DNA of 64,000 bases from Peptococcaceae bacterium BRH_c8a (lineage in GTDB: Bacteria; Bacillota; Desulfotomaculia; Desulfotomaculales; Desulfallaceae), in the NCBI GenBank assembly GCA_000961575.1, contig LADP01000024.1, positions 1 to 64,000 on the forward strand. Direction: 5' to 3'. Shown here piece by piece: positions 1 through 64,000 of this stretch. How positions within the stretch are numbered: position 1 is the first letter of the stretch; every line of letters starts with the position of its first letter. The notes under the pieces were generated by a model. It was not told where the DNA came from. It searched no databases and was given only the letters and a program-made list of their open reading frames with translations. Both the position numbers and the translations under genes were made by a program.

Positions 1-337
1 ATATCTTAGCGGAAACCTTGTGAAGATTGAGTTCATGATAGATCTGCTGGAGGAAAAGATAACCGCCGTTGAAGATGTGCTGTTGGTCTTTGGAAATTAA
101 TTTGGATGGTGAATACTTAACGATGACTTCACGCGATTGCTCTTTTTCTTTTTTGTTTAGCTCATCTATGTATGCTTTAGCCCATTTAATGGGTTCTTGC
201 CCATTTAGTTTTTCCTGTAATTCAGCAACCGTTCCCAACTTTTCAACAACTCTGGTAGAACGTTTACCGTTTTCGTAAACGGATTGTATGACATAAAGTG
301 AAGTAGCATTTTTAGACTTGGATATACTAAGTCGCAC
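1..337 (-). CDS. IS1634-family transposase, N-terminal part (runs off left edge)
   Basis: About 112 codons can be read leftwards from a GTG at 337 with no stop before the window edge. The protein begins VRLSISKSKNATSLYVIQS and continues with ENGKRSTRVVEKLGT, which I recognise as the usual N-terminus of IS1634-type DDE transposases; the catalytic domain lies outside the window. A GGAGG ribosome site sits at 349-353. The frame is intact as far as it is visible, so the element may be complete. It lies just upstream of the rpsF operon and reads away from it. The terminal inverted repeat cannot be placed with one end missing. Confidence 0.8.
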   Translation of the reverse strand, partial: MRLSISKSKNATSLYVIQSVYENGKRSTRVVEKLGTVAELQEKLNGQEPIKWAKAYIDELNKKEKEQSREVIVKYSPSKLISKDQQHIFNGGYLFLQQIYHELNLHKVSAKI

Positions 338-422
338 GGTAAGAAACCCCTCCAATCCCTTATATTATAACACATTACGCAAAATTACGCAACATCTATT
401 GGAGAAAATTTGACAGTTTTCC

Positions 423-455
423 AATAAAAAAAGCCCTGTTTTCAAGGCTTGCAGA
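423..455 (-). terminator. Hairpin with T-run upstream of the transposase
   Basis: Read on the minus strand, AAGCC and GGCTT arms flank a roughly 10-nt loop and are followed by a run of seven T. It would block transcripts entering the transposase from the right, a common arrangement in insertion sequences. The stem is short, so this is tentative. Confidence 0.4.
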
Positions 456-535
456 GATTTCTATATTAAAGCAAGTGTCAAAGACCCGTGTATATCAACG
501 TATAAACCTATTTTAGGCCATTTTGTCAACTTTCC

Positions 536-564
536 TTGCTCCAAGCAGGGTTATGTGCTATAAT
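536..564 (+). promoter_or_regulatory. Sigma-A promoter of the rpsF-ssb-rpsR operon
   Basis: TTGCTC at 536-541 and TATAAT at 559-564 are separated by 17 nt. They stand about 115 nt upstream of the rpsF start, with nothing else between the insertion sequence and this operon. Confidence 0.65.
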
Positions 565-679
565 TTGTTAGCCAAAAAATGCATATATTTGGCCTACCCT
601 GCTCTACGTGCTGGCGGATGCCACAGGCAAACCGCTGCTAAAAGTAGGGCCTTATGTCCATAGGGAGGAGGTGAACATC

Positions 680-967
680 GTGCGTGGGTACGAGCTGGTT
701 ATTATTATCAGACCCGACCTGGACGATGAAGCAACCGAGGCGGTAATTGAAAAGGTACGGTCCATGATTGAGAACAATGGTGGAGAAATTGTCAAGTTTG
801 ATAAGTGGGGCAAGCGCAGACTGGCCTACGAAATCAATGACTTGCGCGACGGTTTCTACGTTGTAATCAAATTCAAAGGCGAAGCCGCTGTGTCGGCTGA
901 ACTTGACCGGGTACTTAAAATTACCGATGCGGTATTGCGACACATGATAGTGCGTGAGGAAGAGTAG
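680..967 (+). CDS. rpsF: 30S ribosomal protein S6
   Basis: Small-subunit ribosomal protein S6, 95 residues, the usual length. It binds S18 in the platform of the 30S subunit. The GTG at 680 is chosen because the protein then starts [18 protein letters not shown], as S6 proteins do, and GGGAGGAGGTG sits 8 nt upstream; the frame is open further upstream but that part has no S6 similarity. It is first in the conserved order rpsF-ssb-rpsR, separated from ssb by 215 nt in which I see no gene. Confidence 0.95.
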
Positions 968-1182
968 AACTAGTGCCTTGACTGTGATTAATTATTGCAC
1001 AATCCAGGTTATATATTCAGTTCATTCCTTGTAAAAAACCGTTTTGAGGCGGCACTAGGTATCAAAGGGGTGCAGTTAATCACAAAAACTCCGGTGTGTA
1101 TTTTTTATTTTAAAGATACATTAGCCCTTGTTTTTGCACTATTACTGTACAAAATAAAAAACGCTCAAGGCGGTGACTTTTA

Positions 1183-1602
1183 ATGTTAAATAAAGTAATC
1201 TTGATTGGCCGGTTGGCTCAGGATCCCGAATTGCGCTATACGCCTAGCGGTGCGCCCGTGGCCAGCTTTGCGCTGGCGGTTGAGCGCACTTTTACCACCA
1301 AACAGGGGGAAAGAGAAACCGATTTCATCAATATTGTAGTTTGGCAAAAGTTAGCAGAAAACTGCGCCAACCATTTGGGTAAGGGCAGACTGGTAGCGGT
1401 AGATGGCAGACTCCAAATTCGTTCTTACGATGACAACCAGGGTATTAGACGCAAGGCTGCCGAAGTTGTGGCCAACGATGTCCGTTTTTTGGACTGGCCC
1501 AAGGAAGGCCGTGAAACACCTGTTGCTGCTGGCGGTAGTAAGGCCAGTGGGGAAGGTTTTGCCAGTGAGATTAGTTTTAATGAGGAGGAAATTCCTTTTT
1601 AA
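1183..1602 (+). CDS. ssb: Single-stranded DNA-binding protein
   Basis: SSB, 139 residues: an N-terminal OB fold (about 1-105, opening [20 protein letters not shown]) that coats single-stranded DNA, a short flexible glycine/serine-rich linker, and the acidic tip EEEIPF that docks partner proteins of replication and repair. The linker is short compared with many SSBs. It sits between the two ribosomal genes in the standard Firmicute arrangement and is followed 15 nt later by rpsR. GGCGGTGA lies just upstream of the ATG. Confidence 0.96.
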
Positions 1603-1617
1603 GGGGTGTGTGTTAGT

Positions 1618-1848
1618 ATGAGACGTGAACGTGGTCGTCGGGGCAAAAAAAGGATCTGCAGTTTTTGTGTGGATAAGATGCAAGCTGTAGACTACAAGGA
1701 TGTGTCCCGTTTAAAAAAATATATCACTGAGAGGGGTAAAATACTCCCCCGCCGTATTTCCGGTAACTGTGCCCGGCATCAGCGGATGATGACGTTGGCA
1801 GTTAAACGGGCTCGGAACATAGCACTTTTACCGTTTACATTGGAGTAA
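1618..1848 (+). CDS. rpsR: 30S ribosomal protein S18
   Basis: S18, 76 residues, partner of S6 in the 30S subunit. The start at 1618 ([17 protein letters not shown]) follows an AAGGGGTG ribosome site; an upstream in-frame GTG would add four unsupported residues. CSFC near the N-terminus together with NCARH near residue 60 indicates the zinc-binding (C+) form of S18. The basic C-terminal region [12 protein letters not shown] is typical. It is the last gene of the operon, closed by the hairpin at 1870-1905. Confidence 0.96.
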
Positions 1849-1869
1849 AAATTATTATAGATTTATTTG

Positions 1870-1905
1870 AAGGCAGGGGCAGTGTTATATCCCCTGCCTT
1901 TATTA
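1870..1905 (+). terminator. Terminator after rpsR
   Basis: Perfect 8-bp GC-rich stem (GGCAGGGG and CCCCTGCC, 1872-1898) followed by TTTATTA. It ends the rpsF-ssb-rpsR transcript. The rest of 1906-2152 holds no gene I can see, only an AT-rich leader for the next gene. Confidence 0.75.
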
Positions 1906-2152
1906 CTTCTGGCACCTGGGGTAACAAATAACAGGGCCCGTCAGCGGCTTACGGGAAGGAAATTAGGCCGGTGCGCAGAAATATAGAACAGTTCAAGCAT
2001 GAGTCCAAAGTTTAAAGCCGAAGGTTATACAAAAAATTTGAAACTGTTAAAGCTTTTTGACTTTTGTAATTTGGATAGAATTAGCTATGGTAATAATTGA
2101 TTTTTAACCTTTGACTTTAACCAAAAGTTTTTGTTGGCTTTGAGGTGATTCC

Positions 2153-3115
2153 TTGTTTCCTGCTGATAAGCGTCCTAATTATGTCGAAACCATGGCTGTA
2201 GTGACGGTTACTGTGTTGCTCGGTTTGCTGACCCTAGTGGTACCGTTGTCTTTTCTAGCTATTTTGTTATTGCCTCTACCCATGGTTTACTTAATTGTTA
2301 AAAGGGATCTTAACCAGGGTTTGTTGGCGCTGGTGCTCGTAGCTGTATTTGTTTTTCTGGCCGTTGGAAATGTGTCGCTGATTTTACTGCTGCTGTTGCA
2401 TATTGGACCTCCGGCTGTTGTTATTGGCCTGTTAATTAAAAACAAGGTTTCTGTTGGAAAAAGCGTTTACGTGCTTTTTTTCTGGGCGCTGGTTGTGGCT
2501 GGCATTAATCTTTCATATTTAACTGCATCCGGGGTTGCCGGGTTTGATAATGCTACCGGGGAAATCAATGCAGTGGTTGATCAAATGTCCGAACGCTACT
2601 TGGAAAGCGATACCACCAATGACTCTGAACGACAGCAATTAATGCACCTGACGGAACAAATTGCCCGCCAGGTGTGGCTTTTTTTGCCCGGCATGGTGAT
2701 TGTCTGGACTTATACGGCCACATTAGGCACTTTTTTTATTGCTAGACGATTGCTGGGAGGCTTGGGTTATGCTATGCCCGGGGGAAGCCCATTTTCTCGG
2801 TGGTGTCTCCCCTGGTATTCCATTTGGCTGGTGATTACAGGCCTGGCCTTGACGTTGGCAGGCGAAGAGTTTTCCATTGCCTGGACCGGTGTGCTGGGTA
2901 AAAACATACTTTTTGTTTCCGCTTTTATTTTTTTTGTACTGGGTATATCCGTAATGGTGTATTTATTCCAGGTGTGGAAAATGGCGCGGATTGTGAAGAT
3001 TATAATAGCAGTTATAATAGTGATGTACCTACCATTTATTATTCTGGCCCTCGGTGTGGTTGACCCTGTCGCCAATGTGCGTCGACTGTCCGGCGACGGC
3101 AGTGAGGGGAAATAA
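2153..3115 (+). CDS. DUF2232 (YybS-like) multi-pass membrane protein
   Basis: 320-residue integral membrane protein with about eight hydrophobic segments. Two hydrophobic stretches cover residues 13-75, and a long soluble loop rich in acidic residues and serine/threonine lies around 135-170. Size, topology and position between rpsR and rplI match the YybS/DUF2232 family of Firmicutes; the molecular function is not known. The TTG start at 2153 has TGAGGTGATT a few bases upstream. The C-terminus is short and charged. Family call moderately firm; no function proposed. Confidence 0.75.
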   Translation: MFPADKRPNYVETMAVVTVTVLLGLLTLVVPLSFLAILLLPLPMVYLIVKRDLNQGLLALVLVAVFVFLAVGNVSLILLLLLHIGPPAVVIGLLIKNKVSVGKSVYVLFFWALVVAGINLSYLTASGVAGFDNATGEINAVVDQMSERYLESDTTNDSERQQLMHLTEQIARQVWLFLPGMVIVWTYTATLGTFFIARRLLGGLGYAMPGGSPFSRWCLPWYSIWLVITGLALTLAGEEFSIAWTGVLGKNILFVSAFIFFVLGISVMVYLFQVWKMARIVKIIIAVIIVMYLPFIILALGVVDPVANVRRLSGDGSEGK

Positions 3116-3116
3116 G

Positions 3117-3265
3117 GAAAGGGGACACACCTCAACTTATGGGTCAATCTTTGGGGTAGAGGAATGTCCCCAACGTATAAAGGGGACACACCTCAGCTAA
3201 ATAAGGTATGGGGACACACCTCAACTTATGGGTCAGGCTTTGGGGTAGAGGAATGTCCCCGATAA
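3117..3265. repeat. Tandem GGGGACA...TGTCCCC palindromic repeats
   Basis: Two copies of an imperfect palindrome: each opens GGGGACACACCTCAACTTAT and closes GAGGAATGTCCCC, with a partial third opening segment (GGGGACACACCTCAGC) between them. The unit recurs near 44180-44258, including the shared GAGGAATGTCCCCAACGTAT. It fills the gap between the DUF2232 gene and rplI and looks like a small non-autonomous dispersed element rather than a terminator, since there is no T-run. Confidence 0.8.
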
Positions 3266-3305
3266 CTTGGGTTCGAGGATGCCCCTAATGAGGGAGGTTG
3301 TATAA

Positions 3306-3752
3306 ATGCGGGTTATATTGTTGGAAGATGTAAAAAAGCTTGGTCAGAAGGGCGACGTGGTGAATGTGGCCGAAGGACACGCCCGGAATTTTCTTATTCC
3401 CCGGGGGCTGGCCGCTGAAGCTACCCAGGGCAAGATTAATGAACTGGACAGGCAAAATCAAATTAAAGCCAATAAGCACAAGAAGGCCGAAGAAGATGCG
3501 CGGCTGTTAGGCCAGCGGATGGACGGCCTGAAGGTAACCATGTCCGCCAAGGTGGGTGACGCCGGCAAATTATTTGGGGCCATTAGCAGCAAGGACATAG
3601 CTGATGCAGTCAAAAAGCAACATGGCCTCAGCATGGATAAGAGAAAGATTTTGCTTGAATCGCCCATTAAAATGCTGGGTGTGCATGATGTAGCGGTGAA
3701 ACTACATCCGCTGGTACAGGTGAGCATCATGATTGAAGTGGTGGCAGAATAA
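3306..3752 (+). CDS. rplI: 50S ribosomal protein L9
   Basis: L9, 148 residues, the usual size. The N-terminal RNA-binding domain (MRVILLEDVKKLGQKGDVVNV, then the glycine-rich VAEGHARNFLIPRGLA) is followed by the long connecting helix (about 45-80) and the C-terminal domain with the GKLFGAISSKDIADA motif. It binds 23S rRNA at the base of the L1 stalk. AGGGAGG lies about 9 nt before the ATG. It is followed 32 nt later by lonC. Confidence 0.97.
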   Translation: MRVILLEDVKKLGQKGDVVNVAEGHARNFLIPRGLAAEATQGKINELDRQNQIKANKHKKAEEDARLLGQRMDGLKVTMSAKVGDAGKLFGAISSKDIADAVKKQHGLSMDKRKILLESPIKMLGVHDVAVKLHPLVQVSIMIEVVAE

Positions 3753-3784
3753 TATTTGTTACGGGCCGGCGCTGAAAGGAGCAA

Positions 3785-5716
3785 TTGAAATCGATGAAAA
3801 GCTTCCTAAAAAAAATCAAAATCAAAAGCGAACCGGGTACCAAATTTAAAGAGCAGGATCAACTACTGAGGCAAGTTAATTCACTTTTTAATGTATTAGC
3901 TGATATCTACGGCTCAGACAAGATAGTATTGCGGGCAGGTAAAATGAACGTATTACAAATGATGCGCTCCGAATACCTACCTGAGCGGGTACTGGCCTTG
4001 CAGAAACTGGTTTTTGAAGACCCTACGCTGGACACAATACCTGAACCGGATAAGCTGCCGGAGTTATTGGACCTAATTGAGGATGAGATAGCTGATATTA
4101 TTGCCAGGCGTACGGTAGAGGACGAACTGGACAAAAAAATTAACGAGCGCATGCAGCAGCGGCACGAAGATTATGTACAGGAAATCAAAATGCAGATCGT
4201 CAAAGAAAACGCAGGTTCGGAGAATGCTCAGACGCTTAAAAAACTGGCTATCTTGGAAAAATTGGAGCAAAAGAACCTGGTTAGCTCGGCCATGGATGTG
4301 TTAAGGCCTGCCAGTATTAAAGAAATCGTAGGCCAGGAACGACCGGTGCGGGCGTTGCTTTCCAAACTAGCTTCACCGTTCCCGCAGCACATATTGCTTT
4401 ATGGGCCACCCGGGGTGGGTAAAACCACTGCCGCCAGACTGGCTTTGGAAGCGGCCCGGGCCACGACCCACAGCCCATTTGAACAGGAAGCGCCTTTTAT
4501 AGAGGTGAACGGTACAACATTGCGCTGGGATCCGCGTGAGGTGACCAACCCACTGCTGGGTTCTGTACATGATCCTATCTACCAGGGGGCGCGGCGGGAT
4601 CTAGCCGATACAGGAACCCCGGAACCTAAACCCGGGCTGGTAACTGATGCTCACGGCGGAGTGCTTTTTATCGATGAAGTGGGGGAAATGGATCCTATAT
4701 TACAAAATAAACTGCTTAAAGTGCTGGAAGACAAACGGGTCTTTTTTGAGTCGTCTTACTATGACCCTACGGAAACCAATATCCCCCAGTACATTAAGAA
4801 ACTTTTCGAATCAGGCGCTCCTGCCGATTTCATCCTAATCGGCGCTACCACCAGAGACCCGGAAGAGATTAACCCGGCCATTCGCAGCCGTTGTGCGGAG
4901 ATTTTCTTTGACCCTCTTACTCCGCAGGATATTCGTGAAATCGTATTGCAGGCCGCCCAAAAATTAGATGTGTCTATGGAAAACGGTGTGGAAAGCGTAA
5001 TTGCCGAGTACACCATTGAAGGCCGTAAAGCGGTAAGTATACTCGCCGATGCTTTTGCGCTGGCTTGCCAGCGGTCTTGTGGCAGGCAGGGCGCCTCCAT
5101 AGCGCTGTCGGATATTTATGAGGTAATTCAAGTTAGCCGCCTGACTCCTTACGTAACCAGACGGGCCTCATTGAATGGTGAAGTGGGTCGCATTTTCGGT
5201 TTGGGTGTAGCAGGCTTTTTGGGCTCGGCGCTGGAGATAGAGGCGGTGGTGTTCCCGGCCCGCAGGGAAAGCGGCGGGGTAATCCGGTTTAACGAAACTG
5301 CTGGCAGCATGGCCAGGGATTCGGTGTTCAACGCCGCCTCGGTGCTGCGCAGACTCACCGGTCGAGACCTGCATGAATTTGATGTGCATGTTAACGTTGT
5401 CGGCGGTGGTCGCATTGACGGCCCTTCGGCGGGGGTGGCCATATGCCTGGCCCTGTACAGTGCACTGGAAAACCGCACTATACCCCAAAACATTGCTGTA
5501 ACCGGCGAACTCTCTATCCAGGGCCTGATTAGGGCTGTGGGTGGGGTGCCGGAAAAGATTTATGGAGCCAAACAGTGCGGCATCGACACTGTCTTTGTAC
5601 CACAGGAAAATGAAAACGATATCCCCGGTGATACCAGGGGCATTAAAGTTATTCCCGTGCAAAACGTGGAAGAAATTATAGGTCACATTTTTCCCGCAGC
5701 ACCAAATGTTAATTAA
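3785..5716 (+). CDS. lonC: Sporulation-type Lon family ATP-dependent protease (LonC)
   Basis: 643-residue Lon paralogue lacking the large LonA N-terminal domain. The N-terminal 180 residues are charged and helical. The AAA+ module has Walker A GPPGVGKT at 207-214, Walker B VLFIDE near 293-298 and arginine-finger-type RSRC near 367-370. The C-terminal protease domain carries the Ser-Lys dyad (DGPSAG, Ser548; Lys591). The LonB/LonC subfamily is confined to endospore formers. Position between rplI and dnaB is typical for Desulfotomaculum-like genomes. The TTG at 3785 lies only 3 nt from AAAGGAG; the ATG at 3794 (residue 4) is an alternative start. Confidence 0.88.
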   Translation: MKSMKSFLKKIKIKSEPGTKFKEQDQLLRQVNSLFNVLADIYGSDKIVLRAGKMNVLQMMRSEYLPERVLALQKLVFEDPTLDTIPEPDKLPELLDLIEDEIADIIARRTVEDELDKKINERMQQRHEDYVQEIKMQIVKENAGSENAQTLKKLAILEKLEQKNLVSSAMDVLRPASIKEIVGQERPVRALLSKLASPFPQHILLYGPPGVGKTTAARLALEAARATTHSPFEQEAPFIEVNGTTLRWDPREVTNPLLGSVHDPIYQGARRDLADTGTPEPKPGLVTDAHGGVLFIDEVGEMDPILQNKLLKVLEDKRVFFESSYYDPTETNIPQYIKKLFESGAPADFILIGATTRDPEEINPAIRSRCAEIFFDPLTPQDIREIVLQAAQKLDVSMENGVESVIAEYTIEGRKAVSILADAFALACQRSCGRQGASIALSDIYEVIQVSRLTPYVTRRASLNGEVGRIFGLGVAGFLGSALEIEAVVFPARRESGGVIRFNETAGSMARDSVFNAASVLRRLTGRDLHEFDVHVNVVGGGRIDGPSAGVAICLALYSALENRTIPQNIAVTGELSIQGLIRAVGGVPEKIYGAKQCGIDTVFVPQENENDIPGDTRGIKVIPVQNVEEIIGHIFPAAPNVN

Positions 5717-5740
5717 TTAATAGCTTAACGTAAAATAATA

Positions 5741-5830
5741 CAGGAATCAGGAGTCCATAATTCAGGAGTCAGAATAACAGAACGGTTTCCCTCGATTCTA
5801 ATTATCTGACTCCTGACTCCTGAATACCTG
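5741..5830. repeat. Intergenic palindrome, GACTCCTGACTCC family
   Basis: Left side CAGGAATCAGGAGTC and TCAGGAGTCAGAATAA, right side TTATCTGACTCCTGACTCC followed by TGAATACCTG. The arms are built of short repeated GGAGTCAG units around a unique core. It fills the gap between lonC and dnaB. Relatives occur at 16594-16680, 35167-35300 and 62140-62378 with unrelated cores. Confidence 0.8.
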
Positions 5831-5854
5831 TTTTCCGGGCAGGTGTACGCATTT

Positions 5855-8479
5855 ATGTGGGATAAGGTACCTCCCCACAATATAGACGCCGAACAATCGG
5901 TGCTGGGCGCAGTGTTTTTGGATAACTTAGCCATTCCCAAAGTGGTGCGTCACATACGTGCAGAGGATTTCTACATGGAATCCCATCGGGTAATTTTCGA
6001 AATTATCCTCGAGTTGGAGGAAGGCGGTCATGCCGCCGACTTGGTAACCGTCACTGATATCCTGCGCCGCAAGGGCGAATTGGAGAAGGTGGGGGGCATT
6101 TCTTACGTGGCCACCCTGGCCAATATCGCGCCTACCGCTGCCAACGCTGAATATTACGCCCAAATTGTTGAAGAGAAGGCTTTGCTGCGTAATTTAATTA
6201 ATTTGGCCACCCGTATTGCAGGTATGGGTTACGAAGGTGGCGAGGATGCCGAACGCCTGATGGAAGAAGCGGAAAGAATGCTGATGGAACTTGGTTCCCG
6301 CCGCACTTCCACGGTATTCACCGAAATTAAAGATATCCTTAAAGATGCCTTCAAACAACTGGAATACCTTTACAAACACAAGGGTGAAATTACCGGAGTG
6401 CCCACCGGGTATACGGATCTGGACAGGATCTGCCAGGGATTCCAGCCCAACGATTTGATTATCGTAGCTGCCCGCCCTTCCATGGGTAAAACAAGTTTCG
6501 GCCTTTGTGTAGCCTACCAGGCAGCAGTCCAGACCGGCAAACCGGTGGCTGTGTTTAGCCTGGAGATGTCCAAGGAACAGTTGGTGCAGCGGATGCTCTG
6601 CGCCGAGGCCAAGGTGGATCATCATAAGCTGCGCAGAGGGGAAATGGGCGAGGAAGACTGGGTGAAACTGGCCCGTCAGGCCAGGGAAATGGCCAGGTTG
6701 CCCATATTTATCGATGACTCGGGCATGCTTACCGCGCGTCAGTTAAGGGCCAAATCAAGGCAAATTTACATGGAAAAGGGCCTGGGGTTAATCGTTATTG
6801 ATTACCTGCAGTTGATGCACGGTGGTAAGCGGACGGAAAACCGGCAGCAGGAAATTGCAGATATATCACGCTCCTTAAAGAGCCTGGCTAAGGAATTGAA
6901 TGTACCTGTGGTGGCGCTGGCTCAACTCAGCCGTTCGGTGGAGCAGCGCCAGGACAAACGACCCCAGTTGTCCGATTTAAGGGAAAGTGGGTGTCTGGCT
7001 GGCGAATCGCTTGTGCAAATGTCTAATGGTGAACGTATTCCAATAATGAATTTAAGCACCAGAAATGACACCTCTCAAGTTATGGCCTTAAATGAAACAA
7101 CATGGAAACTGGAACCGGCTAAAATACGCAAAGTATGGTGCACAGGCACAAAGCTGGTTTTTCGGCTTGTTACTAAATCAGGCAGGGAAATTAGGGCTAC
7201 AGCCAACCACAAGTTTCGTACTGTAGAAGGCTGGAAACGCCTTGACCAGCTTAAACTAGGTGACCATCTAGCATTGCCCCGTTCATGGGAAAGGCTGCTT
7301 AAAAAGGCAACAATGACAGAGGCAGAAGTATCACTACTTGGACACCTAATCGGGGACGGTTGTACTTTACCAAGACACGCCGTACAATACACTTCTAATG
7401 AAATTGAACTGGCTAAAACGGTTGCAGATTTAGCTAAGGATGTTTTTGGAGAGTTAGTAATACCACGTATTGAACGGCAAAGCACCTGGTGGCAAGTATA
7501 TCTAGTTGCGTCATCACATTTAACTCATGGTAACCGAAACCCTGTTGCTAAATGGTTAGATAGTTTAGGGGTTTGGGGATATCGTTCACATGAGAAGAGA
7601 GTTCCTCAAAAGGTATTTCAACAACCGGTGGAAATAATCAATAAATTTTTACGTCATTTATGGGTAACCGATGGTACATTAGGCGTTGTTGGGCACAAGA
7701 AACCCAGACCAGTAATATACTATGCAACAAGTAGTAAGATGATGGCTTATGACATTCAGCATCTACTTCTGCACTGTGGGATAATTTCAGTTATTCATCG
7801 TGTTCCACAACGCGGAAAGGGTCGCGATCAATGGCATGTTGTTGTAACTGGAAAGCCTAACATTATTAAGTTTATTAATGAAATAGGAACTATTGGTGTA
7901 AAAGCAAAAAGAATTAAATCTATTTTAGATTTCTATCGATCCCGTGAGCATATACCTAATAATGATATTATACCTGCAACCGTCTGGCGTACTTTAGTTG
8001 ATCCTGCTAGGCGTGAAATGGGATTGAGTCAGCGCAGCATGCAGTGCATGTTAGGGGTTTCTTATTGCGGCTCAACGTTATATAAGCATAATTTAAGTCG
8101 GAAAAGGGCATCTACAGTAGCTCAAGTAGTACAAAACGAATTCCTTAACCGGCTTAGTAATAGCGATGTCTTCTGGGATCGTATTATCAGCATCGAACCT
8201 GAAGGTATGGAAAGGGTTTATGACTTAGAAATTCCCGGTTACCATAACTTCATAGCTGATGATGTTGTTGTTCACAATTCACTAGAGCAGGATGCGGACG
8301 TGGTGATGTTTATCTACCGGGACGAGTACTACAACCCGGACACAGAAAAGGCTTCGATAGCTGATATAATTGTCGCCAAGCAGAGGAACGGCCCTACGGG
8401 GACGGTGGAGTTGGGCTTTATTAAGGAATTTACCCGGTTTGTAAACCTGGCCCGGCGCAGCGAGCGGGAACAGGAGTAG
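5855..8479 (+). CDS. dnaB: Replicative DNA helicase DnaB, interrupted by an intein
   Basis: 874-residue precursor that would give a helicase of about 445 residues after protein splicing, the normal DnaB length. N-extein: MWDKVPPHNIDAEQSVLGA primase-binding domain, then the RecA-like ATPase domain with Walker A ARPSMGKTSF and the DYLQLMHG strand. The intein lies between DLRESG and SLEQDADVVMF, so splicing rebuilds the conserved RESGSLEQDAD motif. ATG 5855 gives the standard DnaB N-terminus; a GTG at 5843 would add four residues. DnaB unwinds DNA at the replication fork and loads with DnaG. If splicing fails the cell would have no helicase from this gene. Confidence 0.95.
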   Translation: MWDKVPPHNIDAEQSVLGAVFLDNLAIPKVVRHIRAEDFYMESHRVIFEIILELEEGGHAADLVTVTDILRRKGELEKVGGISYVATLANIAPTAANAEYYAQIVEEKALLRNLINLATRIAGMGYEGGEDAERLMEEAERMLMELGSRRTSTVFTEIKDILKDAFKQLEYLYKHKGEITGVPTGYTDLDRICQGFQPNDLIIVAARPSMGKTSFGLCVAYQAAVQTGKPVAVFSLEMSKEQLVQRMLCAEAKVDHHKLRRGEMGEEDWVKLARQAREMARLPIFIDDSGMLTARQLRAKSRQIYMEKGLGLIVIDYLQLMHGGKRTENRQQEIADISRSLKSLAKELNVPVVALAQLSRSVEQRQDKRPQLSDLRESGCLAGESLVQMSNGERIPIMNLSTRNDTSQVMALNETTWKLEPAKIRKVWCTGTKLVFRLVTKSGREIRATANHKFRTVEGWKRLDQLKLGDHLALPRSWERLLKKATMTEAEVSLLGHLIGDGCTLPRHAVQYTSNEIELAKTVADLAKDVFGELVIPRIERQSTWWQVYLVASSHLTHGNRNPVAKWLDSLGVWGYRSHEKRVPQKVFQQPVEIINKFLRHLWVTDGTLGVVGHKKPRPVIYYATSSKMMAYDIQHLLLHCGIISVIHRVPQRGKGRDQWHVVVTGKPNIIKFINEIGTIGVKAKRIKSILDFYRSREHIPNNDIIPATVWRTLVDPARREMGLSQRSMQCMLGVSYCGSTLYKHNLSRKRASTVAQVVQNEFLNRLSNSDVFWDRIISIEPEGMERVYDLEIPGYHNFIADDVVVHNSLEQDADVVMFIYRDEYYNPDTEKASIADIIVAKQRNGPTGTVELGFIKEFTRFVNLARRSEREQE
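6992..8278 (+). mobile_element. DnaB intein with LAGLIDADG homing endonuclease
   Basis: 429-residue in-frame insertion. Splicing blocks are visible: Cys1 in CLAGESLVQM (block A), the GREIRATANHKFRT region with the TxxH motif (block B), YDLEIPGYHNFIADDVVV (block F) and terminal His-Asn followed by +1 Ser (block G). Two dodecapeptides, LLGHLIGDGCTL and FLRHLWVTDGTLG, mark a LAGLIDADG endonuclease, so this is a full-length intein and not a mini-intein. The DNA is clearly more AT-rich than the flanking exteins, which suggests acquisition by transfer. All nucleophiles needed for splicing are present, so it is probably active in splicing. Confidence 0.93.
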
Positions 8480-8482
8480 GCG

Positions 8483-8565
8483 TTAGTGCCAGGTGTTGCA
8501 AGTTGCAAATTGAAAGCTACAAAATGCGCATCTTACAATTTGCAACTTGCAACACCTGGCACTAA
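8483..8565. repeat. Perfect 30-bp inverted repeat behind dnaB
   Basis: Arms at 8483-8512 and 8536-8565 are exact reverse complements over 30 bp with a 23-nt spacer, built around GTGCCAGGTGTTGCAAGTTG. There is no T-run after the hairpin, so it is not a classical terminator, although the RNA would fold very stably directly after the dnaB stop. It may be a dispersed repeat unit. Confidence 0.85.
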
Positions 8566-8581
8566 ATCTAACGGCCTGACC

Positions 8582-8611
8582 TTGACAAAATAAGTTCTGT
8601 TTTGATAGTAT
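8582..8611 (+). promoter_or_regulatory. Sigma-A promoter of the flavoprotein-purA unit
   Basis: Consensus TTGACA at 8582-8587 and TAGTAT at 8606-8611, spacing 18 nt. It would start a transcript near 8618, at the first base of the structured leader. Confidence 0.7.
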
Positions 8612-8616
8612 GGTAT

Positions 8617-8794
8617 TGTTGCGCGGTATGCGGATGTCAGCTGCGCGACAGCGATGAAGCAGACTTCACGGCATATATTCAAGCGAGTATCAACGGACAG
8701 GCGCAACCGACACAAATAGTATAAGCGCGGTTTACCGGGATACCCTGATGAATTAGTTAACTCAAACAAACAATGTCTGTTTGGGTTATTTTTA
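8617..8794 (+). promoter_or_regulatory. Structured leader with attenuator, possible riboswitch of unrecognised class
   Basis: GTTGCGC (8618-8624) can pair with GCGCAAC (8701-8707) and encloses three local hairpins: TGTC/GACA, TGAAG/CTTCA, and ATATTC/GAGTAT with one wobble pair, which gives a multi-branched aptamer-like fold. Downstream, AACTCAAACA (8759-8768) and TGTTTGGGTT (8778-8787) form a terminator stem followed by ATTTTTA. Promoter, multi-branched domain and terminator before a gene with its own ribosome site is the plan of a transcription-attenuating riboswitch. I could not match it to a known class; a T-box signature is absent. Confidence 0.5.
8759..8794 (+). terminator. Leader terminator upstream of the flavoprotein gene
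   Basis: 10-bp stem with one G-U pair and a 9-nt loop, then ATTTTTA. It lies 47 nt before the TTG start at 8841, so it could end transcription before the gene unless an alternative fold forms. Confidence 0.6.
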
Positions 8795-8840
8795 TGCTGG
8801 TGACACAGAATATGAGGTAATAAACAGGAGGTTTGACCAG

Positions 8841-10229
8841 TTGTCGCAACAATACGACGTAATTATCACCGGGGCCGGCCCGGCCGGTATTTTTGCCGCC
8901 CTGGAACTGACCCGGGAAAAAGAAGACCTGCGCGTATTAATCCTGGAAAAAGGTAACGACATCTCTCAGCGTAGTTGTCCGTCACGGGAAAAGGGTGGCG
9001 TTTGCTTCAATTGCAGCCCTTGTTCCACTGTCTGCGGTTGGGGCGGCGCCGGTGCTTTCAGTGACGGTAAACTTACTTTGTCCTCAGAAATCGGTGGCAG
9101 CCTGGAACAGTATCTGGGCGAAGAAAAGCTACTGGAAATGATTAAATATGTAGATCGGACTTACCGCCAATTTGGTGCCCCCGAGCATGTTTACGGCCTG
9201 GAACACCAGGAGGAAATCCAGGAATTTCAACGTCGGGCCACTTTGGCTGAACTAAAACTTATCCCGGTGGCCATCAGGCATCTGGGCACGGGGCGTTGCC
9301 AAGAAATACTGCAGCTTATGTACGACCACCTAAAGGGCAAAAATGTGGAAGTACGCACCCGCTGTGCGGTGAAATCAATTATTGTCAAGGACGGCAGCGT
9401 CAAGGGAGTGGAAACTGCCTCCGGCGAAAAAATAATGGCCAAGTGCGTTATCCTGGCTCCCGGACGAGAAGGCGCCGAGTGGCTGTCCCGGGAAGCTTAC
9501 CGCCTGGGGCTAAAAACCGCAAACAACCCGGTTGATATTGGCGTACGGGTGGAAGTGCCGGCAGCCGTAATGGAACCACTGACCAGCGTATTTTACGAAT
9601 CCAAGCTGATTTACTACTCACATACCTTTGACGACCGGGTTCGGACATTCTGTATGAACCCTCACGGGGAAGTAGTAATGGAGAACAACGACGGGCTGGT
9701 GACTGTAAATGGACACAGCCACGCTTTTAATAAAACCGACAACACCAACTTTGCGGTGCTAGTCAGTAAGACCTTTACCGAACCCTTCAGAGAGCCCATC
9801 TCTTACGGCAAGTACGTGGCCAGACTGGCTAACCTTTTGGGCGGCGGGGTGATGGTTCAGCGGTTGGGGGATCTGCTGGACGGACATCGATCAACAATGG
9901 AGCGGATGAAAAAGAGTCTGGTTGTGCCTACCCTTAAAGAAGCTACACCCGGGGACCTCAGTCTGGTATTCCCTTACCGGCACCTGGTGGGCATCGTGGA
10001 GATGCTAAAAGCACTGGATAAGATTGCGCCCGGGATTTACTCACGCTATACACTGCTTTACGGCGCTGAAGTCAAGTTTTATTCATCCCGGCTGGCCCTG
10101 AGCAGCGGGCTGGAAACAAAATATAAGAACCTGTTTGCTGCAGGGGACGGTGCCGGTGTCACTCGGGGCCTGGCCCAGGCTTCCGTGGCCGGCGTGGTTG
10201 CCGCCCGGGAAATTCTCAACAGGTTGTAA
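8841..10229 (+). CDS. COG2509-type FAD-dependent dehydrogenase
   Basis: 462-residue flavoprotein. The N-terminal dinucleotide-binding motif GAGPAG follows YDVIITG, and LILEKGNDI ends the second Rossmann strand. A cysteine-rich stretch CFNCSPCSTVCGWGGAGAFS is characteristic of the uncharacterised FAD-dependent dehydrogenases of COG2509, as is the C-terminal FAAGDGAGVTRGLAQAS flavin-binding motif. The substrate is unknown. The TTG at 8841 is preferred to an upstream start because AGGAGG lies 9 nt before it and the Rossmann strand follows directly. It precedes purA by 12 nt and probably shares its transcript. Confidence 0.85.
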   Translation: MSQQYDVIITGAGPAGIFAALELTREKEDLRVLILEKGNDISQRSCPSREKGGVCFNCSPCSTVCGWGGAGAFSDGKLTLSSEIGGSLEQYLGEEKLLEMIKYVDRTYRQFGAPEHVYGLEHQEEIQEFQRRATLAELKLIPVAIRHLGTGRCQEILQLMYDHLKGKNVEVRTRCAVKSIIVKDGSVKGVETASGEKIMAKCVILAPGREGAEWLSREAYRLGLKTANNPVDIGVRVEVPAAVMEPLTSVFYESKLIYYSHTFDDRVRTFCMNPHGEVVMENNDGLVTVNGHSHAFNKTDNTNFAVLVSKTFTEPFREPISYGKYVARLANLLGGGVMVQRLGDLLDGHRSTMERMKKSLVVPTLKEATPGDLSLVFPYRHLVGIVEMLKALDKIAPGIYSRYTLLYGAEVKFYSSRLALSSGLETKYKNLFAAGDGAGVTRGLAQASVAGVVAAREILNRL

Positions 10230-11537
<1,308 letters not shown>

Positions 11538-11547
11538 CATTAACGTT

Positions 11548-11592
11548 GGTGACATGGAAGCAAAAGAACCGTCCCCTTGCTTCCATGTCACC
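11548..11592. repeat. Inverted repeat after purA
   Basis: Perfect 16-bp arms (GGTGACATGGAAGCAA at 11548-11563, TTGCTTCCATGTCACC at 11577-11592) around a core containing ACCGTCCCC. It may be distantly related to the GGGGACA-type palindromes. No T-run follows. Confidence 0.8.
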
Positions 11593-11609
11593 ATGCCACT
11601 TAATTCTTA

Positions 11610-11638
11610 TTGACACCTTAGTCAACTTGCTGTAATAT
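11610..11638 (+). promoter_or_regulatory. Promoter of the tRNA-Lys/tRNA-Glu pair
   Basis: TTGACA (11610-11615) and TAATAT (11633-11638), spacing 17 nt, ending 12 nt before the first tRNA. Confidence 0.75.
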
Positions 11639-11650
11639 ATAAAACTGTAC

Positions 11651-11726
11651 GAGCCATTAGCTCAGTTGGTAGAGCACCTGACTTTTAATCAGGGTGTCCC
11701 GCGTTCGAGTCGCGGATGGCTCACCA
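11651..11726 (+). tRNA. tRNA-Lys (TTT)
   Basis: 76-nt cloverleaf. Acceptor GAGCCAT pairs with ATGGCTC, the anticodon loop CTTTTAA carries TTT, the T arm reads GCGTTCGAGTCGC, and ACCA is encoded at the 3' end. Confidence 0.98.
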
Positions 11727-11729
11727 TAA

Positions 11730-11805
11730 GGCCCCATGGTCAAGTGGCCTAAGACACCGCCCTTTCACGGCGGTAACCCGGGTTCGAGTCCCGGTGGGGT
11801 CACCA
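11730..11805 (+). tRNA. tRNA-Glu (TTC)
   Basis: 76-nt cloverleaf. Acceptor GGCCCCA pairs with TGGGGTC (one G-U), the anticodon stem CCGCC/GGCGG closes loop CTTTCAC with anticodon TTC, and the 3' ACCA is encoded. It lies 3 nt after tRNA-Lys, so the two are co-transcribed. Confidence 0.97.
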
Positions 11806-11806
11806 C

Positions 11807-11850
11807 AAAAAAGCAGAACGGTCATCAAAATGATGACCGTTCTGCTTTTT
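11807..11850. terminator. Bidirectional terminator between tRNA-Glu and the polysaccharide island
   Basis: Long hairpin AAAAGCAGAACGGTCATC / GATGACCGTTCTGCTTTT with T-runs readable on both strands. It ends the tRNA transcript on the plus strand and the P-loop kinase/flippase transcript on the minus strand. Confidence 0.85.
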
Positions 11851-11853
11851 GCT

Positions 11854-12594
11854 TTATAAAACCGGTGAATCCACCACGTTTTGGTAGATATAAGAAGAAA
11901 TGAGTTTTACCGTACGTTCCAGGTCTTGTGACGAGTCAACCACCAGGCAGTTTACTCCGGTATAATGGGTGACCTTGAGCAATATGCGCTTAAGGTATTG
12001 CTCGTAGATGCGCATTTCCCGTTCGGCTTGGCCCAAAGACATTCTGTCAAAACGGCTTTGCAGGCCCGGGCGCTGCATTACCCGCCCGGCGGCGGCTGTA
12101 ACGTCAACGTCAAAGTATACAAGCAGATAAGGGGCTTTTATATTACTGTACAAGCATTTTACAAGGCGCAGCAGGTGCCTGTCAGGCGGAAAACTGCCGG
12201 TCAAAGCGATGGAACAGATGGCTTGGGTAAATCCCTGATCCAGAAGTATTAAATCATAGCCGCCTTGCCTGGCCGTCTTGATTACGCGCTGCAGTCCCCC
12301 GCGCATAATGATTAGTTTAACAGCACGTTTTAAACTAGTCATATTAACCGGGGTGACCTGCAGGGCGAATATACAACACCAGGCCAGCATGCAGATATGT
12401 GCAAGCACAAAAAAGATGTTAATTAAAATTTTTTTAGCTAACACCGCAAAATGCCGGTTGGAATTTACAAACTGCTCCCGTCCAAAACACTTGTATCCAT
12501 CTAGCTCCAGCACCTTAATTATCTGTTCGGCGGCAGTTGTTTTGCCTGCACCGGGAAGTCCGGCAAACTCAATGATTACAGGGGTTGGTTTCAT
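11854..12594 (-). CDS. P-loop kinase-like protein (thymidylate-kinase fold)
   Basis: 246 residues. The N-terminal Walker A GLPGAGKTT (about 12-20) follows PVIIEFA, and DLILLDQGFTQ (about 118) resembles the Walker B/DRx region of nucleoside monophosphate kinases. A hydrophobic stretch near residues 56-80 is unusual for a soluble kinase and may be a membrane-associating helix. The start overlaps the end of the flippase gene by 26 nt, so the two are translationally linked and probably act in the same surface-polymer pathway. Substrate unknown; it may phosphorylate a sugar or lipid rather than a nucleotide. Confidence 0.6.
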   Translation of the reverse strand: MKPTPVIIEFAGLPGAGKTTAAEQIIKVLELDGYKCFGREQFVNSNRHFAVLAKKILINIFFVLAHICMLAWCCIFALQVTPVNMTSLKRAVKLIIMRGGLQRVIKTARQGGYDLILLDQGFTQAICSIALTGSFPPDRHLLRLVKCLYSNIKAPYLLVYFDVDVTAAAGRVMQRPGLQSRFDRMSLGQAEREMRIYEQYLKRILLKVTHYTGVNCLVVDSSQDLERTVKLISSYIYQNVVDSPVL

Positions 12595-14056
12595 TGGCTA
12601 CTTCTCCCTTTTTAATTAACCGAGCTAAAAACCCAAGCTGCCTATACTGGGCCAGCTCATTAAGCAACCATATGCCATCCGTGCCGAAAAATAATTTTGG
12701 GGCTAAGCGTAACATGGCGGTAAAGGTAGCCAAAATAATAACTAACACCACACAAAGAATTGCAAATTCGGCCAATCCAATGCTCCTGGCCCCAACGGCT
12801 GTAAACCAGGCTTCCAAAAAGACGACCGTCGTTAGCAAGGCGGCGGAGCCATGCGCGGCTATAAAGTCTTTCCAGGTTAACGATGTCAGTTGCAGGCTTA
12901 ACTGAGCCATAAGCACAAAGTTTATTAACAGAGCTCCGAGGACACCATAGGCAACACCACTTAACCCCCAATGCTGCCCTACCCATGCTCCCCCTATAAC
13001 CATAGCGGCATAAACTATTTGCCGCCAGGCCCTCCGGTACACGGCACCCTTGGCCCGAGCCAATGAATCGCTCATCTTGTAACTTGATCTAAAAAGCATC
13101 CCTACCGCCAGAATTTTAAACGGAGCAATTACCCCTAACCACGCATCCCCCAGAAGAACGTTAATCACCTCCGGGGCCAGGATAAACATAACCGCACTTA
13201 CCGGCATCACCACCATGGCAATTAACGCAATGCTGCGGCGGTATGCCGTCGACAGCCTTTGAGGTTCGGCCTGCACTTTGGCCATCGCCGGGAATAGTAC
13301 CTTATCCAGTGTTTGGCCAAAAAGCGTTGCCGGCATGGCCATTAATTGATACGCACGTCCGTATAGGCCCAGTGCTGCCGCACCCATCCAACGGCCTACA
13401 ACCAGGTTGTCGCCCTGTACGGCTATGAAATTGGCTATGCGGGCGATGGTATATCCCCCACCGAAATACATCAACTCACCAAACGCGGCCCGGTTGAGTT
13501 GTGGTATTTTAGGGTGCGGCATGGCTATCATGGCCATAACACTAATCAGGATCTCCTGAGCCAGGTAAGCCAGTACCAGTGACCAGACACCGAACCCGGC
13601 CAGGGCCAGAATAATGCCGACAGCGCCGTAACCAAGGGCATATGAAATAACCTGAATAATAGCCAGCCATCTAAACTGCATATCACGCTGCAGCAGTGAT
13701 TCTGAAATCCCCGCCAAGCCCTTAAAAAAAAAGGCCAGTGCAATGACCCGTAGGACGGGAACAAGACCGTCCATACGAAAGAACCCGGCTATGTGGGGGG
13801 ATAGAAGCCAGATTAACGCCACCAGGGATGCACCAAACAGCAGAGTGATGGTAAACCCTGTCCTGATGTGCGTGGTTGACAGGTTGGGCCGTTGCACAAT
13901 TGCAGGGCCTATGCCCAGTTGGGAAAAGATGTTGGAAAACCTCATTACCACCAGGGCAGCACCCACCAGTCCAAAATCTACCGGTGTTAAAAGGCGCGCC
14001 AATATGGCCAGGACAAGCAGTTGTAAAACTGACTGGATGCCTGTACCCGATAACAT
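12569..14056 (-). CDS. Wzx-type polysaccharide flippase
   Basis: 495-residue membrane protein with about 12-14 hydrophobic segments, of the polysaccharide transporter (PST/MATE-like) group: ILARLLTPVDFGLVGAALVV and SQLGIGPAIVQRP near the N-terminus are hallmark segments. It would flip undecaprenyl-linked glycan across the membrane. The first ATG (14056) lies inside the conserved first helix: an in-frame stretch SHTLGGLFW just upstream continues the family similarity but has no usual start codon and runs back into a palindromic repeat. The true start may therefore be non-canonical or the N-terminus altered. GGGTGG lies 12 nt before the ATG. Confidence 0.88.
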   Translation of the reverse strand: MLSGTGIQSVLQLLVLAILARLLTPVDFGLVGAALVVMRFSNIFSQLGIGPAIVQRPNLSTTHIRTGFTITLLFGASLVALIWLLSPHIAGFFRMDGLVPVLRVIALAFFFKGLAGISESLLQRDMQFRWLAIIQVISYALGYGAVGIILALAGFGVWSLVLAYLAQEILISVMAMIAMPHPKIPQLNRAAFGELMYFGGGYTIARIANFIAVQGDNLVVGRWMGAAALGLYGRAYQLMAMPATLFGQTLDKVLFPAMAKVQAEPQRLSTAYRRSIALIAMVVMPVSAVMFILAPEVINVLLGDAWLGVIAPFKILAVGMLFRSSYKMSDSLARAKGAVYRRAWRQIVYAAMVIGGAWVGQHWGLSGVAYGVLGALLINFVLMAQLSLQLTSLTWKDFIAAHGSAALLTTVVFLEAWFTAVGARSIGLAEFAILCVVLVIILATFTAMLRLAPKLFFGTDGIWLLNELAQYRQLGFLARLIKKGEVANETNPCNH

Positions 14057-14092
14057 CCAAAATAAACCACCCAGTGTATGACTGGTTATATT

Positions 14093-14120
14093 CTGGGGGA
14101 CACGGTTTTTTGTCCCCCCT
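14093..14120. repeat. GGGGGACA...TGTCCCCC palindrome upstream of the flippase
   Basis: GGGGGACACGG and the matching TGTCCCCC flank a T-rich loop. It belongs with the GGGGACA/TGTCCCC palindromes seen elsewhere in the window. It lies within 40 nt of the flippase start and may have displaced the original N-terminus. Confidence 0.65.
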
Positions 14121-14243
14121 GGACTGCCAATTCCGATTTAAACCATCCCCGTCCGAAACCCACTTAACCCCGGGCTCATATACGAACTAAAGCAAGGCTT
14201 GCCAAAACACTAAACTAAGCCTTCAATTTAAGTCACGTAAAGA

Positions 14244-15209
14244 TTAGGCGTTAGCTTTAAACCAGCTAGCAAACTTTTGGATACCTTCATCCAAAGCGGT
14301 GTTCGGTCTATAACCAAGGCACCGTTGGGACTTGGTCAGGTCGGCCCAAGTTCGTGGTACATCTCCCGGTACGCTGCTTTCCCACTTGACCTGTGCTTTT
14401 TGACCCGTTACCCGTTCCAGGAGGTCAATTAATTCCCCCAATGTTACTGTGGATGAATTGCCCAGGTTAAAAACATCGTAGGGCTGGGGGGCATAATTTA
14501 TGGCTGCGCAGATACCTTGGATGATGTCGTCAATGTAGGTATAATCGCGGCTGGAACTACCGTCTCCATACAAAGGCAGCGGTTTTTGGGCATACATATA
14601 ACGCATAAATTTGTGGATAGCCAGATCCGGGCGCTGTCGCGGCCCGTAAACGGTAAAAAATCGCAACGCCACCACCGGCAACCCGTGCAGGTGGGCAAAG
14701 GTATGGCCCAGGGCCTCGCCGGCTATTTTAGTAGCGGCGTACGGAGAAATGGGTTTTAATAAAGGGTCTGTTTCAGCAAACGGCACTTTACTGTTGATGC
14801 CGTATACCGAGCTGGAAGAAGCAAAAACAAATTTCTCCACATGGTGTTTAACTGAGGTTTCCAGCATGTTCATCGTGCCCTGTATATTTACTGATTCGTA
14901 CAAAAACATCTGTTGTACCGAAGGCCTCACGCCAACTCTGGCCGCAAGGTGGACAACAATCTGGGGTTTAAAAGCGGCAAAAGCCAGTTCCAATGCGCCG
15001 CTATTTCTGATGTCGAACTCTTTTAAGGCGAATAAGGGGTTTTGTGCACAGGTTGCAATATTACCCCTTTTTATTTTTACGCTGTATGAATCGTTAAAAT
15101 CATCTATACATAGTACTTGATGGCCTTGCGCAAGCATCCTGCTTACCAGGTGACTGCCAATAAAGCCCGCCCCGCCGGTGATTAGAACCCGCTTATCCTC
15201 CCCAGACAT
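14244..15209 (-). CDS. NAD-dependent sugar epimerase (UDP-glucuronate/glucose 4-epimerase type SDR)
   Basis: 321-residue extended SDR enzyme. The NAD-binding motif TGGAGFIGSHL is at 11-21, the catalytic Ser is within FASSSSVYG (about 132) and Tyr157/Lys161 lie in SPYAATKIAGEAL. The DDFNDSYSVKIKRGN segment resembles CapI/UDP-glucuronate 4-epimerases, which would fit with the UDP-glucose dehydrogenase encoded further on. Start at 15209 is chosen because GGGAGG lies 9 nt upstream and the Rossmann strand follows at once; the frame is open further upstream. It is transcribed divergently from the next glycosyltransferase. Confidence 0.85.
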   Translation of the reverse strand: MSGEDKRVLITGGAGFIGSHLVSRMLAQGHQVLCIDDFNDSYSVKIKRGNIATCAQNPLFALKEFDIRNSGALELAFAAFKPQIVVHLAARVGVRPSVQQMFLYESVNIQGTMNMLETSVKHHVEKFVFASSSSVYGINSKVPFAETDPLLKPISPYAATKIAGEALGHTFAHLHGLPVVALRFFTVYGPRQRPDLAIHKFMRYMYAQKPLPLYGDGSSSRDYTYIDDIIQGICAAINYAPQPYDVFNLGNSSTVTLGELIDLLERVTGQKAQVKWESSVPGDVPRTWADLTKSQRCLGYRPNTALDEGIQKFASWFKANA

Positions 15210-15468
15210 AGTTATATTTCCTCCCATTGGGAAAATTCCACAAGTTATATCACTTAACTTGGGATGACCAAACACTAAGATTTTCTACATGTTTAAACTA
15301 CGCTAAAAAAAATAATTTGTTACTGCAAAAGGCTTTAATTCCTTAGTTTAAGCCAGCAACAAACGGGACTTCCCTGCGTCCGGTCTTGTTAGGCGGGTAT
15401 TAAAAGTAACTACCCTACCCGAAAGCGCGTAATATAGCAAGATACTGTTTACATCAGGGGTGGGGCTA

Positions 15469-16596
15469 GTGAAAAAAATTTTTGTTATGAGTTCTGTTCA
15501 CCAATGGAACGACGGCAGGATATTTTACAAAGAAGCATCATCCTTGGCTCAAAAATTTAAGGTTCAATTGCATGCATTGGCCGATTTTGAGCTAGCAAAA
15601 AAAAATGGTGTGGATATCTACGGTCTGCCCCGGTATAAAAAGCGTTATTTAAGGCCAATTAACTGGTTGCGTCTTTTATGGCGGGCGCTAATAGCCAGGG
15701 CCGATGTTTACCATTTTCATGACCCGGAGTTAATTCCCCTGGGGTTGGTTCTAAAAGTGTTCGGGCGTAGGGTTGTGTTTGACATGCATGAAGATTACAC
15801 CGATGCCATTAAGCATAAACAGTGGATACCGCGCGTGATGAGGGGTTGGGTTTCAAAGGCTTATAACTACCTGGAGAAAATATGCTGCCGGTTCTTTGAT
15901 GCCGTAATCTTTGCTGAACTGGCGTATAAAGACAGTTATCATAGTGTAAACGTGCGCCAAGAAGATATTCTGAATTACCCTGTTTTCCATTACCAATATA
16001 TCTCGAGGGGCCACACAGATACCCGGTTTAATCTGGTTTATGCCGGTACTATAAGCGAAACCAGGGGAGCCGTGCAAATGCTGGAGGCCTTGCACCTGGT
16101 ACTAAGATCAGGGACAATGGCGCACTTATATTTAATTGGCCCCATCTACCAGGCCGGTCTGGAAGAGAAACTTAAACGAATGGTCAACAGCTTAAAATTA
16201 AATGGCAGCGTTACCCTTACCGGTAGAGTGACGCCTGAGGAAGTCTACAGTTATTACAGTCGGGCCGATATAGGGCTAGCGCTGTTGCACCCGGTTGAGA
16301 ATAATACTAAGTCTCTGGTAACGAAACTATTTGAATATATGTCCGCAGGTATACCCGTGCTGGCTTCAAATTTTCCAAGCTGGCAATCTTTACTCAGCGA
16401 AGTAGGCGCAGGGGTAACGGTTGACCCTCTAAATCCTGAGGCCATAGCTAGTGAGATTAGGTATTTGGCCGATAACCCAGCTATAAGGTCGCAAATGGGT
16501 AAGCATGGCTGCAGCGCTTATAGAACCCGGTTTAACTGGCAAAGCGAGGAAAAAAAACTCTGGGACCTTTACCGGGTGCTTTTATCAAGGCAGTAG
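15469..16596 (+). CDS. Family 4 glycosyltransferase
   Basis: 375-residue GT-B enzyme. The N-terminal domain opens KKIFVMSSVHQWNDGRIFYKE and has the YHFHDPELIPLG stretch; the C-terminal nucleotide-sugar domain has LVYAGTISETRG and the E-x7-E type signature KLFEYMSAGIPVLASNFP. It would add a sugar to the lipid-linked glycan on the cytoplasmic face. GTG 15469 is preferred to GTG 15460 because AGGGGTGG then sits about 6 nt upstream. It is followed by a palindromic repeat and the large fused enzyme. Confidence 0.87.
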   Translation: MKKIFVMSSVHQWNDGRIFYKEASSLAQKFKVQLHALADFELAKKNGVDIYGLPRYKKRYLRPINWLRLLWRALIARADVYHFHDPELIPLGLVLKVFGRRVVFDMHEDYTDAIKHKQWIPRVMRGWVSKAYNYLEKICCRFFDAVIFAELAYKDSYHSVNVRQEDILNYPVFHYQYISRGHTDTRFNLVYAGTISETRGAVQMLEALHLVLRSGTMAHLYLIGPIYQAGLEEKLKRMVNSLKLNGSVTLTGRVTPEEVYSYYSRADIGLALLHPVENNTKSLVTKLFEYMSAGIPVLASNFPSWQSLLSEVGAGVTVDPLNPEAIASEIRYLADNPAIRSQMGKHGCSAYRTRFNWQSEEKKLWDLYRVLLSRQ

Positions 16597-16680
16597 TCAA
16601 GAGTCAGGAATCAAGAATCTAGAATGGTATAAGAACAGTTTGTCTGCTCGAACATTCTGAATTCTGACTCCTGACTCCTA
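16594..16680. repeat. Intergenic palindrome, GACTCCTGACTCC family
   Basis: Left side AGTCAAGAGTCAGGAATCAA, right side TTCTGACTCCTGACTCCTA, with a unique core. It fills the gap between two glycosyltransferase genes. The core is unrelated to those of the other copies, only the arms are alike. Confidence 0.75.
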
Positions 16681-16712
16681 AAGATTAAAACCGAGATTAG
16701 CGGGAAGTGGTT

Positions 16713-19268
16713 ATGATGAAAAAAAATATTTTATACCTGGTACCCGTATATGGTTTGCTTATTTTAAGTCTAATACTGTGTGTAGTTTTTAAAACACTGC
16801 TTCCCCTAGGGGCAGTTATAATAATTTTGTTAATGTCGCTAATAATCTGGCGACCGATTTTTGGCTTATACTTGATAGTATTCTTAATCCCCCTGGAGCA
16901 CCTAACGGCACTCAACAGCTCATTAACACTAGTTAAGTTAATTAGCATAACTACCTTCTGGGGTTGGCTGATGCAATTGCTGATGGGTAAAAAAACGGTC
17001 AAGCCAAGTTCCTTTTTGCTGCTGCTGGCGGCTTATTTTCTGTGGGCATGCCTATCCGTTACCTGGGCCATGGAGCCGGAACCTGCTTGGAAACGAATTA
17101 TTTCTGACGGCCAATTGGTGTTGTTTCTTTTTCTGGGTTACAACCTGGTAGAGAACAAAAAAGAAGTGTATTTTTTACTGGGGGGCTATTTACTGGGGGC
17201 GCTAATTTCCGCTGGCCTGGGTATCTTTGAAACATACGGCGCCGGGCTTAGCACCAGGGCGGCCGTCTCTGATTTGCAAAACCCCAACTTGTACGCACGG
17301 TTGCTTGGACTGGGGCTGATCTTCGGGGTCTACCTGTTTATTACCCAGAGGAATACAATCATACGTGCGTTATGTTCTTTAAGCTGCCTGGCCATTCTTT
17401 GGGGGGTGTTATTATCGGGCTCCAGGGGTGCCTGGGTGGCCATTATGGTGGTTGTGGTTATGGGCATCTTTTTATACCGGGATTACCTGCTTAAACTAGT
17501 TAAAAAACCACCGGTTTTAGTCGGGTTAGTAGTCATTGTTTTGGCTATGGTCATCATGAGCCCGTTCTTGGCCCGGCACGTTCCGGCGGTAGTTTTAGAG
17601 CGTGTGCCATCTTTTAATGCATTAGCTGAAGACAGAGGCACCAGCCGGTTAGATATATGGCTGGTAGGCATCGAGGCAGCCAGGGACAATATTTTTAAAG
17701 GAGTAGGCATTGAAAACTTCCCTTATGCTTATACCAAATACTTACAAGAAACCGAGGGTGCCGTACAGGAGATGGGTGTAAATAAAAGCCCGCATAACAT
17801 CTTTATCGGCACCCTTACCGAGTTGGGTATGCCCGGTTTAATAATGTTAATCTGCCTCTTTATTGCCATGTGGCGCCTGGGGGGGCGCACGGAAAACCGT
17901 GCCGACGCTGTGTTATGCAAGCTCATTGTGGTTTTTTTGGCTGTAGCCGGTTTAACAGGGGGAGATCAACACCGCAAGTTTTTCTGGCTGGCCTTGATGC
18001 TTCCTGTAATCATGGCCCAGTTTGGTGTATTGGGGGGCAGCAACCCGCCGCTGGTCGGGCAAACTAAAATGCTGTTCTTGGCCCCGGTTTTTCCTAACCG
18101 AAACAACCCCGGTTACGGGATTTTTGTCTTCCGGCTGGTGCAGAGTCTGGTTGACTCAGGTGTCTCGGTCAGTGTGGTGGCGCCTGTACCCTATGCGCCA
18201 TTTTTGCTTTGGTTTAATAAAAAATGGCGTCAAATGGGGCGTTTGCCGGTCAAGGAGAACATTAATGGCATCGAGGTTATTCATCCCCGCTACCTGTGCC
18301 TGCCCGGGGGCAGGTTCGACTGGTGGAACATGCTATTCATGTATTGGTCGGTTTACCCGGTGGTTCGTGTCATGGCGGACAGGTATGCATACGATGTCTT
18401 GCATTCGTACGGTTTGCTGCCGGGCGGTTTTGTAGGCCAGCAAATGGCTCAGCGTTTAAATCTGGTGACGGTTGCTACCATTATGGGCGGCGATATTAAT
18501 GTTGCCGCCAGAAAGTCGTCCATGATGCTTAAAAGCGCCCGTTATGTGTTAAATAAATCAGACCAGGTGGTGGCGGTGGGCGATGACCTGGCGAAAAAAG
18601 CAAGTGCACTGCTTACTACCAATAAAGGTATTAAAGTAGTTTATAATGGCGTCGATACCGGCATGTTTGATACTTGCATGAACCAGGCGCAGGCCAAAAC
18701 AGATTTGGGTTTTGCACCGGCTGACCGGATTATCCTGTATGTGGGTAGAATAATCCGGCAAAAGGGTGTTTTCGAACTGCTTGATGCGTTTACGCGTCTG
18801 ACAGAAAAAGTTAGGGAAGCGCGCCTGGTTTTTGTGGGGGCCGGTGAGGACGAAAGAGCCCTGGGTGCCCAGGCTAGGGAAAGTGGCGTATCCCCACGAG
18901 TATATTTTGCAGGTACACAGCCGCACGAGGAACTGGTTAAGTGGTATACTGCTAGCGAGATGGTGGTACTATTCAGCCACCACGATGGTGTTCCTAACGT
19001 GCTCAAAGAAGCCATGGGCTGTGGCAAACCCGTTGTGGCCAGTAAAATATCAGGTATCCCGGAGCTGGTTGTACACGGTGAAACCGGCCTATTGGTAGAA
19101 CCGCAGAATATTAACCAGATGGTAACCGCAATGGAAAAACTGCTATCAGATCCCGAACTGGGCCGCCAAATGGGGCAAAACGCCCGGGAGGTCATTACCA
19201 GCGGGCCGTTAAACTGGCAGGAAACGGCGAAATCCTATCGCATAATTTACAACCAGTTAATTAACTAA
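16713..19268 (+). CDS. O-antigen ligase/polymerase fused to a family 4 glycosyltransferase
   Basis: 851 residues in two halves. Residues about 1-435 form a polytopic membrane domain of the O-antigen ligase/Wzy type, with the large periplasmic loop (RGTSRLDIWLVGIEAARDNI ... NKSPHNIFIGTLTELGMPG) typical of WaaL-like enzymes. From about 450 a full GT4 enzyme follows (MLFLAPVFPNRNNPGYGIFV, VVYNGVDTGMFDT, EAMGCGKPVVASKISGIPEL). The reading frame is continuous with no stop or rare-codon break at the junction near 18060. ATG 16713 or 16716 fits the ribosome site better than GTG 16707. The fusion couples polymer ligation outside with sugar transfer inside, which is unusual. Confidence 0.82.
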   Translation: MMKKNILYLVPVYGLLILSLILCVVFKTLLPLGAVIIILLMSLIIWRPIFGLYLIVFLIPLEHLTALNSSLTLVKLISITTFWGWLMQLLMGKKTVKPSSFLLLLAAYFLWACLSVTWAMEPEPAWKRIISDGQLVLFLFLGYNLVENKKEVYFLLGGYLLGALISAGLGIFETYGAGLSTRAAVSDLQNPNLYARLLGLGLIFGVYLFITQRNTIIRALCSLSCLAILWGVLLSGSRGAWVAIMVVVVMGIFLYRDYLLKLVKKPPVLVGLVVIVLAMVIMSPFLARHVPAVVLERVPSFNALAEDRGTSRLDIWLVGIEAARDNIFKGVGIENFPYAYTKYLQETEGAVQEMGVNKSPHNIFIGTLTELGMPGLIMLICLFIAMWRLGGRTENRADAVLCKLIVVFLAVAGLTGGDQHRKFFWLALMLPVIMAQFGVLGGSNPPLVGQTKMLFLAPVFPNRNNPGYGIFVFRLVQSLVDSGVSVSVVAPVPYAPFLLWFNKKWRQMGRLPVKENINGIEVIHPRYLCLPGGRFDWWNMLFMYWSVYPVVRVMADRYAYDVLHSYGLLPGGFVGQQMAQRLNLVTVATIMGGDINVAARKSSMMLKSARYVLNKSDQVVAVGDDLAKKASALLTTNKGIKVVYNGVDTGMFDTCMNQAQAKTDLGFAPADRIILYVGRIIRQKGVFELLDAFTRLTEKVREARLVFVGAGEDERALGAQARESGVSPRVYFAGTQPHEELVKWYTASEMVVLFSHHDGVPNVLKEAMGCGKPVVASKISGIPELVVHGETGLLVEPQNINQMVTAMEKLLSDPELGRQMGQNAREVITSGPLNWQETAKSYRIIYNQLIN

Positions 19269-19293
19269 AAAACATAGTTAAAATTAACTAAAG

Positions 19294-19320
19294 AAACCCG
19301 GTTAAGTTAACCGGGTTTTG
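19294..19320 (+). terminator. Terminator after the fused ligase-glycosyltransferase gene
   Basis: AACCCGGTTAA and TTAACCGGGTT form an almost loop-free palindrome followed by TTG; the following larger hairpin at 19346-19398 with T7 probably finishes the job. Confidence 0.55.
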
Positions 19321-19345
19321 TCTGTTCAATTAAGAGGACAAGGCC

Positions 19346-19405
19346 CAAACCGGGGACAGGCTGTTTTTTTTAGAAAAAAACAACCTGTCCCCGGTTTGCT
19401 TTTTT
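19346..19405 (+). repeat. Inverted repeat with terminator-like T-run
   Basis: CAAACCGGGGACAGG and CCTGTCCCCGGTTTG flank a T8/A7 inner stem; the right arm is followed by CTTTTTTT. It is a GGGGACA/TGTCCCC palindrome and can act as an intrinsic terminator. The rest of 19405-19520 shows no gene. Confidence 0.75.
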
Positions 19406-19520
19406 TGACGATTAATTGCATGCCTGCTGCATTAAATTGGCAGTCGTCTGTGGCAGGCTTAAAACGGTTAATGTCGAAATTTGTAACATATCATCAAAAA
19501 AAGGGGGCTTATCCTAGCGA

Positions 19521-22500
19521 ATGAGAAAAATGAAATTGATTAACATTTTATTGATTATGGCACTATTGTTTACGTTGGTACCCGCGGCAAGTGCTGAGGC
19601 TGCTGTGACAACCGATGCTGCGAGCCTCAAACAACTATTTGACCGAGTAGATGACAAAAGTAAATGGGATTGGTATATGAACCAGTCTCCGGACCAAGGA
19701 CATATCGCCTTCGGAGAAGCTTTTGTAATGAAAGCTTACGTGCTGATGTATGAAGCTACCAAGGACAAGCGTTACCTTGATGATTTTATTAAGGTTGCGG
19801 ACAGCGTTTTAGACCGGCGAGATAGCGTTAGAGGCGTTAAAGATTACCGGGGCCTTAGCTTGCCGGCCTGGCGCACTAACAAGTTTTCTTCTGAATACAA
19901 GATTTATGCTCTGCATACCGGGTTAATTGTCACCCCGATGGCCCAGTTTGCCAGCGTGGTGAAAAAAGACTCCAATCTGGCATCCTATGGCAGCAAAGCT
20001 AACGTATACCTGCAAGCTGCCAAAGACGGCATTGCTGTTCATTATGGGGACAACATTCGGTATCCGGATAATAACAGCACCTGGATTGAAGATAGCAATA
20101 AAATGTATCTGGAGCGGCCGATTAATATGAGCTTGGGCTTGGGCAGCGCCATGCTGGCTGTCTATGAGGCCACGGGGGACAAGACTTATTTGGACAAGGG
20201 TACTAAAATAGCTAACTTCCTGAAAGGTTATCTTAAGGTTAACAGTTCCGTGAATGGCTATGTTTGGGGTTATTACCCAAATGATGCCCGTAACCGTTTT
20301 ACCAATACCATGGAAGACACCAACCATACTATCTATGACATGGAATTTGTCAACCTGGCCTACCGCAACGGCATTTTTAGTTCAGCCGACATGCAAATGT
20401 TTGCCAATACCGGCAGCAAGTTAATGGTTAAGAGCGGAGGAACCATCGCAGATGCAGTTGACGGGAGTGGCACTTATGATCACCCGGCCGAGTTTGCCAA
20501 CTGGCTTTGGTTTGAACCTTGGGCACCTTCCTTGTTTGACGTTTCCTATAACCTGCTAGAGGCAAGAAATTCAATATCACCCAAGGAACTGGCTGGCGCC
20601 GCCATGTTGAACTATGCTTATGCCCGCAAAAATGGTTCGGCACCTGAACCCAACCCCGAACCTGAACCAGAACCGACGCCAAACCCAGCGGGAAACATAG
20701 TTGTTAACGGTGATTTTAGCGCCGGAACAACTGGTTGGATTAATTTAAACAATTCCGGTACGGTACAAACCGCATCCGACGGGAACAAATACCTGGCCAA
20801 CAGCTATAACTTTGACTTGATCCAGGAACTAAACCCGGCGCCGGGAGTCTACAAGCTGAACGCCAGAAGCATGAGCGGCAGTTCAGGTTCGGGCGCCAGG
20901 ATCCTAATCCAATACCGTGATGCCAGCGGCAACAAGACAACCCCGTACAATTTCGAGTACAGTAACAGCGGTAGCGGCTGGGAAGCCATGCCGGAAATGA
21001 CCTTGGACGTACCGTCCAGCGCGGCGGTAGTCAGGATCTACCTCTTAAATGCAAGTAAAAGCGGTTCCCATTACTTTGACAACGTGACCCTGGTGCCTGC
21101 TGGAGGGACTCCAACGCCTCCCGCCCCGGCACCTGACACCGAAGCCCCCACGGTGGATGTCACCGCCCCATCAAGCGGTAGTGACCTGAAAGGCACCGTG
21201 AACCTTGATTCCCGCGCCGCAGATAATGTAGGCGTAAGCAGTTTGAGCTTCGCCTATGCTGCCAACCCGAATGGTACCTGGACTCATATTGGGGATGCAC
21301 AGCTGGCCACCGATGCTGCCAAAGACGGCACCTGGCGGTTAGCCTGGGACATTACCAACATCAACAGCGGCACCTACTACGTTCGCGCCACTGCAGTCGA
21401 CGCAGCGGGGAACAAGTCAATATCTGAACCGGTTGCCTATAAGTTAAACAGTATTTCCAATAACATGCTCACCAACGGTGACTTTAGCGCCGATACAACT
21501 GGTTGGATTAATTTGAACAACTCGGGTACAGTAAGAACCGGGTCGGACGGCAACAAATACCTATCCAACAGCTATAACTTTGATTTGATCCAGGAATTAA
21601 ACCCGGCGCCGGGAGTCTACAAGCTGAACGCCAGCAGCATGCGCGGCAGTTCAGGTTCGGGTGCCAGGATCCTGATCCAATACCGCGATGCCAGCGGTAA
21701 AAAGACAACCCCGTACGATTTTGAGTACAGTAACAGCGGCAGTGACTGGGAAGCCATGCCGGAAATGACTTTAAACGTACCGTCCAGCGCGGCGGTAGTC
21801 AGGATCTACCTCTTAAATGCAAGCAAAAGCGGTACCCATTACTTTGACGACGTGAGCCTGGTACCGGCAGGGGGCACTTCTACACCGCCTCCCGCCCCGG
21901 CACCTGATACCGAGTCTCCCACAACGACCGTCACCGCCCCGTCAAGCGGTAGTGACCTGAAAGACACTGTGACCCTGGAATCTAGCGCTTCGGACAACTT
22001 GGGCGTGAGCAGTTTAGCATTCGCTTATGCTGCCAACCCGAATAGTAACTGGGTGGATGTTGGGGATGCACAGCTGGCCGCAGGTGCTGCCAAAGAAGGC
22101 ACCTGGCGATTAGCCTGGGACGTAACCAACATCAGCAGCGGTACCTACTACGTGCGCGCTACAGCTGTTGACGCGGCGGGGAACAAGTCGGTATCCGAAC
22201 CGGTTCCCTATGAGCTAAACCCCGACACTGATTCTCCCACGGCGGCGGTTACCGCCCCGTCAAGCGGCAGTGACCTGAAAGGCACTGTGAACTTGGATTC
22301 CCGCGCCGTGGATAACGTAGGCGTGAGCAGTCTGGCCGTCGCCTACGCCGCCAACCCGAATGGTACCTGGACACATGTTGGGGATGCACAGCTAGCTGCC
22401 GGTACTGCCAAAGAAGGCACCTGGCGGTTAGCCTGGGACGTAACCAATATCAATAGCGGCACCTACTACGTGCGCGCCACCGCGGTTGATGCGGCGGGGA

Positions 22501-22973
22501 ACAAGTCGATATCCGAACCGGTTGCCTATAAAGTAAACCCGGTAACCGCTCCGGTTAACATGATTAGCAACGGTGACTTTTCTGCCGGTACTGCTGGCTG
22601 GACTAACCTAAATAATGCAGGTACTATCAGGACCGCATCTGATGGCAACAAGTATCTGGCCAACAGTTATAATTTCGATGTTTTTCAGGAATTCAGCCCG
22701 GCTTCGGGAGAATACAAACTGAATATTAAAACCATGCAAGGCTCGGCCAACACCGGGGCCAGAGTGGTAATTCAGTTCCGTGATGCCGGCGGCAACAAGA
22801 CGGTTCCGTACGATTTGGAATACACTAATAGAGGCAGCGGCTGGGAAGCCATGCCTGAAACGACCGTCCAAGTACCAACAGGTGTAAAGGTAATGCGCAT
22901 CTACCTACTGGCTGGTTCCGGCACCACCGGCACCCAATACTTCGATGACGTAACACTGTTACCGGCCAAGTAA
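19521..22973 (+). CDS. Large secreted multidomain protein: alpha-helical toroid domain plus CBM-like and Ig-like repeats
   Basis: 1150 residues. A signal peptide (about 1-28, ending SAEA) is followed by an all-helical domain to about 370 that resembles (alpha/alpha) toroid glycosidase or epimerase folds (YEATKDKRYLDDFIKVADSVLD, AVYEATGDKTYLDKGTKIAN). A Pro-Glu linker (372-392) leads to CBM1 (393-530), Ig1 (538-643), CBM2 (649-787), Ig2 (794-900), Ig3 (902-1008) and CBM3 (1012-1150). The repeats are almost identical at DNA level, suggesting recent duplication and a risk of recombination. It probably acts on or binds the polysaccharide made here. Enzymatic activity not proven; ATG 19530 is an alternative start. 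Confidence 0.78.
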   Translation: MRKMKLINILLIMALLFTLVPAASAEAAVTTDAASLKQLFDRVDDKSKWDWYMNQSPDQGHIAFGEAFVMKAYVLMYEATKDKRYLDDFIKVADSVLDRRDSVRGVKDYRGLSLPAWRTNKFSSEYKIYALHTGLIVTPMAQFASVVKKDSNLASYGSKANVYLQAAKDGIAVHYGDNIRYPDNNSTWIEDSNKMYLERPINMSLGLGSAMLAVYEATGDKTYLDKGTKIANFLKGYLKVNSSVNGYVWGYYPNDARNRFTNTMEDTNHTIYDMEFVNLAYRNGIFSSADMQMFANTGSKLMVKSGGTIADAVDGSGTYDHPAEFANWLWFEPWAPSLFDVSYNLLEARNSISPKELAGAAMLNYAYARKNGSAPEPNPEPEPEPTPNPAGNIVVNGDFSAGTTGWINLNNSGTVQTASDGNKYLANSYNFDLIQELNPAPGVYKLNARSMSGSSGSGARILIQYRDASGNKTTPYNFEYSNSGSGWEAMPEMTLDVPSSAAVVRIYLLNASKSGSHYFDNVTLVPAGGTPTPPAPAPDTEAPTVDVTAPSSGSDLKGTVNLDSRAADNVGVSSLSFAYAANPNGTWTHIGDAQLATDAAKDGTWRLAWDITNINSGTYYVRATAVDAAGNKSISEPVAYKLNSISNNMLTNGDFSADTTGWINLNNSGTVRTGSDGNKYLSNSYNFDLIQELNPAPGVYKLNASSMRGSSGSGARILIQYRDASGKKTTPYDFEYSNSGSDWEAMPEMTLNVPSSAAVVRIYLLNASKSGTHYFDDVSLVPAGGTSTPPPAPAPDTESPTTTVTAPSSGSDLKDTVTLESSASDNLGVSSLAFAYAANPNSNWVDVGDAQLAAGAAKEGTWRLAWDVTNISSGTYYVRATAVDAAGNKSVSEPVPYELNPDTDSPTAAVTAPSSGSDLKGTVNLDSRAVDNVGVSSLAVAYAANPNGTWTHVGDAQLAAGTAKEGTWRLAWDVTNINSGTYYVRATAVDAAGNKSISEPVAYKVNPVTAPVNMISNGDFSAGTAGWTNLNNAGTIRTASDGNKYLANSYNFDVFQEFSPASGEYKLNIKTMQGSANTGARVVIQFRDAGGNKTVPYDLEYTNRGSGWEAMPETTVQVPTGVKVMRIYLLAGSGTTGTQYFDDVTLLPAK
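20696..22970 (+). repeat. Near-identical DNA repeats encoding CBM-like and Ig-like modules
   Basis: Three about 415-bp CBM units (from 20696, 21466 and 22555) and three about 320-bp Ig units (from 21133, 21901 and 22226). CBM1 and CBM2 share long runs of identity, for example the segment coding SSAAVVRIYLLNASKSG; CBM3 is more diverged. Ig1 and Ig3 are the closest Ig pair (NPNGTWTH, NINSGTYYVRATAVDAAGNK). Confidence 0.85.
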
Positions 22974-22990
22974 TAACTGGTTAAGAACAA

Positions 22991-23030
22991 AAGGAGGCAG
23001 TGCTCTTCCGAGACACTGCCTCCTTTTTTT
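22991..23030 (+). terminator. Strong terminator after the secreted protein gene
   Basis: AAGGAGGCAGTG and CACTGCCTCCTT arms with an 11-nt loop, followed by seven T. Confidence 0.9.
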
Positions 23031-23045
23031 ACCCTAAAAAAGGCT

Positions 23046-23105
23046 GTCATCCTAGGCGCTACGAAGGAACTAGATTCTTCACTTCGTTTATAATGACAGA
23101 ATACT
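23046..23105. repeat. REP-like repeat (GTCAT...GAAGAATC type)
   Basis: CTGTCATCCTAGGCGCTACG at the left and ATTCTTCACTTCG ... ATGACAG at the right form an imperfect palindrome. A related segment, GTCATTCTGAACGCAGTGAA, is at 62239. It separates two convergent transcripts. Confidence 0.6.
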
Positions 23106-23113
23106 TTTCGGCT

Positions 23114-24370
23114 TTAAGCTGCGGGTTGTACGGAGGAATCAAAGGATAAAATACTGGCCAGCCGTGGCCCCAGCATTTCCATAGAATGCTCATGCTCAAC
23201 GTAGGCCCTTGCTTTTTGACCCAATGCAGCGGCGTGCTCGGGTTGTTCCGCCAGATCCAGCAACGCCCGGGCCAGCGCTGGTGCATCTTCACCGGGCAGT
23301 ACATAACCGCCGCCACTTGCCGTTACCGGGTTTGAGTAAGCACGGTTACATAAAAAAATAACCGGTAAGCCTGCAGCCATGTAATCAAATATTTTGTTGG
23401 GGCTGACCCCCCATTGAAACACCGGGGAATCTTGGAAGGAATGGATGCCCGTGTTTACCTGGCTTAAAAGAAATGGGATGTAATCCTTGGGCAGCGGGTC
23501 TACAAAAGTAACGTTTATTAGTTGCTCCTGGGCGGTTCTCTGAATTAGGCGCGTTTTCTCCGGGCCGTTACCTACTATTAAAAACTGTATTTGTTGATTC
23601 CCATGCTGTTTTAAAATTGCTGCGGCATCAAGCAGGGTATCAAGGCTGTTGGCCATCCCAAGTGTGCCGGTGTAGGCAGTGACAAACTTACCCGTCAATG
23701 AATTGGCCAGCTTTTCTAACTCTACATCCAGGGGTTGCAGGATTTCATGATAACGCGCGAGGTTAACCCCGTTGGGCAGGTAAAAAATTTTTTCAGCCGG
23801 GATGCCGAATTGCACCATGTATTCGCTGGCTCGTGATAATAACACGATAATTCGGTCTGCTCTGCGGTATAGGAAAAGTTCCAACCGGCGCAGCACCCAT
23901 ACCACGGGGTGCTTTTCGGAAACCTTGCCTATGTCTATAAGTGTTTGGGGCCATAAATCGCGCACCTCAAAAACGAACCGGCATCTGTGGTGTTTGGCCA
24001 GCACAAAAGCCGCCCAAACTGCAAACAGGTGTACAGACGAGCCGATAATCACTCCGGGACGCTCCCTGCTCCAACCCAGCCGAATAGCCAGAATTGTAAA
24101 TACAAGCATGTTCCAAATCCTGCGCCACCCGTTATCATAGTAAGCCGGGGTTCTGAGCCAGACAAAGCGCACCCCGTGCCGTACTTCTTCGCTCATTTTT
24201 TCACCGGGTAGCAGCCGGTCATCACGGTGCTGCTGGTGGTTGAAGGACGCCGCCATAATGCTAACATCCCACCCCATACTCACCAACTGGCGGGCCAGGT
24301 CATAATGCCTGGTGCCCCCACTGTCTCCCGGCCCCGCTGCATAATGGTTCAGTATCCACAGTCTACGCAT
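23114..24370 (-). CDS. Family 4 glycosyltransferase, WbuB-like
   Basis: 418-residue GT-B glycosyltransferase. MRRLWILNHYAAGPGDSGGT at the N-terminus is typical of WbuB-like GT4 enzymes that act on amino sugars. FEVRDLWPQT and the FYLPNGVN segment are further marks, and SPNKIFDYMAAGLPVIF holds the donor-binding signature. The start at 24370 is supported by GGGAGAG upstream and by the usual N-terminus; the gene overlaps the end of the aminotransferase by 8 nt, so translation is coupled. It probably uses the amino sugar made by the three genes upstream. Confidence 0.87.
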   Translation of the reverse strand: MRRLWILNHYAAGPGDSGGTRHYDLARQLVSMGWDVSIMAASFNHQQHRDDRLLPGEKMSEEVRHGVRFVWLRTPAYYDNGWRRIWNMLVFTILAIRLGWSRERPGVIIGSSVHLFAVWAAFVLAKHHRCRFVFEVRDLWPQTLIDIGKVSEKHPVVWVLRRLELFLYRRADRIIVLLSRASEYMVQFGIPAEKIFYLPNGVNLARYHEILQPLDVELEKLANSLTGKFVTAYTGTLGMANSLDTLLDAAAILKQHGNQQIQFLIVGNGPEKTRLIQRTAQEQLINVTFVDPLPKDYIPFLLSQVNTGIHSFQDSPVFQWGVSPNKIFDYMAAGLPVIFLCNRAYSNPVTASGGGYVLPGEDAPALARALLDLAEQPEHAAALGQKARAYVEHEHSMEMLGPRLASILSFDSSVQPAA

Positions 24371-25523
24371 CTTTAATCTCTCCCGGAGCAGCTTTAATTT
24401 CACTAAGGCTTTGTTTGATGGTCTGGCACACATAATTTATCTGTGACGCAGTTATTTCAGCATCCAACGGCAGGCTCAATATTTCCCGGCTGGCTTTTTC
24501 TACGGCCGGGAAATCCCCTTCCCGGTAACCAAGGTGCCGGTAAGCGGGCTGCAGATGGAGTGGTAACGGGTAATGGATGCCAGTGGAAACCCCGGCCCGC
24601 TGTAAATATTCTATCAACACCGGCCTGTTTGCCACCCTGATTACGTACAGGTGATAGACGTGTCTGGCCCCTGGGGTCACCAGTGGAATGACGATGCTTG
24701 GTAACTCAGCCAGTGTGGTTGAGTATTGGTTGGCGTTGGCAATCCTTTGCCGGGTCCATTCATCCAAATGGTTTAGTTTTACCCGCAGTATCGCGGCCTG
24801 GAGTGTATCCAATCGGCAGTTATAGCCTTCCATCAGGTGTTCATATTTTTTGATCCGGCCGTGGTTTCTGAGCATGGCAACCTTGTCGGCAATTTGCTGG
24901 TCGTTAGTTACTACTGCCCCGGCATCCCCGTAGGCACCCAGATTCTTGCCCGGGTAAAAGCTAAAACATGCGACGTCCCCAAGGGTGCCGGTTCTCTTGC
25001 CTTTGTATTCTGCCCCGTGGGCCTGAGCCGCGTCCTCAACTACACGCAGTTCGTATCTTTGGGCTATCTGCTTGACGGCTTCCATATCACAGGGGTGTCC
25101 GTAAAGGTGAACAGCAATGATGGCCTTAACGGGGGCATTGATTGACCTGAGTTTTTGCACCGTTAATTCTAAACTGTCGGGGTTGATAACAAAGGTCTCG
25201 GGATTAATGTCTACAAACACTGGTTGGGCACCTAACCGGGTGATGGCCTCGGTGGTGGCAATAAAGGTGTTGGGTACCGTTAAAACCAGATCCCCGCTGC
25301 CCACATCAAGTGCATCAAGGGCCAACAGCAGGGCGTCGGTGCCGTTACTAACGCCGATACAGTGCCGGGCCCCGCAAAAGGCTGCAAATTCCTGTTCGAA
25401 GAGGGTAACTTCAGGACCCATAATAAAGTTGGCCGAGTCCAGGACATTATTGATAGCCTGAAAAATCTCAGGTTTTATTTTTTCGTACTGGGAAATTAGG
25501 TTCATAAATGGAATTTGGAGCAT
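24363..25523 (-). CDS. DegT/DnrJ/EryC1 sugar aminotransferase (WlbC/WbpE-like)
   Basis: 386-residue PLP-dependent aminotransferase. The N-terminus MLQIPFMNLISQYEKIKPEI, the substrate segment GVSNGTDALLLALDALDVG, the EDAAQAHGAEYKG strand and the PLP lysine in FSFYPGKNLGAYGDAGA are all present. Next to a Gfo/Idh/MocA dehydrogenase and a hexapeptide acetyltransferase it probably aminates C3 of a UDP-3-keto-uronate, as WlbC/WbpE do. The start at 25523 follows AAGGA by 8 nt; the ATG at 25532 overlaps that site. Confidence 0.88.
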   Translation of the reverse strand: MLQIPFMNLISQYEKIKPEIFQAINNVLDSANFIMGPEVTLFEQEFAAFCGARHCIGVSNGTDALLLALDALDVGSGDLVLTVPNTFIATTEAITRLGAQPVFVDINPETFVINPDSLELTVQKLRSINAPVKAIIAVHLYGHPCDMEAVKQIAQRYELRVVEDAAQAHGAEYKGKRTGTLGDVACFSFYPGKNLGAYGDAGAVVTNDQQIADKVAMLRNHGRIKKYEHLMEGYNCRLDTLQAAILRVKLNHLDEWTRQRIANANQYSTTLAELPSIVIPLVTPGARHVYHLYVIRVANRPVLIEYLQRAGVSTGIHYPLPLHLQPAYRHLGYREGDFPAVEKASREILSLPLDAEITASQINYVCQTIKQSLSEIKAAPGEIKDA

Positions 25524-25543
25524 CCATCTCATCCTTCGCTTAG

Positions 25544-26146
25544 TTAATAAGGGAGATTTTTTATATCGTTAATGATTCGGGCAGGATTGCCTGCCACGAC
25601 CTTGCCGTCGGGTACGTTTTTGGTAACCACGGTTCCCGCGCCCACCAGGCTGTTGGTGCCTATAACAATACCGGGAAGCAGGGTGCTGTTTGCCCCGACC
25701 TTGGCTTTTTTCTTGATGTGCGCCCCTTTTAGGCTGTCCTTGGCACCCGGCGCCAGGGGGTAGGTGGCGTTTGTTACCACCACGTTTGGTCCTATCCAAG
25801 CCTCTTGCTCAATGGTAGTGTACTCCGGTATAAACGCCTTGGAATGAATGCGCACGCCGTCGTGCAGGTGCACGCGGTGCTCTATCACGCTGCCCGTACC
25901 GATACTGACGTTGTCACCGATGACGTTCATTTCACGCACCAGCACGTGATGGCCGGTTTGAAACCCGGCCCCAATCTTATTGCCGGCGTAGATGACGGTA
26001 TGGGAACGGATAACCGCGTTGTCTCCGATAACTGTTTCCAGTTCCCCGTCTTCCCTCCCGATCGGCGGTAGCCCGATAATTACATATTCGCCCAAGGTTG
26101 CGTTTGAACCAATTCTTACGTTTTGATAAATCCTTTTTTCTAACAT
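25544..26146 (-). CDS. Left-handed beta-helix N-acetyltransferase (WlbB/WbpD-like)
   Basis: 200 residues made largely of hexapeptide repeats (IGSNATLGEYVIIG, VIGDNVSIGTGSVIEHRVHL, IGTNSLVGAGTVVTKNVPDG). These fold as a left-handed parallel beta helix and use acetyl-CoA. In this neighbourhood it probably acetylates the 3-amino group of UDP-2-acetamido-3-amino-2,3-dideoxy-glucuronate. The start at 26146 has AGAGGTG six bases upstream. It is 20 nt from the aminotransferase. Confidence 0.88.
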   Translation of the reverse strand: MLEKRIYQNVRIGSNATLGEYVIIGLPPIGREDGELETVIGDNAVIRSHTVIYAGNKIGAGFQTGHHVLVREMNVIGDNVSIGTGSVIEHRVHLHDGVRIHSKAFIPEYTTIEQEAWIGPNVVVTNATYPLAPGAKDSLKGAHIKKKAKVGANSTLLPGIVIGTNSLVGAGTVVTKNVPDGKVVAGNPARIINDIKNLPY

Positions 26147-26208
26147 GCTAAACACCTCTTGGGTAGCGATTTAAAGCCATCGCCAACTTTAATCCTGGGG
26201 CCGGGGCG

Positions 26209-27237
26209 TTATAAATTTCTGCTCAAGATAGGGCTGGCCTGATTAATTCTTTGGATTAATTCCAGGGCCATTTTGCCGTCAACACCTTTAACCATTGGTT
26301 CGGTGCCATTTATAATGGCCAGGTTGATGTCTTCTATAAACTTGTAGTGGCCGTACCACTTGGGCAGCTCAAGTTCATGCACGGCTGACAGGGCGTCGTT
26401 GGCAGCCATCCCCTGCACCTGCCAGGTTCGAAAATCGTTTAATTTGCTGCCGCCCAGGATTACACTGCCTTTCTCGCCGATTACGGTTACCGTTTCCTCC
26501 AGGTTGCGTGGGAAGGCGCAAGTAGTTGCAGTTATCGTACCAATGGAACCGTTTGCAAATTTTAGGGTAACGGCAGCGGTGTCCTCCGCTTCGATATCAT
26601 GACCCAGTGTAGCCCTATATGCCTGCACATCTTCAACATGCCCCAGGTAAAACAACAGCAGATCAATATGATGAATGGCCTGGTTTAAAAGGACGCCGCC
26701 ATCCATGGCAACTGTCCCCCGCCACCCGCTTTCGCGGTAATAGCTCTGCGGGCGGTACCAGTATACACAGGCGCTGCCATATATCAGGCGCCCCAAGTAA
26801 CCGTTGTCGATGGCCTGTTTTAAATACCGGGTAGCCGGAAGAAACCGGTTGTTAAGTACCGTAGTTAAAATACGATTGGCTTTTTGGGCAGCCTGGAGCA
26901 TTTGATCAGCCTGTTCTAGTGTTAAAGCCATTGGTTTTTCCACGATGGCATGCTTTCCTGCACCTAAGGTATCAATGGCCACCCGGGCGTGCAAACCGCT
27001 TGGTGTGGCAATGATTACGGCATCTACTTGTTCATCTTTTAAAAGACTCGCATAGTCGGTGTAATACGTACAGTTTAGTTTTGCGGCCAGATCTTGTGCT
27101 CGATCTGCGTCATTGTCAGCCACAGCGTGCACGCAGGCGTTTTCTAGGCTGCCGAAAACTTGGACATAACGCTGCGCGATGGCGCCACAGCCTACAATAC
27201 CGTATTTTATAGCCTCACCGGGTTTATAAAGCGGCAA
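26209..27237 (-). CDS. Gfo/Idh/MocA-family sugar dehydrogenase (WlbA/WbpB-like)
   Basis: 342-residue NAD(P)-dependent oxidoreductase: IKYGIVGCGAIAQRYVQ Rossmann motif, then EKPMALTLEQAD with the conserved EKP lysine, and DGGVLLNQAIHHIDLLLFYLG, the active-site H-x3-D type helix. Neighbours suggest oxidation at C3 of a UDP-N-acetyl uronic acid, as in WlbA/WbpB. The TTG start at 27237 is chosen because GGGAGGAGG is 5 nt upstream. First gene of a four-gene minus-strand operon ending with the WbuB-like glycosyltransferase. Confidence 0.87.
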   Translation of the reverse strand: MPLYKPGEAIKYGIVGCGAIAQRYVQVFGSLENACVHAVADNDADRAQDLAAKLNCTYYTDYASLLKDEQVDAVIIATPSGLHARVAIDTLGAGKHAIVEKPMALTLEQADQMLQAAQKANRILTTVLNNRFLPATRYLKQAIDNGYLGRLIYGSACVYWYRPQSYYRESGWRGTVAMDGGVLLNQAIHHIDLLLFYLGHVEDVQAYRATLGHDIEAEDTAAVTLKFANGSIGTITATTCAFPRNLEETVTVIGEKGSVILGGSKLNDFRTWQVQGMAANDALSAVHELELPKWYGHYKFIEDINLAIINGTEPMVKGVDGKMALELIQRINQASPILSRNL

Positions 27238-27407
27238 GTTATCCTCCTCCCAACGTTTATTGACAGTTCCTTGCTCCAAAACAGAAAACATTTGGCTTTT
27301 TTAAACTACGTGCCAGAATGTAAATTGTTACTGATAATCGGCAGCGATATGGAATTTTTATCCGAACAAAAAAAGAGGCTGCGCCGGGGGAAACGCTCCT
27401 CTTTTGC

Positions 27408-28268
27408 CTACTGCGGGATATCGATTATTTGGCCCTCAAAGATAAAGTTTGGGTTAGCCAGGTTGTTTGTAGTTATTAATTCCTGCAAATCAACGCCAAA
27501 TTGCAAGGCAATGGCAGATAGATTATCCCCCTTTTGCACCGTATATTGTATGGCAGTAGACTGTTCCACTCCACTGGTGCTTTCTTTTTCCACCGCCGCC
27601 GAGTCTTCTTTTTTTGTTTGTTCCTCTGGCGCTGATGTTTTTAAATCCGTGTCTTCTTGTTTAACCCCGGGTGCTGCTGCCCCGTCCCTGTCTACTTGTG
27701 CCTCTCCGGGTATTTCGGTTTTAGGCGGTACCTGTTCGGTCGCACTGGTCGGGCTTAGCTTTAGATTATCGAAACAATGGTAACCGGCTTCGCTATCGGC
27801 TAACAAGTAAACTCTGGCCGTCGCCGTGTTAGCGGGCACCGGTATGTTTTGGGGTGGAATGTCTTCCCAACCGTCACTATGATGTGTGTGCAATAGGTCA
27901 ACATATTGCGGCAGTTTATTGCCCGCAGTGTCGTAAAAGACAAAGGTTATTCTGGCCGGCCCGGACGCTGACCCCTTTTTGGTGCTGGCCTCAAATATAT
28001 AGGTGCCCCCCGGTTCCAAAAGCAAACTCTGTCTTACCGACCAACTGTTGTTGTTAATTAAGTAATGGTTGCCATTGGACTCAATTTGAATGGCATGTGG
28101 GTTATCCCAGCCCAGTCGGCCCTTCTCGAAGTCGCCGTTAAGCACAGCCCAGGGTTCGCTTGGGTTGCCGGATATGTTTGTTGCGGCACCACCATTTTGG
28201 ACCACCAGGTTTAACCCCATCCAGACAAGCATGGCCGACTCAAAAAGGATGCTCAGCACAACCACCAT
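27408..28268 (-). CDS. Membrane-anchored CBM-like/LysM protein
   Basis: 286 residues: one N-terminal hydrophobic helix (about 2-24), a CBM-like module (about 45-160; LNGDFEKGRLGW ... YHCFDNLKL) of the same kind as those in the 1150-residue secreted protein, a charged linker, and a C-terminal LysM domain (YTVQKGDNLSAIALQFGVD) that binds peptidoglycan or chitin-type glycans. It could tether polysaccharide to the wall. The ATG at 28268 lacks a close ribosome site; AGGGGGTGAG lies about 20 nt upstream, 3-6 nt before in-frame ATT codons, so a rare ATT start is possible. Confidence 0.78.
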   Translation of the reverse strand: MVVVLSILFESAMLVWMGLNLVVQNGGAATNISGNPSEPWAVLNGDFEKGRLGWDNPHAIQIESNGNHYLINNNSWSVRQSLLLEPGGTYIFEASTKKGSASGPARITFVFYDTAGNKLPQYVDLLHTHHSDGWEDIPPQNIPVPANTATARVYLLADSEAGYHCFDNLKLSPTSATEQVPPKTEIPGEAQVDRDGAAAPGVKQEDTDLKTSAPEEQTKKEDSAAVEKESTSGVEQSTAIQYTVQKGDNLSAIALQFGVDLQELITTNNLANPNFIFEGQIIDIPQ

Positions 28269-28463
28269 AATTATTCTTTTAACTGTAATAATCTCACCCC
28301 CTGTCAGGTACCATCCGGCGATGGTGATATCCCTAATTTATTCTAAAAGGTTTATTTTGCTATTGTTGGCTTTAAGTAAACTCCGGGATCCTTATGCACC
28401 TTTGCGCACTTATTTCCATATCATAGAAATTAAACAGTTACTTAGCAAAAGAGAGGGAAGGCT

Positions 28464-29867
28464 GTGCAAAAGGATAATATCAGGGCATTGATAGTCGGTG
28501 CCGGTTTTGCCGGCAGCTTGGCTTACCAGGCCTTGCAGGAGCATAAAGATGAGCGGGTTCCGGTAGGTTTTGTTGATGATGATGATCAAAAGAACGGCTC
28601 CGATATTGATGGGCTCCCGGTTTTAGGGAACCGGTTCGCTATTCCCGCTATTGTTAAGAAGCATAAAGTTAATGAAATCATCATCGCCATGCCTTCAACC
28701 CCCTCGGCCGAAGTCAGTAAAATAGCGGAAATTTGCAAGAAAACAAACGCCAGGGTTAAAATTTTGCCCGGAACTTATGACCTGATTACTGGCAATATTC
28801 AACTGGCGCCAATACGTGATGTTCGGCTGGATGATCTGCTGGGCAGAGAGCCGTTATTGCTGGATACCGAGGAAATAGTAAAATACCTGCATAACGAAGT
28901 GGTTTTAATAACCGGCGCAGGGGGTTCGGTGGGTACCGAACTGGCTGTCCATGCCGGCAATAATAACCCCCGCCAGCTGATTTTAATGGGGCGGGGAGAA
29001 AATAGTATCTTTGAGGTCGAGCAAAAACTTAGGTATAGCCATCCGCATGTTAATATTGTCAGTGAAATTGGGGATATCAGGGATCAAGGCAGGATGCGCA
29101 GGTTGTTTTGTAAATATGAACCCGGCGTTGTATTTCATGCTGCGGCCCACAAGCATGTCCCCTATATGGAAAGGAACCCGGAAGAAGCCGTTAAAAACAA
29201 TATTATTGGCACCAAAATCGTTTGTGAAACCGCGATGAATACGGGCTGCAAGAAATTTATACTGGTTTCCACCGATAAAGCAGTGAAGCCAACCAGTGTG
29301 ATGGGGGCCAGTAAAAAAGTTGCGGAAATGATTGTACTGCTAATGAATGATCTGGGCCCGACCAAATTTGCCGCAGTGAGGTTCGGCAATATTTTGGGCA
29401 GCAGGGGAAGTGTGCTGCCCTTGTTTGAAAGACAAATAGCCCAGGGCGGTCCGGTAACTATTACGCACCCTGAAATGACCCGCTATTTTATGACGGTAAA
29501 CGAGGCCGCTCAACTGGTAATCCAGGCGGGAGCAATGGCCGTAGGCGGCGAGGTTTTTATCCTGGATATGGGTGAACCGATCTGCATCAAAGAGCTGGCC
29601 CTAAAGCTGATTAAAATGAAAGGTCTGCGACCGTTCAAGGACATAGCCATTAAATATATTGGAGTCAGGCCCGGTGAAAAAATATCCGAAATTCTAACTT
29701 CGGAGCAAGAAATAGTTGAAATTACCAAGCATAAAAGAATTTTATCTGTGCTCAACAAAAAAGTAGATCATCGTCAAGTTAAAGACATGCTGTATCAATT
29801 TCAGCATCCGCAGTTTACCTACCGGGATGAAGAAATTGAAGCTTTATTGAAAACCCTGACTGATTAG
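28464..29867 (+). CDS. Soluble UDP-sugar 4,6-dehydratase of the PglF/CapD/FlaA1 family
   Basis: 467 residues. An N-terminal Rossmann-like domain (VGAGFAG, 11-17) is followed by an SDR domain with TGAGGSVG at 150-157, STDKAV at 269-274 and VMGASKK (Met280, Lys284). Met in place of the usual Tyr is normal for PglF/WbpM-type dehydratases. Those enzymes normally carry four N-terminal membrane helices of about 150 residues; none is present here and the gene starts cleanly with GTG after GAGAGGG, so this is a soluble form. With the aminotransferase at 37291 and acetyltransferase at 38487 it could make a bacillosamine-type UDP-diacetamido sugar. Confidence 0.87.
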   Translation: MQKDNIRALIVGAGFAGSLAYQALQEHKDERVPVGFVDDDDQKNGSDIDGLPVLGNRFAIPAIVKKHKVNEIIIAMPSTPSAEVSKIAEICKKTNARVKILPGTYDLITGNIQLAPIRDVRLDDLLGREPLLLDTEEIVKYLHNEVVLITGAGGSVGTELAVHAGNNNPRQLILMGRGENSIFEVEQKLRYSHPHVNIVSEIGDIRDQGRMRRLFCKYEPGVVFHAAAHKHVPYMERNPEEAVKNNIIGTKIVCETAMNTGCKKFILVSTDKAVKPTSVMGASKKVAEMIVLLMNDLGPTKFAAVRFGNILGSRGSVLPLFERQIAQGGPVTITHPEMTRYFMTVNEAAQLVIQAGAMAVGGEVFILDMGEPICIKELALKLIKMKGLRPFKDIAIKYIGVRPGEKISEILTSEQEIVEITKHKRILSVLNKKVDHRQVKDMLYQFQHPQFTYRDEEIEALLKTLTD

Positions 29868-29870
29868 GCA

Positions 29871-29923
29871 CAAACCTGGTTACCAGGCGCTGATTGTCAT
29901 GGCGTCGGTAACCCGGTTTTTTT
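29871..29923 (+). terminator. Terminator after the dehydratase gene
   Basis: AAACCTGGTTACC and GGTAACCCGGTTT arms (one mismatch) with a 22-nt loop and TTTTTTT. Confidence 0.7.
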
Positions 29924-30020
29924 ATGCCAGTTCCATACCCCGGCGGGCACAGGATAAAGTAACACAAAAATGGCCTCCTACATAATCTATAAAACATTAC
30001 AAATTAGGAGGAAAAAGGTT

Positions 30021-31385
30021 ATGCAGGTAACCATTGCCGGGGCTGGTTATGTTGGTTTAACCACCGGGACAGCCCTTGCTTTTTTGGGTCACCAGGTAAC
30101 CCTGGTTGACAAAAACATAGATATACTCGACAAGCTTAGAAACGGCGAAATCACCATCTATGAGCAGGGGCTAGAACAATTAATGAATGATAATATCGCC
30201 AACATTACCTTTGCTTCATCCTTTGCCGGTGTTAGTGCATCGCAGGTGGTGATCATTGCCGTGGGGACACCTTGTAAAAACAACGGGGATGCTGATTTAA
30301 GCTACCTGGAAAACGCGGTACTGGAACTTTCAAGCCAGCTTAAGGGAACTCCGTGTCCTTTGCTGGTCAATAAATCGACGGTGCCACCGGGGACAGCCCG
30401 CCGGGTTAAAACACTGGTGCAAAACCACCTGTCAGGCAGGGTGGTTTGTACCCCTGGGGTGGCATCAAACCCTGAATTTTTACGTGAGGGAAACGCTTTA
30501 ATTGATGCTTTGTACCCGGATCGCATTGTCGTTGGTGCCGATAGTGAACTTGATTTTGAACTGTTGCAGGAGCTTTATGAACCCATTCTGAAGCAAAATT
30601 TTGTACCGCCCGCTTACCTACCGCGACCGCAGGGCATGCAAAAACCGGTATTGTTTCAAACCGACCCCACCAGCGCAGAGTTAATTAAATACGCCGCCAA
30701 TGCCTTCTTAGCTATCAAAATATCTTTTATTAACGAATTTGCCGGGTTGGCGGAACTGCTTAACGGCGACATCGGTGCCATTGCCAGGGGTATCGGGCTG
30801 GATCGGAGAATTGGCCATGCTTATCTCCAGGCCGGTGTGGGCTGGGGCGGAAGTTGTTTCGGCAAGGACGCCAGGGCTATAACCTATACCGCCAGGAAGT
30901 ATGGTTATTCCCTGCCCCTGGTTGAGGCAGCCCTGGCGGTCAACGACAGGCAACGGCAGGCAGTGGTGTGGAAACTGCACCAGGCGTTAAAAGCCATTCC
31001 CGGCAGTAATATAGGCATTCTGGGACTGGCCTTCAAGCCTGACACCGATGACGTGCGTGATACCCCCGCCGCCGACGTTATCAGGGAACTGCTTAACCTG
31101 GGCGCCCATGTCAAAGCGTTTGATCCCATGGCTACCGAGAACTTTAAAATAAACTTTCCCGGCTTAAAAGTTGAGTATCACGACACGGTTGAAGACCTGG
31201 TGGCGGGTTGTGACGCCCTGGTATTGCTTACAGAATGGGGTCAGTTTACCAAACTACCCTGGCCCGAGTTGCGCCGCTCCATGCGCCATAACGTGTTTAT
31301 AGACGGCAGGAACTGCCTTGATGAACAATCCCTGGTGCAGGCCGGGCTGGTGTACTTAGGTATGGGGCGCCGCACCAGGTTGTAG
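30021..31385 (+). CDS. UDP-glucose/UDP-N-acetylglucosamine 6-dehydrogenase family
   Basis: 454 residues. NAD-binding GAGYVGL at 7-13, Lys223 in SAELIKYAANAFLAIK and the catalytic Cys279 in GWGGSCFGKD identify a two-step UDP-sugar oxidase that makes a uronic acid. The Ugd/TuaD-like N-terminus favours UDP-glucose as substrate, giving UDP-glucuronate; a UDP-GlcNAc substrate, needed by the WlbA-like triad, cannot be excluded. The ATG at 30021 has TTAGGAGG 8 nt upstream; the frame is open 17 codons further but without support. Confidence 0.9.
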   Translation: MQVTIAGAGYVGLTTGTALAFLGHQVTLVDKNIDILDKLRNGEITIYEQGLEQLMNDNIANITFASSFAGVSASQVVIIAVGTPCKNNGDADLSYLENAVLELSSQLKGTPCPLLVNKSTVPPGTARRVKTLVQNHLSGRVVCTPGVASNPEFLREGNALIDALYPDRIVVGADSELDFELLQELYEPILKQNFVPPAYLPRPQGMQKPVLFQTDPTSAELIKYAANAFLAIKISFINEFAGLAELLNGDIGAIARGIGLDRRIGHAYLQAGVGWGGSCFGKDARAITYTARKYGYSLPLVEAALAVNDRQRQAVVWKLHQALKAIPGSNIGILGLAFKPDTDDVRDTPAADVIRELLNLGAHVKAFDPMATENFKINFPGLKVEYHDTVEDLVAGCDALVLLTEWGQFTKLPWPELRRSMRHNVFIDGRNCLDEQSLVQAGLVYLGMGRRTRL

Positions 31386-31476
31386 CCGGCGACCGCTAGC
31401 AGCTGAACAAATGCCCCGGCCACGGCATAGAATGCTTTAATCGTGGGAGTGACTTTAAAGGCAAGAGGGAACGCTT

Positions 31477-32151
31477 ATGACCCGGTGGGAGGCTGCCATC
31501 AAGAGAATACTGGATGTTTTGATCCCGTGTGCGCTGATCTTAATACTGCTGCCCTTGTTTATGATGGTGGCGCTGTTGATAAGGCTGGATTCCCAGGGCG
31601 GCGTGATTTACAGGCAGGCCCGGGCGGGTAGAAACGGGGCCCCTTTTTACTTGTATAAGTTTCGCAGCATGGTCGTCAATGCAGAACATCAGGGCGCCGG
31701 GTATTACTTCTCCGGGCCTGATGACCCCAGAATCACCAGGGTGGGCCGGGTGCTGAGGAACACCAGCCTTGACGAGTTGCCGCAGCTTTTTAACGTATTA
31801 AAAGGTGACATGAGCATTGTTGGCCCCAGGCCTTGCCTGCCCTACCAGGTGGAGCTTTTCAATGTCCGGCAACAGAGAAGGCTGGAGGTAAAACCGGGGA
31901 TTACTGGCTGGGCCCAGATTAACGGCCGCAATAATCAGAGTTGGTCTAAAAGAATAGAGTATGACCTGTGGTATCTGGATCATTACAGCCTGTGGTTGGA
32001 CTTTAAAATCCTCTTTAAAACTATCGGGGTGGTTTTTTCGGGCAGCGGCATCAGCTATGACGTAACCCCCGAGAAAATGGAGGATTTCGGGCCCCCGGGG
32101 GCACCGAAAAAGGACGGTGGCAGTGAGGTCCGATCCGTTAGAGGTAAGTAA
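31477..32151 (+). CDS. Initiating phosphoglycosyl transferase (PglC/EpsL-type)
   Basis: 224-residue monotopic sugar-1-phosphate transferase. An N-terminal re-entrant hydrophobic helix (about 11-36) is followed by KFRSMVVNAE, the catalytic Asp-Glu pair in SLDELPQLFNVLKGDMSIVG (Asp99, Glu100) and VGPRPCLPYQ, then KPGITGWAQINGRN. It moves a phospho-sugar from UDP to undecaprenyl phosphate and so starts each repeat unit. It lacks the N-terminal domains of WcaJ-type enzymes, like PglC, which uses UDP-bacillosamine. Confidence 0.92.
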   Translation: MTRWEAAIKRILDVLIPCALILILLPLFMMVALLIRLDSQGGVIYRQARAGRNGAPFYLYKFRSMVVNAEHQGAGYYFSGPDDPRITRVGRVLRNTSLDELPQLFNVLKGDMSIVGPRPCLPYQVELFNVRQQRRLEVKPGITGWAQINGRNNQSWSKRIEYDLWYLDHYSLWLDFKILFKTIGVVFSGSGISYDVTPEKMEDFGPPGAPKKDGGSEVRSVRGK

Positions 32152-32174
32152 CCGAAAGGGGATACCATCTGCCA

Positions 32175-32891
32175 ATGGCTCTTAATAGCAAAATACTTGT
32201 ACCGGGCTGTAGCCTACCCGGTGCTATCCCACTTACTGAAAACCATGTCCACACCACCTTCAGCGACGGGCGAAACACCGTGGAAGAGTACGTAAACGCC
32301 GCTTTGCAGCAGGGAATCAAAAGTATGGTCTTTACCGAACACGTAAACCGGGGTTGTCCCTGGTTCGACGATTACATTAATGAAATTAAAAGAGTACGGC
32401 GTAAATACGTCCGGCATATTGAGGTTTATGCCGGCATCGAGGCCAAGACGCTAGATTTTAACGGCAGCATCGACGCTACCAGAGAGATGATGGCGGCCTG
32501 CGACGTGGTGGTGGGGGTGGTACACCGCTGTCCCGACCCCGCAGGTGGGATGCTGGAATACACCGAACTTGACGGTTCGACGGCCCAGTATCTGGAATAT
32601 AGGGCGGCCAAGGGTTTGCTGGAAAAAGGGGACATTCATATACTGGGACACATGGGCGGCATGCACGAGTATTTTTACGGTCCCTTTCCCGACCCGCTGT
32701 ATTTAAGCTTAATCCGTATCGCCCACAAGAAAGGCTGCGCTGTTGAATTAAACGGCAGGCACCACCCCCGCCTGAGCAAACTTGTGGCCTACTGCCGCCG
32801 GTATAATCCCTGGGTCTCCCTGGGTTCCGATGCTCATGATACCGGGGAAATCGGGTTAATCCACCGGCGCCTTAAGGAGTTGAACATTTAG
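32175..32891 (+). CDS. PHP-domain phosphoesterase/amidohydrolase-like protein
   Basis: 238 residues with the PHP metal-binding motifs: ENHVHTTFSDGRNTVEEYV near 22-40, TEHVNRG, GIEAKTLD, the ILGHMGG segment and the C-terminal SLGSDAHDTGEIG. The family includes histidinol phosphatase, so a phosphatase role is likely, but the substrate is unknown. Its stop codon TAG overlaps by one base the GTG start of the ATP-grasp gene, which implies coupled translation and a joint role. It would suit removal of phosphate from a small precursor used by the next enzymes. Confidence 0.8.
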   Translation: MALNSKILVPGCSLPGAIPLTENHVHTTFSDGRNTVEEYVNAALQQGIKSMVFTEHVNRGCPWFDDYINEIKRVRRKYVRHIEVYAGIEAKTLDFNGSIDATREMMAACDVVVGVVHRCPDPAGGMLEYTELDGSTAQYLEYRAAKGLLEKGDIHILGHMGGMHEYFYGPFPDPLYLSLIRIAHKKGCAVELNGRHHPRLSKLVAYCRRYNPWVSLGSDAHDTGEIGLIHRRLKELNI

Positions 32892-33865
32892 TGCAAGATA
32901 CCATACCGGTTTTAATTACGGGCATGGGCGGTGCCCTGGGGATCAGCTTTCTTAAAGCCTTGCGTATGTCCAGTTTTCCGTGCCAAGTTTTTGGTACCGA
33001 CGTGGAGCCACTGGCCGTGGGACTGCACATGTGTGACGCCGCCTATATTTTACCAGACTCCCGCACCGAGCCCGACACATACCTGGCCAAACTGGTTGAA
33101 CTATGCCGGGCCCAAAAAATACGTATTCTTTTTGCCGGTTCGGAAGTCGAAATGCGGCTGCTGGCACGGCACAAGAAAAGGTTAGAAAAGGAATCCGGGG
33201 CCGTAATGTTGGTCAACGGGGCGCAAGTAACTGAAACGGCCTGTGACAAGTGGAAGACAGCCCAATTCCTGCAAAAAAAAGGTTTGCCCGTACCGGATTC
33301 GGTGCTGCCCGAGCGCCAGCAAGATCTGGCCCGGCTTATTGAGCGACACGGTTACCCGCTCATTGTAAAACCCAGGTCTTCATACGGCTCCCAAGGGCTT
33401 TATTTGGTGCCCGGGGAGCGGGAGCTAAACGCGGCCCTGGTGCTGGTTAAAAAGGCCATCGTTCAGGAATACCTGACCCCGGACGACCAGGAATACACGG
33501 TGGGCGTGTTTATGGATCAAAAAAGCCGTCCCTTGGGATCAATTATCTTCCGCAGGTGGCTGGGCGGCGGGCTTACCCACAGGGCCATCGTGGTTAAAAA
33601 CCCGGTCATTGAACATACGGCCAGGCAGGCCGCCGCAGCCTTTAAAGCCGTGGGCCCCATCAATGTGCAACTGCGGTTGACGGCAAGAGGGCCGGTAATC
33701 TTTGAAGTTAACCCGCGGATGTCCAGCAGCACAGTAATGCGCGCTTACTTTGGCTTTAATGAACCCGAACTGGCTATCAGACAGTTCGTGCTGGGCGAGC
33801 AAATAACCCCGCCCAGAGTTAAAGAAGGTATCGCTATGCGCTACTGGGAGGAGTTGTATATCTAG
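32891..33865 (+). CDS. ATP-grasp ligase (carbamoyl-phosphate-synthase-like), first of two
   Basis: 324 residues. The N-terminal pre-ATP-grasp domain (VLITGMGGALGISFLKALR) is followed by ATP-grasp with YPLIVKPRSSYGSQGLYLV (phosphate-binding loop), IVQEYLTPDDQEYTVGVF and the metal site VIFEVNPRMSSSTVM. Such enzymes activate a carboxylate as acyl phosphate and join it to an amine or similar nucleophile. It is translationally coupled to the PHP gene and followed 43 nt later by a PLP decarboxylase. Substrates unknown. Confidence 0.82.
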   Translation: MQDTIPVLITGMGGALGISFLKALRMSSFPCQVFGTDVEPLAVGLHMCDAAYILPDSRTEPDTYLAKLVELCRAQKIRILFAGSEVEMRLLARHKKRLEKESGAVMLVNGAQVTETACDKWKTAQFLQKKGLPVPDSVLPERQQDLARLIERHGYPLIVKPRSSYGSQGLYLVPGERELNAALVLVKKAIVQEYLTPDDQEYTVGVFMDQKSRPLGSIIFRRWLGGGLTHRAIVVKNPVIEHTARQAAAAFKAVGPINVQLRLTARGPVIFEVNPRMSSSTVMRAYFGFNEPELAIRQFVLGEQITPPRVKEGIAMRYWEELYI

Positions 33866-33908
33866 ACGTGCCGTATTACTTGCCGGTGCGCGCCGGGAGG
33901 AAAGACAT

Positions 33909-35150
33909 TTGAACATAACCTGGTCCTTGATTCGTGAGCTGGAGGAAAAAGTAGGGGGAGGATCGTTTTACCTGCTGGACTTGGCCCGGTTTAGGCAAAA
34001 CTTCCGGGACTTATTGACATCCTTTACCGAGCGGTACCCGGGTAGCAGCATTGCTTATTCGTATAAAACCAACTATATTCCGCGGTTGTGCAGGCTGGTT
34101 GAGCAAATGGGCGGGTATGCCGAGGTTGTCTCACTTTTGGAATACGAGTTGGCCGAACGCATCGGCGTCAACCCCCGGAAAATTATTTATAATGGGCCCT
34201 GTAAGGGGTTGGCCGGCATTGAAAAAGCCCTGCTGGCCGGGTCTGTTGTCAACCTGGACTCATTGGGTGAGGTGCACCTGGTGGAAGACGTGGCCGCCAG
34301 GTACCCCGATCGTCTTTTTCCCGTGGGCCTGAGGTGTAATTTCCCGGTGGAACCCGGCCTTGTTTCCCGCTTTGGTTTTGACATTGACGGTGCGGAATTC
34401 GGGCGGGCATTGAAAATTATTGGCGGGATGGCTAATTGCCGCCTGAGCGGGCTGCACTGTCATTTCCCCACGCCGCATAAAAGTCCGGCCTCCTACGCCC
34501 GGCGTACCGCTAAAATGGTGGAACTTTACCGTGCCCATTGCCGGGGCGGCAACGCGGGGTTTTTAGACATTGGCGGGGGGTTTTTTAGCCGCATGAATGA
34601 TTCCCTGGCCGCGCAGTTTCCCTTTCCCATACCTGGTTTTGATGATTATGCGCAAGCTATTGCGCCACAACTGACCAATGCTTTTCCCGACGGCGGGGGC
34701 CCTGAGCTGATACTGGAACCTGGAACCGCGCTGGTTGCTGATACCATGTACTTTGTAACCAAGGTCGTTGATTGCAAGGAAGTGGGCACCCAAAGGGTGG
34801 CCCTGGCCGCGGGCAGTGTGCATAATATCAAGCCCACGCTGCATAATAAAAATCTACCCCTGCAGGTAATCGGGAAAAACGGTTTCGGTGGCCAAACAGG
34901 GGGCCGCTGTACGGACATAACGGGCTATACCTGTCTGGAGAACGACTATTTATACCGGGGTTACGATGGAGCAATTGATGCCGGGGACTACCTGGTTTTT
35001 GGTAACGTGGGTGCTTATACCGTCGTGCTTAAACCTCCGTTTATCCGCCCCTCCCCCGCCATCGCAGCCTATGATGCCGGCCCGGGTAGTTGCGAAGTCG
35101 TAAGGCGGCCTGAAAGTTTTGCCGATGTGTTCGGTACTTACGTAATTTAG
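33909..35150 (+). CDS. Fold-III PLP decarboxylase (diaminopimelate/ornithine decarboxylase-like)
   Basis: 413 residues. SIAYSYKTNYIPRLCRLV holds the PLP lysine, GLHCHFPTPHKSPASYARR and LDIGGGFFSRMN are the phosphate-binding parts, and ILEPGTALVADTMYFVTKV matches the C-terminal barrel of LysA-like decarboxylases. Such enzymes remove the carboxylate from D- or meso-configured or basic amino acids. Lying between two ATP-grasp genes it probably feeds an amine or modified amino acid to them and not general lysine synthesis. The TTG start follows GGGAGGAAAGACA. Confidence 0.83.
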   Translation: MNITWSLIRELEEKVGGGSFYLLDLARFRQNFRDLLTSFTERYPGSSIAYSYKTNYIPRLCRLVEQMGGYAEVVSLLEYELAERIGVNPRKIIYNGPCKGLAGIEKALLAGSVVNLDSLGEVHLVEDVAARYPDRLFPVGLRCNFPVEPGLVSRFGFDIDGAEFGRALKIIGGMANCRLSGLHCHFPTPHKSPASYARRTAKMVELYRAHCRGGNAGFLDIGGGFFSRMNDSLAAQFPFPIPGFDDYAQAIAPQLTNAFPDGGGPELILEPGTALVADTMYFVTKVVDCKEVGTQRVALAAGSVHNIKPTLHNKNLPLQVIGKNGFGGQTGGRCTDITGYTCLENDYLYRGYDGAIDAGDYLVFGNVGAYTVVLKPPFIRPSPAIAAYDAGPGSCEVVRRPESFADVFGTYVI

Positions 35151-35166
35151 GAGACATTAGTAAATA

Positions 35167-35300
35167 GTCAGGAGTCAGGAACAAATATAGATTGTTTACG
35201 GTGTTTTTCATAAGCCAGACCTATTTGCAAGAGGTTAGTTAATTGCTGTAAGTATATTTTTTTTAATTCTGACTACTGACTACTGACTACTGACTCCTAA
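35167..35300. repeat. Intergenic palindrome, GACTCCTGACTCC family
   Basis: Left side AGTCAGGAGTCAGGAAC, right side AATTCTGACTACTGACTACT continuing as tandem GACTACT units and GACTCCTAA. It interrupts the otherwise tightly packed cassette between the decarboxylase and the second ATP-grasp gene. Confidence 0.75.
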
Positions 35301-35338
35301 ATTCTAAAATATTATTACTTGGCCGGGGAGTGTCATCT

Positions 35339-36349
35339 TTGATTAACATTCTGGTTACCAGCGTAGGTAAAAGAGTAGAATTGCTGCGTTATTTCAAGGC
35401 TGAACTGGCCGGTATAGGCGGAAAACTGGTTGGCGCTGACCGGGACCGGATGGCGCCCGGCCTTAATTTTACCGATTTCTCCTATGTAATTCCCGGGATA
35501 TACGACCAGGATTACTTGCCCAGGTTGTTGGATATCTGTCGTAAGGAACAAATTAAGGCGGTATTGTCGCTAATTGACCCGGAATTATCGGTGCTGGCCC
35601 ACAACAGGGCGCTATTTGAACAGGCCGGCGTATGCCTTGTAATTCCCGGCGCCGAAGCGGTGGAGGCCTGTTATGACAAGTACGCTACCCAGGCTTTGCT
35701 GATGCGGCGGGGGATGGAGCACATTAAAACATACCGCGGTCTTGACGAGTTCAACGACCGCAGCGCTGCAGGGGAAGTGGCCTTCCCGGTGGTCGTTAAA
35801 CCCAGCTTCGGCAGCTCAAGTCAGGACGTTTATATTGTGCAAAACCATCAGGATTTGGTGTGTTTATATAACCGCGTGGACCGCCCGATTATCCAGGAGT
35901 TTATCGCCGGCCGTGATTATTCTGCAGATGTTTACGTTGATCTGGTAACCAAAGAGCCGGTAGCGGTATTTACCAAATTAAAACTAAGCGTTACCGGTGG
36001 TGGAGCAGATAAAGCCCTAGGTGTATATGAACCTGTTCTAGAGGAGTTTGCTGTGCATATGGCCCAGGAATTTGAACTGTTGGGGCCGGTGGACATGGAT
36101 TTCTTTTGGTCGGGTAACAGGCTGGTTTTAAATGAAATAAACCCCAGGTTTGGGGGTGGGTACCCGCTGGCGCATCATAGTGGCTTAAATTTCATTAACC
36201 TGTTAATTAATAATTTACAAGGCACAGCTAACAAAACCGCCCTTGGCAATTATAAACCTGGTGTAAGCATGGTTAAATATGATGGTTATTTTTTTAAAAA
36301 TGAACCAGATTGTGCCCTCATCTGCCCCGAGAGTGGTGAGTCCGGGTGA
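35339..36349 (+). CDS. ATP-grasp ligase, second of two
   Basis: 336 residues. INILVTSVGKRVELLRYFK begins the pre-grasp domain; FPVVVKPSFGSSSQDVYIV, IIQEFIAGRDYSADVYVD and LVLNEINPRFGGGYPLAHHSG are the ATP-grasp motifs. Sequence differs clearly from the first ATP-grasp protein, so the two probably catalyse different steps. TTG 35339 is preferred to GTG 35330, which lies directly against the GGGGAG ribosome site. The stop overlaps the GTG start of the LCP gene by 4 nt, tying this enzyme to cell-wall attachment of the polymer. Confidence 0.82.
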   Translation: MINILVTSVGKRVELLRYFKAELAGIGGKLVGADRDRMAPGLNFTDFSYVIPGIYDQDYLPRLLDICRKEQIKAVLSLIDPELSVLAHNRALFEQAGVCLVIPGAEAVEACYDKYATQALLMRRGMEHIKTYRGLDEFNDRSAAGEVAFPVVVKPSFGSSSQDVYIVQNHQDLVCLYNRVDRPIIQEFIAGRDYSADVYVDLVTKEPVAVFTKLKLSVTGGGADKALGVYEPVLEEFAVHMAQEFELLGPVDMDFFWSGNRLVLNEINPRFGGGYPLAHHSGLNFINLLINNLQGTANKTALGNYKPGVSMVKYDGYFFKNEPDCALICPESGESG

Positions 36350-37266
36350 AGGTTAAAAATTCATTAGTTATTATGGTGTCTATCCTAATTTTACTCCTTG
36401 CTGCAGGGGCAACAGTGGCCTACGTTACCGGTTGGGTACCGGGTTCGCAGAATTCTCCCGGTATAACTGAGCATATTTCCCCCGCCGTGGACGACGGCAT
36501 AGACCAACAGTGGCTGGAATTTACGCGGCTTGAAAAACCCATGAACGTACTAGTAGTGGGTATTGATAAAGCCAAGTCCATTAAAGGTGCTGCTCGGCCG
36601 GGCCCCTGGCGTTCAGATGTGCTCATGTTAATCCGGGTGGAACCGGTGGACGGATATGTTAACCTGCTGTCCATTCCCCGCGACACTAGGGCCTCTATTC
36701 CAGGCCACGGAACAGAAAAAATTGCCCACGCACACGCTTACGGGGGACTCCCTCTGACTGTGACTACGGTGGAAAACTTTTTGGGTATCAAAATCGATCA
36801 TTACCTGAGTGTTGATTTTGATACTTTCTTACACATAATCGATCTTGTCGGTCCTGTAGAAGTAGAGGTGCAACAAGAATTAAAAACACAGCACTTTCAA
36901 TTTTTCCCCGGCAGGCAAGAGATGGACGGTAAACAGGCTTACGAGTACGTGACCAACCGTGACGAACCAATGGCCGATATTGCCCGTATCCAGAGACAGC
37001 AACATTTTTTGCTGGCCCTACTGGAAATTGTGCAGCAAAAGGCAAACAGTCTGGATTTGTTAAGGCTGTATATGGAATATGCCAGACATGCGGAAACTAC
37101 GCTTACTTTTACTGACGTGGGAAGGCTGGCGCTTATAGCTCTGGATATTGCAAAGGATGAAGTAGTGCTGGTTACGCTGCCGGGCAAACCGCAATATATT
37201 AAAGGCGTCAGCTACTGGGTAGCTGATGAGAATTCCCTGGCCGAAATGGCCGGGATGTTCAAATAA
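36346..37266 (+). CDS. LytR-CpsA-Psr (LCP) family glycopolymer transferase
   Basis: 306 residues: one N-terminal membrane helix (about 6-28), then the extracellular LCP domain with MNVLVVGIDKAK, WRSDVLMLIRV, LLSIPRDTRASIPGHG, the KIAHAHAYGG segment and QEMDGKQAYEYVTNRDEP. LCP enzymes move lipid-linked glycopolymers onto peptidoglycan. The gene overlaps the second ATP-grasp gene, so the polymer made here is probably anchored to the wall. The start is GTG. Confidence 0.9.
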   Translation: MKVKNSLVIMVSILILLLAAGATVAYVTGWVPGSQNSPGITEHISPAVDDGIDQQWLEFTRLEKPMNVLVVGIDKAKSIKGAARPGPWRSDVLMLIRVEPVDGYVNLLSIPRDTRASIPGHGTEKIAHAHAYGGLPLTVTTVENFLGIKIDHYLSVDFDTFLHIIDLVGPVEVEVQQELKTQHFQFFPGRQEMDGKQAYEYVTNRDEPMADIARIQRQQHFLLALLEIVQQKANSLDLLRLYMEYARHAETTLTFTDVGRLALIALDIAKDEVVLVTLPGKPQYIKGVSYWVADENSLAEMAGMFK

Positions 37267-37290
37267 GGGACTCAAATCGGGGGAAAACAA

Positions 37291-38406
37291 ATGAAAATGG
37301 ATGTGCCACTCTCCCTGCCGGATATAGGCGAGCGGGAGCGGGAGGCTGTTGATGAAGTGTTGCGGAGCCGCTGGCTGAGTATGGGTCCGGTGGTGGCGGC
37401 CTTTGAGAACAAAATTGCTGAATATGTCGGGGTGCGGCAGGCCGTGGCCATTAACAGCGGCACCTCGGGTTTGCACCTAGCGGTGCGTGCCCTGGGGCTG
37501 GGTGAAGGTGACGAGGCCATCACCACTCCCTTTAGTTTCGTGGCTTCGGCCAACTGCCTGCTATTTGAACGGGTGCAGCCGGTTTTTGTGGACATTGACC
37601 CGCTGACATTAAATATTGACCCCGAACTGGTGAAGGTTAAAATTACTTCCCGTACCAGGTGCATTCTTCCGGTACACGTATTCGGACACCCGGCTGAAAT
37701 GGATGAACTAACCAACCTAGCCAGGCAAAACGGTTTGTTTATAATAGAAGATGCCTGTGAAGCCCTGGGCGCTAAGTATCACGGTAAGCAGGCCGGTAGT
37801 ATGGGTGACATGGCCTTATTTGCCTTTTACCCCAACAAACAACTCACCACCGGTGAGGGAGGGGTAATTCTCACCGACAGCGATCAACTGGCCGGGCTAT
37901 GCCGCAGTATGCGCAACCAGGGGCGGGACGCCGGCGATGAGTGGTATGAACACTCCCGTCTGGGCTATAACTACCGCATGGATGAGATGAGCGCGGCGCT
38001 GGGTTGCGCGCAATTGTCCAGGGTAACCGAAATTTTGGCTAAACGACAGGCAGTGGCCAAGATGTACAACGAAAGACTGAGCGGCCTTGACGGTGTTACC
38101 GTGCCCTATGTGGCGCCCGGCGTTGAAATGAGCTGGTTTGTATATGTAATCCGGTTTGATCCGGCAATTAACCGGGATCTGGTGATGAAAGAAATTGCCG
38201 GTCGGGGGATCGGCTGTCGGGCCTACTTTCAACCTATTCACCTGCAGCCTTTTTACCGCCGGAGTTTTGGCTTTGGGCCGGGCGATTTCCCGGTTACAGA
38301 AGCCGTAGCAGCCACCACCTTGGCCTTGCCTTTTCATAACCACCTGACTGCAGAAGAAATTGATTATGTGGTAACAAACCTGGCCGAAGTAATCGGCCAA
38401 TGCTAA
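37291..38406 (+). CDS. DegT/DnrJ/EryC1 sugar aminotransferase (PglE-like)
   Basis: 371-residue PLP enzyme: SLPDIGEREREAVDEVLRS, INSGTSGLHLAVRALGLG, EDACEALGAKYHG and the PLP lysine in FAFYPNKQLTTGEGG, which is the form common in PglE/WbpE-type enzymes acting on UDP-4-keto sugars. With the PglF-like dehydratase and the NeuD/PglD-like acetyltransferase it can account for a UDP-4-amino-4,6-dideoxy sugar. Distinct from the aminotransferase at 24363-25523, which belongs to the other amino-sugar set. Confidence 0.88.
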   Translation: MKMDVPLSLPDIGEREREAVDEVLRSRWLSMGPVVAAFENKIAEYVGVRQAVAINSGTSGLHLAVRALGLGEGDEAITTPFSFVASANCLLFERVQPVFVDIDPLTLNIDPELVKVKITSRTRCILPVHVFGHPAEMDELTNLARQNGLFIIEDACEALGAKYHGKQAGSMGDMALFAFYPNKQLTTGEGGVILTDSDQLAGLCRSMRNQGRDAGDEWYEHSRLGYNYRMDEMSAALGCAQLSRVTEILAKRQAVAKMYNERLSGLDGVTVPYVAPGVEMSWFVYVIRFDPAINRDLVMKEIAGRGIGCRAYFQPIHLQPFYRRSFGFGPGDFPVTEAVAATTLALPFHNHLTAEEIDYVVTNLAEVIGQC

Positions 38407-38486
38407 TCAAACCGCTTATGAGTATTCAACAGCCGTATTGATGTTGTGCTGTGGAAAAATGGCATCTGAAAAAAGGGTTTTGAAAT

Positions 38487-39116
38487 ATGAAGCAACTTGT
38501 TATCATTTGCGCTGGTGGAATTGGCAGAGAGGTGGCCTGGTTGGTTGAAAGGCTCTATTTGGCTGACCATTTTCCTTATAGATTTGTAGGTTTTGTTGAT
38601 GATCAAGTGAGGGATACGGTTGAGGGTTACCCCATCCTGGGTAATATTAAATGGTTAGAGTCCCAAACTAATAAGCCTGATATTGTTTGCGCTTTGGGTG
38701 ACCCAATAAAGCGTTATACGGTTTGTAAGAATTTAGAAGCTGCCGGGTTTAAATTTGCAACACTAATTGACCCTTCAGTGCAAATGTCAAAGCATGTTTA
38801 TGTTGGCGAAGGTTCATTAATTTTTGCAAACTGTGTCCTGACTACCAATGTAACAATTGGAGCCAATGTTATAATAAGTCCTTCCTGCACAATCGGTCAC
38901 GATACAACTATAGGTGAATACGTTAGCATTATGCCAGGGGTTAATATTGCCGGGAATGTAAATATTGGCAAATATGTTTTTATTGGCATAGGTGTAAGAG
39001 TAATAAATAACCTTAAAATAGGTGATGAGTCATTAATTGGTGGTGGTGCAACTGTCACTAAAGATATACCGAATAAAGTTGTTGCCGTTGGTACGCCGGC
39101 AAAGCCAGTTAGATAA
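38487..39116 (+). CDS. NeuD/PglD-family sugar acetyltransferase
   Basis: 209 residues. An N-terminal Rossmann-like domain that binds the UDP sugar (MKQLVIICAGGIGREVAWLV) is followed by a left-handed beta-helix of hexapeptide repeats (TIGANVIISPSCTIGHDTTIG, ending VAVGTPAKPV). PglD acetylates UDP-4-amino sugars, NeuD sialic acids; the first is favoured by the neighbours. The usual G-x-G-G motif reads CAGGIG here. The DNA is more AT-rich than the genes before it, so this end of the island may have a different origin. Confidence 0.88.
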   Translation: MKQLVIICAGGIGREVAWLVERLYLADHFPYRFVGFVDDQVRDTVEGYPILGNIKWLESQTNKPDIVCALGDPIKRYTVCKNLEAAGFKFATLIDPSVQMSKHVYVGEGSLIFANCVLTTNVTIGANVIISPSCTIGHDTTIGEYVSIMPGVNIAGNVNIGKYVFIGIGVRVINNLKIGDESLIGGGATVTKDIPNKVVAVGTPAKPVR

Positions 39117-39155
39117 TTATTATATATAATTCATTAAAAAACGGAGCTTAAATAA

Positions 39156-39183
39156 GAAAAGTGGCCTAGTAGGCCACTTTTCC
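39156..39183. terminator. Bidirectional terminator at the end of the polysaccharide island
   Basis: AAAAGTGGCCTAGTAGGCCACTTTT palindrome between convergent genes. Confidence 0.8.
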
Positions 39184-39186
39184 CTT

Positions 39187-39915
39187 CTAAAGCGAGTCGC
39201 GAAGTCTATTCAAAACTGTGGCGAATTGCCCCCAGGTGACGGGATCCGAGGGGCTGTATTCATTGGCCACCAAGCCGTCTCTTCTCAACCTTTCAATTTC
39301 CCCTTGGGGATCCCAAGCGTTAAGCGGCGGCTTCGGTTCGGGGTCAGGTTCCGGGGCGGAAGGGGATATCGAGGTGGTTAGATGCATAGCACCAGCTATC
39401 CCTAAACCAATTCTTTCTCCCAATCGACCGGCAAAGCCCGGTTCGCGCAACTGATCCAAATCCCTCTGGTTATCGATAAACAGGTTCTCCAATAATACGG
39501 CCGGCATAATTGTATTCCTCAGTACATAAAAATTTGCCCGCTTCGTGCCCCGGTCGGGGAACCCAAGGGCTTGATAAAATTCTGCCACCACTTTATGCAC
39601 GGCCTGTTGAAAACTCTCGGTACCTGAAGAAACATTGGTATAGATATAGCTTTCAAAACCGGTTCCTCCGCCGGCGTTAATATGGATAGACACAAAAACA
39701 TCTGCGCCAAGATTATTGGCAATATTGACCCGCTCGGCAAGGTCTACGGTGCTATCCGAACTTAGGGTCATGTGAATTTCCGCGTTGTAATTTGCACTTA
39801 GGTAATTTTTTGTCTCTCTGGCTATGGCCAGATTGAAATCTTTTTCAAAATAATTGTTGTAAACGGCCCCGGAATCCGAACCGCCGTGCCCCGGGTCAAG
39901 AACTATTATAGCCAT
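39187..39915 (-). CDS. N-acetylmuramoyl-L-alanine amidase (Amidase_3) with partial SLH segment
   Basis: 242 residues. The zinc amidase domain (about 1-180) has MAIIVLDPGHGGSDSGA, the glutamate in FNLAIARETKNYL, VFVSIHINAGG and AVLLENLFIDN. A Pro-Glu linker leads to WDPQGEIERLRRDGLVANEY ... VTWGQFATVLNRLRDS, which looks like one truncated S-layer homology repeat. There is no signal peptide: the first residue starts the first beta strand, and AAGGAGG lies 8 nt upstream of this ATG. Such proteins are either phage-type endolysins or released by lysis of the mother cell. Confidence 0.85.
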   Translation of the reverse strand: MAIIVLDPGHGGSDSGAVYNNYFEKDFNLAIARETKNYLSANYNAEIHMTLSSDSTVDLAERVNIANNLGADVFVSIHINAGGGTGFESYIYTNVSSGTESFQQAVHKVVAEFYQALGFPDRGTKRANFYVLRNTIMPAVLLENLFIDNQRDLDQLREPGFAGRLGERIGLGIAGAMHLTTSISPSAPEPDPEPKPPLNAWDPQGEIERLRRDGLVANEYSPSDPVTWGQFATVLNRLRDSL

Positions 39916-40043
39916 ATTTAATACCTCCTTTTTCCATAATATGTAATGGCTGTTCCTTTTGTTAAACCCCAAAGGCGTACTATGACCCGGTCGAGAATGG
40001 GGTTGGATATTTCCAATTGGCAAAATCAGGCATCCCAATCAAC

Positions 40044-40072
40044 TTGACTTGCGTTGTAGAAGTGTCTATAAT
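40044..40072 (+). promoter_or_regulatory. Promoter of tRNA-Gly
   Basis: TTGACT (40044-40049) and TATAAT (40067-40072), spacing 17 nt, ending 12 nt before the tRNA. Confidence 0.8.
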
Positions 40073-40084
40073 TAAATATTGCAG

Positions 40085-40159
40085 GCGGGTGTAGCTCAAT
40101 GGTAGAGCATCAGCTTCCCAAGCTGAGGGTTGAGGGTTCGATCCCCTTCACCCGCTCCA
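40085..40159 (+). tRNA. tRNA-Gly (CCC)
   Basis: 75-nt cloverleaf. Acceptor GCGGGTG pairs with CACCCGC, anticodon loop TTCCCAA carries CCC, the T loop is GTTCGATCC, and TCCA ends the gene. Confidence 0.96.
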
Positions 40160-40162
40160 ATG

Positions 40163-40219
40163 AAATCAAGGCTTCCGAGGATTTACTCAATCCTGTGGAG
40201 GCCTTTTTGGTGCTCGAGG
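40163..40219 (+). repeat. Direct repeat copy 1, hairpin behind tRNA-Gly
   Basis: Starts AAATCAAGGCTTCCGAGGAT and contains AAGGCTTCC/GGAGGCCTTTTT, so it acts as the terminator of tRNA-Gly. It is matched, with about six differences and one gap over 57 nt, by copy 2 at 40966-41022. Confidence 0.8.
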
Positions 40220-40290
40220 GGGTGTAATTTTGGATTTCCTTGGTGCAGGTACCCAAAACATCACCCACTAAAATAAGCCGCCTGACCGCT

Positions 40291-40440
40291 GAGAAAAAGT
40301 GAAAGAGCTCATAAAACACTAGCAGACAAAATATGGCTGGGAGTTCATCTTCCTTGGCGCAAATATTGCTGCTACAGGATTTCTAATTTTAGTATTAGTT
40401 AAAATCGGTCAATATGTAAAAGGTTTCATTACACATAAGT
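40291..40440 (+). pseudogene. Decayed fragment resembling a vWA-type protein
   Basis: In one frame EKVKELIKH, a stop codon, then QTKYGWEFIFLGANIAATGF can be read. KYGWEFIFLGANI is a motif I know from von Willebrand A-type proteins (usual form KHQQEKYGWEFIFLGANIDA). It is interrupted by a stop and continues into an unrelated hydrophobic stretch, so it is a remnant. The rest of the gap 40220-40495 shows no gene. Confidence 0.4.
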
Positions 40441-40495
40441 AGTAAATAGAGAGGTAAATAATATTATTAAATCTATAAATGGAGTGTGTTTCATA

Positions 40496-40960
40496 ATGGT
40501 TGGAGTAGAAATAGATATGGTTGTTACAGACAGCTTGAAAGCATTGGAGTTATACGAAGAAGTATTCGATATCAAGCGTGTTGAGGTTTCAGATTTTCCC
40601 AAAGGTGAAAATGAAGTCATTTTTACCCTATACGGAGTACGCTTTCACATGTTGGATGAAAACCCCAAATTCGAGTTGAAAGCACCAAACCCAGATGAAC
40701 CTAAAACAATTTGGTTCAACATCCTTGTCCCTGACATCAAGGAAACATTTTCAAAGGCAATTAGTGTGGGCTGCACGGAGGTGCAACCGGTGACTAAAAT
40801 GCCTGATTACGGAGTGTCAAATGCCATATTTAGCGACGCTTTCGGCTATCTTTGGATGCTGCATCAAATACACAAAGAAGTGAGTTTTGAAGAACGCACA
40901 CGACTTTGGGAGGAAAAAAGGGATACTCCCATAATTAACAAGTTTATTCCAATAAAATAA
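40496..40960 (+). CDS. VOC (glyoxalase/bleomycin-resistance fold) protein
   Basis: 154 residues. The paired beta-alpha-beta-beta-beta modules of the vicinal-oxygen-chelate fold are visible: VGVEIDMVVTDSLKALELYEEVF, VIFTLYGVRFHMLDENP, IWFNILVPDIKETFSKAISVG and AIFSDAFGYLWMLHQIH. The second half resembles PhnB-like members. Substrate unknown. ATG 40496 is preferred to GTG 40484 on ribosome-site spacing. The gene is AT-rich and sits between near-identical 57-bp repeats, suggesting insertion behind the tRNA. Confidence 0.78.
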   Translation: MVGVEIDMVVTDSLKALELYEEVFDIKRVEVSDFPKGENEVIFTLYGVRFHMLDENPKFELKAPNPDEPKTIWFNILVPDIKETFSKAISVGCTEVQPVTKMPDYGVSNAIFSDAFGYLWMLHQIHKEVSFEERTRLWEEKRDTPIINKFIPIK

Positions 40961-40965
40961 AACTA

Positions 40966-41022
40966 AAATCAAGGCCTCCGAGGATTTACTTAATCTTTGG
41001 AGGCCTTTTAGGTGCCCGAGGC
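40966..41022 (+). repeat. Direct repeat copy 2, hairpin behind the VOC gene
   Basis: AAATCAAGGCCTCCGAGGAT at the start, AAGGCCTCC/GGAGGCCTTTT stem, same layout as copy 1 at 40163-40219. It serves as the terminator of the VOC gene. Confidence 0.8.
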
Positions 41023-41090
41023 TCTTCATTTTTAGTTATGGTGCCCATCATATCATCTAGTTTATTAAATTGGACATGTAAGACATACCG

Positions 41091-42254
41091 TTAGAGGATG
41101 CTGCCGCCGCCCCCCCCGCCATAAGGTGAAGCCGGGTAGGTAACCTTGACTTCCTTGGTGGTCGCAGTCCAGTCTACCTTGCAGCCCAGGTTCTCTGCGA
41201 TGAACCTTAATGGCAGCATTATCCTTCCCGGGGGCAGCGTAACCGGAGTAACGTTTGGATCCATCGAATCCAGCAACTTGGCGACGCCGCTTACCCTGGC
41301 TGTATTGCTGCCGACCCAGACTTCAACAACCCTTCCCCTCAGGGATACCGTTGCTTTCTTGGTGGCGGGGTCCCAGGTAATGTCGGCCCCAATGGGGTTG
41401 GCAACGTATTTGATGGGCAGGAGGGTGCGGCCGCTGTGGGAGATCGGCGCCACGTCCATGCCCAGGAGCGAATCGTTGATATAGTAGTCTGTGCTGCCGA
41501 TGTATAGCCGAATCACTGTCTGCGCGGGTGTCGGGCCCGGGATCGGCGGGATTACCACTTCAACCAGTGTGGTTGCGCTGTCCTCATTAGAATCACTGGC
41601 ACCGAAACCGTTGTATGCCTGAACCTTATAGACGTATTGGGTTTCGGGATCCAGACCGGTATCCTTGTAGGTCGTCTTGTCGGTGCCGAGCGTTTTAATC
41701 AACGTGTAGGCTCCGCTTACGGTCTTCCGGAAGATTTTGACCCCGGATTCATTGTTGGAATTATCCTGCCAGGAAAGGTTAATGGCCGACGACGACGAGG
41801 CGGTGGCCGTTAGAGCTGCCGGGGCAGCGGGAGGGAACAGCACAGGGTAGATGGGTTTAACAATCAGCATTTTCCATATTGTAAAGTCCGCGTCGCTTAC
41901 ATCGTTCTCGTGTTTGGGCACAGGAAATCCGCCCATTATCCCGAGCTTGACAGTTTTAACCCTGACCCTAGCTTTAGTGGTCGGAGTGTCGGGCACCGTC
42001 CACTGATAAATGCCGATATCAGCCCCCTCGTAGGTCAGGTTCCAGGTCGCACCCGAATCGGTAGAATACTCAACCGTAGCACCCAATGAACCACTAGGCG
42101 TCCAGGTAATATTGTATTTGTTCCCCACTGCCCAGCTTTCTCCACCGTTCGGGGCATTCAGGGTGAGTGCCGCCTCGGCCTCATTTGCTAGCGCCAGACC
42201 TCCAAATACCCCGCAGAAAACCAGTACAAGAACCAGTAAAACTAATCTTTTCAA
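41091..42254 (-). CDS. Exported protein with fibronectin type III and copper-amine-oxidase-N domains
   Basis: 387 residues. Signal peptide (about 1-30), an N-terminal beta domain with LNAPNGGESWAVGNKYNITW (Kre9/KNH-type), a fibronectin III domain (PAALTATASSSSAINLSWQD ... YKVQAYNGFG), and a C-terminal copper-amine-oxidase N-terminal-like domain (SGRTLLPIKYVANPIGADITW ... RIMLPLRFIAENLGCKVDW). Despite the name this last domain is a common cell-wall module in Peptococcaceae, not an oxidase. The tail ends with a glycine run. The TTG start at 42254 is supported by GGGGAGG 8 nt upstream. Confidence 0.82.
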   Translation of the reverse strand: MKRLVLLVLVLVFCGVFGGLALANEAEAALTLNAPNGGESWAVGNKYNITWTPSGSLGATVEYSTDSGATWNLTYEGADIGIYQWTVPDTPTTKARVRVKTVKLGIMGGFPVPKHENDVSDADFTIWKMLIVKPIYPVLFPPAAPAALTATASSSSAINLSWQDNSNNESGVKIFRKTVSGAYTLIKTLGTDKTTYKDTGLDPETQYVYKVQAYNGFGASDSNEDSATTLVEVVIPPIPGPTPAQTVIRLYIGSTDYYINDSLLGMDVAPISHSGRTLLPIKYVANPIGADITWDPATKKATVSLRGRVVEVWVGSNTARVSGVAKLLDSMDPNVTPVTLPPGRIMLPLRFIAENLGCKVDWTATTKEVKVTYPASPYGGGGGGSIL

Positions 42255-42777
42255 TTGAATTTCCTCCCCAATTTAAGATGTGGGAACGACCGCTGAACTC
42301 CACCTAATAACAGCAAACTGGTTGTGGGGAGAGATTAAAATGTTTTCATTAACTTTGGTGAAGGTTTTGTTTCCTGTAGTTCCAATAATGCAGTTTTAAG
42401 CAATTCGTATGAGCGTAGTTCCCCAAAGACAAGCCTCCCTCATTTTTTCCCATCCTGATGCCGAACCGCACCGGCAACAGGTCACTACAAGCATTACCGT
42501 TCTGTCAGGTTAAGGCGCCGGGTAGGTTACGTTTAATTTTTTATTACAGTAATTGAACAAGTATAATATTTATATTCCAATCAACAATATTTTAGCCCTT
42601 TTTATGATAGTGATAGTGATAGTGATAGTGATAGGGATAGAGGTTCTTAAGATTAGGTTAACCATTCGGTTCATTTGGATAGCTTATTGTGGGTATATTT
42701 TCCTTGGGTGGAAGGATTATGTGTATGGGGGCTCGAATTTATATGTCACCTTTAAACAATTATTGGAGGCTCTAAAC
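42255..42777. other. 523-nt intergenic region with a hexanucleotide tandem repeat
   Basis: It contains five exact TGATAG units (42605-42634) and a sixth GGATAG. Read on the minus strand near 42500-42540, a stretch codes NVTYPAP followed by stop, like the last residues of the copper-amine-oxidase-N domain next door, so a decayed copy of that gene end may be present. A frame open on the plus strand from 42553 adds 75 hydrophobic residues to the AAA+ gene but has no family similarity. Confidence 0.5.
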
Positions 42778-43770
42778 ATGTACATAACCCGAGATAAAAG
42801 CCTTTATAACATTATGCGCAAGACCGCGCCGGCTGAATTTAGTTTTCCAGTCGAGGTGCTAAAGAACAGCATCCCCTTTAACCTTGCTGATAACATTGTT
42901 GCCCAGATTTGTGCGACTCTTAATTCCGGCAAACACATCATTTTCGTCGGTGCCCCGGGAACTGGTAAGACAACGGTAGCCCAATCGCTGTGCCGGGCAG
43001 CGTATTCCTTGTCCCTGTCGTTGGGCAAGGGGATATTTACGACCGCTACCGCTGACTGGACTTCTTTTGATACCGTGGGCGGGTATATGCCGGATGTTGA
43101 AGGAAGCGGCCGACTGATATTCAGCCCCGGTATCATCACCAGGGCGATACTTGATCGGCAGTGGCTGGTTTTGGATGAAATAAACCGCACTGATATTGAT
43201 AAAGTTATTGGTCCTTTTTTTTCTATACTGAGCCACCAAGAGGTTATATTGCCTTTTAAGAATAGCTCGGGGGTTAATTATGCCATCCGATTGGGGACGG
43301 CGGAGCCCACGGAAACTGATTTTTACGTGCACCCGCACTGGCGGTTAATCGGTACCATGAATGATTATGATAAGCTTTCCCTGTACAAGCTTTCCTACGC
43401 TTTGATGCGGCGTTTTGCCATTATCCGGATCCCCACCCCCGGGCCGTCTGAATTATCCGGTATCCTTCAATCCGAGGTGCCTGAATGTAATTTAGGCCAG
43501 GGGATGTCAAGATTACTTGAAATTATAACCTACAGGGATATAGGCCCCGGTGTATTCCTTGATATGGCCCGCTACATAGTAAGCCGCTGTCCGAAACCAG
43601 AAGCCCAAACCGAAGATTACACCCGAGAGGCGGTAGAGTTTTACCTGCTGCCACAGTTCCAGGGGCTGCCCCGGGCGGTAAACAAAAAAATTGCTGAAAT
43701 AATTTGTAGTGCGTTGCCGGAATTTTATTTTGACGGAGATAGTATGGAGTTTACTTATAAATGTAATTAA
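42778..43770 (+). CDS. AAA+ ATPase of the MoxR/McrB (dynein-like) type
   Basis: 330 residues. Walker A GAPGTGKTTVAQSL near 61-74, the GGYMPDVEGSGRLIFSPGIIT insert typical of MoxR/McrB-like ATPases, Walker B WLVLDEINRTDID, sensor 1 WRLIGTMNDYDK and arginine finger region LMRRFAIIRI. The family remodels partner proteins, often with a vWA protein; none is intact beside it, although a vWA-like remnant lies at 40291. ATG 42778 follows GGAGG by 8 nt and is preferred to the TTG at 42553. Confidence 0.78.
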   Translation: MYITRDKSLYNIMRKTAPAEFSFPVEVLKNSIPFNLADNIVAQICATLNSGKHIIFVGAPGTGKTTVAQSLCRAAYSLSLSLGKGIFTTATADWTSFDTVGGYMPDVEGSGRLIFSPGIITRAILDRQWLVLDEINRTDIDKVIGPFFSILSHQEVILPFKNSSGVNYAIRLGTAEPTETDFYVHPHWRLIGTMNDYDKLSLYKLSYALMRRFAIIRIPTPGPSELSGILQSEVPECNLGQGMSRLLEIITYRDIGPGVFLDMARYIVSRCPKPEAQTEDYTREAVEFYLLPQFQGLPRAVNKKIAEIICSALPEFYFDGDSMEFTYKCN

Positions 43771-43813
43771 TACTCGCATTGAGTTTAGTTATCCAACCTT
43801 TCCTTAAAATTAC

Positions 43814-43843
43814 TTGCTAAGAAACTAAACCTTAGCATATAAT
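43814..43843 (+). promoter_or_regulatory. Promoter of the SCIFF peptide gene
   Basis: TTGCTA (43814-43819) and TATAAT (43838-43843), spacing 18 nt, about 34 nt upstream of the peptide start. Confidence 0.6.
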
Positions 43844-43876
43844 TTAACCAGTCAATGTATTAAGGAGGCGACAAGG

Positions 43877-44035
43877 TTGGGCAAACATATAAAGACCATT
43901 AGCGGGCGGACGCTGCAGAGCACCGTGCGTGACGGTGGTTGCGGCGAGTGCCGGACTTCCTGTCAGTCGGCATGCAAGACCTCGCTGACCGTCGGCAACC
44001 AGGCCTGCAACAAGAAAAAAACTAAAAACGCCTGA
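43877..44035 (+). CDS. scfA: SCIFF ranthipeptide precursor, five-cysteine variant
   Basis: 52 residues from TTG 43877, with AAGGAGG 8 nt upstream. The leader HIKTISGRTLQ and core GGCGECRTSCQSACKTS match SCIFF (six cysteines in forty-five residues) precursors found across clostridia. Cysteines are at 22, 25, 29, 33 and 44. The usual fifth cysteine, directly before the threonine of the TVxNQ segment, is Leu37 here. Cys33 and Thr38 correspond to the Cys and Thr reported to be thioether-linked in the C. thermocellum peptide, and both are kept. The maturase follows 263 nt later. Too short for standard ORF length limits. Confidence 0.93.
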   Translation: MGKHIKTISGRTLQSTVRDGGCGECRTSCQSACKTSLTVGNQACNKKKTKNA

Positions 44036-44061
44036 TCCCGAAAGGGATGAGGCCTTTTTTT
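44030..44061 (+). terminator. Terminator overlapping the SCIFF stop codon
   Basis: GCCTGATCCC, loop GAAA, GGGATGAGGC (one internal mismatch), then CTTTTTTT. It would separate most SCIFF transcripts from the maturase gene, giving more peptide than enzyme. Confidence 0.8.
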
Positions 44062-44179
44062 CGTCAGTGGATGAAAAATTAAACGTACGAACCGATATCA
44101 CTGGAGCGCCAGAACGATTAACTTTTTAAGTTATATCAGGGTAGGATGGTTGTAAAAGTACTGAAAAGCGCGCAAAGTG

Positions 44180-44258
44180 GAAAGGGGACACACCACAGTT
44201 AAGGAAAGGGGACACACAACCCTTCAGAGGAATGTCCCCAACGTATGAATGTCCCCAA
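44180..44258. repeat. GGGGACA...TGTCCCC palindromic repeat between SCIFF peptide and maturase
   Basis: Two GGGGACACAC openings (44183 and 44209) and two TGTCCCC closings, with GAGGAATGTCCCCAACGTAT shared with the element at 3117-3265. It occupies the space between the two partner genes. Confidence 0.8.
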
Positions 44259-44298
44259 TTAAGTTGCGTGTCTCTCTTTTAGAAGGGTTGATGTTGAA

Positions 44299-45645
44299 TT
44301 GATTCATGCCTATGTCTTTGATGAAACTTTTATAGTGCTGGACGTCAATAGTGGCTCACTACATGTAGTGGATGAACCCGCTTATAACATAATTAAAGCG
44401 TTGGAGATAGCGCATCAAGAAGACGTGGCTACCCGGTTTGTACCGGTTTACGGGGCTGAAACGGTAAAAGAAGTGCTGGCCGAGGCCGCGGATTTAAAAT
44501 CCAATGGTTTACTCTTTGCGCCAGACCCTCGGCCCCATAATTTTAATAATTCTAATACCGACGGGGCGGTAAAGGCTCTTTGCCTGCACTTAGCCCATGA
44601 TTGTAACCTGCGGTGCCGGTACTGCTTTGCTAGCCAGGGAGATTACGCCGGGGATCGGGGTTTGATGTCAAAAGAGGTGGGCCAGGCTGCCATAGACTTT
44701 CTGATGCATGCTTCCGGCAATAGAAAACATGTGGAAGTGGACTTTTTCGGCGGCGAACCCCTGTTAAACCGTCCGGTGATGCAAGACCTGGTTGAATACG
44801 GTCGCCTTCGGGCCGGGGAGGCGGGTAAGGTAATCAAATTTACCCTAACCACCAATGCTATTTTGCTCGATGCCGAGGTGCAAAGGCTTATCCTAGATAA
44901 CGATCTGGCAGTGGTACTCTCGGTTGACGGCAGGCCACAAGTGCATGACCGTATGCGGCCGACACCAAGCGGCGGAAGCAGTTACCGGCGGGTAATGGAG
45001 CGCTGTGCAGAATTCGTGCGCTTGCCGTTTGATAAGGAGTATTATATTCGGGGTACGTTTACTCGTCACAACCTAGATTTTGCCGCGGATGTGCGTCACC
45101 TGGCAGAAGCCGGTTTCGACCACCTGTCGGTGGAACCGGTGGTTGCCGGAGCCGGGATGGATTATGCCCTGCGCGAAGAAGACTTACCAACAATAATGGA
45201 TGAATACAATAAACTGACCCGGTATCTATTGGAACGACATCGTCAGGGCCGCCCGGTGGAATTTTTCCACTTCAATATCGATTTAGATGACGGCCCCTGC
45301 CTGGCCAAGCGGCTTACCGGGTGCAGCGCAGGTACGGAATACCTGGCGGTAGCGCCAACCGGTGAGATGTACCCCTGCCACCAGTTTGTAGGCCGACCTG
45401 ATTTTCAGGTGGGATCTGTATTTAATGGGGTGGAAAAAGATACCACAAATATGTTCAGCCAGGCACATATATATAATAAAAAAGCCTGCCTAAAGTGCTG
45501 GGCCAGGTTCCACTGCAGCGGAGGCTGTCATGCCAACGCCCTGGCTTTTAACGGTGATTTGTTGGAACCATACAAACTGGGCTGTGAACTGGCTAAAAAA
45601 CGCTTGGAATGCGCGCTTTACCTGAAAATTTGCACCACGGCCTGA
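44299..45645 (+). CDS. scfB: Radical-SAM SCIFF peptide maturase
   Basis: 448 residues. The N-terminal peptide-recognition (RRE-type) region opens MIHAYVFDETFIVLDVNSGS; the radical-SAM cluster motif is Cys102, Cys106, Cys109 (CNLRCRYC); DFFGGEPLLN follows, and the SPASM domain has CSAGTEYLAVAPTGEMYPC and CLKCWARFHCSGGC, binding two further iron-sulfur clusters. It forms thioether links between Cys and the backbone carbon of an acceptor residue in the SCIFF peptide. The TTG start at 44299 has only a distant AGAAGG; in-frame upstream codons offer no better start. Confidence 0.95.
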   Translation: MIHAYVFDETFIVLDVNSGSLHVVDEPAYNIIKALEIAHQEDVATRFVPVYGAETVKEVLAEAADLKSNGLLFAPDPRPHNFNNSNTDGAVKALCLHLAHDCNLRCRYCFASQGDYAGDRGLMSKEVGQAAIDFLMHASGNRKHVEVDFFGGEPLLNRPVMQDLVEYGRLRAGEAGKVIKFTLTTNAILLDAEVQRLILDNDLAVVLSVDGRPQVHDRMRPTPSGGSSYRRVMERCAEFVRLPFDKEYYIRGTFTRHNLDFAADVRHLAEAGFDHLSVEPVVAGAGMDYALREEDLPTIMDEYNKLTRYLLERHRQGRPVEFFHFNIDLDDGPCLAKRLTGCSAGTEYLAVAPTGEMYPCHQFVGRPDFQVGSVFNGVEKDTTNMFSQAHIYNKKACLKCWARFHCSGGCHANALAFNGDLLEPYKLGCELAKKRLECALYLKICTTA

Positions 45646-45707
45646 TAGTCTGACTTTTTCTATGCTATGATTCTATCGGCCCTCTTTTTTCGTTCATTTT
45701 CTGTAGT

Positions 45708-45736
45708 TTGCGACAGGGTATTTTTTATGGTATAAT
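45708..45736 (+). promoter_or_regulatory. Promoter of the M23/LysM peptidase gene
   Basis: TTGCGA (45708-45713) and TATAAT (45731-45736), spacing 17 nt, about 50 nt before the start codon. Confidence 0.65.
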
Positions 45737-45787
45737 TTTCATGTTTGGCATAAGTACAGCTTTATATCAGGGGAGTGGTACTTTCTA

Positions 45788-47161
45788 TTGAGTAAAGCAA
45801 CTGGTTGGTTAACTGAAAAATTAAGTAATTCAATGTCTATAGGTCGTAAATTATTGGGATCCCGTCCTGGCTTTAAAGTATTGATGCTGGTGTTTGTTCC
45901 TGTGATTGCAGTGCTGGCTATGTTCAGTCAGGCAGGGTGCGCGATAGTTATAAACCAGGAAGTTGTCGCCGTTGCTTCAGACCGCGGCGATGCCGAAGCT
46001 GTTGTACAGAATTACATAACCTCGCTGGAAGAGAGCTCCGATTTACCGGTATCTGTTGGCGAGGAAATTAAATACCGCCCGGCCTGGCGGCTAAAAACCG
46101 ACAAACCGGAAGAAATCCGTCGGCAGTTGGCCCAAAAATTGGATCACCAATTTGGGGCTACCGGCATTTACGTTGATGGAAAACTAGTTGTCTCGATCAA
46201 GGACAAGGTAACCGGTGACCAGGTTATCAACAAATTACTGGCTACTTACGACAATAGTGGTCAATGGGATGTTGACTTTAAACAGAACGTCGAAATTAAA
46301 CCGGTTCAGGTGGATAACGTTAAATTAATGGATGTGGAAGAGGCTGTCGAGTATTTCCGGTTCGGCGGCCAAGGCGTCAGAACTTACCAGGTTAAGGACG
46401 GGGACAATCTCTGGGATATCGCTTCGGCGGTACAATTGCCGGTGGATGAACTGGTACTTTCCAACCCTGAACTACAGCCTGATACACTGCAGGTGGGTCA
46501 GGAAATTAAGATTTCCCGTACCACGCCGCTGGTGGATGTAATTACCACCTATTCCGATACCCGCCAGGAAGAAATCCTATACCGGGTACAGGAAAAGGTT
46601 GATGATAACCTGTTCCTCGGTGAACGCAAGGTTATCCAGACCGGCAAGCCTGGCCAAAGAGAAGTGGAATATCAAATTACTCTGGAAAACGGCGTGGAGA
46701 TAAACAAGGAAGAAATTAAGGAAGAGATTATCGTAGAACCGGTACACCAGGTGCTTGCCAAAGGCACCCGCAAACTGCTGGCTTTCCGGGGCGGCAACGG
46801 CAGGTTGGCCTATCCCACCGGGGGTGGAGTTGTATCTCCCTTCGGCAGCCGCTGGGGACGTTCTCACCTGGGGGTTGACATTGCGGCCAACCATGGCAGC
46901 CCTGTGGTGGCAGCAGAGGCCGGGACTGTGATAAGTGCCGGTTATCAGGGCGGCTACGGACTGCGCATAGATATTAGCCACGGCGGTGGAGTTGTTACCA
47001 GGTATGCTCACCTGTCATCAGCAACGGTAAAATCCGGTCAGAACGTTGAACGTGGTCAGTTTATCGGACGGGCAGGCTCTACGGGCAATTCCACCGGGCC
47101 ACACCTGCATTTTGAGGTTATAGTTAACGGTGTGCATAAAAATCCGTCTTTATTTATTTAA
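45788..47161 (+). CDS. M23-family peptidoglycan endopeptidase with LysM and G5 domains
   Basis: 457 residues. One N-terminal membrane helix (about 28-50), a region of about 150 residues unique to this protein type, a LysM motif (TYQVKDGDNLWDIASAVQLP, about 200-245), a G5-like domain (TTYSDTRQEEILYRVQEKVD ... GVEINKEEI) and a C-terminal LytM/M23 zinc peptidase with SRWGRSHLGVDIAANHGSPV and GPHLHFEV, both zinc-ligand motifs intact. It cuts peptide cross-links in the wall. Anchored outside the membrane. TTG start; GGGGAG is about 12 nt upstream. Confidence 0.9.
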   Translation: MSKATGWLTEKLSNSMSIGRKLLGSRPGFKVLMLVFVPVIAVLAMFSQAGCAIVINQEVVAVASDRGDAEAVVQNYITSLEESSDLPVSVGEEIKYRPAWRLKTDKPEEIRRQLAQKLDHQFGATGIYVDGKLVVSIKDKVTGDQVINKLLATYDNSGQWDVDFKQNVEIKPVQVDNVKLMDVEEAVEYFRFGGQGVRTYQVKDGDNLWDIASAVQLPVDELVLSNPELQPDTLQVGQEIKISRTTPLVDVITTYSDTRQEEILYRVQEKVDDNLFLGERKVIQTGKPGQREVEYQITLENGVEINKEEIKEEIIVEPVHQVLAKGTRKLLAFRGGNGRLAYPTGGGVVSPFGSRWGRSHLGVDIAANHGSPVVAAEAGTVISAGYQGGYGLRIDISHGGGVVTRYAHLSSATVKSGQNVERGQFIGRAGSTGNSTGPHLHFEVIVNGVHKNPSLFI

Positions 47162-47309
47162 CCTCTTAAACACCCGGCATAAACGGTGCGTGATAAATTT
47201 AAAAGCCTGTTCCAGGTAATGGCGTTTTAATTAATCCTAGGTTTCATGTATAATGTTTTTAGTTTGTATAAAAAATTATTGCTTTTTAATAGACCGGGAG
47301 GTAAACGCC

Positions 47310-47945
47310 ATGTTCAAAAAGACATCCGGCAAATCCGGCAAAAGCGATCCCTTTTCTTTTGTCAATATAGCCCGGCGGAGAAAAAACCAAAAAATAGTTT
47401 TTATTGTCCTCACCGCTTTTCTTGCTTTGGGACTGGTGGGTTCTTCGCTGTTAGGGCTTTTTAGCCCGGACAGTAATCCTGCACAGGATGTGGGGCAGGT
47501 ACAGCAGGGAATTCCGCTGGATCAACAAATTGCCGACCTGGAAGGTCAACTGAAAGATAAGCCTGAAAACCCCGAACTACTGGGACAGTTAGCCGGGCTT
47601 TACTGGCAGGCGGGCAGGGGACGGGACGCTGTGGACAATTACCAAAAAGCTCTGGAGATTGTGCCGGACGACATTAATCTGCGCCAGGATCTGGCGCTGG
47701 CCTACTATCTGCTGGGGGATTACAATGATGCCGTACAACAGATAGAAACGGTTTTGGTAAAGGATCCCCAAAATGCAACCGCCCATTACTACCTGGGCCA
47801 GTTTTATGCTTATCGCAGCGACGATGGGCGTGATGTGGAAAAAGGGATTGAAGCGCTAGAGAAGTTCATAAGCTTGGGCCAGGAAGGGCTGGACGTAGAT
47901 AAAGCTCGACAAATGATCAAAGAATTGAAGCCCGAGTCAAATTAG
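47310..47945 (+). CDS. Membrane-anchored tetratricopeptide-repeat protein
   Basis: 211 residues. A basic N-terminus and one membrane helix (about 27-49) are followed by three to four TPR units (PENPELLGQLAGLYWQAGRG, DNYQKALEIVPDDINLRQDL, YNDAVQQIETVLVKDPQNAT). TPR domains hold protein partners together; the partner is unknown. ATG 47310 has GGGAGG 9 nt upstream; the upstream extension of the frame has no family features. Lies between two envelope peptidase genes. Confidence 0.82.
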   Translation: MFKKTSGKSGKSDPFSFVNIARRRKNQKIVFIVLTAFLALGLVGSSLLGLFSPDSNPAQDVGQVQQGIPLDQQIADLEGQLKDKPENPELLGQLAGLYWQAGRGRDAVDNYQKALEIVPDDINLRQDLALAYYLLGDYNDAVQQIETVLVKDPQNATAHYYLGQFYAYRSDDGRDVEKGIEALEKFISLGQEGLDVDKARQMIKELKPESN

Positions 47946-48137
47946 CCGTTGGATGTTAGAGATAAAAAGCTCATTAAGAGAAACTTGGTTGTGTCGAATT
48001 CCAATAAATAGTTAAGGACGCGCATAATAGAATCTATAAAGGCGCGCCTTTCTTGTTTTTCCAGGTATTAACTTGGTTTTTTTTACTCAATTAGTTGTAT
48101 AATTAAATTGCTAATAATTGCAGAAAAAGGTGAAATT

Positions 48138-49085
48138 ATGTCAGCCAGGCGGCAGCTTTCCCCACACTCCGTTGAAGCCCGAGCGCCCCGACTGGTATCA
48201 GTTTTATACGCCACGCTGGTGCTGCTGTTTATGCTGAGTGCCTTTTTGCTGGTGCGGGTGCCGGACAGCGTGAAAGGTTACATCTACGGGTTGTTTAGGG
48301 AAATTGCTCGGGTTCAGATGCTGCTGCGTACCCAAGGATGGCAGCAGATGCAGGATGATTTATTTATCGTGCGCTATCAGGATGACGAGTCCGGTGCTCG
48401 CTTGGTGCAGGAAACGAGCCGGGTATTTTATGACCGGGTGTACGAAGATTTTGCTTATTTGCCAGGCTTAAAGATTCCCCGTATCCCCGTTGTGGTTTAT
48501 TCATCCCGGGAAGAATTGAACGCCAGTTTCGGCTGGCCGGCCAGTGAAAATGCCATGGGGGTATACTGGGGTGGTGTAATTAGGGTTTTGACGCCGCAAG
48601 CCTGGGTTAATGAAGATGACCCGCGGGCAGTGCGGCAGGTTTTCCAGCATGCTGGTCCTATGGCCCACGAATTAACCCACCTAGTGCTGGATTATGCGGC
48701 CCGAGGTAACTACCCCCGCTGGTTCACTGAAGGAGTAGCTCAGTACCAAGAGTATAAAATTACCGGATATATATTCGGATCCCAAGAAGGAATTTGGGAT
48801 CGGGGGTTGTATCCCTTAAAAAAGATGGATCGACAGTTCGATAAGCTTCCCAACCAAGCCCTGGCATACAGGCAGTCCTTATCGGTGGTGGAATACATCG
48901 TGACGGTCTACGGCGAAGAAGGCTTGCATAATATAATAAAAAATCTGGCCCGGGGGACAAATTTTAACGATTCTTTGGATATTGCCCTGGAGTTGAACCT
49001 TGAAGGATTAGAAAGGGAGTGGCGGGAATGGCTGGCCGGGGAGCTGCAACAGCCGTTGTTTACAAAACGGGAGGATCAGCTTTGA
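48138..49085 (+). CDS. Membrane-anchored peptidase MA-like metalloprotease
   Basis: 315 residues. One N-terminal membrane helix (about 20-42), then a domain with the gluzincin-type zinc motif MAHELTHLVLDY and the downstream acidic ligand region YPRWFTEGVAQYQEY, typical of the peptidase MA-like family. The catalytic glutamate and both histidines of HELTH are present. Substrate unknown. ATG 48138 has AAAAGGTGA upstream; an in-frame start at 48108 is less likely. Its stop overlaps the start of murA by 4 nt (TTGA), so it is translated together with murA. Confidence 0.83.
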   Translation: MSARRQLSPHSVEARAPRLVSVLYATLVLLFMLSAFLLVRVPDSVKGYIYGLFREIARVQMLLRTQGWQQMQDDLFIVRYQDDESGARLVQETSRVFYDRVYEDFAYLPGLKIPRIPVVVYSSREELNASFGWPASENAMGVYWGGVIRVLTPQAWVNEDDPRAVRQVFQHAGPMAHELTHLVLDYAARGNYPRWFTEGVAQYQEYKITGYIFGSQEGIWDRGLYPLKKMDRQFDKLPNQALAYRQSLSVVEYIVTVYGEEGLHNIIKNLARGTNFNDSLDIALELNLEGLEREWREWLAGELQQPLFTKREDQL

Positions 49086-50347
49086 CAATGGACAAACTGA
49101 TTATCAGCGGAGGCGAACCTCTGCAGGGTCGGGTTCGGATTAGTGGCGCCAAAAACGCTGCTTTGGCTGTAATATGTGCGTCTGTAATGTCTGCTGATAA
49201 GGTAAAATTAGAAAACGTTCCCGATATCAGCGATGTACAAGCGATGATTGAAATAATCAGGCACCTGGGATCCGAAGTGACGTGGCTGAACGAATCTACA
49301 CTGCAAATTAATCCGCCATCCCGTCTAAAAGCCGATCCGCCATGCCACCTGGTGAAGAAGCTGCGTGCCTCCAACCTGTTCCTGGGGCCGCTGTTATCAA
49401 GATTCGGATATACCAAGGTATCGTTGCCCGGCGGTTGTAATATCGGCGTCAGACCTATGGACCTTCACTTTAAAGGTTTGGCCAGTATGGGTGCGGATAT
49501 TAAAATTGAAGGCGGTTTTGCCGTGGGCCGGGCACCAAGCCGGCTAAAAGGAGCCCGGATTTATCTCGATTTCCCCAGCGTAGGGGCAACCGAGAACCTG
49601 ATGATGGCCGCCTGCCTGGCGATAGGACAAACCGTTTTGGAAAATGTAGCCAAAGAGCCGGAAGTGGTGGATTTGGCAAATTTCCTTAACTGCCTGGGAG
49701 CAAAGGTGCGGGGAGCCGGAACCGACATCATCAAAATTGACGGGGTACCCGAACTGGGTGGTTGCTTACGCTATACCGTTATACCCGACCGTATCGAGGC
49801 CGGTACCTTTATGGTGGCTGCAGCAGCCACTCGCGGTTCACTGGTACTGGAAAACATTATTCCGCCACACGTGGAACCTATTTGCGCCAAGTTACGGGAA
49901 GCCGGAGTCGAAGTTCTGGAAAACGGTGACAGTATCAGGGTCAACGCTAAAGGCAATTTGCAGCCTCTGGATATAAAAACTTTGCCTTATCCCGGGTTTC
50001 CCACCGATATGCAATCTCAAATGATGGCTATGCTTACAATGGTAGATGGTACCAGCGTAATTGTAGAAAATATTTTTGAAAACCGCTTCCAAGTAGCCGA
50101 TGAATTTAAGAGAATGGGTGCCCGGATTAAGGTAGAAGGGCGGATGGCCGTGGTGGAAGGGGTATCCGAACTACATGGGGCCGAGGTCAGGGCTACTGAC
50201 CTGCGGGCAGGTGCAGCCCTGGTGATTGCCGGCTTAATGGCCCACGGACAGACAGGCATCTCCAACGCACGCTACATTGACCGCGGCTATCACAGGTTGG
50301 AAGACAAGTTGCGCTCTCTGGGGGTTCAAGTATCACGGTCGCAATAA
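49082..50347 (+). CDS. murA: UDP-N-acetylglucosamine 1-carboxyvinyltransferase
   Basis: 421 residues. It transfers enolpyruvate from PEP to UDP-GlcNAc, the first committed step of peptidoglycan synthesis. [20 protein letters not shown] at the N-terminus and the active-site cysteine in [14 protein letters not shown] (so fosfomycin-sensitive type) are present, along with [20 protein letters not shown] at the end. TTG 49082 lies 7 nt from GGAGG and overlaps the previous stop; ATG 49088 is the alternative and gives two residues fewer. Confidence 0.96.
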
Positions 50348-50353
50348 TTAGGC

Positions 50354-50378
50354 AAGGGCGCTCAGGCGCCCTTTTATT
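50354..50378 (+). terminator. Terminator after murA
   Basis: GGGCGC, loop TCAG, GCGCCC, followed by TTTTATT. Confidence 0.8.
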
Positions 50379-50490
50379 CGTTTATAGCCCTTCCTATTAT
50401 GTAATTCTAAAATTCAAAATATTTTCAGGGTAAAGCAGGGCATATTAATGCACAGCTTTTTGTTTGCCTATTGGTAGGAGTTGTCCACAA

Positions 50491-50970
50491 ATGCGTGTAA
50501 CGATAATCGCTGTAGGAAAGCTAAAGGAAAAATATTGGCGTAACGCAGCGGATGAATATGTAAAGCGTGTTAGCGCTTATTGTCGTCCGGAAATTGTAGA
50601 GGTGGCCGATGAAGGTTTTACTGCCGAACCAAAGGCTGCGGATGAAGAAAGGGTAAAACGGCTGGAATGGGATCGGGCTTCCCGGCGTCTCCGGGCAGGA
50701 ACTTACTTGGTAGCCCTGGATGTGCAGGGAGAACATGTAGCATCGGAACAACTTGCGGGGCGTATTGAGCATCTAGCCGTCACCGGTCGTAGTGATATCA
50801 CCTTTGTCATCGGCGGTGCCCTAGGTCTGGATCAGGAAGCATTAAAGCGGGCGGACTGGCGCCTGTCTTTTTCGCGGATGACTTTTCCCCACCAGCTAAT
50901 GCGGGTGATTTTACTGGAACAAGTATACCGCGCCTTTAAAATCATCCGGGGGGAACCTTATCACAAGTAA
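50491..50970 (+). CDS. rlmH: 23S rRNA pseudouridine-1915 N3-methyltransferase
   Basis: RlmH, 159 residues, exactly the usual length. A SPOUT-class methyltransferase that modifies 23S rRNA helix 69. MRVTIIAVGKLKEKYW at the start, FVIGGALGLDQE and SFSRMTFPHQLMRVILLEQVYRA, ending RGEPYHK, are all hallmark segments; the last ones form the trefoil-knot SAM site. TAGGAG is 10 nt before the ATG. Confidence 0.97.
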   Translation: MRVTIIAVGKLKEKYWRNAADEYVKRVSAYCRPEIVEVADEGFTAEPKAADEERVKRLEWDRASRRLRAGTYLVALDVQGEHVASEQLAGRIEHLAVTGRSDITFVIGGALGLDQEALKRADWRLSFSRMTFPHQLMRVILLEQVYRAFKIIRGEPYHK

Positions 50971-51081
50971 CAAAGTTTAAACTATCATTTTGAACAAAAG
51001 GATGTTAGCAAAGTATAAAAAATAAGATAAGTTAAATAATAACAAGAATATAACAATAATAATAACAGGGGGTGGATCTCG

Positions 51082-51564
51082 ATGGCATTTAACCTATCTC
51101 AAAAAGAAAATATGTTGCTGCAAGATCAGAAGAAACATGAAGAACTATGCGTACAAAAGTATCAAACCTACGCTCAACAGGCTCAGGATCCTCAACTTAA
51201 ACAGCTATTTAATTCGCTGGCCCAACAAGAACAACAGCATCTAAATACTGTAAATCAGCTATTAAGCGGTCAGGTTCCTAAGCTACAACAAAGTCAACAA
51301 AGTCAGAGCCAAGGTCAAAACCAATACACACAAGCAACTGCTCAGAACAAGACCCCGGGCACAGTAAACCAAAATGATATTGGATTGTGTAACGATATGC
51401 TGATTACTGAAAAATATATTTCCAATACATACGATAATACAATTTTCGAATGTACGAATACCAATGCTCGACAGGTATTAAACCACATTCAAAAAGAAGA
51501 ACAGCAACATGGCGAGGCTATCTTTAATTATTTACAAAGTCAAGGCAAGTATAATGTACAGTAA
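51082..51564 (+). CDS. CotF-type spore coat protein
   Basis: 160 residues, ferritin-like helical bundle of the coat F family: LSQKENMLLQDQKKHEELCV and, in the second half, NDIGLCNDMLITEKYISNTY with KEEQQHGEAIFNYL. A glutamine-rich spacer (about 67-88) joins two halves. Coat F proteins form part of the spore coat, consistent with an endospore former. GGGGGTGG lies 8 nt before the ATG. Its DNA is more AT-rich than the neighbours, as is common for coat proteins. Confidence 0.86.
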   Translation: MAFNLSQKENMLLQDQKKHEELCVQKYQTYAQQAQDPQLKQLFNSLAQQEQQHLNTVNQLLSGQVPKLQQSQQSQSQGQNQYTQATAQNKTPGTVNQNDIGLCNDMLITEKYISNTYDNTIFECTNTNARQVLNHIQKEEQQHGEAIFNYLQSQGKYNVQ

Positions 51565-51573
51565 ACATTCTTA

Positions 51574-51615
51574 ACAGCAAAGCCCGGGAAAATTCCTGGG
51601 CTTTGCTGTTTTTAG
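51574..51615 (+). terminator. Terminator after the coat protein gene
   Basis: AGCAAAGCCCGGG and CCTGGGCTTTGCT arms followed by GTTTTTAG. Confidence 0.85.
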
Positions 51616-51676
51616 TGATGTTTGCAAATGGATATTGTAAACAACTAAATCGCAAAAACAAGGGGTGCTGTGTTTA

Positions 51677-51853
51677 ATGAACAAGGCGTTATATATAAAA
51701 AAGAATGTTGGCCCGGTAGACCAGTATATTCGCATTACACTGGGTGTGGCATTGGTAACTGTACCTGCGTTTCTTGAATGGTCAGCTTGGACGATAGCCG
51801 CTTTAGCAGCATTCGGCGGGGCGCAAATTATTGAAGGGATTATAGCTTACTGA
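51677..51853 (+). CDS. YgaP-type (DUF2892) small membrane protein
   Basis: 58 residues with KKNVGPVDQYIRITLGVALV and two membrane helices, the pattern of the DUF2892/YgaP transmembrane domain without the rhodanese part. Function unknown. ATG 51677 (MNKALYIKKNVG) is preferred over the upstream in-frame start. The following 196 nt hold no gene I can identify. Confidence 0.75.
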   Translation: MNKALYIKKNVGPVDQYIRITLGVALVTVPAFLEWSAWTIAALAAFGGAQIIEGIIAY

Positions 51854-52049
51854 CTGGTATTAGATCTACTAGGGTGGTCTACCCTTAAAGGAGTTGAATC
51901 TTAAAAAGGGTTCGGAAACTGCCATGGTATGAAACGGTTGTCCCCTTTTAGGGTACCCCGTTGTGAAAAAAGGATAGACGACCGTCGGGGAAGAAAACTA
52001 GTCTATTACTTGTCACGCATAAATCGTACCGTGTGAGGTGTGTAAAATT

Positions 52050-53252
52050 ATGACAAAGAGGGCAAAAGGTTTTTTTGCCGCCCTAATTATTCTAACCGTG
52101 TTGCTAATCGGTTTACAGGTCGTGACTACACCCGCCGCAGCCAGCGAGATCGATTATCGACCCCTGGGGGAGGAGCTGCGTGATTACCTGGTTTTGCAAA
52201 AAGGTCTCTATGGCCTATACATATTGGATATCAAAAGTGATGAAAAACTTGGAATTAATGAACTGGAAGAGTTTCATGCCGCCAGTACCTTTAAAGTGCC
52301 CATGGCCATGTATGTTTACCGTCAGGTGGCGGGAGGAAAGTTGGCACCTAAGCAAATGGTGTCATTAAGTTCGTCCCATATGGAGGGTGGAACGGGATTC
52401 TTGCAGTTTAGCACCCCGGGCACCAGAAAAAACGTTGACGAGCTGGTGCGATATGGTATTGTTTACAGCGATAACGTGGCTACCAACATGCTTCTGGATT
52501 TGGTGGGCAAGAAGGCGGTGAAAGATTATATGATCTTGTTGGGCGGTGACGTAGTTAATTATGAGAAAAATGTGACCTGCCCAAAGGATATGGCTATTTA
52601 CATGCAGGAAGCGGTGCGGTTTGCCGGAGAAAATTCATGGGGCGAAAAGCTATTAAGCCATCTTCGCCATACCGTATACACTGACCGGATACCCAACCCG
52701 CTACCGGATGTGCCCATAGCCAATAAGATTGGCAACTGGCCACCCACGGGAACTTACAATGATGTTGCTTATGTAGAACATTCCGAAAGGCCGTACATAA
52801 TATCTGTGTTCAGCCGCAACACCGCCGGGTACAACGAGGCAGTAAGGGTGATTAGGGAGATTTCCCGCCGGGTGTATGCATACCAGAGTAGCCCTGCCCT
52901 TAAGGTTGGCCTTACTCTGGACGACAAAGACCTGGTTTTGGCTGAACAACCATTTATCGTCCGGGGAGTTACTCTAGTACCGCTGCGGGCTTTGGCCGAT
53001 GCAGTGCCTGAAATTAGTCTGGGCTGGGCAGAATCAACCGATGCCATCACTATTAGGTCTAATTTGAATGGGGTAAAAAAACAAGTAATGCTTAATCGGG
53101 AGGATGAAGTGGAAATTATCAAAGGCCGTAGTTACTTGCCGGTGCGAGATCTGTGCCGCCTGCTTAATCTCGGTCTGGTATGGAATCCTGAAGAGTTGTG
53201 CATCAATATTTCTACGAGTGGGTCGGTAGATAATTGGTCTTTACTTAACTAG
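52050..53252 (+). CDS. Class A beta-lactamase-fold serine hydrolase with copper-amine-oxidase-N domain
   Basis: 400 residues. Signal peptide or anchor (about 7-32), then a penicillin-recognising hydrolase domain with Ser79-x-x-Lys82 (STFK), SDN at 140-142 and KIG at 226-228, all three catalytic boxes in order. The C-terminal part (about 295-395; VRGVTLVPLRALADAVPEIS, KGRSYLPVRDLCRLLNLG) is a copper-amine-oxidase-N-like wall module. It may be a wall-tethered beta-lactamase or a peptidase of wall metabolism. I do not see enough of the omega loop to assign resistance. ATG 52050 is 9 nt from GAGGTG. Confidence 0.82.
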   Translation: MTKRAKGFFAALIILTVLLIGLQVVTTPAAASEIDYRPLGEELRDYLVLQKGLYGLYILDIKSDEKLGINELEEFHAASTFKVPMAMYVYRQVAGGKLAPKQMVSLSSSHMEGGTGFLQFSTPGTRKNVDELVRYGIVYSDNVATNMLLDLVGKKAVKDYMILLGGDVVNYEKNVTCPKDMAIYMQEAVRFAGENSWGEKLLSHLRHTVYTDRIPNPLPDVPIANKIGNWPPTGTYNDVAYVEHSERPYIISVFSRNTAGYNEAVRVIREISRRVYAYQSSPALKVGLTLDDKDLVLAEQPFIVRGVTLVPLRALADAVPEISLGWAESTDAITIRSNLNGVKKQVMLNREDEVEIIKGRSYLPVRDLCRLLNLGLVWNPEELCINISTSGSVDNWSLLN

Positions 53253-53296
53253 CAAAATAGTTATTAAATAATAAAAGTAAGCAATTACAATAAAAC

Positions 53297-53360
53297 ATCC
53301 TCCCCGGAAAAGTGTTATAATCTCAGGTAACGTTGTTACCACACATTTCCAGGGGAGGAT
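53297..53360. promoter_or_regulatory. Nested palindromes around a promoter before the lipoprotein gene
   Basis: Outer arms ATCCTCCCCGGAAA (53297-53310) and TTTCCAGGGGAGGAT (53346-53360). Inside lie TATAAT (53316-53321) and the palindrome GGTAACGTTGTTACC (53326-53340), placed where a repressor would block transcription start. No good -35 box is visible. Confidence 0.5.
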
Positions 53361-53365
53361 TGTGC

Positions 53366-53389
53366 ATGGGCGAAAAAATATATTTATAA
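53366..53389 (+). CDS. Possible seven-residue leader peptide
   Basis: ATG GGC GAA AAA ATA TAT TTA TAA, coding MGEKIYL, with GGGGAGG 7 nt upstream. It lies between the nested palindromes and the lipoprotein gene. It has a good ribosome site but is very short, so it may be chance. Confidence 0.25.
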   Translation: MGEKIYL

Positions 53390-53427
53390 GGAATTAAATA
53401 ATTGGAAAATGAATGGGAGGGAAAACA

Positions 53428-54093
53428 ATGCGGAAACCATTATGGTGGGTACTTATTGTTCTGTTGCTAGCCGGGTTGTTGTTAGCAGGTTGCGGTGGTA
53501 AAACCGAAAGTCCGCCGGCAGTAGACGAAGGGGCAACACAAAATGAACCCGCTGCCGAAGAGGAAGATGTAGCGGCTTTAGACATCATATCCAAGGGTCA
53601 GAACTTACCTGGCGCATATTTTGAATCTGAGATTGAAAACCCTATGGGAGAAGGCACAATAGTTACTAAAACATGGATTAAGAAAGATAATGTGCGCAGT
53701 GAGATGGAAAGTCCGGATGGTACATTCGTCACCATAGTAAAGAATTCTGAAAATGTTGCCTACATGTACCAACCCGAGCAAAATACGGCCATGAAAATTG
53801 ATATGGCCCAGGCCCAAGAAAGTGCGCCGGATCCCACGGACGAGATGGATCCGGTAAATATGAAGTACCTGGGGCGAGAAACTATCGACGGAAAAATATG
53901 TTTGGTTTATGAAGTCGGCGAAGCAAACGAAAAGAATAAAGTATGGCTGTGGGAAGAATATGGCTTCCCGGTGCGTATGGAAACAACTGTCGACGGGCAA
54001 AAAATGGTTATAGAGTACCGTAATATTGAAATCGGCGATATTCCGGACGACAAATTTGAACTCCCCGCAGGGGTAGAGGTAATGCAGTTTTAA
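53428..54093 (+). CDS. Lipoprotein with LolA/RseB-like domain
   Basis: 221 residues. Lipoprotein signal with lipobox LLAGC (cysteine about 23), an acidic low-complexity spacer, then a beta-rich domain (ISKGQNLPGAYFESEIENPM, TKTWIKKDNVRSEMESPDGT, VWLWEEYGFPVRMETTVDGQ) of the outer-membrane lipoprotein-sorting type. In Gram-positives such proteins act outside the membrane, possibly in lipoprotein or sigma-factor sensing. ATG 53428 follows GGGAGGG by 6 nt. Confidence 0.75.
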   Translation: MRKPLWWVLIVLLLAGLLLAGCGGKTESPPAVDEGATQNEPAAEEEDVAALDIISKGQNLPGAYFESEIENPMGEGTIVTKTWIKKDNVRSEMESPDGTFVTIVKNSENVAYMYQPEQNTAMKIDMAQAQESAPDPTDEMDPVNMKYLGRETIDGKICLVYEVGEANEKNKVWLWEEYGFPVRMETTVDGQKMVIEYRNIEIGDIPDDKFELPAGVEVMQF

Positions 54094-54120
54094 AAGTATC
54101 GTATTTAAATTGGCGAAAAT

Positions 54121-54158
54121 ATAAACCCCCTTACTTTTATGCTGGTAAGGGGGTTTAT
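54121..54158. terminator. Bidirectional terminator
   Basis: ATAAACCCCCTTAC and GTAAGGGGGTTTAT with a 10-nt loop between convergent genes. Confidence 0.8.
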
Positions 54159-54167
54159 ATTTGGCGT

Positions 54168-55025
54168 TTAAACCATTTGTCTGTATCTGGATGGTGAAAC
54201 ACCTGTTTTTCTTTTAAATACGGCAGTGAAGTGGCTCAGGTTATTAAAACCGCAAAGATAGCAAATTTCCGTAATAGTCATCTCTTTTCTATGGGTCAGC
54301 ATGTCTTTGGCTCGGCTCAGTTTTATATCAAGCAGATACTGAAATGGAGTATTACCTGTTTCAGATTTGAATATTTTTATAAAATGAAATGGGCTGTAAT
54401 TGGTTAATTGAGCCATATCCTCAAGCGTTAAGTTTTCCGTGCAGTGTTCGGTCATAAAATCAATAGCCTTACGGATACCTTTTACGTCTGAGTATTGACG
54501 CCTGTTTATTTCGTCAGGCAGGTTGCTTTTTAATTCTCGTAGCAGCATAACAATAATCTGAATTTGTAATATATTTAAAACGAAATCGTAACCTGATTGT
54601 TTGTTTATTGATTCTTCGATAAATGTTTCGAGCAGATTCAGCAATTGTCTGCTTGGTTTATGGTTTTCGTTTGCAAATACAACCTCAGTTTTGCCAAATA
54701 CAGTATGCGATGTCTGCTGCAGACATTCTCTTTCTATGAAAATAGGGATGTAGAGACCGTTGTTTTGGGGTTCAAGAACCTGATGGTGCTGATTGGGATT
54801 TACCGGGAAAACATTATTTTTTTGCAATTTATGTTTACTTTTTTCCACCTGCACCGGCGGGAAAGAGGCAAGCGGTAAAACGAATTGATAGCAATCAAAA
54901 CATCCGACTTCAGGAAAAACATGTTTGGTTTGAATAATTGTCATTTGGTCTGTTGAATACTCTTTATGTAATGCTGGTTGTACTGGCGGTAACTGGTTAA
55001 GTAATTTACTGTAAAAAATACCCAT
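54168..55025 (-). CDS. AraC-family transcriptional regulator
   Basis: 285 residues. The C-terminal 100 residues hold two helix-turn-helix units (LTLEDMAQLTNYSPFHFIKI and MTITEICYLCGFNNLSHFTA) ending FKRKTGVSPSRYRQM, the AraC/XylS signature. The N-terminal part has a cupin-like effector region. It diverges from the MinD operon at 55291 and may control it; dyad-like ATGAACA motifs lie in that promoter. ATG 55025 has GGGTGG upstream; the frame is open a little further. Confidence 0.9.
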   Translation of the reverse strand: MGIFYSKLLNQLPPVQPALHKEYSTDQMTIIQTKHVFPEVGCFDCYQFVLPLASFPPVQVEKSKHKLQKNNVFPVNPNQHHQVLEPQNNGLYIPIFIERECLQQTSHTVFGKTEVVFANENHKPSRQLLNLLETFIEESINKQSGYDFVLNILQIQIIVMLLRELKSNLPDEINRRQYSDVKGIRKAIDFMTEHCTENLTLEDMAQLTNYSPFHFIKIFKSETGNTPFQYLLDIKLSRAKDMLTHRKEMTITEICYLCGFNNLSHFTAVFKRKTGVSPSRYRQMV

Positions 55026-55220
55026 ATGTAACCACCCAAAAATTATTCTATACAAAGCCAAAGGATTACGCTCAAGAAAAAAAATGTAATTATAGAAATT
55101 ATAAGCTATGACAGCTTAGATGTAAAATAAATATCAAAATTTGTCATAAATAATTACCTGCCACTAGCGAGGTCTGGTCGGGGTTGAACCGTAACAGCTG
55201 AGGCAGTTTTTATTTTATTA

Positions 55221-55269
55221 TTGACATTTGTTCATAAAAGCCCTATATTAGTAATGAACATATGAACAC
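55221..55269 (+). promoter_or_regulatory. Promoter and likely operator of the MinD-type operon
   Basis: TTGACA (55221-55226) and TATATT (55244-55249), spacing 17 nt. TGTTCAT lies in the spacer and two ATGAACA copies lie just downstream, giving inverted and direct half-sites. Confidence 0.65.
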
Positions 55270-55290
55270 AACTAATAGGGGGTGGCGATT

Positions 55291-55458
55291 ATGCGCAGGT
55301 TCATATGCAATGCCTGTGGCAAGGATATTGAGGTAAACTGGTATACCAACGTTAGAACTGATGAAAATGTGATTGGTTTCCGCCAGAAACACGTTAAAAA
55401 AGGTTCGGGCTGCTGCCGGGGTAATAGCACCGGTCTGAGTAGGAGGCGGTCCGGGTGA
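55291..55458 (+). CDS. Small cysteine-motif protein
   Basis: 55 residues, below common ORF cut-offs. CNAC near the N-terminus and CC around residue 40 could bind zinc or iron, and the C-terminus is arginine-rich. GGGGGTGG lies 6 nt before the ATG. Its stop overlaps the GTG of the next gene by 4 nt, so it is translated as part of the operon. I do not recognise the family. Confidence 0.7.
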   Translation: MRRFICNACGKDIEVNWYTNVRTDENVIGFRQKHVKKGSGCCRGNSTGLSRRRSG

Positions 55459-55841
55459 GGATTGCGGTGAGTGCCGTGGGCCCAGCCCTAGATTCTTCTG
55501 TTGACGAGCGCTTTGGTCGGTGTGCCTTTTTTGTGGTGTTTGACGAACAAACCGGGGATACTGAAGCTATCCCTAATGATGGAGTAAATGCCGCTGAAGG
55601 TGCCGGAATTAAGAGTGCCGGGTTATTGTTGCGTAATCGCGTAGACGTAATTGTAACCGGCCGGGTGGGGCCCAAGGCGATGCAGGCATTGTTGGCGGGG
55701 CGATTGGCAGTTTATACCGGGGTTGAGGGAACTGTAGCCCAGACAATGGAACAATACCGCAGCGGTTCGCTTAGCCCGCTGGGTGTCCCCAACGCCCGAT
55801 CCCATAATGGTATAACCAGTAAGGAGAAACCGGTCAAATGA
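55455..55841 (+). CDS. NifX/NifB C-terminal-like dinitrogenase cofactor-binding protein
   Basis: 128 residues. VGPALDSSVDERFGRCAFFV is the classic start of the NifB/NifX-like domain that carries iron-molybdenum cofactor precursors; GAGIKSAGLLLRNRVDVIVTG and GPKAMQALLAGRLAVYTG continue the pattern. No nitrogenase genes are present here, and such stand-alone proteins accompany MinD-type ATPases in many anaerobes, where the role is open. GTG start after AGGAGG. Overlaps both neighbouring genes. Confidence 0.87.
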   Translation: MRIAVSAVGPALDSSVDERFGRCAFFVVFDEQTGDTEAIPNDGVNAAEGAGIKSAGLLLRNRVDVIVTGRVGPKAMQALLAGRLAVYTGVEGTVAQTMEQYRSGSLSPLGVPNARSHNGITSKEKPVK

Positions 55842-56710
55842 TTATCGCGGTGGCCAGCGGCAAAGGCGGAACGGGCAAAACCACCGTTGCCACCGGGCTA
55901 GTCCTGGTTCTGCGCGACAGCGGGCACAAGGTAGCCTACCTGGATTGTGACGTTGAAGAGCCCAATGGGCATATATTTATGGCCCCACAGTGTAACGAAA
56001 GCGAGGACATTTTTATTGAGGTGCCTGAAATTGAGCAGGATAAGTGCGCCCTGTGCGGTAAATGCGCGGAGTTGTGCGTTTTTAATGCCCTGCTGGTGAC
56101 CTCTGATGAAGTTATTACCTTCCCCGAACTTTGCCATGGATGTGGCGGATGCCGTTATTTTTGTCCGGCCCAGGCAGTGCGGTCGGGGCGAAAGAAAATT
56201 GGTACCGTAGAACGGGGTACTGCAGGCCGGGCTGTTTTTGTGCGCGGCGAACTGCAGGTAGGTACCGCCCTAAGTCCGCCGCTGGTAAACGCGGTAAAGA
56301 AGAACCAGCTTTCCCGGGGTATTAACGTGATGGATGCACCCCCCGGTACGTCATGCCCTGCTGTAGCGACGGTAAGGGGGGCAGATTTCTGTATACTGGT
56401 TACCGAACCCACGCCTTTTGGATTACATGATTTGGCTTTGGCCGCGCAGATGGCCAAGAGCCTCGGTGTACCTTGTGGTGTTGTTGTCAATCGGGCTGGG
56501 GACGGCCGGGAATTGATTGAAAATTTTTGCCTGCAGGAAGGCTTGCCCCTGTTAATGAAAATCCCTCTCAGCAGAACCATTGCTGAAGCCGGCTCCCGGG
56601 GGGTGCCCTTAAACCAGGCCGAAGTGGGTTGGGATCGGATGCTTCTTCTTTTATACAGTGATATCAAGGGGCTGATCATGAGTGAAAGAGCTTACGGTAA
56701 TCAGCGGTAA
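55838..56710 (+). CDS. MinD-superfamily ATPase with ferredoxin insert, first of two
   Basis: 290 residues. Deviant Walker A ASGKGGTGKTTVATG at about 6-20, then two [4Fe-4S] motifs inserted in the fold (CALCGKCAELC and CHGCGGCRYFC), and DAPPGTSCPAV as Walker B/switch region. Such proteins join ATP hydrolysis to iron-sulfur chemistry, probably electron or cluster transfer. It overlaps the NifX-like gene by 4 nt and the next ATPase by 29 nt, so the two ATPases likely form a pair. Confidence 0.88.
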   Translation: MIIAVASGKGGTGKTTVATGLVLVLRDSGHKVAYLDCDVEEPNGHIFMAPQCNESEDIFIEVPEIEQDKCALCGKCAELCVFNALLVTSDEVITFPELCHGCGGCRYFCPAQAVRSGRKKIGTVERGTAGRAVFVRGELQVGTALSPPLVNAVKKNQLSRGINVMDAPPGTSCPAVATVRGADFCILVTEPTPFGLHDLALAAQMAKSLGVPCGVVVNRAGDGRELIENFCLQEGLPLLMKIPLSRTIAEAGSRGVPLNQAEVGWDRMLLLLYSDIKGLIMSERAYGNQR

Positions 56711-57539
56711 AGGTGGAACAGGTAAAACCAGCGTAACCGGCTCTTTTGCGGTGCTGGCCGAAAAACATGTGCTTGCGGACTGTGACGTCGATGCCGCTAA
56801 TCTACACTTGATTCTCAACCCGCAGGTGCAGCATAGAGAGTCTTTCCCGGGCATGCCCATGGTGGAAATAATAACCGAAAAATGCACCGGTTGTGGGCTG
56901 TGTGAACAATTATGCCGTTATGGAGCAATCAAGGACGGAGCGGTGGACGAAATGTCCTGTGAAAGGTGTCTGGTTTGCTACCATGCGTGTCCGGAAAAGG
57001 CGGTGCAGTTGGTGGATAATGTAGCCGGAGAATGGTTTATATCCCATACCCGTTACGGCCCCATGGTACACGCCCGCCTTGGTATAGCCCAGGAAAACTC
57101 GGGTAAATTAGTGACCGAGGTACGGCGTAGGGCCCGAACCCTGGCTGAAGAACAGGGTAAAAACCTGATTATCACTGACGGCCCGCCGGGCATCGGCTGT
57201 CCGGTGATTTCCGCGTTGGGCGGCTCTGACCTTGCCCTGGTGGTAGTTGAGCCCACTTTGAGTTCCATACACGACTTGTTCAGGGTGTTGGAACTAACCG
57301 AGCATTTCAAGGTACAGACTGCTGTTTGCATCAACAAGTGGGATATCAATCCAGACAACACCAGAGAAGTGGAGAATATTTGCCATAATAAAAAAGTAAC
57401 CTTAGCCGGCCGGTTACGTTACGATCCCGCTGTAGTGGCCGCCGCTATGGAAGGCAAGCCGGTAATCCGGTTGCCCAGCACGGTGGCAGGCGATATAGTA
57501 TCACTATGGGATTGCGTGCGGCAGGAATTGGGTGTATAG
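56682..57539 (+). CDS. MinD-superfamily ATPase with ferredoxin insert, second of two
   Basis: 285 residues, paralogous to the gene before. ISGKGGTGKTSVTGS Walker A at 8-22, ferredoxin motifs CTGCGLCEQLC and CERCLVCYHAC, then TDGPPGIGCPV. Its GTG start lies inside the end of the first ATPase gene. Paired MinD-like ferredoxin ATPases of this kind occur in many anaerobes next to NifX-like genes. Partner proteins and exact task unknown. Confidence 0.88.
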   Translation: MKELTVISGKGGTGKTSVTGSFAVLAEKHVLADCDVDAANLHLILNPQVQHRESFPGMPMVEIITEKCTGCGLCEQLCRYGAIKDGAVDEMSCERCLVCYHACPEKAVQLVDNVAGEWFISHTRYGPMVHARLGIAQENSGKLVTEVRRRARTLAEEQGKNLIITDGPPGIGCPVISALGGSDLALVVVEPTLSSIHDLFRVLELTEHFKVQTAVCINKWDINPDNTREVENICHNKKVTLAGRLRYDPAVVAAAMEGKPVIRLPSTVAGDIVSLWDCVRQELGV

Positions 57540-57585
57540 TTGATATTTGGTTGGGTTTCATTTAAGAAAAAGGGGGAAGAGTAAC

Positions 57586-58428
57586 GTGTCAACCAACGAA
57601 AAATGCGGCACCTGTAATGATAAAACGGATGGGTGTTCACCGGACAAATGTGGGGTAACGGTATTACCACAAAATGATGTAAATGACATTAAACATGTAG
57701 TAGCCGTCATGAGCGGTAAAGGCGGGGTGGGTAAGTCTGCTGTATCTGCTCTGGTGGCAGTTGGCCTAGCCCGCAAAGGTTACCGGGTGGGCGTTCTTGA
57801 TGCCGACATCACCGGTCCCAGTATCCCCAAAATGTTTGGGCTTAATGAACGGCCGGTCAATGCAGGCCAGTTCTTGCTGCCGGTTAAAACATCCACCGGC
57901 ATTGCCGTTATGTCACTAAACCTGCTGCTGGAGCGCGAAGATCAGCCGGTACTTTGGCGGGGGCCGATTATAGCTGGTGCCGTTAAACAATTTTGGACCG
58001 ACGTGGCTTGGGGCCGACTGGACTATCTGGTGGTGGACATGCCTCCGGGCACCGGTGATGTACCCCTGACAGTGATGCAGTCGCTGCCTCTTGATGGTGT
58101 GATAATTGTTACCTCACCTCAGGATTTGGCCAATATGGTAGTAAAAAAGGCTGTCAATATGGTGCACCAGATGGAGGTGCCTATTGTCGGCATGGTGGAA
58201 AACATGAGCTATCTGCGTTGCCCGGATTGCGGCCGGGAGATTAAGATATTTGGGGACAGCCACGCTGATCAGTTGACTGCTGGCGGGCTGCCCTTACTGG
58301 AAAAACTACCTCTGGATCCGGAACTGGCGCAACTTTGTGACGCCGGCCAAATTGAAAAATATAAAGCGGAACTGTTTGGTAACCTGGATAAACTTATTGG
58401 TAAGCTCCCAGCCCGTAAAATCAGCTAA
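57586..58428 (+). CDS. mrp: Mrp/NBP35-family iron-sulfur carrier ATPase
   Basis: 280 residues. An N-terminal cysteine stretch (MSTNEKCGTCNDKTDGCSPD) is followed by MSGKGGVGKSAVSALVAVGL (Walker A), DADITGPSIPKMFG, VVDMPPGTGDVPLTVMQS and the CxxC pair in LRCPDCGREI that binds a bridging [4Fe-4S] cluster. It delivers clusters to apo-proteins. GTG 57586 follows GGGGGAAGAG; the in-frame start 39 nt upstream adds residues without similarity. Likely provides clusters to enzymes such as the sulfite reductase downstream. Confidence 0.9.
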   Translation: MSTNEKCGTCNDKTDGCSPDKCGVTVLPQNDVNDIKHVVAVMSGKGGVGKSAVSALVAVGLARKGYRVGVLDADITGPSIPKMFGLNERPVNAGQFLLPVKTSTGIAVMSLNLLLEREDQPVLWRGPIIAGAVKQFWTDVAWGRLDYLVVDMPPGTGDVPLTVMQSLPLDGVIIVTSPQDLANMVVKKAVNMVHQMEVPIVGMVENMSYLRCPDCGREIKIFGDSHADQLTAGGLPLLEKLPLDPELAQLCDAGQIEKYKAELFGNLDKLIGKLPARKIS

Positions 58429-58527
58429 ACTTAAGCCAAGGGACTGCTACCATGTAGCAGTTCATTTTGGGGTGTCCTAAAATAAAAAAACTGTAGTGTT
58501 GTGGCTCTTGCCATAACCTGCTCCGTA

Positions 58528-58569
58528 AAGGTTGAGCCCGGGGTTAGGCCCCCGGGCTCAACCTTTTTT
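58528..58569 (+). terminator. Strong terminator after the Mrp-type gene
   Basis: GGTTGAGCCCGGGG and CCCCGGGCTCAACC arms followed by TTTTTT. A weaker ACTGCTAC/GTAGCAGT hairpin precedes it at about 58450. Confidence 0.9.
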
Positions 58570-59188
58570 AAAAACATCCACCTGGAAAGAGAGTCTAGCG
58601 TTCTTAAATTCGATTAGAATGGCATAAAACTGTATTAAAACTGAGAAGGAATTTAGAAAGTATATAAAGAAATAATTAATACGGTGCTATTTATTTGCTA
58701 AATTATTTGCCAAATAGCGTCAATTGCGTTGATCTGGCAGGTACTACCTGTAGAAACCCGTCGGTTAATTGGTTAAAATTAAGACATGCCTTATTGAGGC
58801 CCAATGTTTTAATCCTAATCCTAGTTCTAAAAAATTGGTGCCAACGGGAAGGAATATTGCAATAAATAACGAATAGTTGATTTAAGGCAAACGGCCAGTA
58901 AGGCGTTAATGCCACTCGTTGTAGATACTGGCCCGCGAAACGTTTTTTTTGGGGACGTTGGTTGGGGCTGGGTTTTCGCGTCTTTGTGACGAATTGAACA
59001 GACGCGCAAACGAGTGCAAACAGCCTAACTAACCGGCATTAATTATGACCCGTGTAATTTTTATCACAAAGAAAATTGCACTGATATTTTGGAAGGGGGG
59101 GATTGAGGCTATAGTTAGCCGTGATACCGCACCAGGGGTAATTTTGTGGTATTAACACATTCAGTATTCAGCTGAAGGAGGTATTGAG
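58570..59188. other. Gene-poor region upstream of dsrA
   Basis: About 620 nt, AT-rich, with only short antisense frames (58703-58915 and 58827-59009) that I do not recognise. It holds the promoter and leader of the dsr operon; a TTATCACAAAG-type motif near 59060 could be part of a redox regulator site. I cannot place the dsrA promoter with confidence. A long upstream region fits a strongly regulated respiratory operon. Confidence 0.4.
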
Positions 59189-60607
59189 GTGGCTTTTGAA
59201 CCTAAAGAACTACAAAAAGAAATAAAGTACGAAGAAATTAGGATTTATAGCGATGCGGAACTGAATAACTACACCGAAGAAGAGCTTAAAAACTTTAAAA
59301 TTAAACACGACATTCCCGACCTCGATGATCTGGAAAAGGGTCCATGGCCCAGCTTCGTGGCCGATGCCAAACAGGGTGCCCTGCATAGAAGAAAACTCGC
59401 CGACGACCGGATGCTAATCGATCGGGACGTTATTGAGGACATGCTCGGCCAGCTGCAAATATCCTTTGACGAAGGCGAGACCCACTGGAAGCACGGCGGC
59501 ATTGTGGGTGTGTTCGGTTACGGCGGCGGTGTTATCGGCCGTTATTCCGATTTACCGGAAAAATACCCTTCCATCGCCCATTTCCATACTGTCCGGGTGG
59601 CTCAGCCCTCCAGTAAGTTTTACGATTCCAACTTCCTGCGCACTGTGTGCGATTTGTGGGAATACCGGGGCAGCGGTTTAATGAACCTGCACGGTTCCAC
59701 CGGCGACCTGGTACTGCTGGGTACTACCACCGAGCAGTTGGAACCCATTTTCTTTGAACTGACCCATGAAATGCAAGTTGACATCGGCGGCTCCGGCTCC
59801 AACCTGCGCACACCTGAATGCTGCATCGGCAAGGCTCGTTGCGAGTGGTCCTGCTACGACACCCAGGATTTGTGCTACGAACTGACCCAGTACTATCAGG
59901 ACGAGCTGCACCGCCCGGCGTTCCCCTATAAATTCAAGTTTAAGTTTGACGGATGCCCTAACGGCTGCGTGGCTTCCATCGCCCGTTCCGATATGTCATT
60001 TATCGGTACTTGGAGAGACGATATCCGCATCGACCAGGAAGCCGTCAAGGCCTACATTGCGGGAGAAGTCGTCCCCAACGGCGGCGCCCACAAGGGGAGA
60101 GATTGGGGTAAATTTGATATTCAGAAAGAAGTTCTCGACCTTTGCCCCACCAAATGTATGTGGATGGAAGACGGCGAACTGAAGATTGACAACGCCGAAT
60201 GCACCCGCTGCATGCACTGCATCAGTGTTATGCCCAAGGCCCTGCGGCCCGGCACCGACACCGGCGTCACCATCCTTTGCGGAGCCAAGGCTCCCATCCT
60301 GGAAGGCGCCCAGATGGCTACCCTGATTGTACCCTTCATGAAAGCCGAACCGCCTTACGATAACATCAAGGAATTTATTGAGAAGGTTTGGGAATGGTGG
60401 ATGGAGGAAGGTAAGAACCGCGAGCGCCTTGGCGAACTGATTCAGCGGGCCACACTGCCCAAGTTCCTGGAAGTTCTGGAACTGCCCGCTATGCCGCAAT
60501 ATGTTAAAGAGCCTCGTTCCAACCCGTACATCCTTTGGAAGGAAGAGGATGTGCCCGGCGGCTGGAGCAGGGATATTAAAGATTACCGGGCCAGACATAA
60601 GAGATAG
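59189..60607 (+). CDS. dsrA: Dissimilatory sulfite reductase, alpha subunit
   Basis: 472 residues. With DsrB it reduces sulfite with six electrons, forming a DsrC-bound trisulfide that yields sulfide; the alpha2beta2 enzyme is cytoplasmic. The siroheme-[4Fe-4S] cysteines are in TPECCIGKARCEWSCYD and DGCPNGCVASIARSD, and the inserted ferredoxin domain has CPTKCMW and CTRCMHCISVMPKAL. GTG start with GAAGGAGG 7 nt upstream. First gene of dsrABD, 12 nt before dsrB. The dsrC gene is not in this window. Presence of dsrAB does not by itself prove sulfate respiration, since some syntrophs keep it. Confidence 0.97.
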   Translation: MAFEPKELQKEIKYEEIRIYSDAELNNYTEEELKNFKIKHDIPDLDDLEKGPWPSFVADAKQGALHRRKLADDRMLIDRDVIEDMLGQLQISFDEGETHWKHGGIVGVFGYGGGVIGRYSDLPEKYPSIAHFHTVRVAQPSSKFYDSNFLRTVCDLWEYRGSGLMNLHGSTGDLVLLGTTTEQLEPIFFELTHEMQVDIGGSGSNLRTPECCIGKARCEWSCYDTQDLCYELTQYYQDELHRPAFPYKFKFKFDGCPNGCVASIARSDMSFIGTWRDDIRIDQEAVKAYIAGEVVPNGGAHKGRDWGKFDIQKEVLDLCPTKCMWMEDGELKIDNAECTRCMHCISVMPKALRPGTDTGVTILCGAKAPILEGAQMATLIVPFMKAEPPYDNIKEFIEKVWEWWMEEGKNRERLGELIQRATLPKFLEVLELPAMPQYVKEPRSNPYILWKEEDVPGGWSRDIKDYRARHKR

Positions 60608-60619
60608 GGGGTTAGTGTT

Positions 60620-61807
60620 ATGGCGTTATCTATTGAAAGATTAGGCAAATATGATCCTAAGAATCCACAGGAAAACCGGCTCACTGACCTTGGCCCCAGG
60701 CATTTTTGGCAGTACTTCCCGCCTGTTGTCCAAGAGAACTATGGTCAGTGGACCCACCACGAAATTCTTGAACCGGGCATTCTGGTACACTACTCTGAAA
60801 AAGGCGGCAAGGTTTTCACCGTCCGTTGCGGCGCTGCCCGCTTTATGACTGTTCAGCACGTGCGGGAAATCTGCGACATCGCCGATAAACACTGTGATGG
60901 CTTTGTACGTTTCACCACCCGGAACAACATTGAGTTTCTGGTAGACACTGCTGAAAAGCTTGAGGCACTGAAGAAAGATCTTCAAAGCCGCAAGTTTGTT
61001 TCCGGCAGCTACAAGTTCCCCATCGGCGGAACCGGCGCCGGCGTTTCCAACATCGTGCACACCCAAGGTTACATCCACTGCCATACACCGGCCACGGATG
61101 CTTCATCCATGGTTAAGGCGGTGGCGGATGAGCTGTTTGAAGAGTTCCAGACCATGGCCCTGCCCGCTAAAGTCAGGGTTTCCATGGCCTGCTGCCTGAA
61201 CATGTGCGGTGCCGTGCACTGCTCTGACATCGCTCTTTTAGGGTACCACCGGAAGCCTCCCATTATCGACCACGAAGTAATCAGCCAGGTTTGTGAGATT
61301 CCGCTGGCCATTACTTCCTGCCCGGTGGGCGCTATTTCGCCCGACAAGACTGCGGAAGGCAAAAAGACCGTAAAGATTAAGAACGAGCGTTGCATGTTTT
61401 GCGGTAACTGCTATACCATGTGCCAGGCCCTGCCTCTCTCCGATAAAGAGGGTGACGGCGTGACCATCCTGGCCGGCGGTAAAATTTCCAACCGCATCAG
61501 CATGCCCAAGTTCTCCAAGGTTGTTGTACCCTGGTTGCCGAACAACTTCCCGCGGTTCCCGGAAGTGGTCGACGATGTCAAGAAAATCCTTAACGCTTAC
61601 GCCAATGGCGCCAACAAGTACGAGCGCCTGGGCGACTGGGCCGAGCGGATTGGCTGGGAGAAATTCTTCGAGAAGTGCGAACTGGAATTTTCAGATCACT
61701 TGATCGACGACTACCGTCTGGCTTACGACACTTGGCGGACCAGCACCCAGTTCAAGTATACTGATGCCGCTTGGGCGGTTTCAAAAGCGGCGGGTGGAAT
61801 AGAATAA
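60620..61807 (+). CDS. dsrB: Dissimilatory sulfite reductase, beta subunit
   Basis: 395 residues, paralogue of Dsr[20 protein letters not shown] contains the cysteines for the second siroheme-[4Fe-4S] site, and the ferredoxin domain reads [17 protein letters not shown]. The DsrB sites carry the catalytically active siroheme in characterised enzymes. GGGGGTTAGTGTT precedes the ATG. The close spacing to dsrA and to dsrD means one transcript. Confidence 0.97.
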
Positions 61808-61848
61808 TAATCTGCCCGTAACTTGCCTGGTATAAAGGAGATGTTATC

Positions 61849-62082
61849 ATGGAAGAGCTAAAAAAGGCGATCATTGAGTTTGCCGAGTCCAGCAAGAAAA
61901 CCAAGTTCTATTTCAAAGACATAGAGAAGGCCGTGCAAAAGGTTAATCCTGATGCAAAAATGAGGGAAATCAAGAAGGCTTGCACTGCTCTGATCAATGA
62001 CGGAACTATGATCTACTTCTCAACCGGCAGCAGCACTATGTATGGGCTGAAGGGCAGAGGCATGACCGAGGATCCGGAATAG
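61849..62082 (+). CDS. dsrD: DsrD, allosteric activator of sulfite reductase
   Basis: 77 residues, winged-helix protein found next to dsrAB in sulfate reducers. KKTKFYFKDIEKAVQKVNPD and REIKKACTALINDGTMIYFS are typical. DsrD has been shown to raise DsrAB activity without binding DNA. AAAGGAG lies 8 nt before the ATG. A terminator follows directly. Confidence 0.95.
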   Translation: MEELKKAIIEFAESSKKTKFYFKDIEKAVQKVNPDAKMREIKKACTALINDGTMIYFSTGSSTMYGLKGRGMTEDPE

Positions 62083-62096
62083 AAACATGCAACACC

Positions 62097-62137
62097 AGAG
62101 GTTGCCGTCCGTGTTGGATGGCAACCTCTTTTTTTAA
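62097..62137 (+). terminator. Terminator after dsrD
   Basis: AGAGGTTGCCGTCC and GGATGGCAACCTCT with a 5-nt loop, then TTTTTTT. Confidence 0.9.
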
Positions 62138-62139
62138 AG

Positions 62140-62378
62140 ACAGAAGTCAGGAGTCAGAAGTCAGAAGACAGAAGACAGGATCAGAATAAACTACCATACA
62201 GTTACGTGCTGATGGGAAGAATGAAAACATCGTTTTAATGTCATTCTGAACGCAGTGAAGAATCCTGGTTATATCCTTCGCTTACGCTCAGGATGATATT
62301 CAAGGGTAATTTTCGAGGATAAAAGAATGGTTTATCTTGTAGTTATTCTGAATACTGACTCCTAACTCCTGAATACTG
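62140..62378. repeat. Compound repeat region, GACTCCTGACTCC-type arms around a REP-like core
   Basis: Left: AGACAGAAGTCAGGAGTCAG and further GTCAGAAGACAG units (62143-62190). Core: GTCATTCTGAACGCAGTGAA (from 62239) continuing to ATCCTTCGCTTACGCTCAGG and GATGATATTC. Right: TTCTGAATACTGACTCCTAA continuing CTCCTGAATACTG (62347-62378). It seems that one repeat family has landed inside another. No gene is present between dsrD and the TPR gene. Confidence 0.75.
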
Positions 62379-62399
62379 TATTTTAGAAAGGCGGATAAC

Positions 62400-63020
62400 A
62401 TGAAAACACCACAAGGTTCCAGAGAGTTTATTGATGAACAAGTACAGATGCTAAACGAAAATCCAGAGTGCGCCAATGCTCAGTACAACCTGGGTGTCAC
62501 CGCTATGCAGAGCGGCCAATTTGAAGAAGCGATTCAGTTTTTCGAGGAGGCCATCAACAACAGCGGTCGCATGTTCGAAGCCTGCGTCAATTTGGGGTAC
62601 ATTTATTTTAAATTGGGCAACCTGGAACAAGTTGTGGAAGTCAACAAAAAAGCGGTGGTGATTGAACCCCGTTACGCCCGTGGTTTTGCGAACCTGGGGT
62701 TTGCCTATTTGGAAATGGTTAAAACCGATGAGGCTATAGAAGCTCTAGGGAAAGCAATTGAGTTGAACCCTGGTATTGCCCAGGCCTGGAGCAACCTAAT
62801 CAACGCTTACATTCAAAAGGACGCGCTGGACAAAGCCGTGGAAACCGGTGAAAAAATGCTTAGTGTAGCGCCGGATTTTCCTCTGGGTCTGAATAACCTG
62901 GCCTATGCGTATTTTTTGAAAGAAGAATTTAACAAGGCGATTCAATATGTGGACCGGGCAGCAGAACTTGGTTTTGCCGTACACCCCGAATTTATTAAGG
63001 AACTGGAGCGATACCGTTAA
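62400..63020 (+). CDS. Tetratricopeptide-repeat protein next to dsrABD
   Basis: 206 residues, made up of about five TPR units (NPECANAQYNLGVTAMQSGQ, EACVNLGYIYFKLGNLEQVV, ARGFANLGFAYLEMVKTDEA, AQAWSNLINAYIQKDALDKA, PLGLNNLAYAYFLKEEFNKA). No signal peptide or membrane helix, so cytoplasmic. GAAAGGCGG is 6 nt before the ATG. One base separates its stop from the YkgJ-type gene, so the two are co-translated and possibly form a complex. Role in sulfite respiration is only an inference from position. Confidence 0.85.
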   Translation: MKTPQGSREFIDEQVQMLNENPECANAQYNLGVTAMQSGQFEEAIQFFEEAINNSGRMFEACVNLGYIYFKLGNLEQVVEVNKKAVVIEPRYARGFANLGFAYLEMVKTDEAIEALGKAIELNPGIAQAWSNLINAYIQKDALDKAVETGEKMLSVAPDFPLGLNNLAYAYFLKEEFNKAIQYVDRAAELGFAVHPEFIKELERYR

Positions 63021-63021
63021 T

Positions 63022-63621
63022 ATGGCCAACTATGAACACCTTTTTGAGGAATACGAAAAACTTGCAGCCAAAGCGGACCGGGCCTTCGATGAAGTCCAAA
63101 AAGAGCACGAACCGTGTGTGAAGTGCGAAGTGGGTTGCTCTGATTGCTGTCACGCCGTGTTTGGTCTTTTCCCCATCGAATCTATGTACCTGAACCACCA
63201 TTTTGGCGCCCTAAAGGACGATATTAAAGAACAAGCTTTAAAACAAGGAAAGACTGCGGATAGTGAACTGCAGGAAATGCAAAAGCAGTTGGAGCAGTGC
63301 GGAGACGACCACGCCAAAATGAACCAGGTAATGGCCCAAACGCGGGTTCGCTGTCCCCTGCTGACGGATGAACACAAATGCCTTATCTACGACCGCAGGC
63401 CTGTCACTTGTCGTGCCTACGGCATCCCCACCAGTGTGGGCGGTCAGGCCCGGGCGTGCTGGAAAGCGGGTTTTGAAAGCGGGAAAACCTACCCCGTTTT
63501 TAACTTGGACGGCGTTTACCGTGAATTACACCGTCTGTCTGGTGAGGCGCTAAAATTGTCCGGAGAAGCAGACCCAGAAAAGGCAGGTTTGCTGGTATCA
63601 GTCTCCCAAGCCATTAAATAA
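63022..63621 (+). CDS. YkgJ-family cysteine-cluster protein
   Basis: 199 residues. CVKCEVGCSDCCHAVFGLFP in the N-terminal part and RCPLLTDEHKCLIYDRRPVTCRAYGIP in the middle form the zinc- or iron-binding cysteine cluster (formerly UPF0153). The family is thought to bind a metal cluster; its function is not known. ATG 63022 begins one base after the TPR stop; the open frame extends back inside the TPR gene but without similarity. Confidence 0.83.
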   Translation: MANYEHLFEEYEKLAAKADRAFDEVQKEHEPCVKCEVGCSDCCHAVFGLFPIESMYLNHHFGALKDDIKEQALKQGKTADSELQEMQKQLEQCGDDHAKMNQVMAQTRVRCPLLTDEHKCLIYDRRPVTCRAYGIPTSVGGQARACWKAGFESGKTYPVFNLDGVYRELHRLSGEALKLSGEADPEKAGLLVSVSQAIK

Positions 63622-63657
63622 AAAAGTGTGTCACGGGACCGGTTCCCCTGACACACC
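63614..63657 (-). terminator. Terminator of the HEAT-repeat gene (minus strand)
   Basis: GTGTGTCA and TGACACAC arms with an inner GGGACCGGTTCCC stem; on the minus strand the hairpin is followed by TTTTTTATTT. Confidence 0.75.
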
Positions 63658-63675
63658 AACGCTTTTAATCGGCTG

Positions 63676-64000
63676 TCACTTGTTTTGTTCCGACGCCTCT
63701 TCCACTATTTCACCCACTGTTTTTCTTACTAATTGCCCGGCCACGTAAATCTGTAACTCACCAGTGTCTTCCCGTAGTTTTTCAAGATCGTCGCGGGTTT
63801 CCCGGGCATTTAGCAGCCCTAAAAGCATCGCGGCGTAGCCACGAGTTTCCGGGTTGTTATCCTGCAGGAAAGGTACAAAATAAGTGGGCCGTTTGGGCAG
63901 CAATTTAGGGTGTGTTTCAGCGACCCGGCCCAGGGCGCGTAACACCCGGGGTTTAAGTGATTCGTCCCCCAGAAACTTGTATAGCTCCGGGATGTAGCCC
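63676..64000 (-). CDS. HEAT-repeat protein, C-terminal part (runs off right edge)
   Basis: About 107 residues are visible, ending in EEASEQNK. The frame is open to the window edge (YIPELYKFLGDESLKPRVLR before the GTG at 63945), so that GTG is internal. Helical pairs such as PRVLRALGRVAETHPKLL and NPETRGYAAMLLGLLNARET are HEAT-like repeats, a protein-binding scaffold. Convergent with the TPR/YkgJ genes. Function unknown. Confidence 0.75.
   Translation of the reverse strand, partial: GYIPELYKFLGDESLKPRVLRALGRVAETHPKLLPKRPTYFVPFLQDNNPETRGYAAMLLGLLNARETRDDLEKLREDTGELQIYVAGQLVRKTVGEIVEEASEQNK

Follow-up and report, generated by a model that had tools for sequence, protein, structure and literature searches.

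Teichuronopeptide of alkaliphilic bacilli is a uronic-acid wall polymer linked to amino acids via the ATP-grasp enzyme TupA, a system in which we know of no decarboxylase or PHP protein. In the C. jejuni HS:2 system, Cj1438C amidates GlcA with serinol-P or ethanolamine-P, after which the phosphatase Cj1435 acts (PMC12409886). In the type B flagellin system of C. difficile (CDR20291_0244-0247), the ATP-grasp enzyme CDR20291_0245 is required for the amino-acid amide cap, taurinyl-Ala-Gly, on Fuc3N (PMC5207246, PMC5207245). The decarboxylases FigC, SbnH, AcsE, MccE and BtrK act on conjugated amino acids, and FigC, SbnH and BtrK work in siderophore or antibiotic pathways (PMC7857480).

The locus described here lies in a window of 64,000 nucleotides from Peptococcaceae bacterium BRH_c8a (contig LADP01000024.1). 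Gene families were assigned with Pfam and NCBIfam profiles at curated cutoffs (Table 1). A first-pass annotation had picked out four adjacent genes, for a phosphatase-like protein, two carboxylate-activating ligases and a PLP decarboxylase, lying inside a glycan island, with start and stop codons overlapping between PHP and the first ligase and between the second ligase and an LCP gene, and the profiles and reading frames bear this out. The cassette PHP-AG1-PLPdc-AG2 (32175-36349) is flanked by the sugar-1-phosphate transferase and LCP genes, within a run (28464-39116) that is entirely on the + strand. PHP and AG1 overlap by 1 bp (TAGTG), PLPdc starts with TTG after a 43-bp gap, and AG2 and the LCP gene overlap by 4 bp (GTGA). 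The 179-bp gap between PLPdc and AG2 holds a dispersed inverted repeat, which is no part of the enzyme module.

Table 1. Features of the cassette and of the surrounding glycan cluster
Feature	Position	Strand	Basis
CapD/PglF-type NDP-sugar 4,6-dehydratase, soluble form	28464-29867	+	PF02719; syntenic in family relatives L113/L114
Nucleotide-sugar dehydrogenase, probably UDP-glucose dehydrogenase (UGDH; uronic acid)	29970-31385	+	TIGR03026 above cutoff
Undecaprenyl-phosphate sugar-1-phosphate transferase (PGPT)	31477-32151	+	PF02397
PHP, putative phosphatase, YcdX/HisJ/PolX-C like	32175-32891	+	PF02811; intact metal-ligand motifs
AG1, ATP-grasp carboxylate-amine ligase, PRK12767.1-1 type	32891-33865	+	NCBIfam score above cutoff
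PLPdc, alanine-racemase-fold PLP decarboxylase, glycan-cluster family	33909-35150	+	PF02784/PF00278; signature GxTC[MIL]ExD
Dispersed inverted-repeat element, 42-nt arms, CTGACTA heptads	35144-35303	none	between PLPdc and AG2
AG2, PylC-like-N ATP-grasp ligase, PRK12767.1-5 type	35330-36349	+	Pfam, NCBIfam
LCP-family glycopolymer transferase (wall attachment)	36346-37266	+	PF03816; TIGR00350 above cutoff
DegT-family sugar aminotransferase, PseC/LegC-like	37291-38406	+	Pfam/NCBIfam
NeuD/PglD-type sugar N-acyltransferase	38487-39116	+	TIGR03570 above cutoff

The sequence itself establishes which families are present, that their motifs are intact, how the genes are ordered and overlap, which partners recur and that the cassette is exchanged, as described here and below. 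Relatives in the same taxonomic family have a matching cluster, but with FemAB and epimerase genes at the cassette's site, so that in gene order the cassette is swapped against these genes. Thus the link to the LCP gene, which the first-pass annotation had read as a tie, exists here as an overlap but is, judged by these relatives, specific to this locus. The enzyme to which it had ascribed uronic acid formation is placed among the nucleotide-sugar dehydrogenases by TIGR03026 (399.7 vs a cutoff of 189.8 bits) and is 61-62% identical to its syntenic relatives. However, it falls below the TuaD cutoff (401.9 vs 700), and UDP-glucose is only its likely substrate.

PHP carries the PHP domain (PF02811, 52.6 vs 26.4 bits), and its catalytic motifs (HxH, EH, E, H, GH and SDAH) look intact in the alignment. 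It falls below the HisJ cutoff (TIGR01856, 54.0 vs 90.2 bits), and no CpsB family was matched in the Pfam/NCBIfam scan. Both ligases exceed their subfamily cutoffs (AG1, PRK12767.1-1, 306.6 vs 218 bits; AG2, PRK12767.1-5, 329.7 vs 271 bits) and have ATP-grasp K/E/N motifs that look intact in alignments, and they are predicted to be carboxylate-amine ligases of the PRK12767 (carbamoyl-phosphate-synthase-like) type. The AG2 model (pLDDT 86.5) is closest to the solved structure 2pn1 (Z 38.8, 2.3 Å over 301 residues), whose function is unknown, and then to generic ATP-grasps including RizA and PylC, so that no substrate can be read from the model.

Sinorhizobium megaplasmids also carry PHP and AG1 as neighbours with overlapping ends; in S. 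meliloti 1021 the PHP and ATP-grasp genes are SMb21227 and its neighbour. Clostridial-type nonulosonic-acid (NulO, flagellin) clusters likewise hold a recurring PHP/ATP-grasp pair. AG1 is 35-36% identical to the S. meliloti ATP-grasp partner of PHP and groups with L020-L023 in the tree (98*/95*). Weaker PHP matches in Bacillota are mostly generic PHP or PolX proteins, among which only three loci (L130-L132) adjoin an ATP-grasp gene. No close relative of PHP or AG1 was found in GenBank phage records, and no PHP relative in viral contigs. Within the limited coverage of the surveys, PLPdc is absent beside the AG1 relatives and in the pSymB PHP-AG1 region.

PLPdc matched PF02784 and PF00278, with Lys53 (PLP), His185 and Cys342 invariant in the family alignment. 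Its model (pLDDT 88.5) gave Z scores of about 40 to BtrK, FslC and DapDCs, with BtrK and FslC leading the fold comparison, level with DapDCs (Z 41.5, 40.9 and 40.8). The closest solved relative by sequence is FslC, an N-citrylornithine decarboxylase whose substrate is a conjugated amino acid, and PLPdc falls below the cutoffs for both LysA (TIGR01048, 131.6 vs 297.9 bits) and FslC (NF041039, 100.4 vs 500 bits). The residue after the catalytic Cys, acidic in the organism's own DapDC (CESGD), is M, I, L or V in 84 of the 84 PLPdc relatives counted (Leu343 here); FslC reads CMQHD. A second DapDC-like gene lies elsewhere in the genome. With the DapDC cutoff missed and a hydrophobic residue in the place of that acid throughout, PLPdc is, by these measures, distinct from the ordinary lysine and polyamine enzymes, as the first-pass annotation implied. 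The missing distal-amine acid and the closest similarity suggest that the PLPdc family, like the conjugate decarboxylases FigC, SbnH and BtrK, may act on an amino acid joined to a larger group.

Across phyla, PLPdc homologues recur mostly in glycan clusters (85 loci surveyed), a sugar-1-P transferase lying within 5 kb in 62 of them, and PLPdc is a member of a widespread, apparently undescribed glycan-cluster family. The partners divide strictly: 18 loci have an ATP-grasp, 65 an aldolase with a class-IV aminotransferase, and none both. Elsewhere in the clusters ATP-grasps are rare, with 1 over 1.03 Mb of aldolase-type loci and 16 over 0.27 Mb of loci of the ATP-grasp type, and on a quickly built PLPdc tree with long branches the partner type changes once, a value as low being reached in 0 of 500 shuffles. 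The ATP-grasp type includes loci from cyanobacteria, where a DegT gene follows PLPdc and the ATP-grasp, Methylococcales and Pseudonocardia, and PLPdc and its ATP-grasp overlap or are contiguous in 12 loci (-19 to +27 bp). Since the neighbouring ATP-grasps fall in several subfamilies (PRK12767.1-5 for AG2, PRK12767.1-3 in cyanobacteria), the pairing is, on profile assignments, one of enzyme type and not of strict orthology. Within the organism's own lineage and at the thresholds applied, PLPdc is absent from the 15 other family genomes and from 112 genomes of the class, and inheritance within the family was rejected. Plasmids yielded no PLPdc.

The first-pass annotation had treated the four genes as one system. 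Surveys that started from PLPdc, from AG1 and from PHP found the set, with limited coverage, in no other genome, and a single conserved four-gene unit was therefore rejected; none of the 85 PLPdc loci contains a PHP gene. In the distribution of their homologues, the four genes are instead two conserved partnerships side by side, PHP with an ATP-grasp and PLPdc with an ATP-grasp.

The statement that no described pathway has this gene set was too strong, since the C. jejuni HS:2 and C. difficile type B flagellin systems share its logic; a literature search of partial coverage found no paper that brings ATP-grasp, PHP and decarboxylase together within one glycan cluster. The parts of HS:2 match by function, namely a uronic acid, an amine maker, an ATP-dependent amide ligase and a phosphatase (PMC12409886). 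However, HS:2 (Cj1438C, Cj1435) has a HAD phosphatase, a family without a Pfam match among the ten cluster genes scanned here, a single ligase, no LCP protein and separate PLP enzymes. The C. difficile system likewise sets an ATP-grasp beside a DegT-type sugar aminotransferase and FemAB, but it has an ornithine cyclodeaminase in the place of PLPdc, no PHP, a flagellin glycan as target and an ATP-grasp of the PF13535 type. Teichuronopeptide resembles the cassette in joining amino acids to a uronic-acid wall polymer, but no TupA-type ATP-grasp was found in the cassette cluster. In butirosin biosynthesis, BtrJ, which we take to be the ATP-grasp partner of BtrK, and BtrK combine an ATP-grasp with the same decarboxylase fold, as here; however, the BtrK substrate rides on an acyl carrier protein, and we noticed no gene for a carrier protein among those of the cassette. 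FslC and its conjugate-acting kin share fold and sequence family with PLPdc, and both FslC and PLPdc are hydrophobic after the catalytic Cys, whereas the PLPdc family is found in glycan clusters, shows a distinct GxTC[MIL]ExD signature and lacks the Arg of EPGR.

The probable joint role of the two partnerships is to furnish the polymer with amine-bearing groups derived from amino acids, and amide linkage of amino acids or amines, as proposed by the first-pass annotation, is supported as the most likely chemistry. The steps that we infer, in falling order of confidence, are as follows. The cluster would build an undecaprenyl-linked repeat with a uronic acid and a 4-amino-sugar, which the LCP protein would join to peptidoglycan. 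An ATP-grasp (AG2, perhaps AG1) would activate a carboxylate as acyl phosphate and link an amino acid through an amide to the sugar or sugar nucleotide. PLPdc, modelled on FigC/FslC, SbnH and BtrK, would then take CO2 off the alpha-amino-acid end of the conjugate, leaving a primary amine, by which the polymer would gain positive charge. In the other PLPdc branch the amino-acid end would be built by the aldolase and class-IV aminotransferase, which would explain the mutual exclusion of the two partner sets. Finally, AG1 may form a second amide, and PHP may strip phosphate from the phosphorylated substrate or product of AG1, as Cj1435 does in C. jejuni. Taken as a whole, this mechanism, with the cassette as a swappable decoration module of two partnerships inside a wall-anchored glycan cluster, is a tentative proposal, to which we give slightly less than an even chance. 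Against it stand the repeat-bearing gap that parts PLPdc from AG2, the loose orthology of the paired ATP-grasps, the lack of a nearby uronic-acid dehydrogenase in most ATP-grasp-type PLPdc loci and three phage contigs (L118-L120) in which a PLPdc homologue stands beside PylC-like ATP-grasp(s) but no genes for a wall glycan are in view, which shows that the product is not necessarily such a glycan.

HisJ-type PHP phosphatases act on an amino-alcohol phosphate. The resemblance of PHP to the HisJ family, together with the uronic-acid dehydrogenase in the same gene run, would fit a different order of events, for which Cj1438C followed by Cj1435 is the precedent (PMC12409886). PLPdc would yield a small free amine (e.g., an amino-alcohol phosphate), an ATP-grasp would amidate the polymer uronic acid with this amine, PHP would dephosphorylate the product, and the second ATP-grasp would add another substituent. 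We consider this order rather unlikely: the Campylobacter phosphatase is a HAD enzyme, hence the parallel is one of analogy only (PMC12409886), PLPdc homologues are usually without PHP and often without UGDH, and the family lacks the distal-amine-binding acid and resembles conjugate decarboxylases. The phage contigs, and the siderophore and antibiotic pathways of FigC, SbnH and BtrK (PMC7857480), would also suit a small amide or amine metabolite made by PLPdc and ATP-grasp, with the place in a glycan cluster incidental or for export. This appears distinctly improbable, given that the 85 relatives are mostly found in glycan clusters, commonly near a sugar-1-P transferase, and that a glycosyltransferase-like gene (phrog_842, E 5.6e-4) is present in the phage loci as well.

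Chance neighbours, that is, unrelated genes gathered at a recombination hot spot with some of them decaying, would be in keeping with the replacement of other genes in a syntenic cluster, the mobile-looking repeat inside the cassette and the failure of the surveys, within their coverage, to find the four-gene set elsewhere. However, intact reading frames and motifs, translational overlaps and the recurrence of both partnerships in distant phyla make this very unlikely. All four proteins fall in superfamilies that include ordinary enzymes, and PLPdc could be a lysine, DAP or polyamine decarboxylase. PHP would then be a histidinol phosphatase or a CpsB-like tyrosine phosphatase, and both ATP-grasps would be ligases of housekeeping metabolism. 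We regard this as extremely unlikely in view of the LysA score and second DapDC-like gene, the missing distal-amine acid, the HisJ and CpsB results for PHP and the conserved glycan context.

Beyond the wall-polymer mechanism preferred above, we put forward, as an unlikely and speculative extension, that an undescribed route to primary amines on biopolymers is built around the PLPdc family as its constant core. The amino-acid end would be supplied via ATP-grasp or via aldolase and aminotransferase and decarboxylated in place, the targets would be wall glycans, exopolysaccharides and possibly phage DNA, and the window would hold a composite version extended by a PHP/ATP-grasp pair. With partner choice strictly either/or, the chemistry of PLPdc is directly testable, and the Sinorhizobium PHP/ATP-grasp pairs offer a tractable laboratory host. 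Metal binding, autolysin control and resistance to cationic peptides are governed by the charge that wall polymers bear, a role played in teichoic acids by D-alanylation. If the main proposal is true, many bacteria (Bacillota, Bacteroidota, cyanobacteria and Pseudomonadota) would place amines on their surface polymers via a dedicated decarboxylase that goes as 'diaminopimelate decarboxylase', or unnamed, in databases.

The four genes that the first-pass annotation had placed at 32175–36349, with end overlaps between PHP and AG1 and between AG2 and LCP, are borne out by the gene coordinates: PHP (a PHP-domain putative phosphatase) and AG1 (the first ATP-grasp ligase) have one base in common, and AG2 (the second ligase) and LCP (the wall-attachment glycopolymer transferase) have four. 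The gap between PLPdc, an alanine-racemase-fold PLP decarboxylase, and AG2 holds a dispersed inverted repeat with about 100 matches across the genome, so the distance between them may originally have been shorter. The unit of this repeat also forms tandem arrays (G000:C5 168.7–169.1 kb, the start of C7 and C20 at 181 kb of the same genome).

Features of the cassette and its surroundings
Feature	Start	End	Strand
capD/PglF	28464		+
UGDH (nucleotide-sugar dehydrogenase)	29970		+
Sugar-1-phosphate transferase	31477		+
PHP	32175	32891	+
AG1	32891	33865	+
PLPdc	33909	35150	+
Dispersed inverted repeat with CTGACTA heptads (PLPdc–AG2 gap)	35144	35303	
AG2	35330	36349	+
LCP	36346	37266	+
DegT (sugar aminotransferase)	37291	38406	+
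NeuD (sugar N-acyltransferase)	38487	39116	+

PLPdc is not an ordinary lysine or polyamine enzyme; close homologues of that ordinary kind had been named as speaking against a new system. PLPdc scores 131.6 against the diaminopimelate decarboxylase (LysA) model, below the cutoff of 297.9, and its closest solved sequence is the N-citrylornithine decarboxylase FslC. BtrK (Z 41.5, 2.5 Å, 377 residues) and FslC (Z 40.9, 2.6 Å, 387 residues) head the fold comparison, but tie with several diaminopimelate decarboxylases (40.8 and below). Every sequence in the family alignment keeps the PLP lysine, the stacking histidine and the catalytic cysteine. In alanine-racemase-fold decarboxylases, the acid after this cysteine contacts the distal amine of diamino substrates. 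That position is hydrophobic in 84 of 84 PLPdc-family sequences, being Glu in the organism's own diaminopimelate decarboxylase and Met in FslC. Since the contacting acid is replaced, a diamino acid whose distal amine is free would, judging from the alignment, be an unlikely substrate. In the polyamine-unrelated branch, all of the published enzymes (FigC, SbnH, AcsE, MccE and BtrK) decarboxylate an amino acid that is already attached to a larger group (PMC7857480).

A PLPdc-alignment scan of genome contigs, from which the best 80 loci by similarity were kept, together with five loci from whole-genome searches, gave 85 loci with two partner contexts. An HpcH/HpaI aldolase lies within about 5 kb of PLPdc in 65 loci, 63 of which also carry a class-IV aminotransferase (Pfam check), and an ATP-grasp partner is found in 18; the two never co-occur in the 85, and two loci have neither, one of which (L039) stops at a contig edge. 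A sugar-1-phosphate transferase is near PLPdc in 62/85. On a quick PLPdc tree, whose long branches leave deep placement unsure, a single switch between the two contexts suffices (0 of 500 shuffles did equally well), and the PLPdc of the window falls on the ATP-grasp side. Away from PLPdc, ATP-grasps are rare in the clusters, 1 in 1.03 Mb of aldolase-type vs. 16 in 0.27 Mb of ATP-grasp-type loci, and PLPdc-to-ATP-grasp spacing is −19 to +27 bp (12 loci measured). The partner ligases span several subfamilies: AG2 (PRK12767.1-5) clusters with cyanobacterial (PRK12767.1-3), Pseudonocardia and Spartobacteria partners (98*), and the Methylococcales loci have another type. What recurs beside PLPdc in these loci is an ATP-grasp of whatever subfamily, a pattern that argues for a chemical need.

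In glycan clusters of Bacillota and Bacteroidota, the aldolase-type loci form a conserved cassette of HpcH/HpaI aldolase–PLP decarboxylase–sugar-1-phosphate transferase–class-IV aminotransferase (65 loci, e.g., L036, L037, L040, L042, L058 and L079). One such cassette adjoins genes that, by eye, resemble aminoethylphosphonate synthesis (L008:5668-9237; cytidylyltransferase/PEP mutase, phosphonopyruvate decarboxylase and AEP transaminase). The cyanobacterial PLPdc/ATP-grasp loci L028, L030 and L031 also encode a ~1550-aa protein; the one in L028 (L028:4019-8707) combines formyltransferase, AMP-binding, luciferase-like monooxygenase and carrier domains. At L011:8394-10322, in a cluster containing NeuB, a more distantly related PLPdc forms one protein with a CMP-sugar cytidylyltransferase, and its gene overlaps that of an ATP-grasp. 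Bacillota-type phage contigs (L118:5307-9006, L119:5349-8952 and L120:513-5152) carry PLPdc homologues (30–35%) accompanied by one or two PylC-like ATP-grasps and, beside a ParB-like gene, a gene weakly like β-glucosyl-HMC glucosyltransferase (phrog_842, E 5.6e-4); together these could be a DNA hypermodification set.

PHP is absent from all 85 PLPdc loci. The PHP and AG1 surveys covered a sample of Bacillota, where the three best-matching PHP relatives other than the window's own (L130–L132) each adjoin an ATP-grasp, in clusters with NeuB/NeuA-type, PIG-L and flagellin genes, names that come from BLAST labels and from inspecting the sequences; AG1 relatives without PHP adjoin capD, UGDH or LpxC-like genes. 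Among plasmids, a tblastn search found PHP relatives in 76 records and AG1 relatives in 77; nearly all of these are Sinorhizobium megaplasmids, and the matches are contiguous in the records listed for both. In an annotated S. meliloti pSymB, the pair shares 4 bp and is flanked by cysD-nodQ-cysQ and an NAD-dependent epimerase; genes for glycosyltransferases, a sulfotransferase and Wzz lie nearby. As SMb21227 has been called an ATP-grasp protein (PMC12542648) and SMb21225 has been placed with nodP2/nodQ2 (Smb21223, Smb21224) (PMC2701930), the PHP gene is probably SMb21226. An ATP-grasp overlaps a PHP gene in flagellin/nonulosonic-acid clusters (L159:3631-14565, L160 and L161) with PIG-L, radical SAM and NeuC/NeuB/NeuA-type genes, candidates for an amino-acid-bearing legionaminic acid like one reported from C. 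botulinum.

The wider kind, in which enzymes decorate surface glycans through amide bonds, is already known. C. difficile ribotype 027 needs an ATP-grasp gene to make a taurinyl-Ala-Gly amide on the amino sugar Fuc3N; FemAB adjoins this gene, and a DegT-type (FdtB-like) gene is close by (PMC5207246, PMC5207245). The growing capsule of C. jejuni HS:2 has serinol phosphate or ethanolamine phosphate coupled to its glucuronate by an ATP-dependent amidoligase, and a phosphatase strips the phosphate after amidation (PMC12409886). The window encodes a uronic acid enzyme, amino-sugar enzymes, two ligases, a decarboxylase and a phosphatase-like protein. The main rival reading follows the Campylobacter order, in which a free amine would be made first, the uronate then amidated and the phosphate finally removed. 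Most likely, an ATP-grasp would amide-link an amino acid, which PLPdc would then decarboxylate on the conjugate, leaving a primary amine. We prefer decarboxylation on the conjugate because PLPdc resembles conjugate-acting enzymes, and because the either/or partners would then be explained, ATP-grasp and aldolase plus aminotransferase being alternative routes to the amino-acid end. A search of open papers found no description of a PLPdc family with two mutually exclusive partner sets, nor of the composite cassette.

Two family members (G009 and G010; loci L113 and L114) have a counterpart of the window cluster, with GT4, DegT, hexapeptide transferase and GFO genes on one strand and capD, UGDH, FemAB-like, sugar-1-phosphate transferase, epimerase and LCP genes on the other, at 46–75% identity to the window genes. 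The FemAB-like gene (PF02388/PF13480) precedes the transferase, and the transferase–LCP interval holds an epimerase, vs. the four cassette genes in the window. PLPdc was not found in any other family or class genome searched (E 1e-40 and 1e-45). Since the relatives keep the cluster without the cassette, and PLPdc is absent from these other genomes, the wall-polymer cluster is conserved, and the cassette is a part of it that varies and can be exchanged.

Follow-up and report, generated by a model that had tools for sequence, protein, structure and literature searches.

SCIFF ranthipeptides are called after six cysteines lying within about 45 residues. The locus described here encodes one with five, and it raises the question whether the missing cysteine is needed. 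To our knowledge, SCIFFs are nearly universal in Clostridia, and both their function and the acceptor of their cross-link are unsettled. The window that we analysed is a stretch of 64,000 nucleotides from Peptococcaceae bacterium BRH_c8a (contig LADP01000024.1), with the following features:

43814..43843, + strand: SCIFF promoter (TTGCTA, 18 nt, TATAAT), from a consensus scan
43877..44035, + strand: SCIFF precursor (ScfA) of 52 aa with a TTG start, five cysteines and Leu37 in the fifth place
44030..44060, + strand: intrinsic terminator, GCCTGATCCC-GAAA-GGGATGAGGC and a T-run, overlapping the stop codon
44179..44259, + strand: dispersed palindromic repeat with GGGGACAC / TGTCCCC motifs, outside the SCIFF system
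44299..45645, + strand: ScfB, radical SAM/SPASM SCIFF maturase, TTG start, 448 aa, matching TIGR03974 and CteB

The precursor reading frame translates as MGKHIKTISGRTLQSTVRDGGCGECRTSCQSACKTSLTVGNQACNKKKTKNA. The initial annotation took it for a 52-residue SCIFF precursor with a TTG start and Leu37 at the fifth position, and the profiles bear this out, with 78.2 bits against TIGR03973 (cut-off 50) and 78.4 bits against PF13165 (cut-off 27). Its cysteines are Cys22, 25, 29, 33 and 44, and Leu37 (CTG) replaces the fifth of the eponymous six. Because the curated models accept five-cysteine peptides, we file it as a five-cysteine variant and not as a six-cysteine SCIFF. The thioether donor Cys33 and the candidate acceptors Thr35 and Thr38 are all present. 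In an alignment, the TTG start lines up with ATG, GTG or TTG starts of relatives, and a genome search found a single SCIFF in the whole 4.17-Mb genome. CteA of thermocellin (C. thermocellum) and Tte1186a are relatives from the same SCIFF/ScfA families (TIGR03973, PF13165) and share with the window precursor the leader KHIKTI, the core GGCGEC-TSCQSACKTS-TVGNQ-C, the single copy and the adjoining ScfB. The CteA register (PDB 5wgg) is offset by one, so that CteA Cys21 is Cys22 here; CteA has six cysteines against five in the window, its Cys36 corresponding to Leu37.

The maturase lies 263 nt downstream on the same strand. It scores 579.3 bits against TIGR03974 (cut-off 425) and is a full-length homologue of CteB (5wgg; also 5why), matching it at 484 bits with the N-terminal part of CteB included. 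Both the CX3CX2C motif and the eight SPASM cysteines are aligned and conserved, and the enzyme retains all 12 cysteines whose columns hardly vary within the family (radical-SAM, Cys95, SPASM). The same 12 are kept in four-, five- and six-cysteine systems, except in one or two rows with a gap or a variant residue. We take the SCIFF/ScfB pair of the window for a functional ranthipeptide locus of the ordinary kind: the precursor lacks a dispensable fifth cysteine, and ScfB would link Cys33 to a threonine. To this reading we assign a probability of about 0.7.

Transcription signals and gene spacing

The promoter agrees with the consensus at 10 of 12 positions, a score for which 1.1 sites are expected by chance. 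Its pattern TTGC...GGCATATAATTT is conserved at the same place in one congener (G002) and five other family members, but not in the other SCIFF-bearing congener (G001). In G001 the SCIFF gene (L105) follows what by eye appears to be the 3' end of a tRNA gene, and the family promoter is missing.

The terminator hairpin, with arms CCTGATCCC...GGGATGAGG followed by a T-run, folds at -18.7 kcal/mol (z -3.3). The ScfA C-terminus reads KKKTKNA in the window against KKKN, and the two congeners finish in ...NKKKN. The A-run at 44006-44035 is one A shorter than in these congeners, hence the window reading frame runs on into the terminator stem and the stop codon lies inside it. Ending at residue 52 is a local peculiarity; the shorter A-run may be genuine or a mistake of the assembly.

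The initial annotation saw the precursor as cut off from its maturase by a terminator and a palindromic repeat. Both are indeed present; nothing about the separation is special. A terminator between an abundant precursor and a scarce enzyme is a usual RiPP layout. Each of the seven relatives aligned with the window has a similar hairpin and T-run behind its SCIFF stop codon, and such a separation is the rule in the family. The palindrome is a dispersed repeat with 37 matches in the window genome, 57 in G002 and 10 in G003, a further congener, and for this reason we rejected it as a SCIFF-specific control element. Another copy stands at 3119-3219 of the window, and the window genome has two Y1-type transposase genes. 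Rfam gave no match in 42-47.5 kb of the window.

The gap between precursor and maturase has a median of 77 nt over 193 loci. It measures 263 nt in the window, 134 in G002 and 105 in G001, and most other members of the family have 51-56; the window gap is longer partly because it holds one such repeat of about 80 bp. Adjacency of the two genes is not essential, since nine genomes of the class (G093, G069, G092, G090, G091, G105, G104, G102 and G101) have SCIFF and ScfB on different contigs. The SCIFF gene of G093 still has beside it (C47:5634-5762) a stretch that aligns with the final 43 positions of the ScfB model, which suggests that a maturase gene was once there.

The fifth position across lineages

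That the window carries a natural Cys-to-Leu variant which bears on the need for the cysteine was a sound observation, and the variant is genus-wide, but it is by no means singular. Among 102 distinct peptides of the class, the fifth position holds Cys in 88, Leu in 7 and Ile in 7. Residues other than Cys are found in the window genus, in Desulfovirgula, in one family (Leu or Ile in all members found) and in genome G071. All 10 SCIFFs of another class, that of G118, have Leu. Among 46 peptides read from Caldisericota, 37 are without Cys at this place (15 Val, 14 Ser, 3 Met and 5 Asn, next to 9 Cys). Of the 83 distinct peptides in a Clostridia sample spread over the phylum of G113, 82 have Cys; the sample was drawn from the higher-scoring listed matches, and weak, divergent ones are under-represented in it. 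Some cysteines seemingly missing after the first regex parse of this sample (QSS and leader SA frames) were discounted as spurious when the sequences were checked by eye.

Further, about 85,000 species genomes were scanned for a non-Cys codon in the context CKTSxTV[GA]NQ. The scan returned 39 stretches, of which 37 are SCIFFs with Leu, Val, Ser, Met, Ile or Ala, and the narrow pattern makes this count a lower bound. L072 and L074 from the scan were discarded as spurious. Over all sets, the residues seen instead of Cys are Leu, Ile, Val, Met, Ala, Ser or Asn.

Five-cysteine SCIFFs occur elsewhere in the class of G118, in family f15, and in Desulfovirgula, Caldisericum, Cryosericum and Defluviitaleaceae. 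As in the window, the same position is lost and the remaining five cysteines are kept; these SCIFFs differ from it in their separate origins and in the residue, which is Leu, Ile, Val, Met, Ala or Ser. A text search of the literature collection used found no paper on five-cysteine SCIFFs. A FastTree phylogeny of 213 maturases requires at least 12 changes of the fifth position, be they losses or gains; with 190 maturases, in an earlier set, 10 changes were needed. The five-cysteine SCIFF is a variant that recurs in evolution. About a dozen changes imply that Cys37 is probably dispensable, most likely for cross-linking and function alike.

One might object that Cys37 of six-cysteine SCIFFs takes part in a further bond, either a thioether or a disulfide, and that the five-cysteine product is a simpler one with a lineage-specific role and an adapted maturase. 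Most residues that replace Cys are hydrophobic (L, I, V, M), and large clades are uniform in this respect, as such a view would have it, and there is a weak trend at ScfB Glu214. This was the best column among the 190 maturases: over 7 independent pairs, it tended to be lost in five-cysteine lineages (2.9 in the same way versus 0.2 in the opposite; median p 0.25). Glu214 varies among six-cysteine relatives as well, and the Gln that the window genus has in its place is also found in some of them. Against an altered product, neither the column scan nor the independent-pairs test found a maturase residue that significantly follows the Cys37 change, characterised six-cysteine SCIFFs show one thioether only (PMC8326336), and Thr35, Ser36, Thr38, Asn41 and Gln42 around position 37 are unaltered in the window genus. 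We regard an altered product as unlikely; the maturase may still be adapted to five-cysteine precursors in ways below the power of the co-variation test.

Less probable by far is that Leu37 is neutral variation, with position 37 playing no role in either form. Many different residues are tolerated there, as neutrality would predict, but Cys is kept in the 82 of 83 Clostridia peptides and in all 12 other members of the window family, which argues that the position is constrained where Cys occurs.

Leu37 within the genus

Codon 37 is CTG in all three SCIFF-bearing genomes of the genus, namely that of the window, Desulfotomaculum sp. BL5_bin.2 (G002) and Bacillota bacterium Cu122P5bin5 (G001). 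These are separate assemblies, two of them public records (L073, L077). No single base change leads from TGY to CTG or back. Compared with the window, the SCIFF gene of G002 has dN 0.000 and dS 0.38, that of G001 dN 0.058 and dS 0.91. In this genus the substitution by Leu37 is fixed and kept by selection. An origin from assembly error or from a decaying pseudogene is scarcely credible: the indel in the A-run of the last codons does indicate that small errors or decay may happen at this locus, but the change takes more than one base, dN is far below dS, promoter, terminator and maturase are intact, and the agreement of three assemblies led us to reject sequencing error.

The genus has a fourth genome, G003, in 630 contigs; neither SCIFF nor ScfB was found in it, which may reflect loss or an assembly gap. 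The alignment by which the rarity of Leu37 was to be judged gives a split answer, with Leu in 3/3 SCIFF-bearing genomes of the genus, 3/15 of the family and 7/102 distinct peptides of the class (plus Ile in 7/102).

Acceptor threonine and cysteine tetrad

The initial annotation placed Leu37 directly before the acceptor threonine and named Cys33 and Thr38 as the conserved partners of the thioether. The residues are as described. The acceptor is less certain, because it is disputed in the literature: the link was assigned to Cys32-Thr37 in vitro versus a Cys32-Thr34 gamma-link on co-expression (reviews PMC8326336, PMC8172795). Conservation speaks against Thr38 as the general acceptor. Thr35 (CteA Thr34) is invariant across all sets, whereas Thr38 (CteA Thr37) is replaced in six Clostridia peptides, by Gly in L179, L202, L212, L220 and L235 and by Ser in L239. 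In the Gly-bearing peptides (KTSCG) a link equivalent to Cys32-Thr37 is impossible, and they could be processed differently. From this pattern of conservation, Thr35 appears more likely than Thr38 to be the general acceptor. If so, the lost Cys37 need not adjoin the acceptor at all.

We propose that the ScfA leader (KHIKTI...) would bind the RRE domain of ScfB. The enzyme would then most likely act like CteB in thermocellin and form a gamma-thioether between Cys33 and a threonine, Thr35 being more likely than Thr38. The fifth cysteine would not be needed for this step. Once the thioether is formed, the free cysteines of the five-cysteine form would be exactly Cys22, Cys25, Cys29 and Cys44, a tetrad that no lineage has given up. 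Judged by its conservation, this Cys22-X2-Cys25-X3-Cys29...Cys44 site would have one shared role, either the binding of a metal or cluster or the formation of two disulfides. A weak match of the ScfA core to a [4Fe-4S] stretch of epoxyqueuosine reductase was not significant (E 0.36) and was left unused.

The tetrad was found in every parsed peptide, a few regex misparses having been checked by eye. The reported donor Cys33 is replaced only in L239 and L323-L327. In L239, both Cys33 and Thr38 are changed to Ser, and an ordinary ScfB adjoins. L323-L327 come from five Caldisericota genomes (G463-G467), where Cys33 is Ala and position 37 is Asn, so that the four core cysteines remain. Their peptides, CRECQTPCKSAAKTANTISNQIC and a close variant, match PF13165 at 45 and 40 bits and fall short of TIGR03973 (45 bits against the cut-off of 50). 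Among four of the five genomes dN is 0. Like the window precursor, these SCIFF-like peptides have the tetrad and an adjoining gene for an ScfB-like enzyme, here with all cluster cysteines; unlike it, they are without donor Cys33. Each of them has a new, differently placed leader cysteine, which may be an alternative donor.

These peptides allow a more far-reaching interpretation, in which the invariant part of SCIFF function is the four-cysteine site CX2CX3C...C and not the thioether. Six-, five- and four-cysteine peptides would then form one series, and some Caldisericota, having no known donor, would use a maturase that makes another modification. We put this forward tentatively and rate it as clearly short of probable. 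No discussion of the conserved four-cysteine site was found in the thioether literature surveyed. As for function, PMC8102284 cites Chen 2020 for a role of SCIFF in sporulation and quorum sensing of C. beijerinckii; some signalling role is conceivable for the window SCIFF as well.

Taken alone, the five-cysteine SCIFF is of moderate weight, and it gains more as part of a series of six, five and four cysteines. Together with the change of Thr38 to Gly, this natural series is a ready-made set of mutants. It shows which cysteines can go, favours Thr35 (CteA Thr34) as the acceptor and draws attention to the conserved site of four cysteines.
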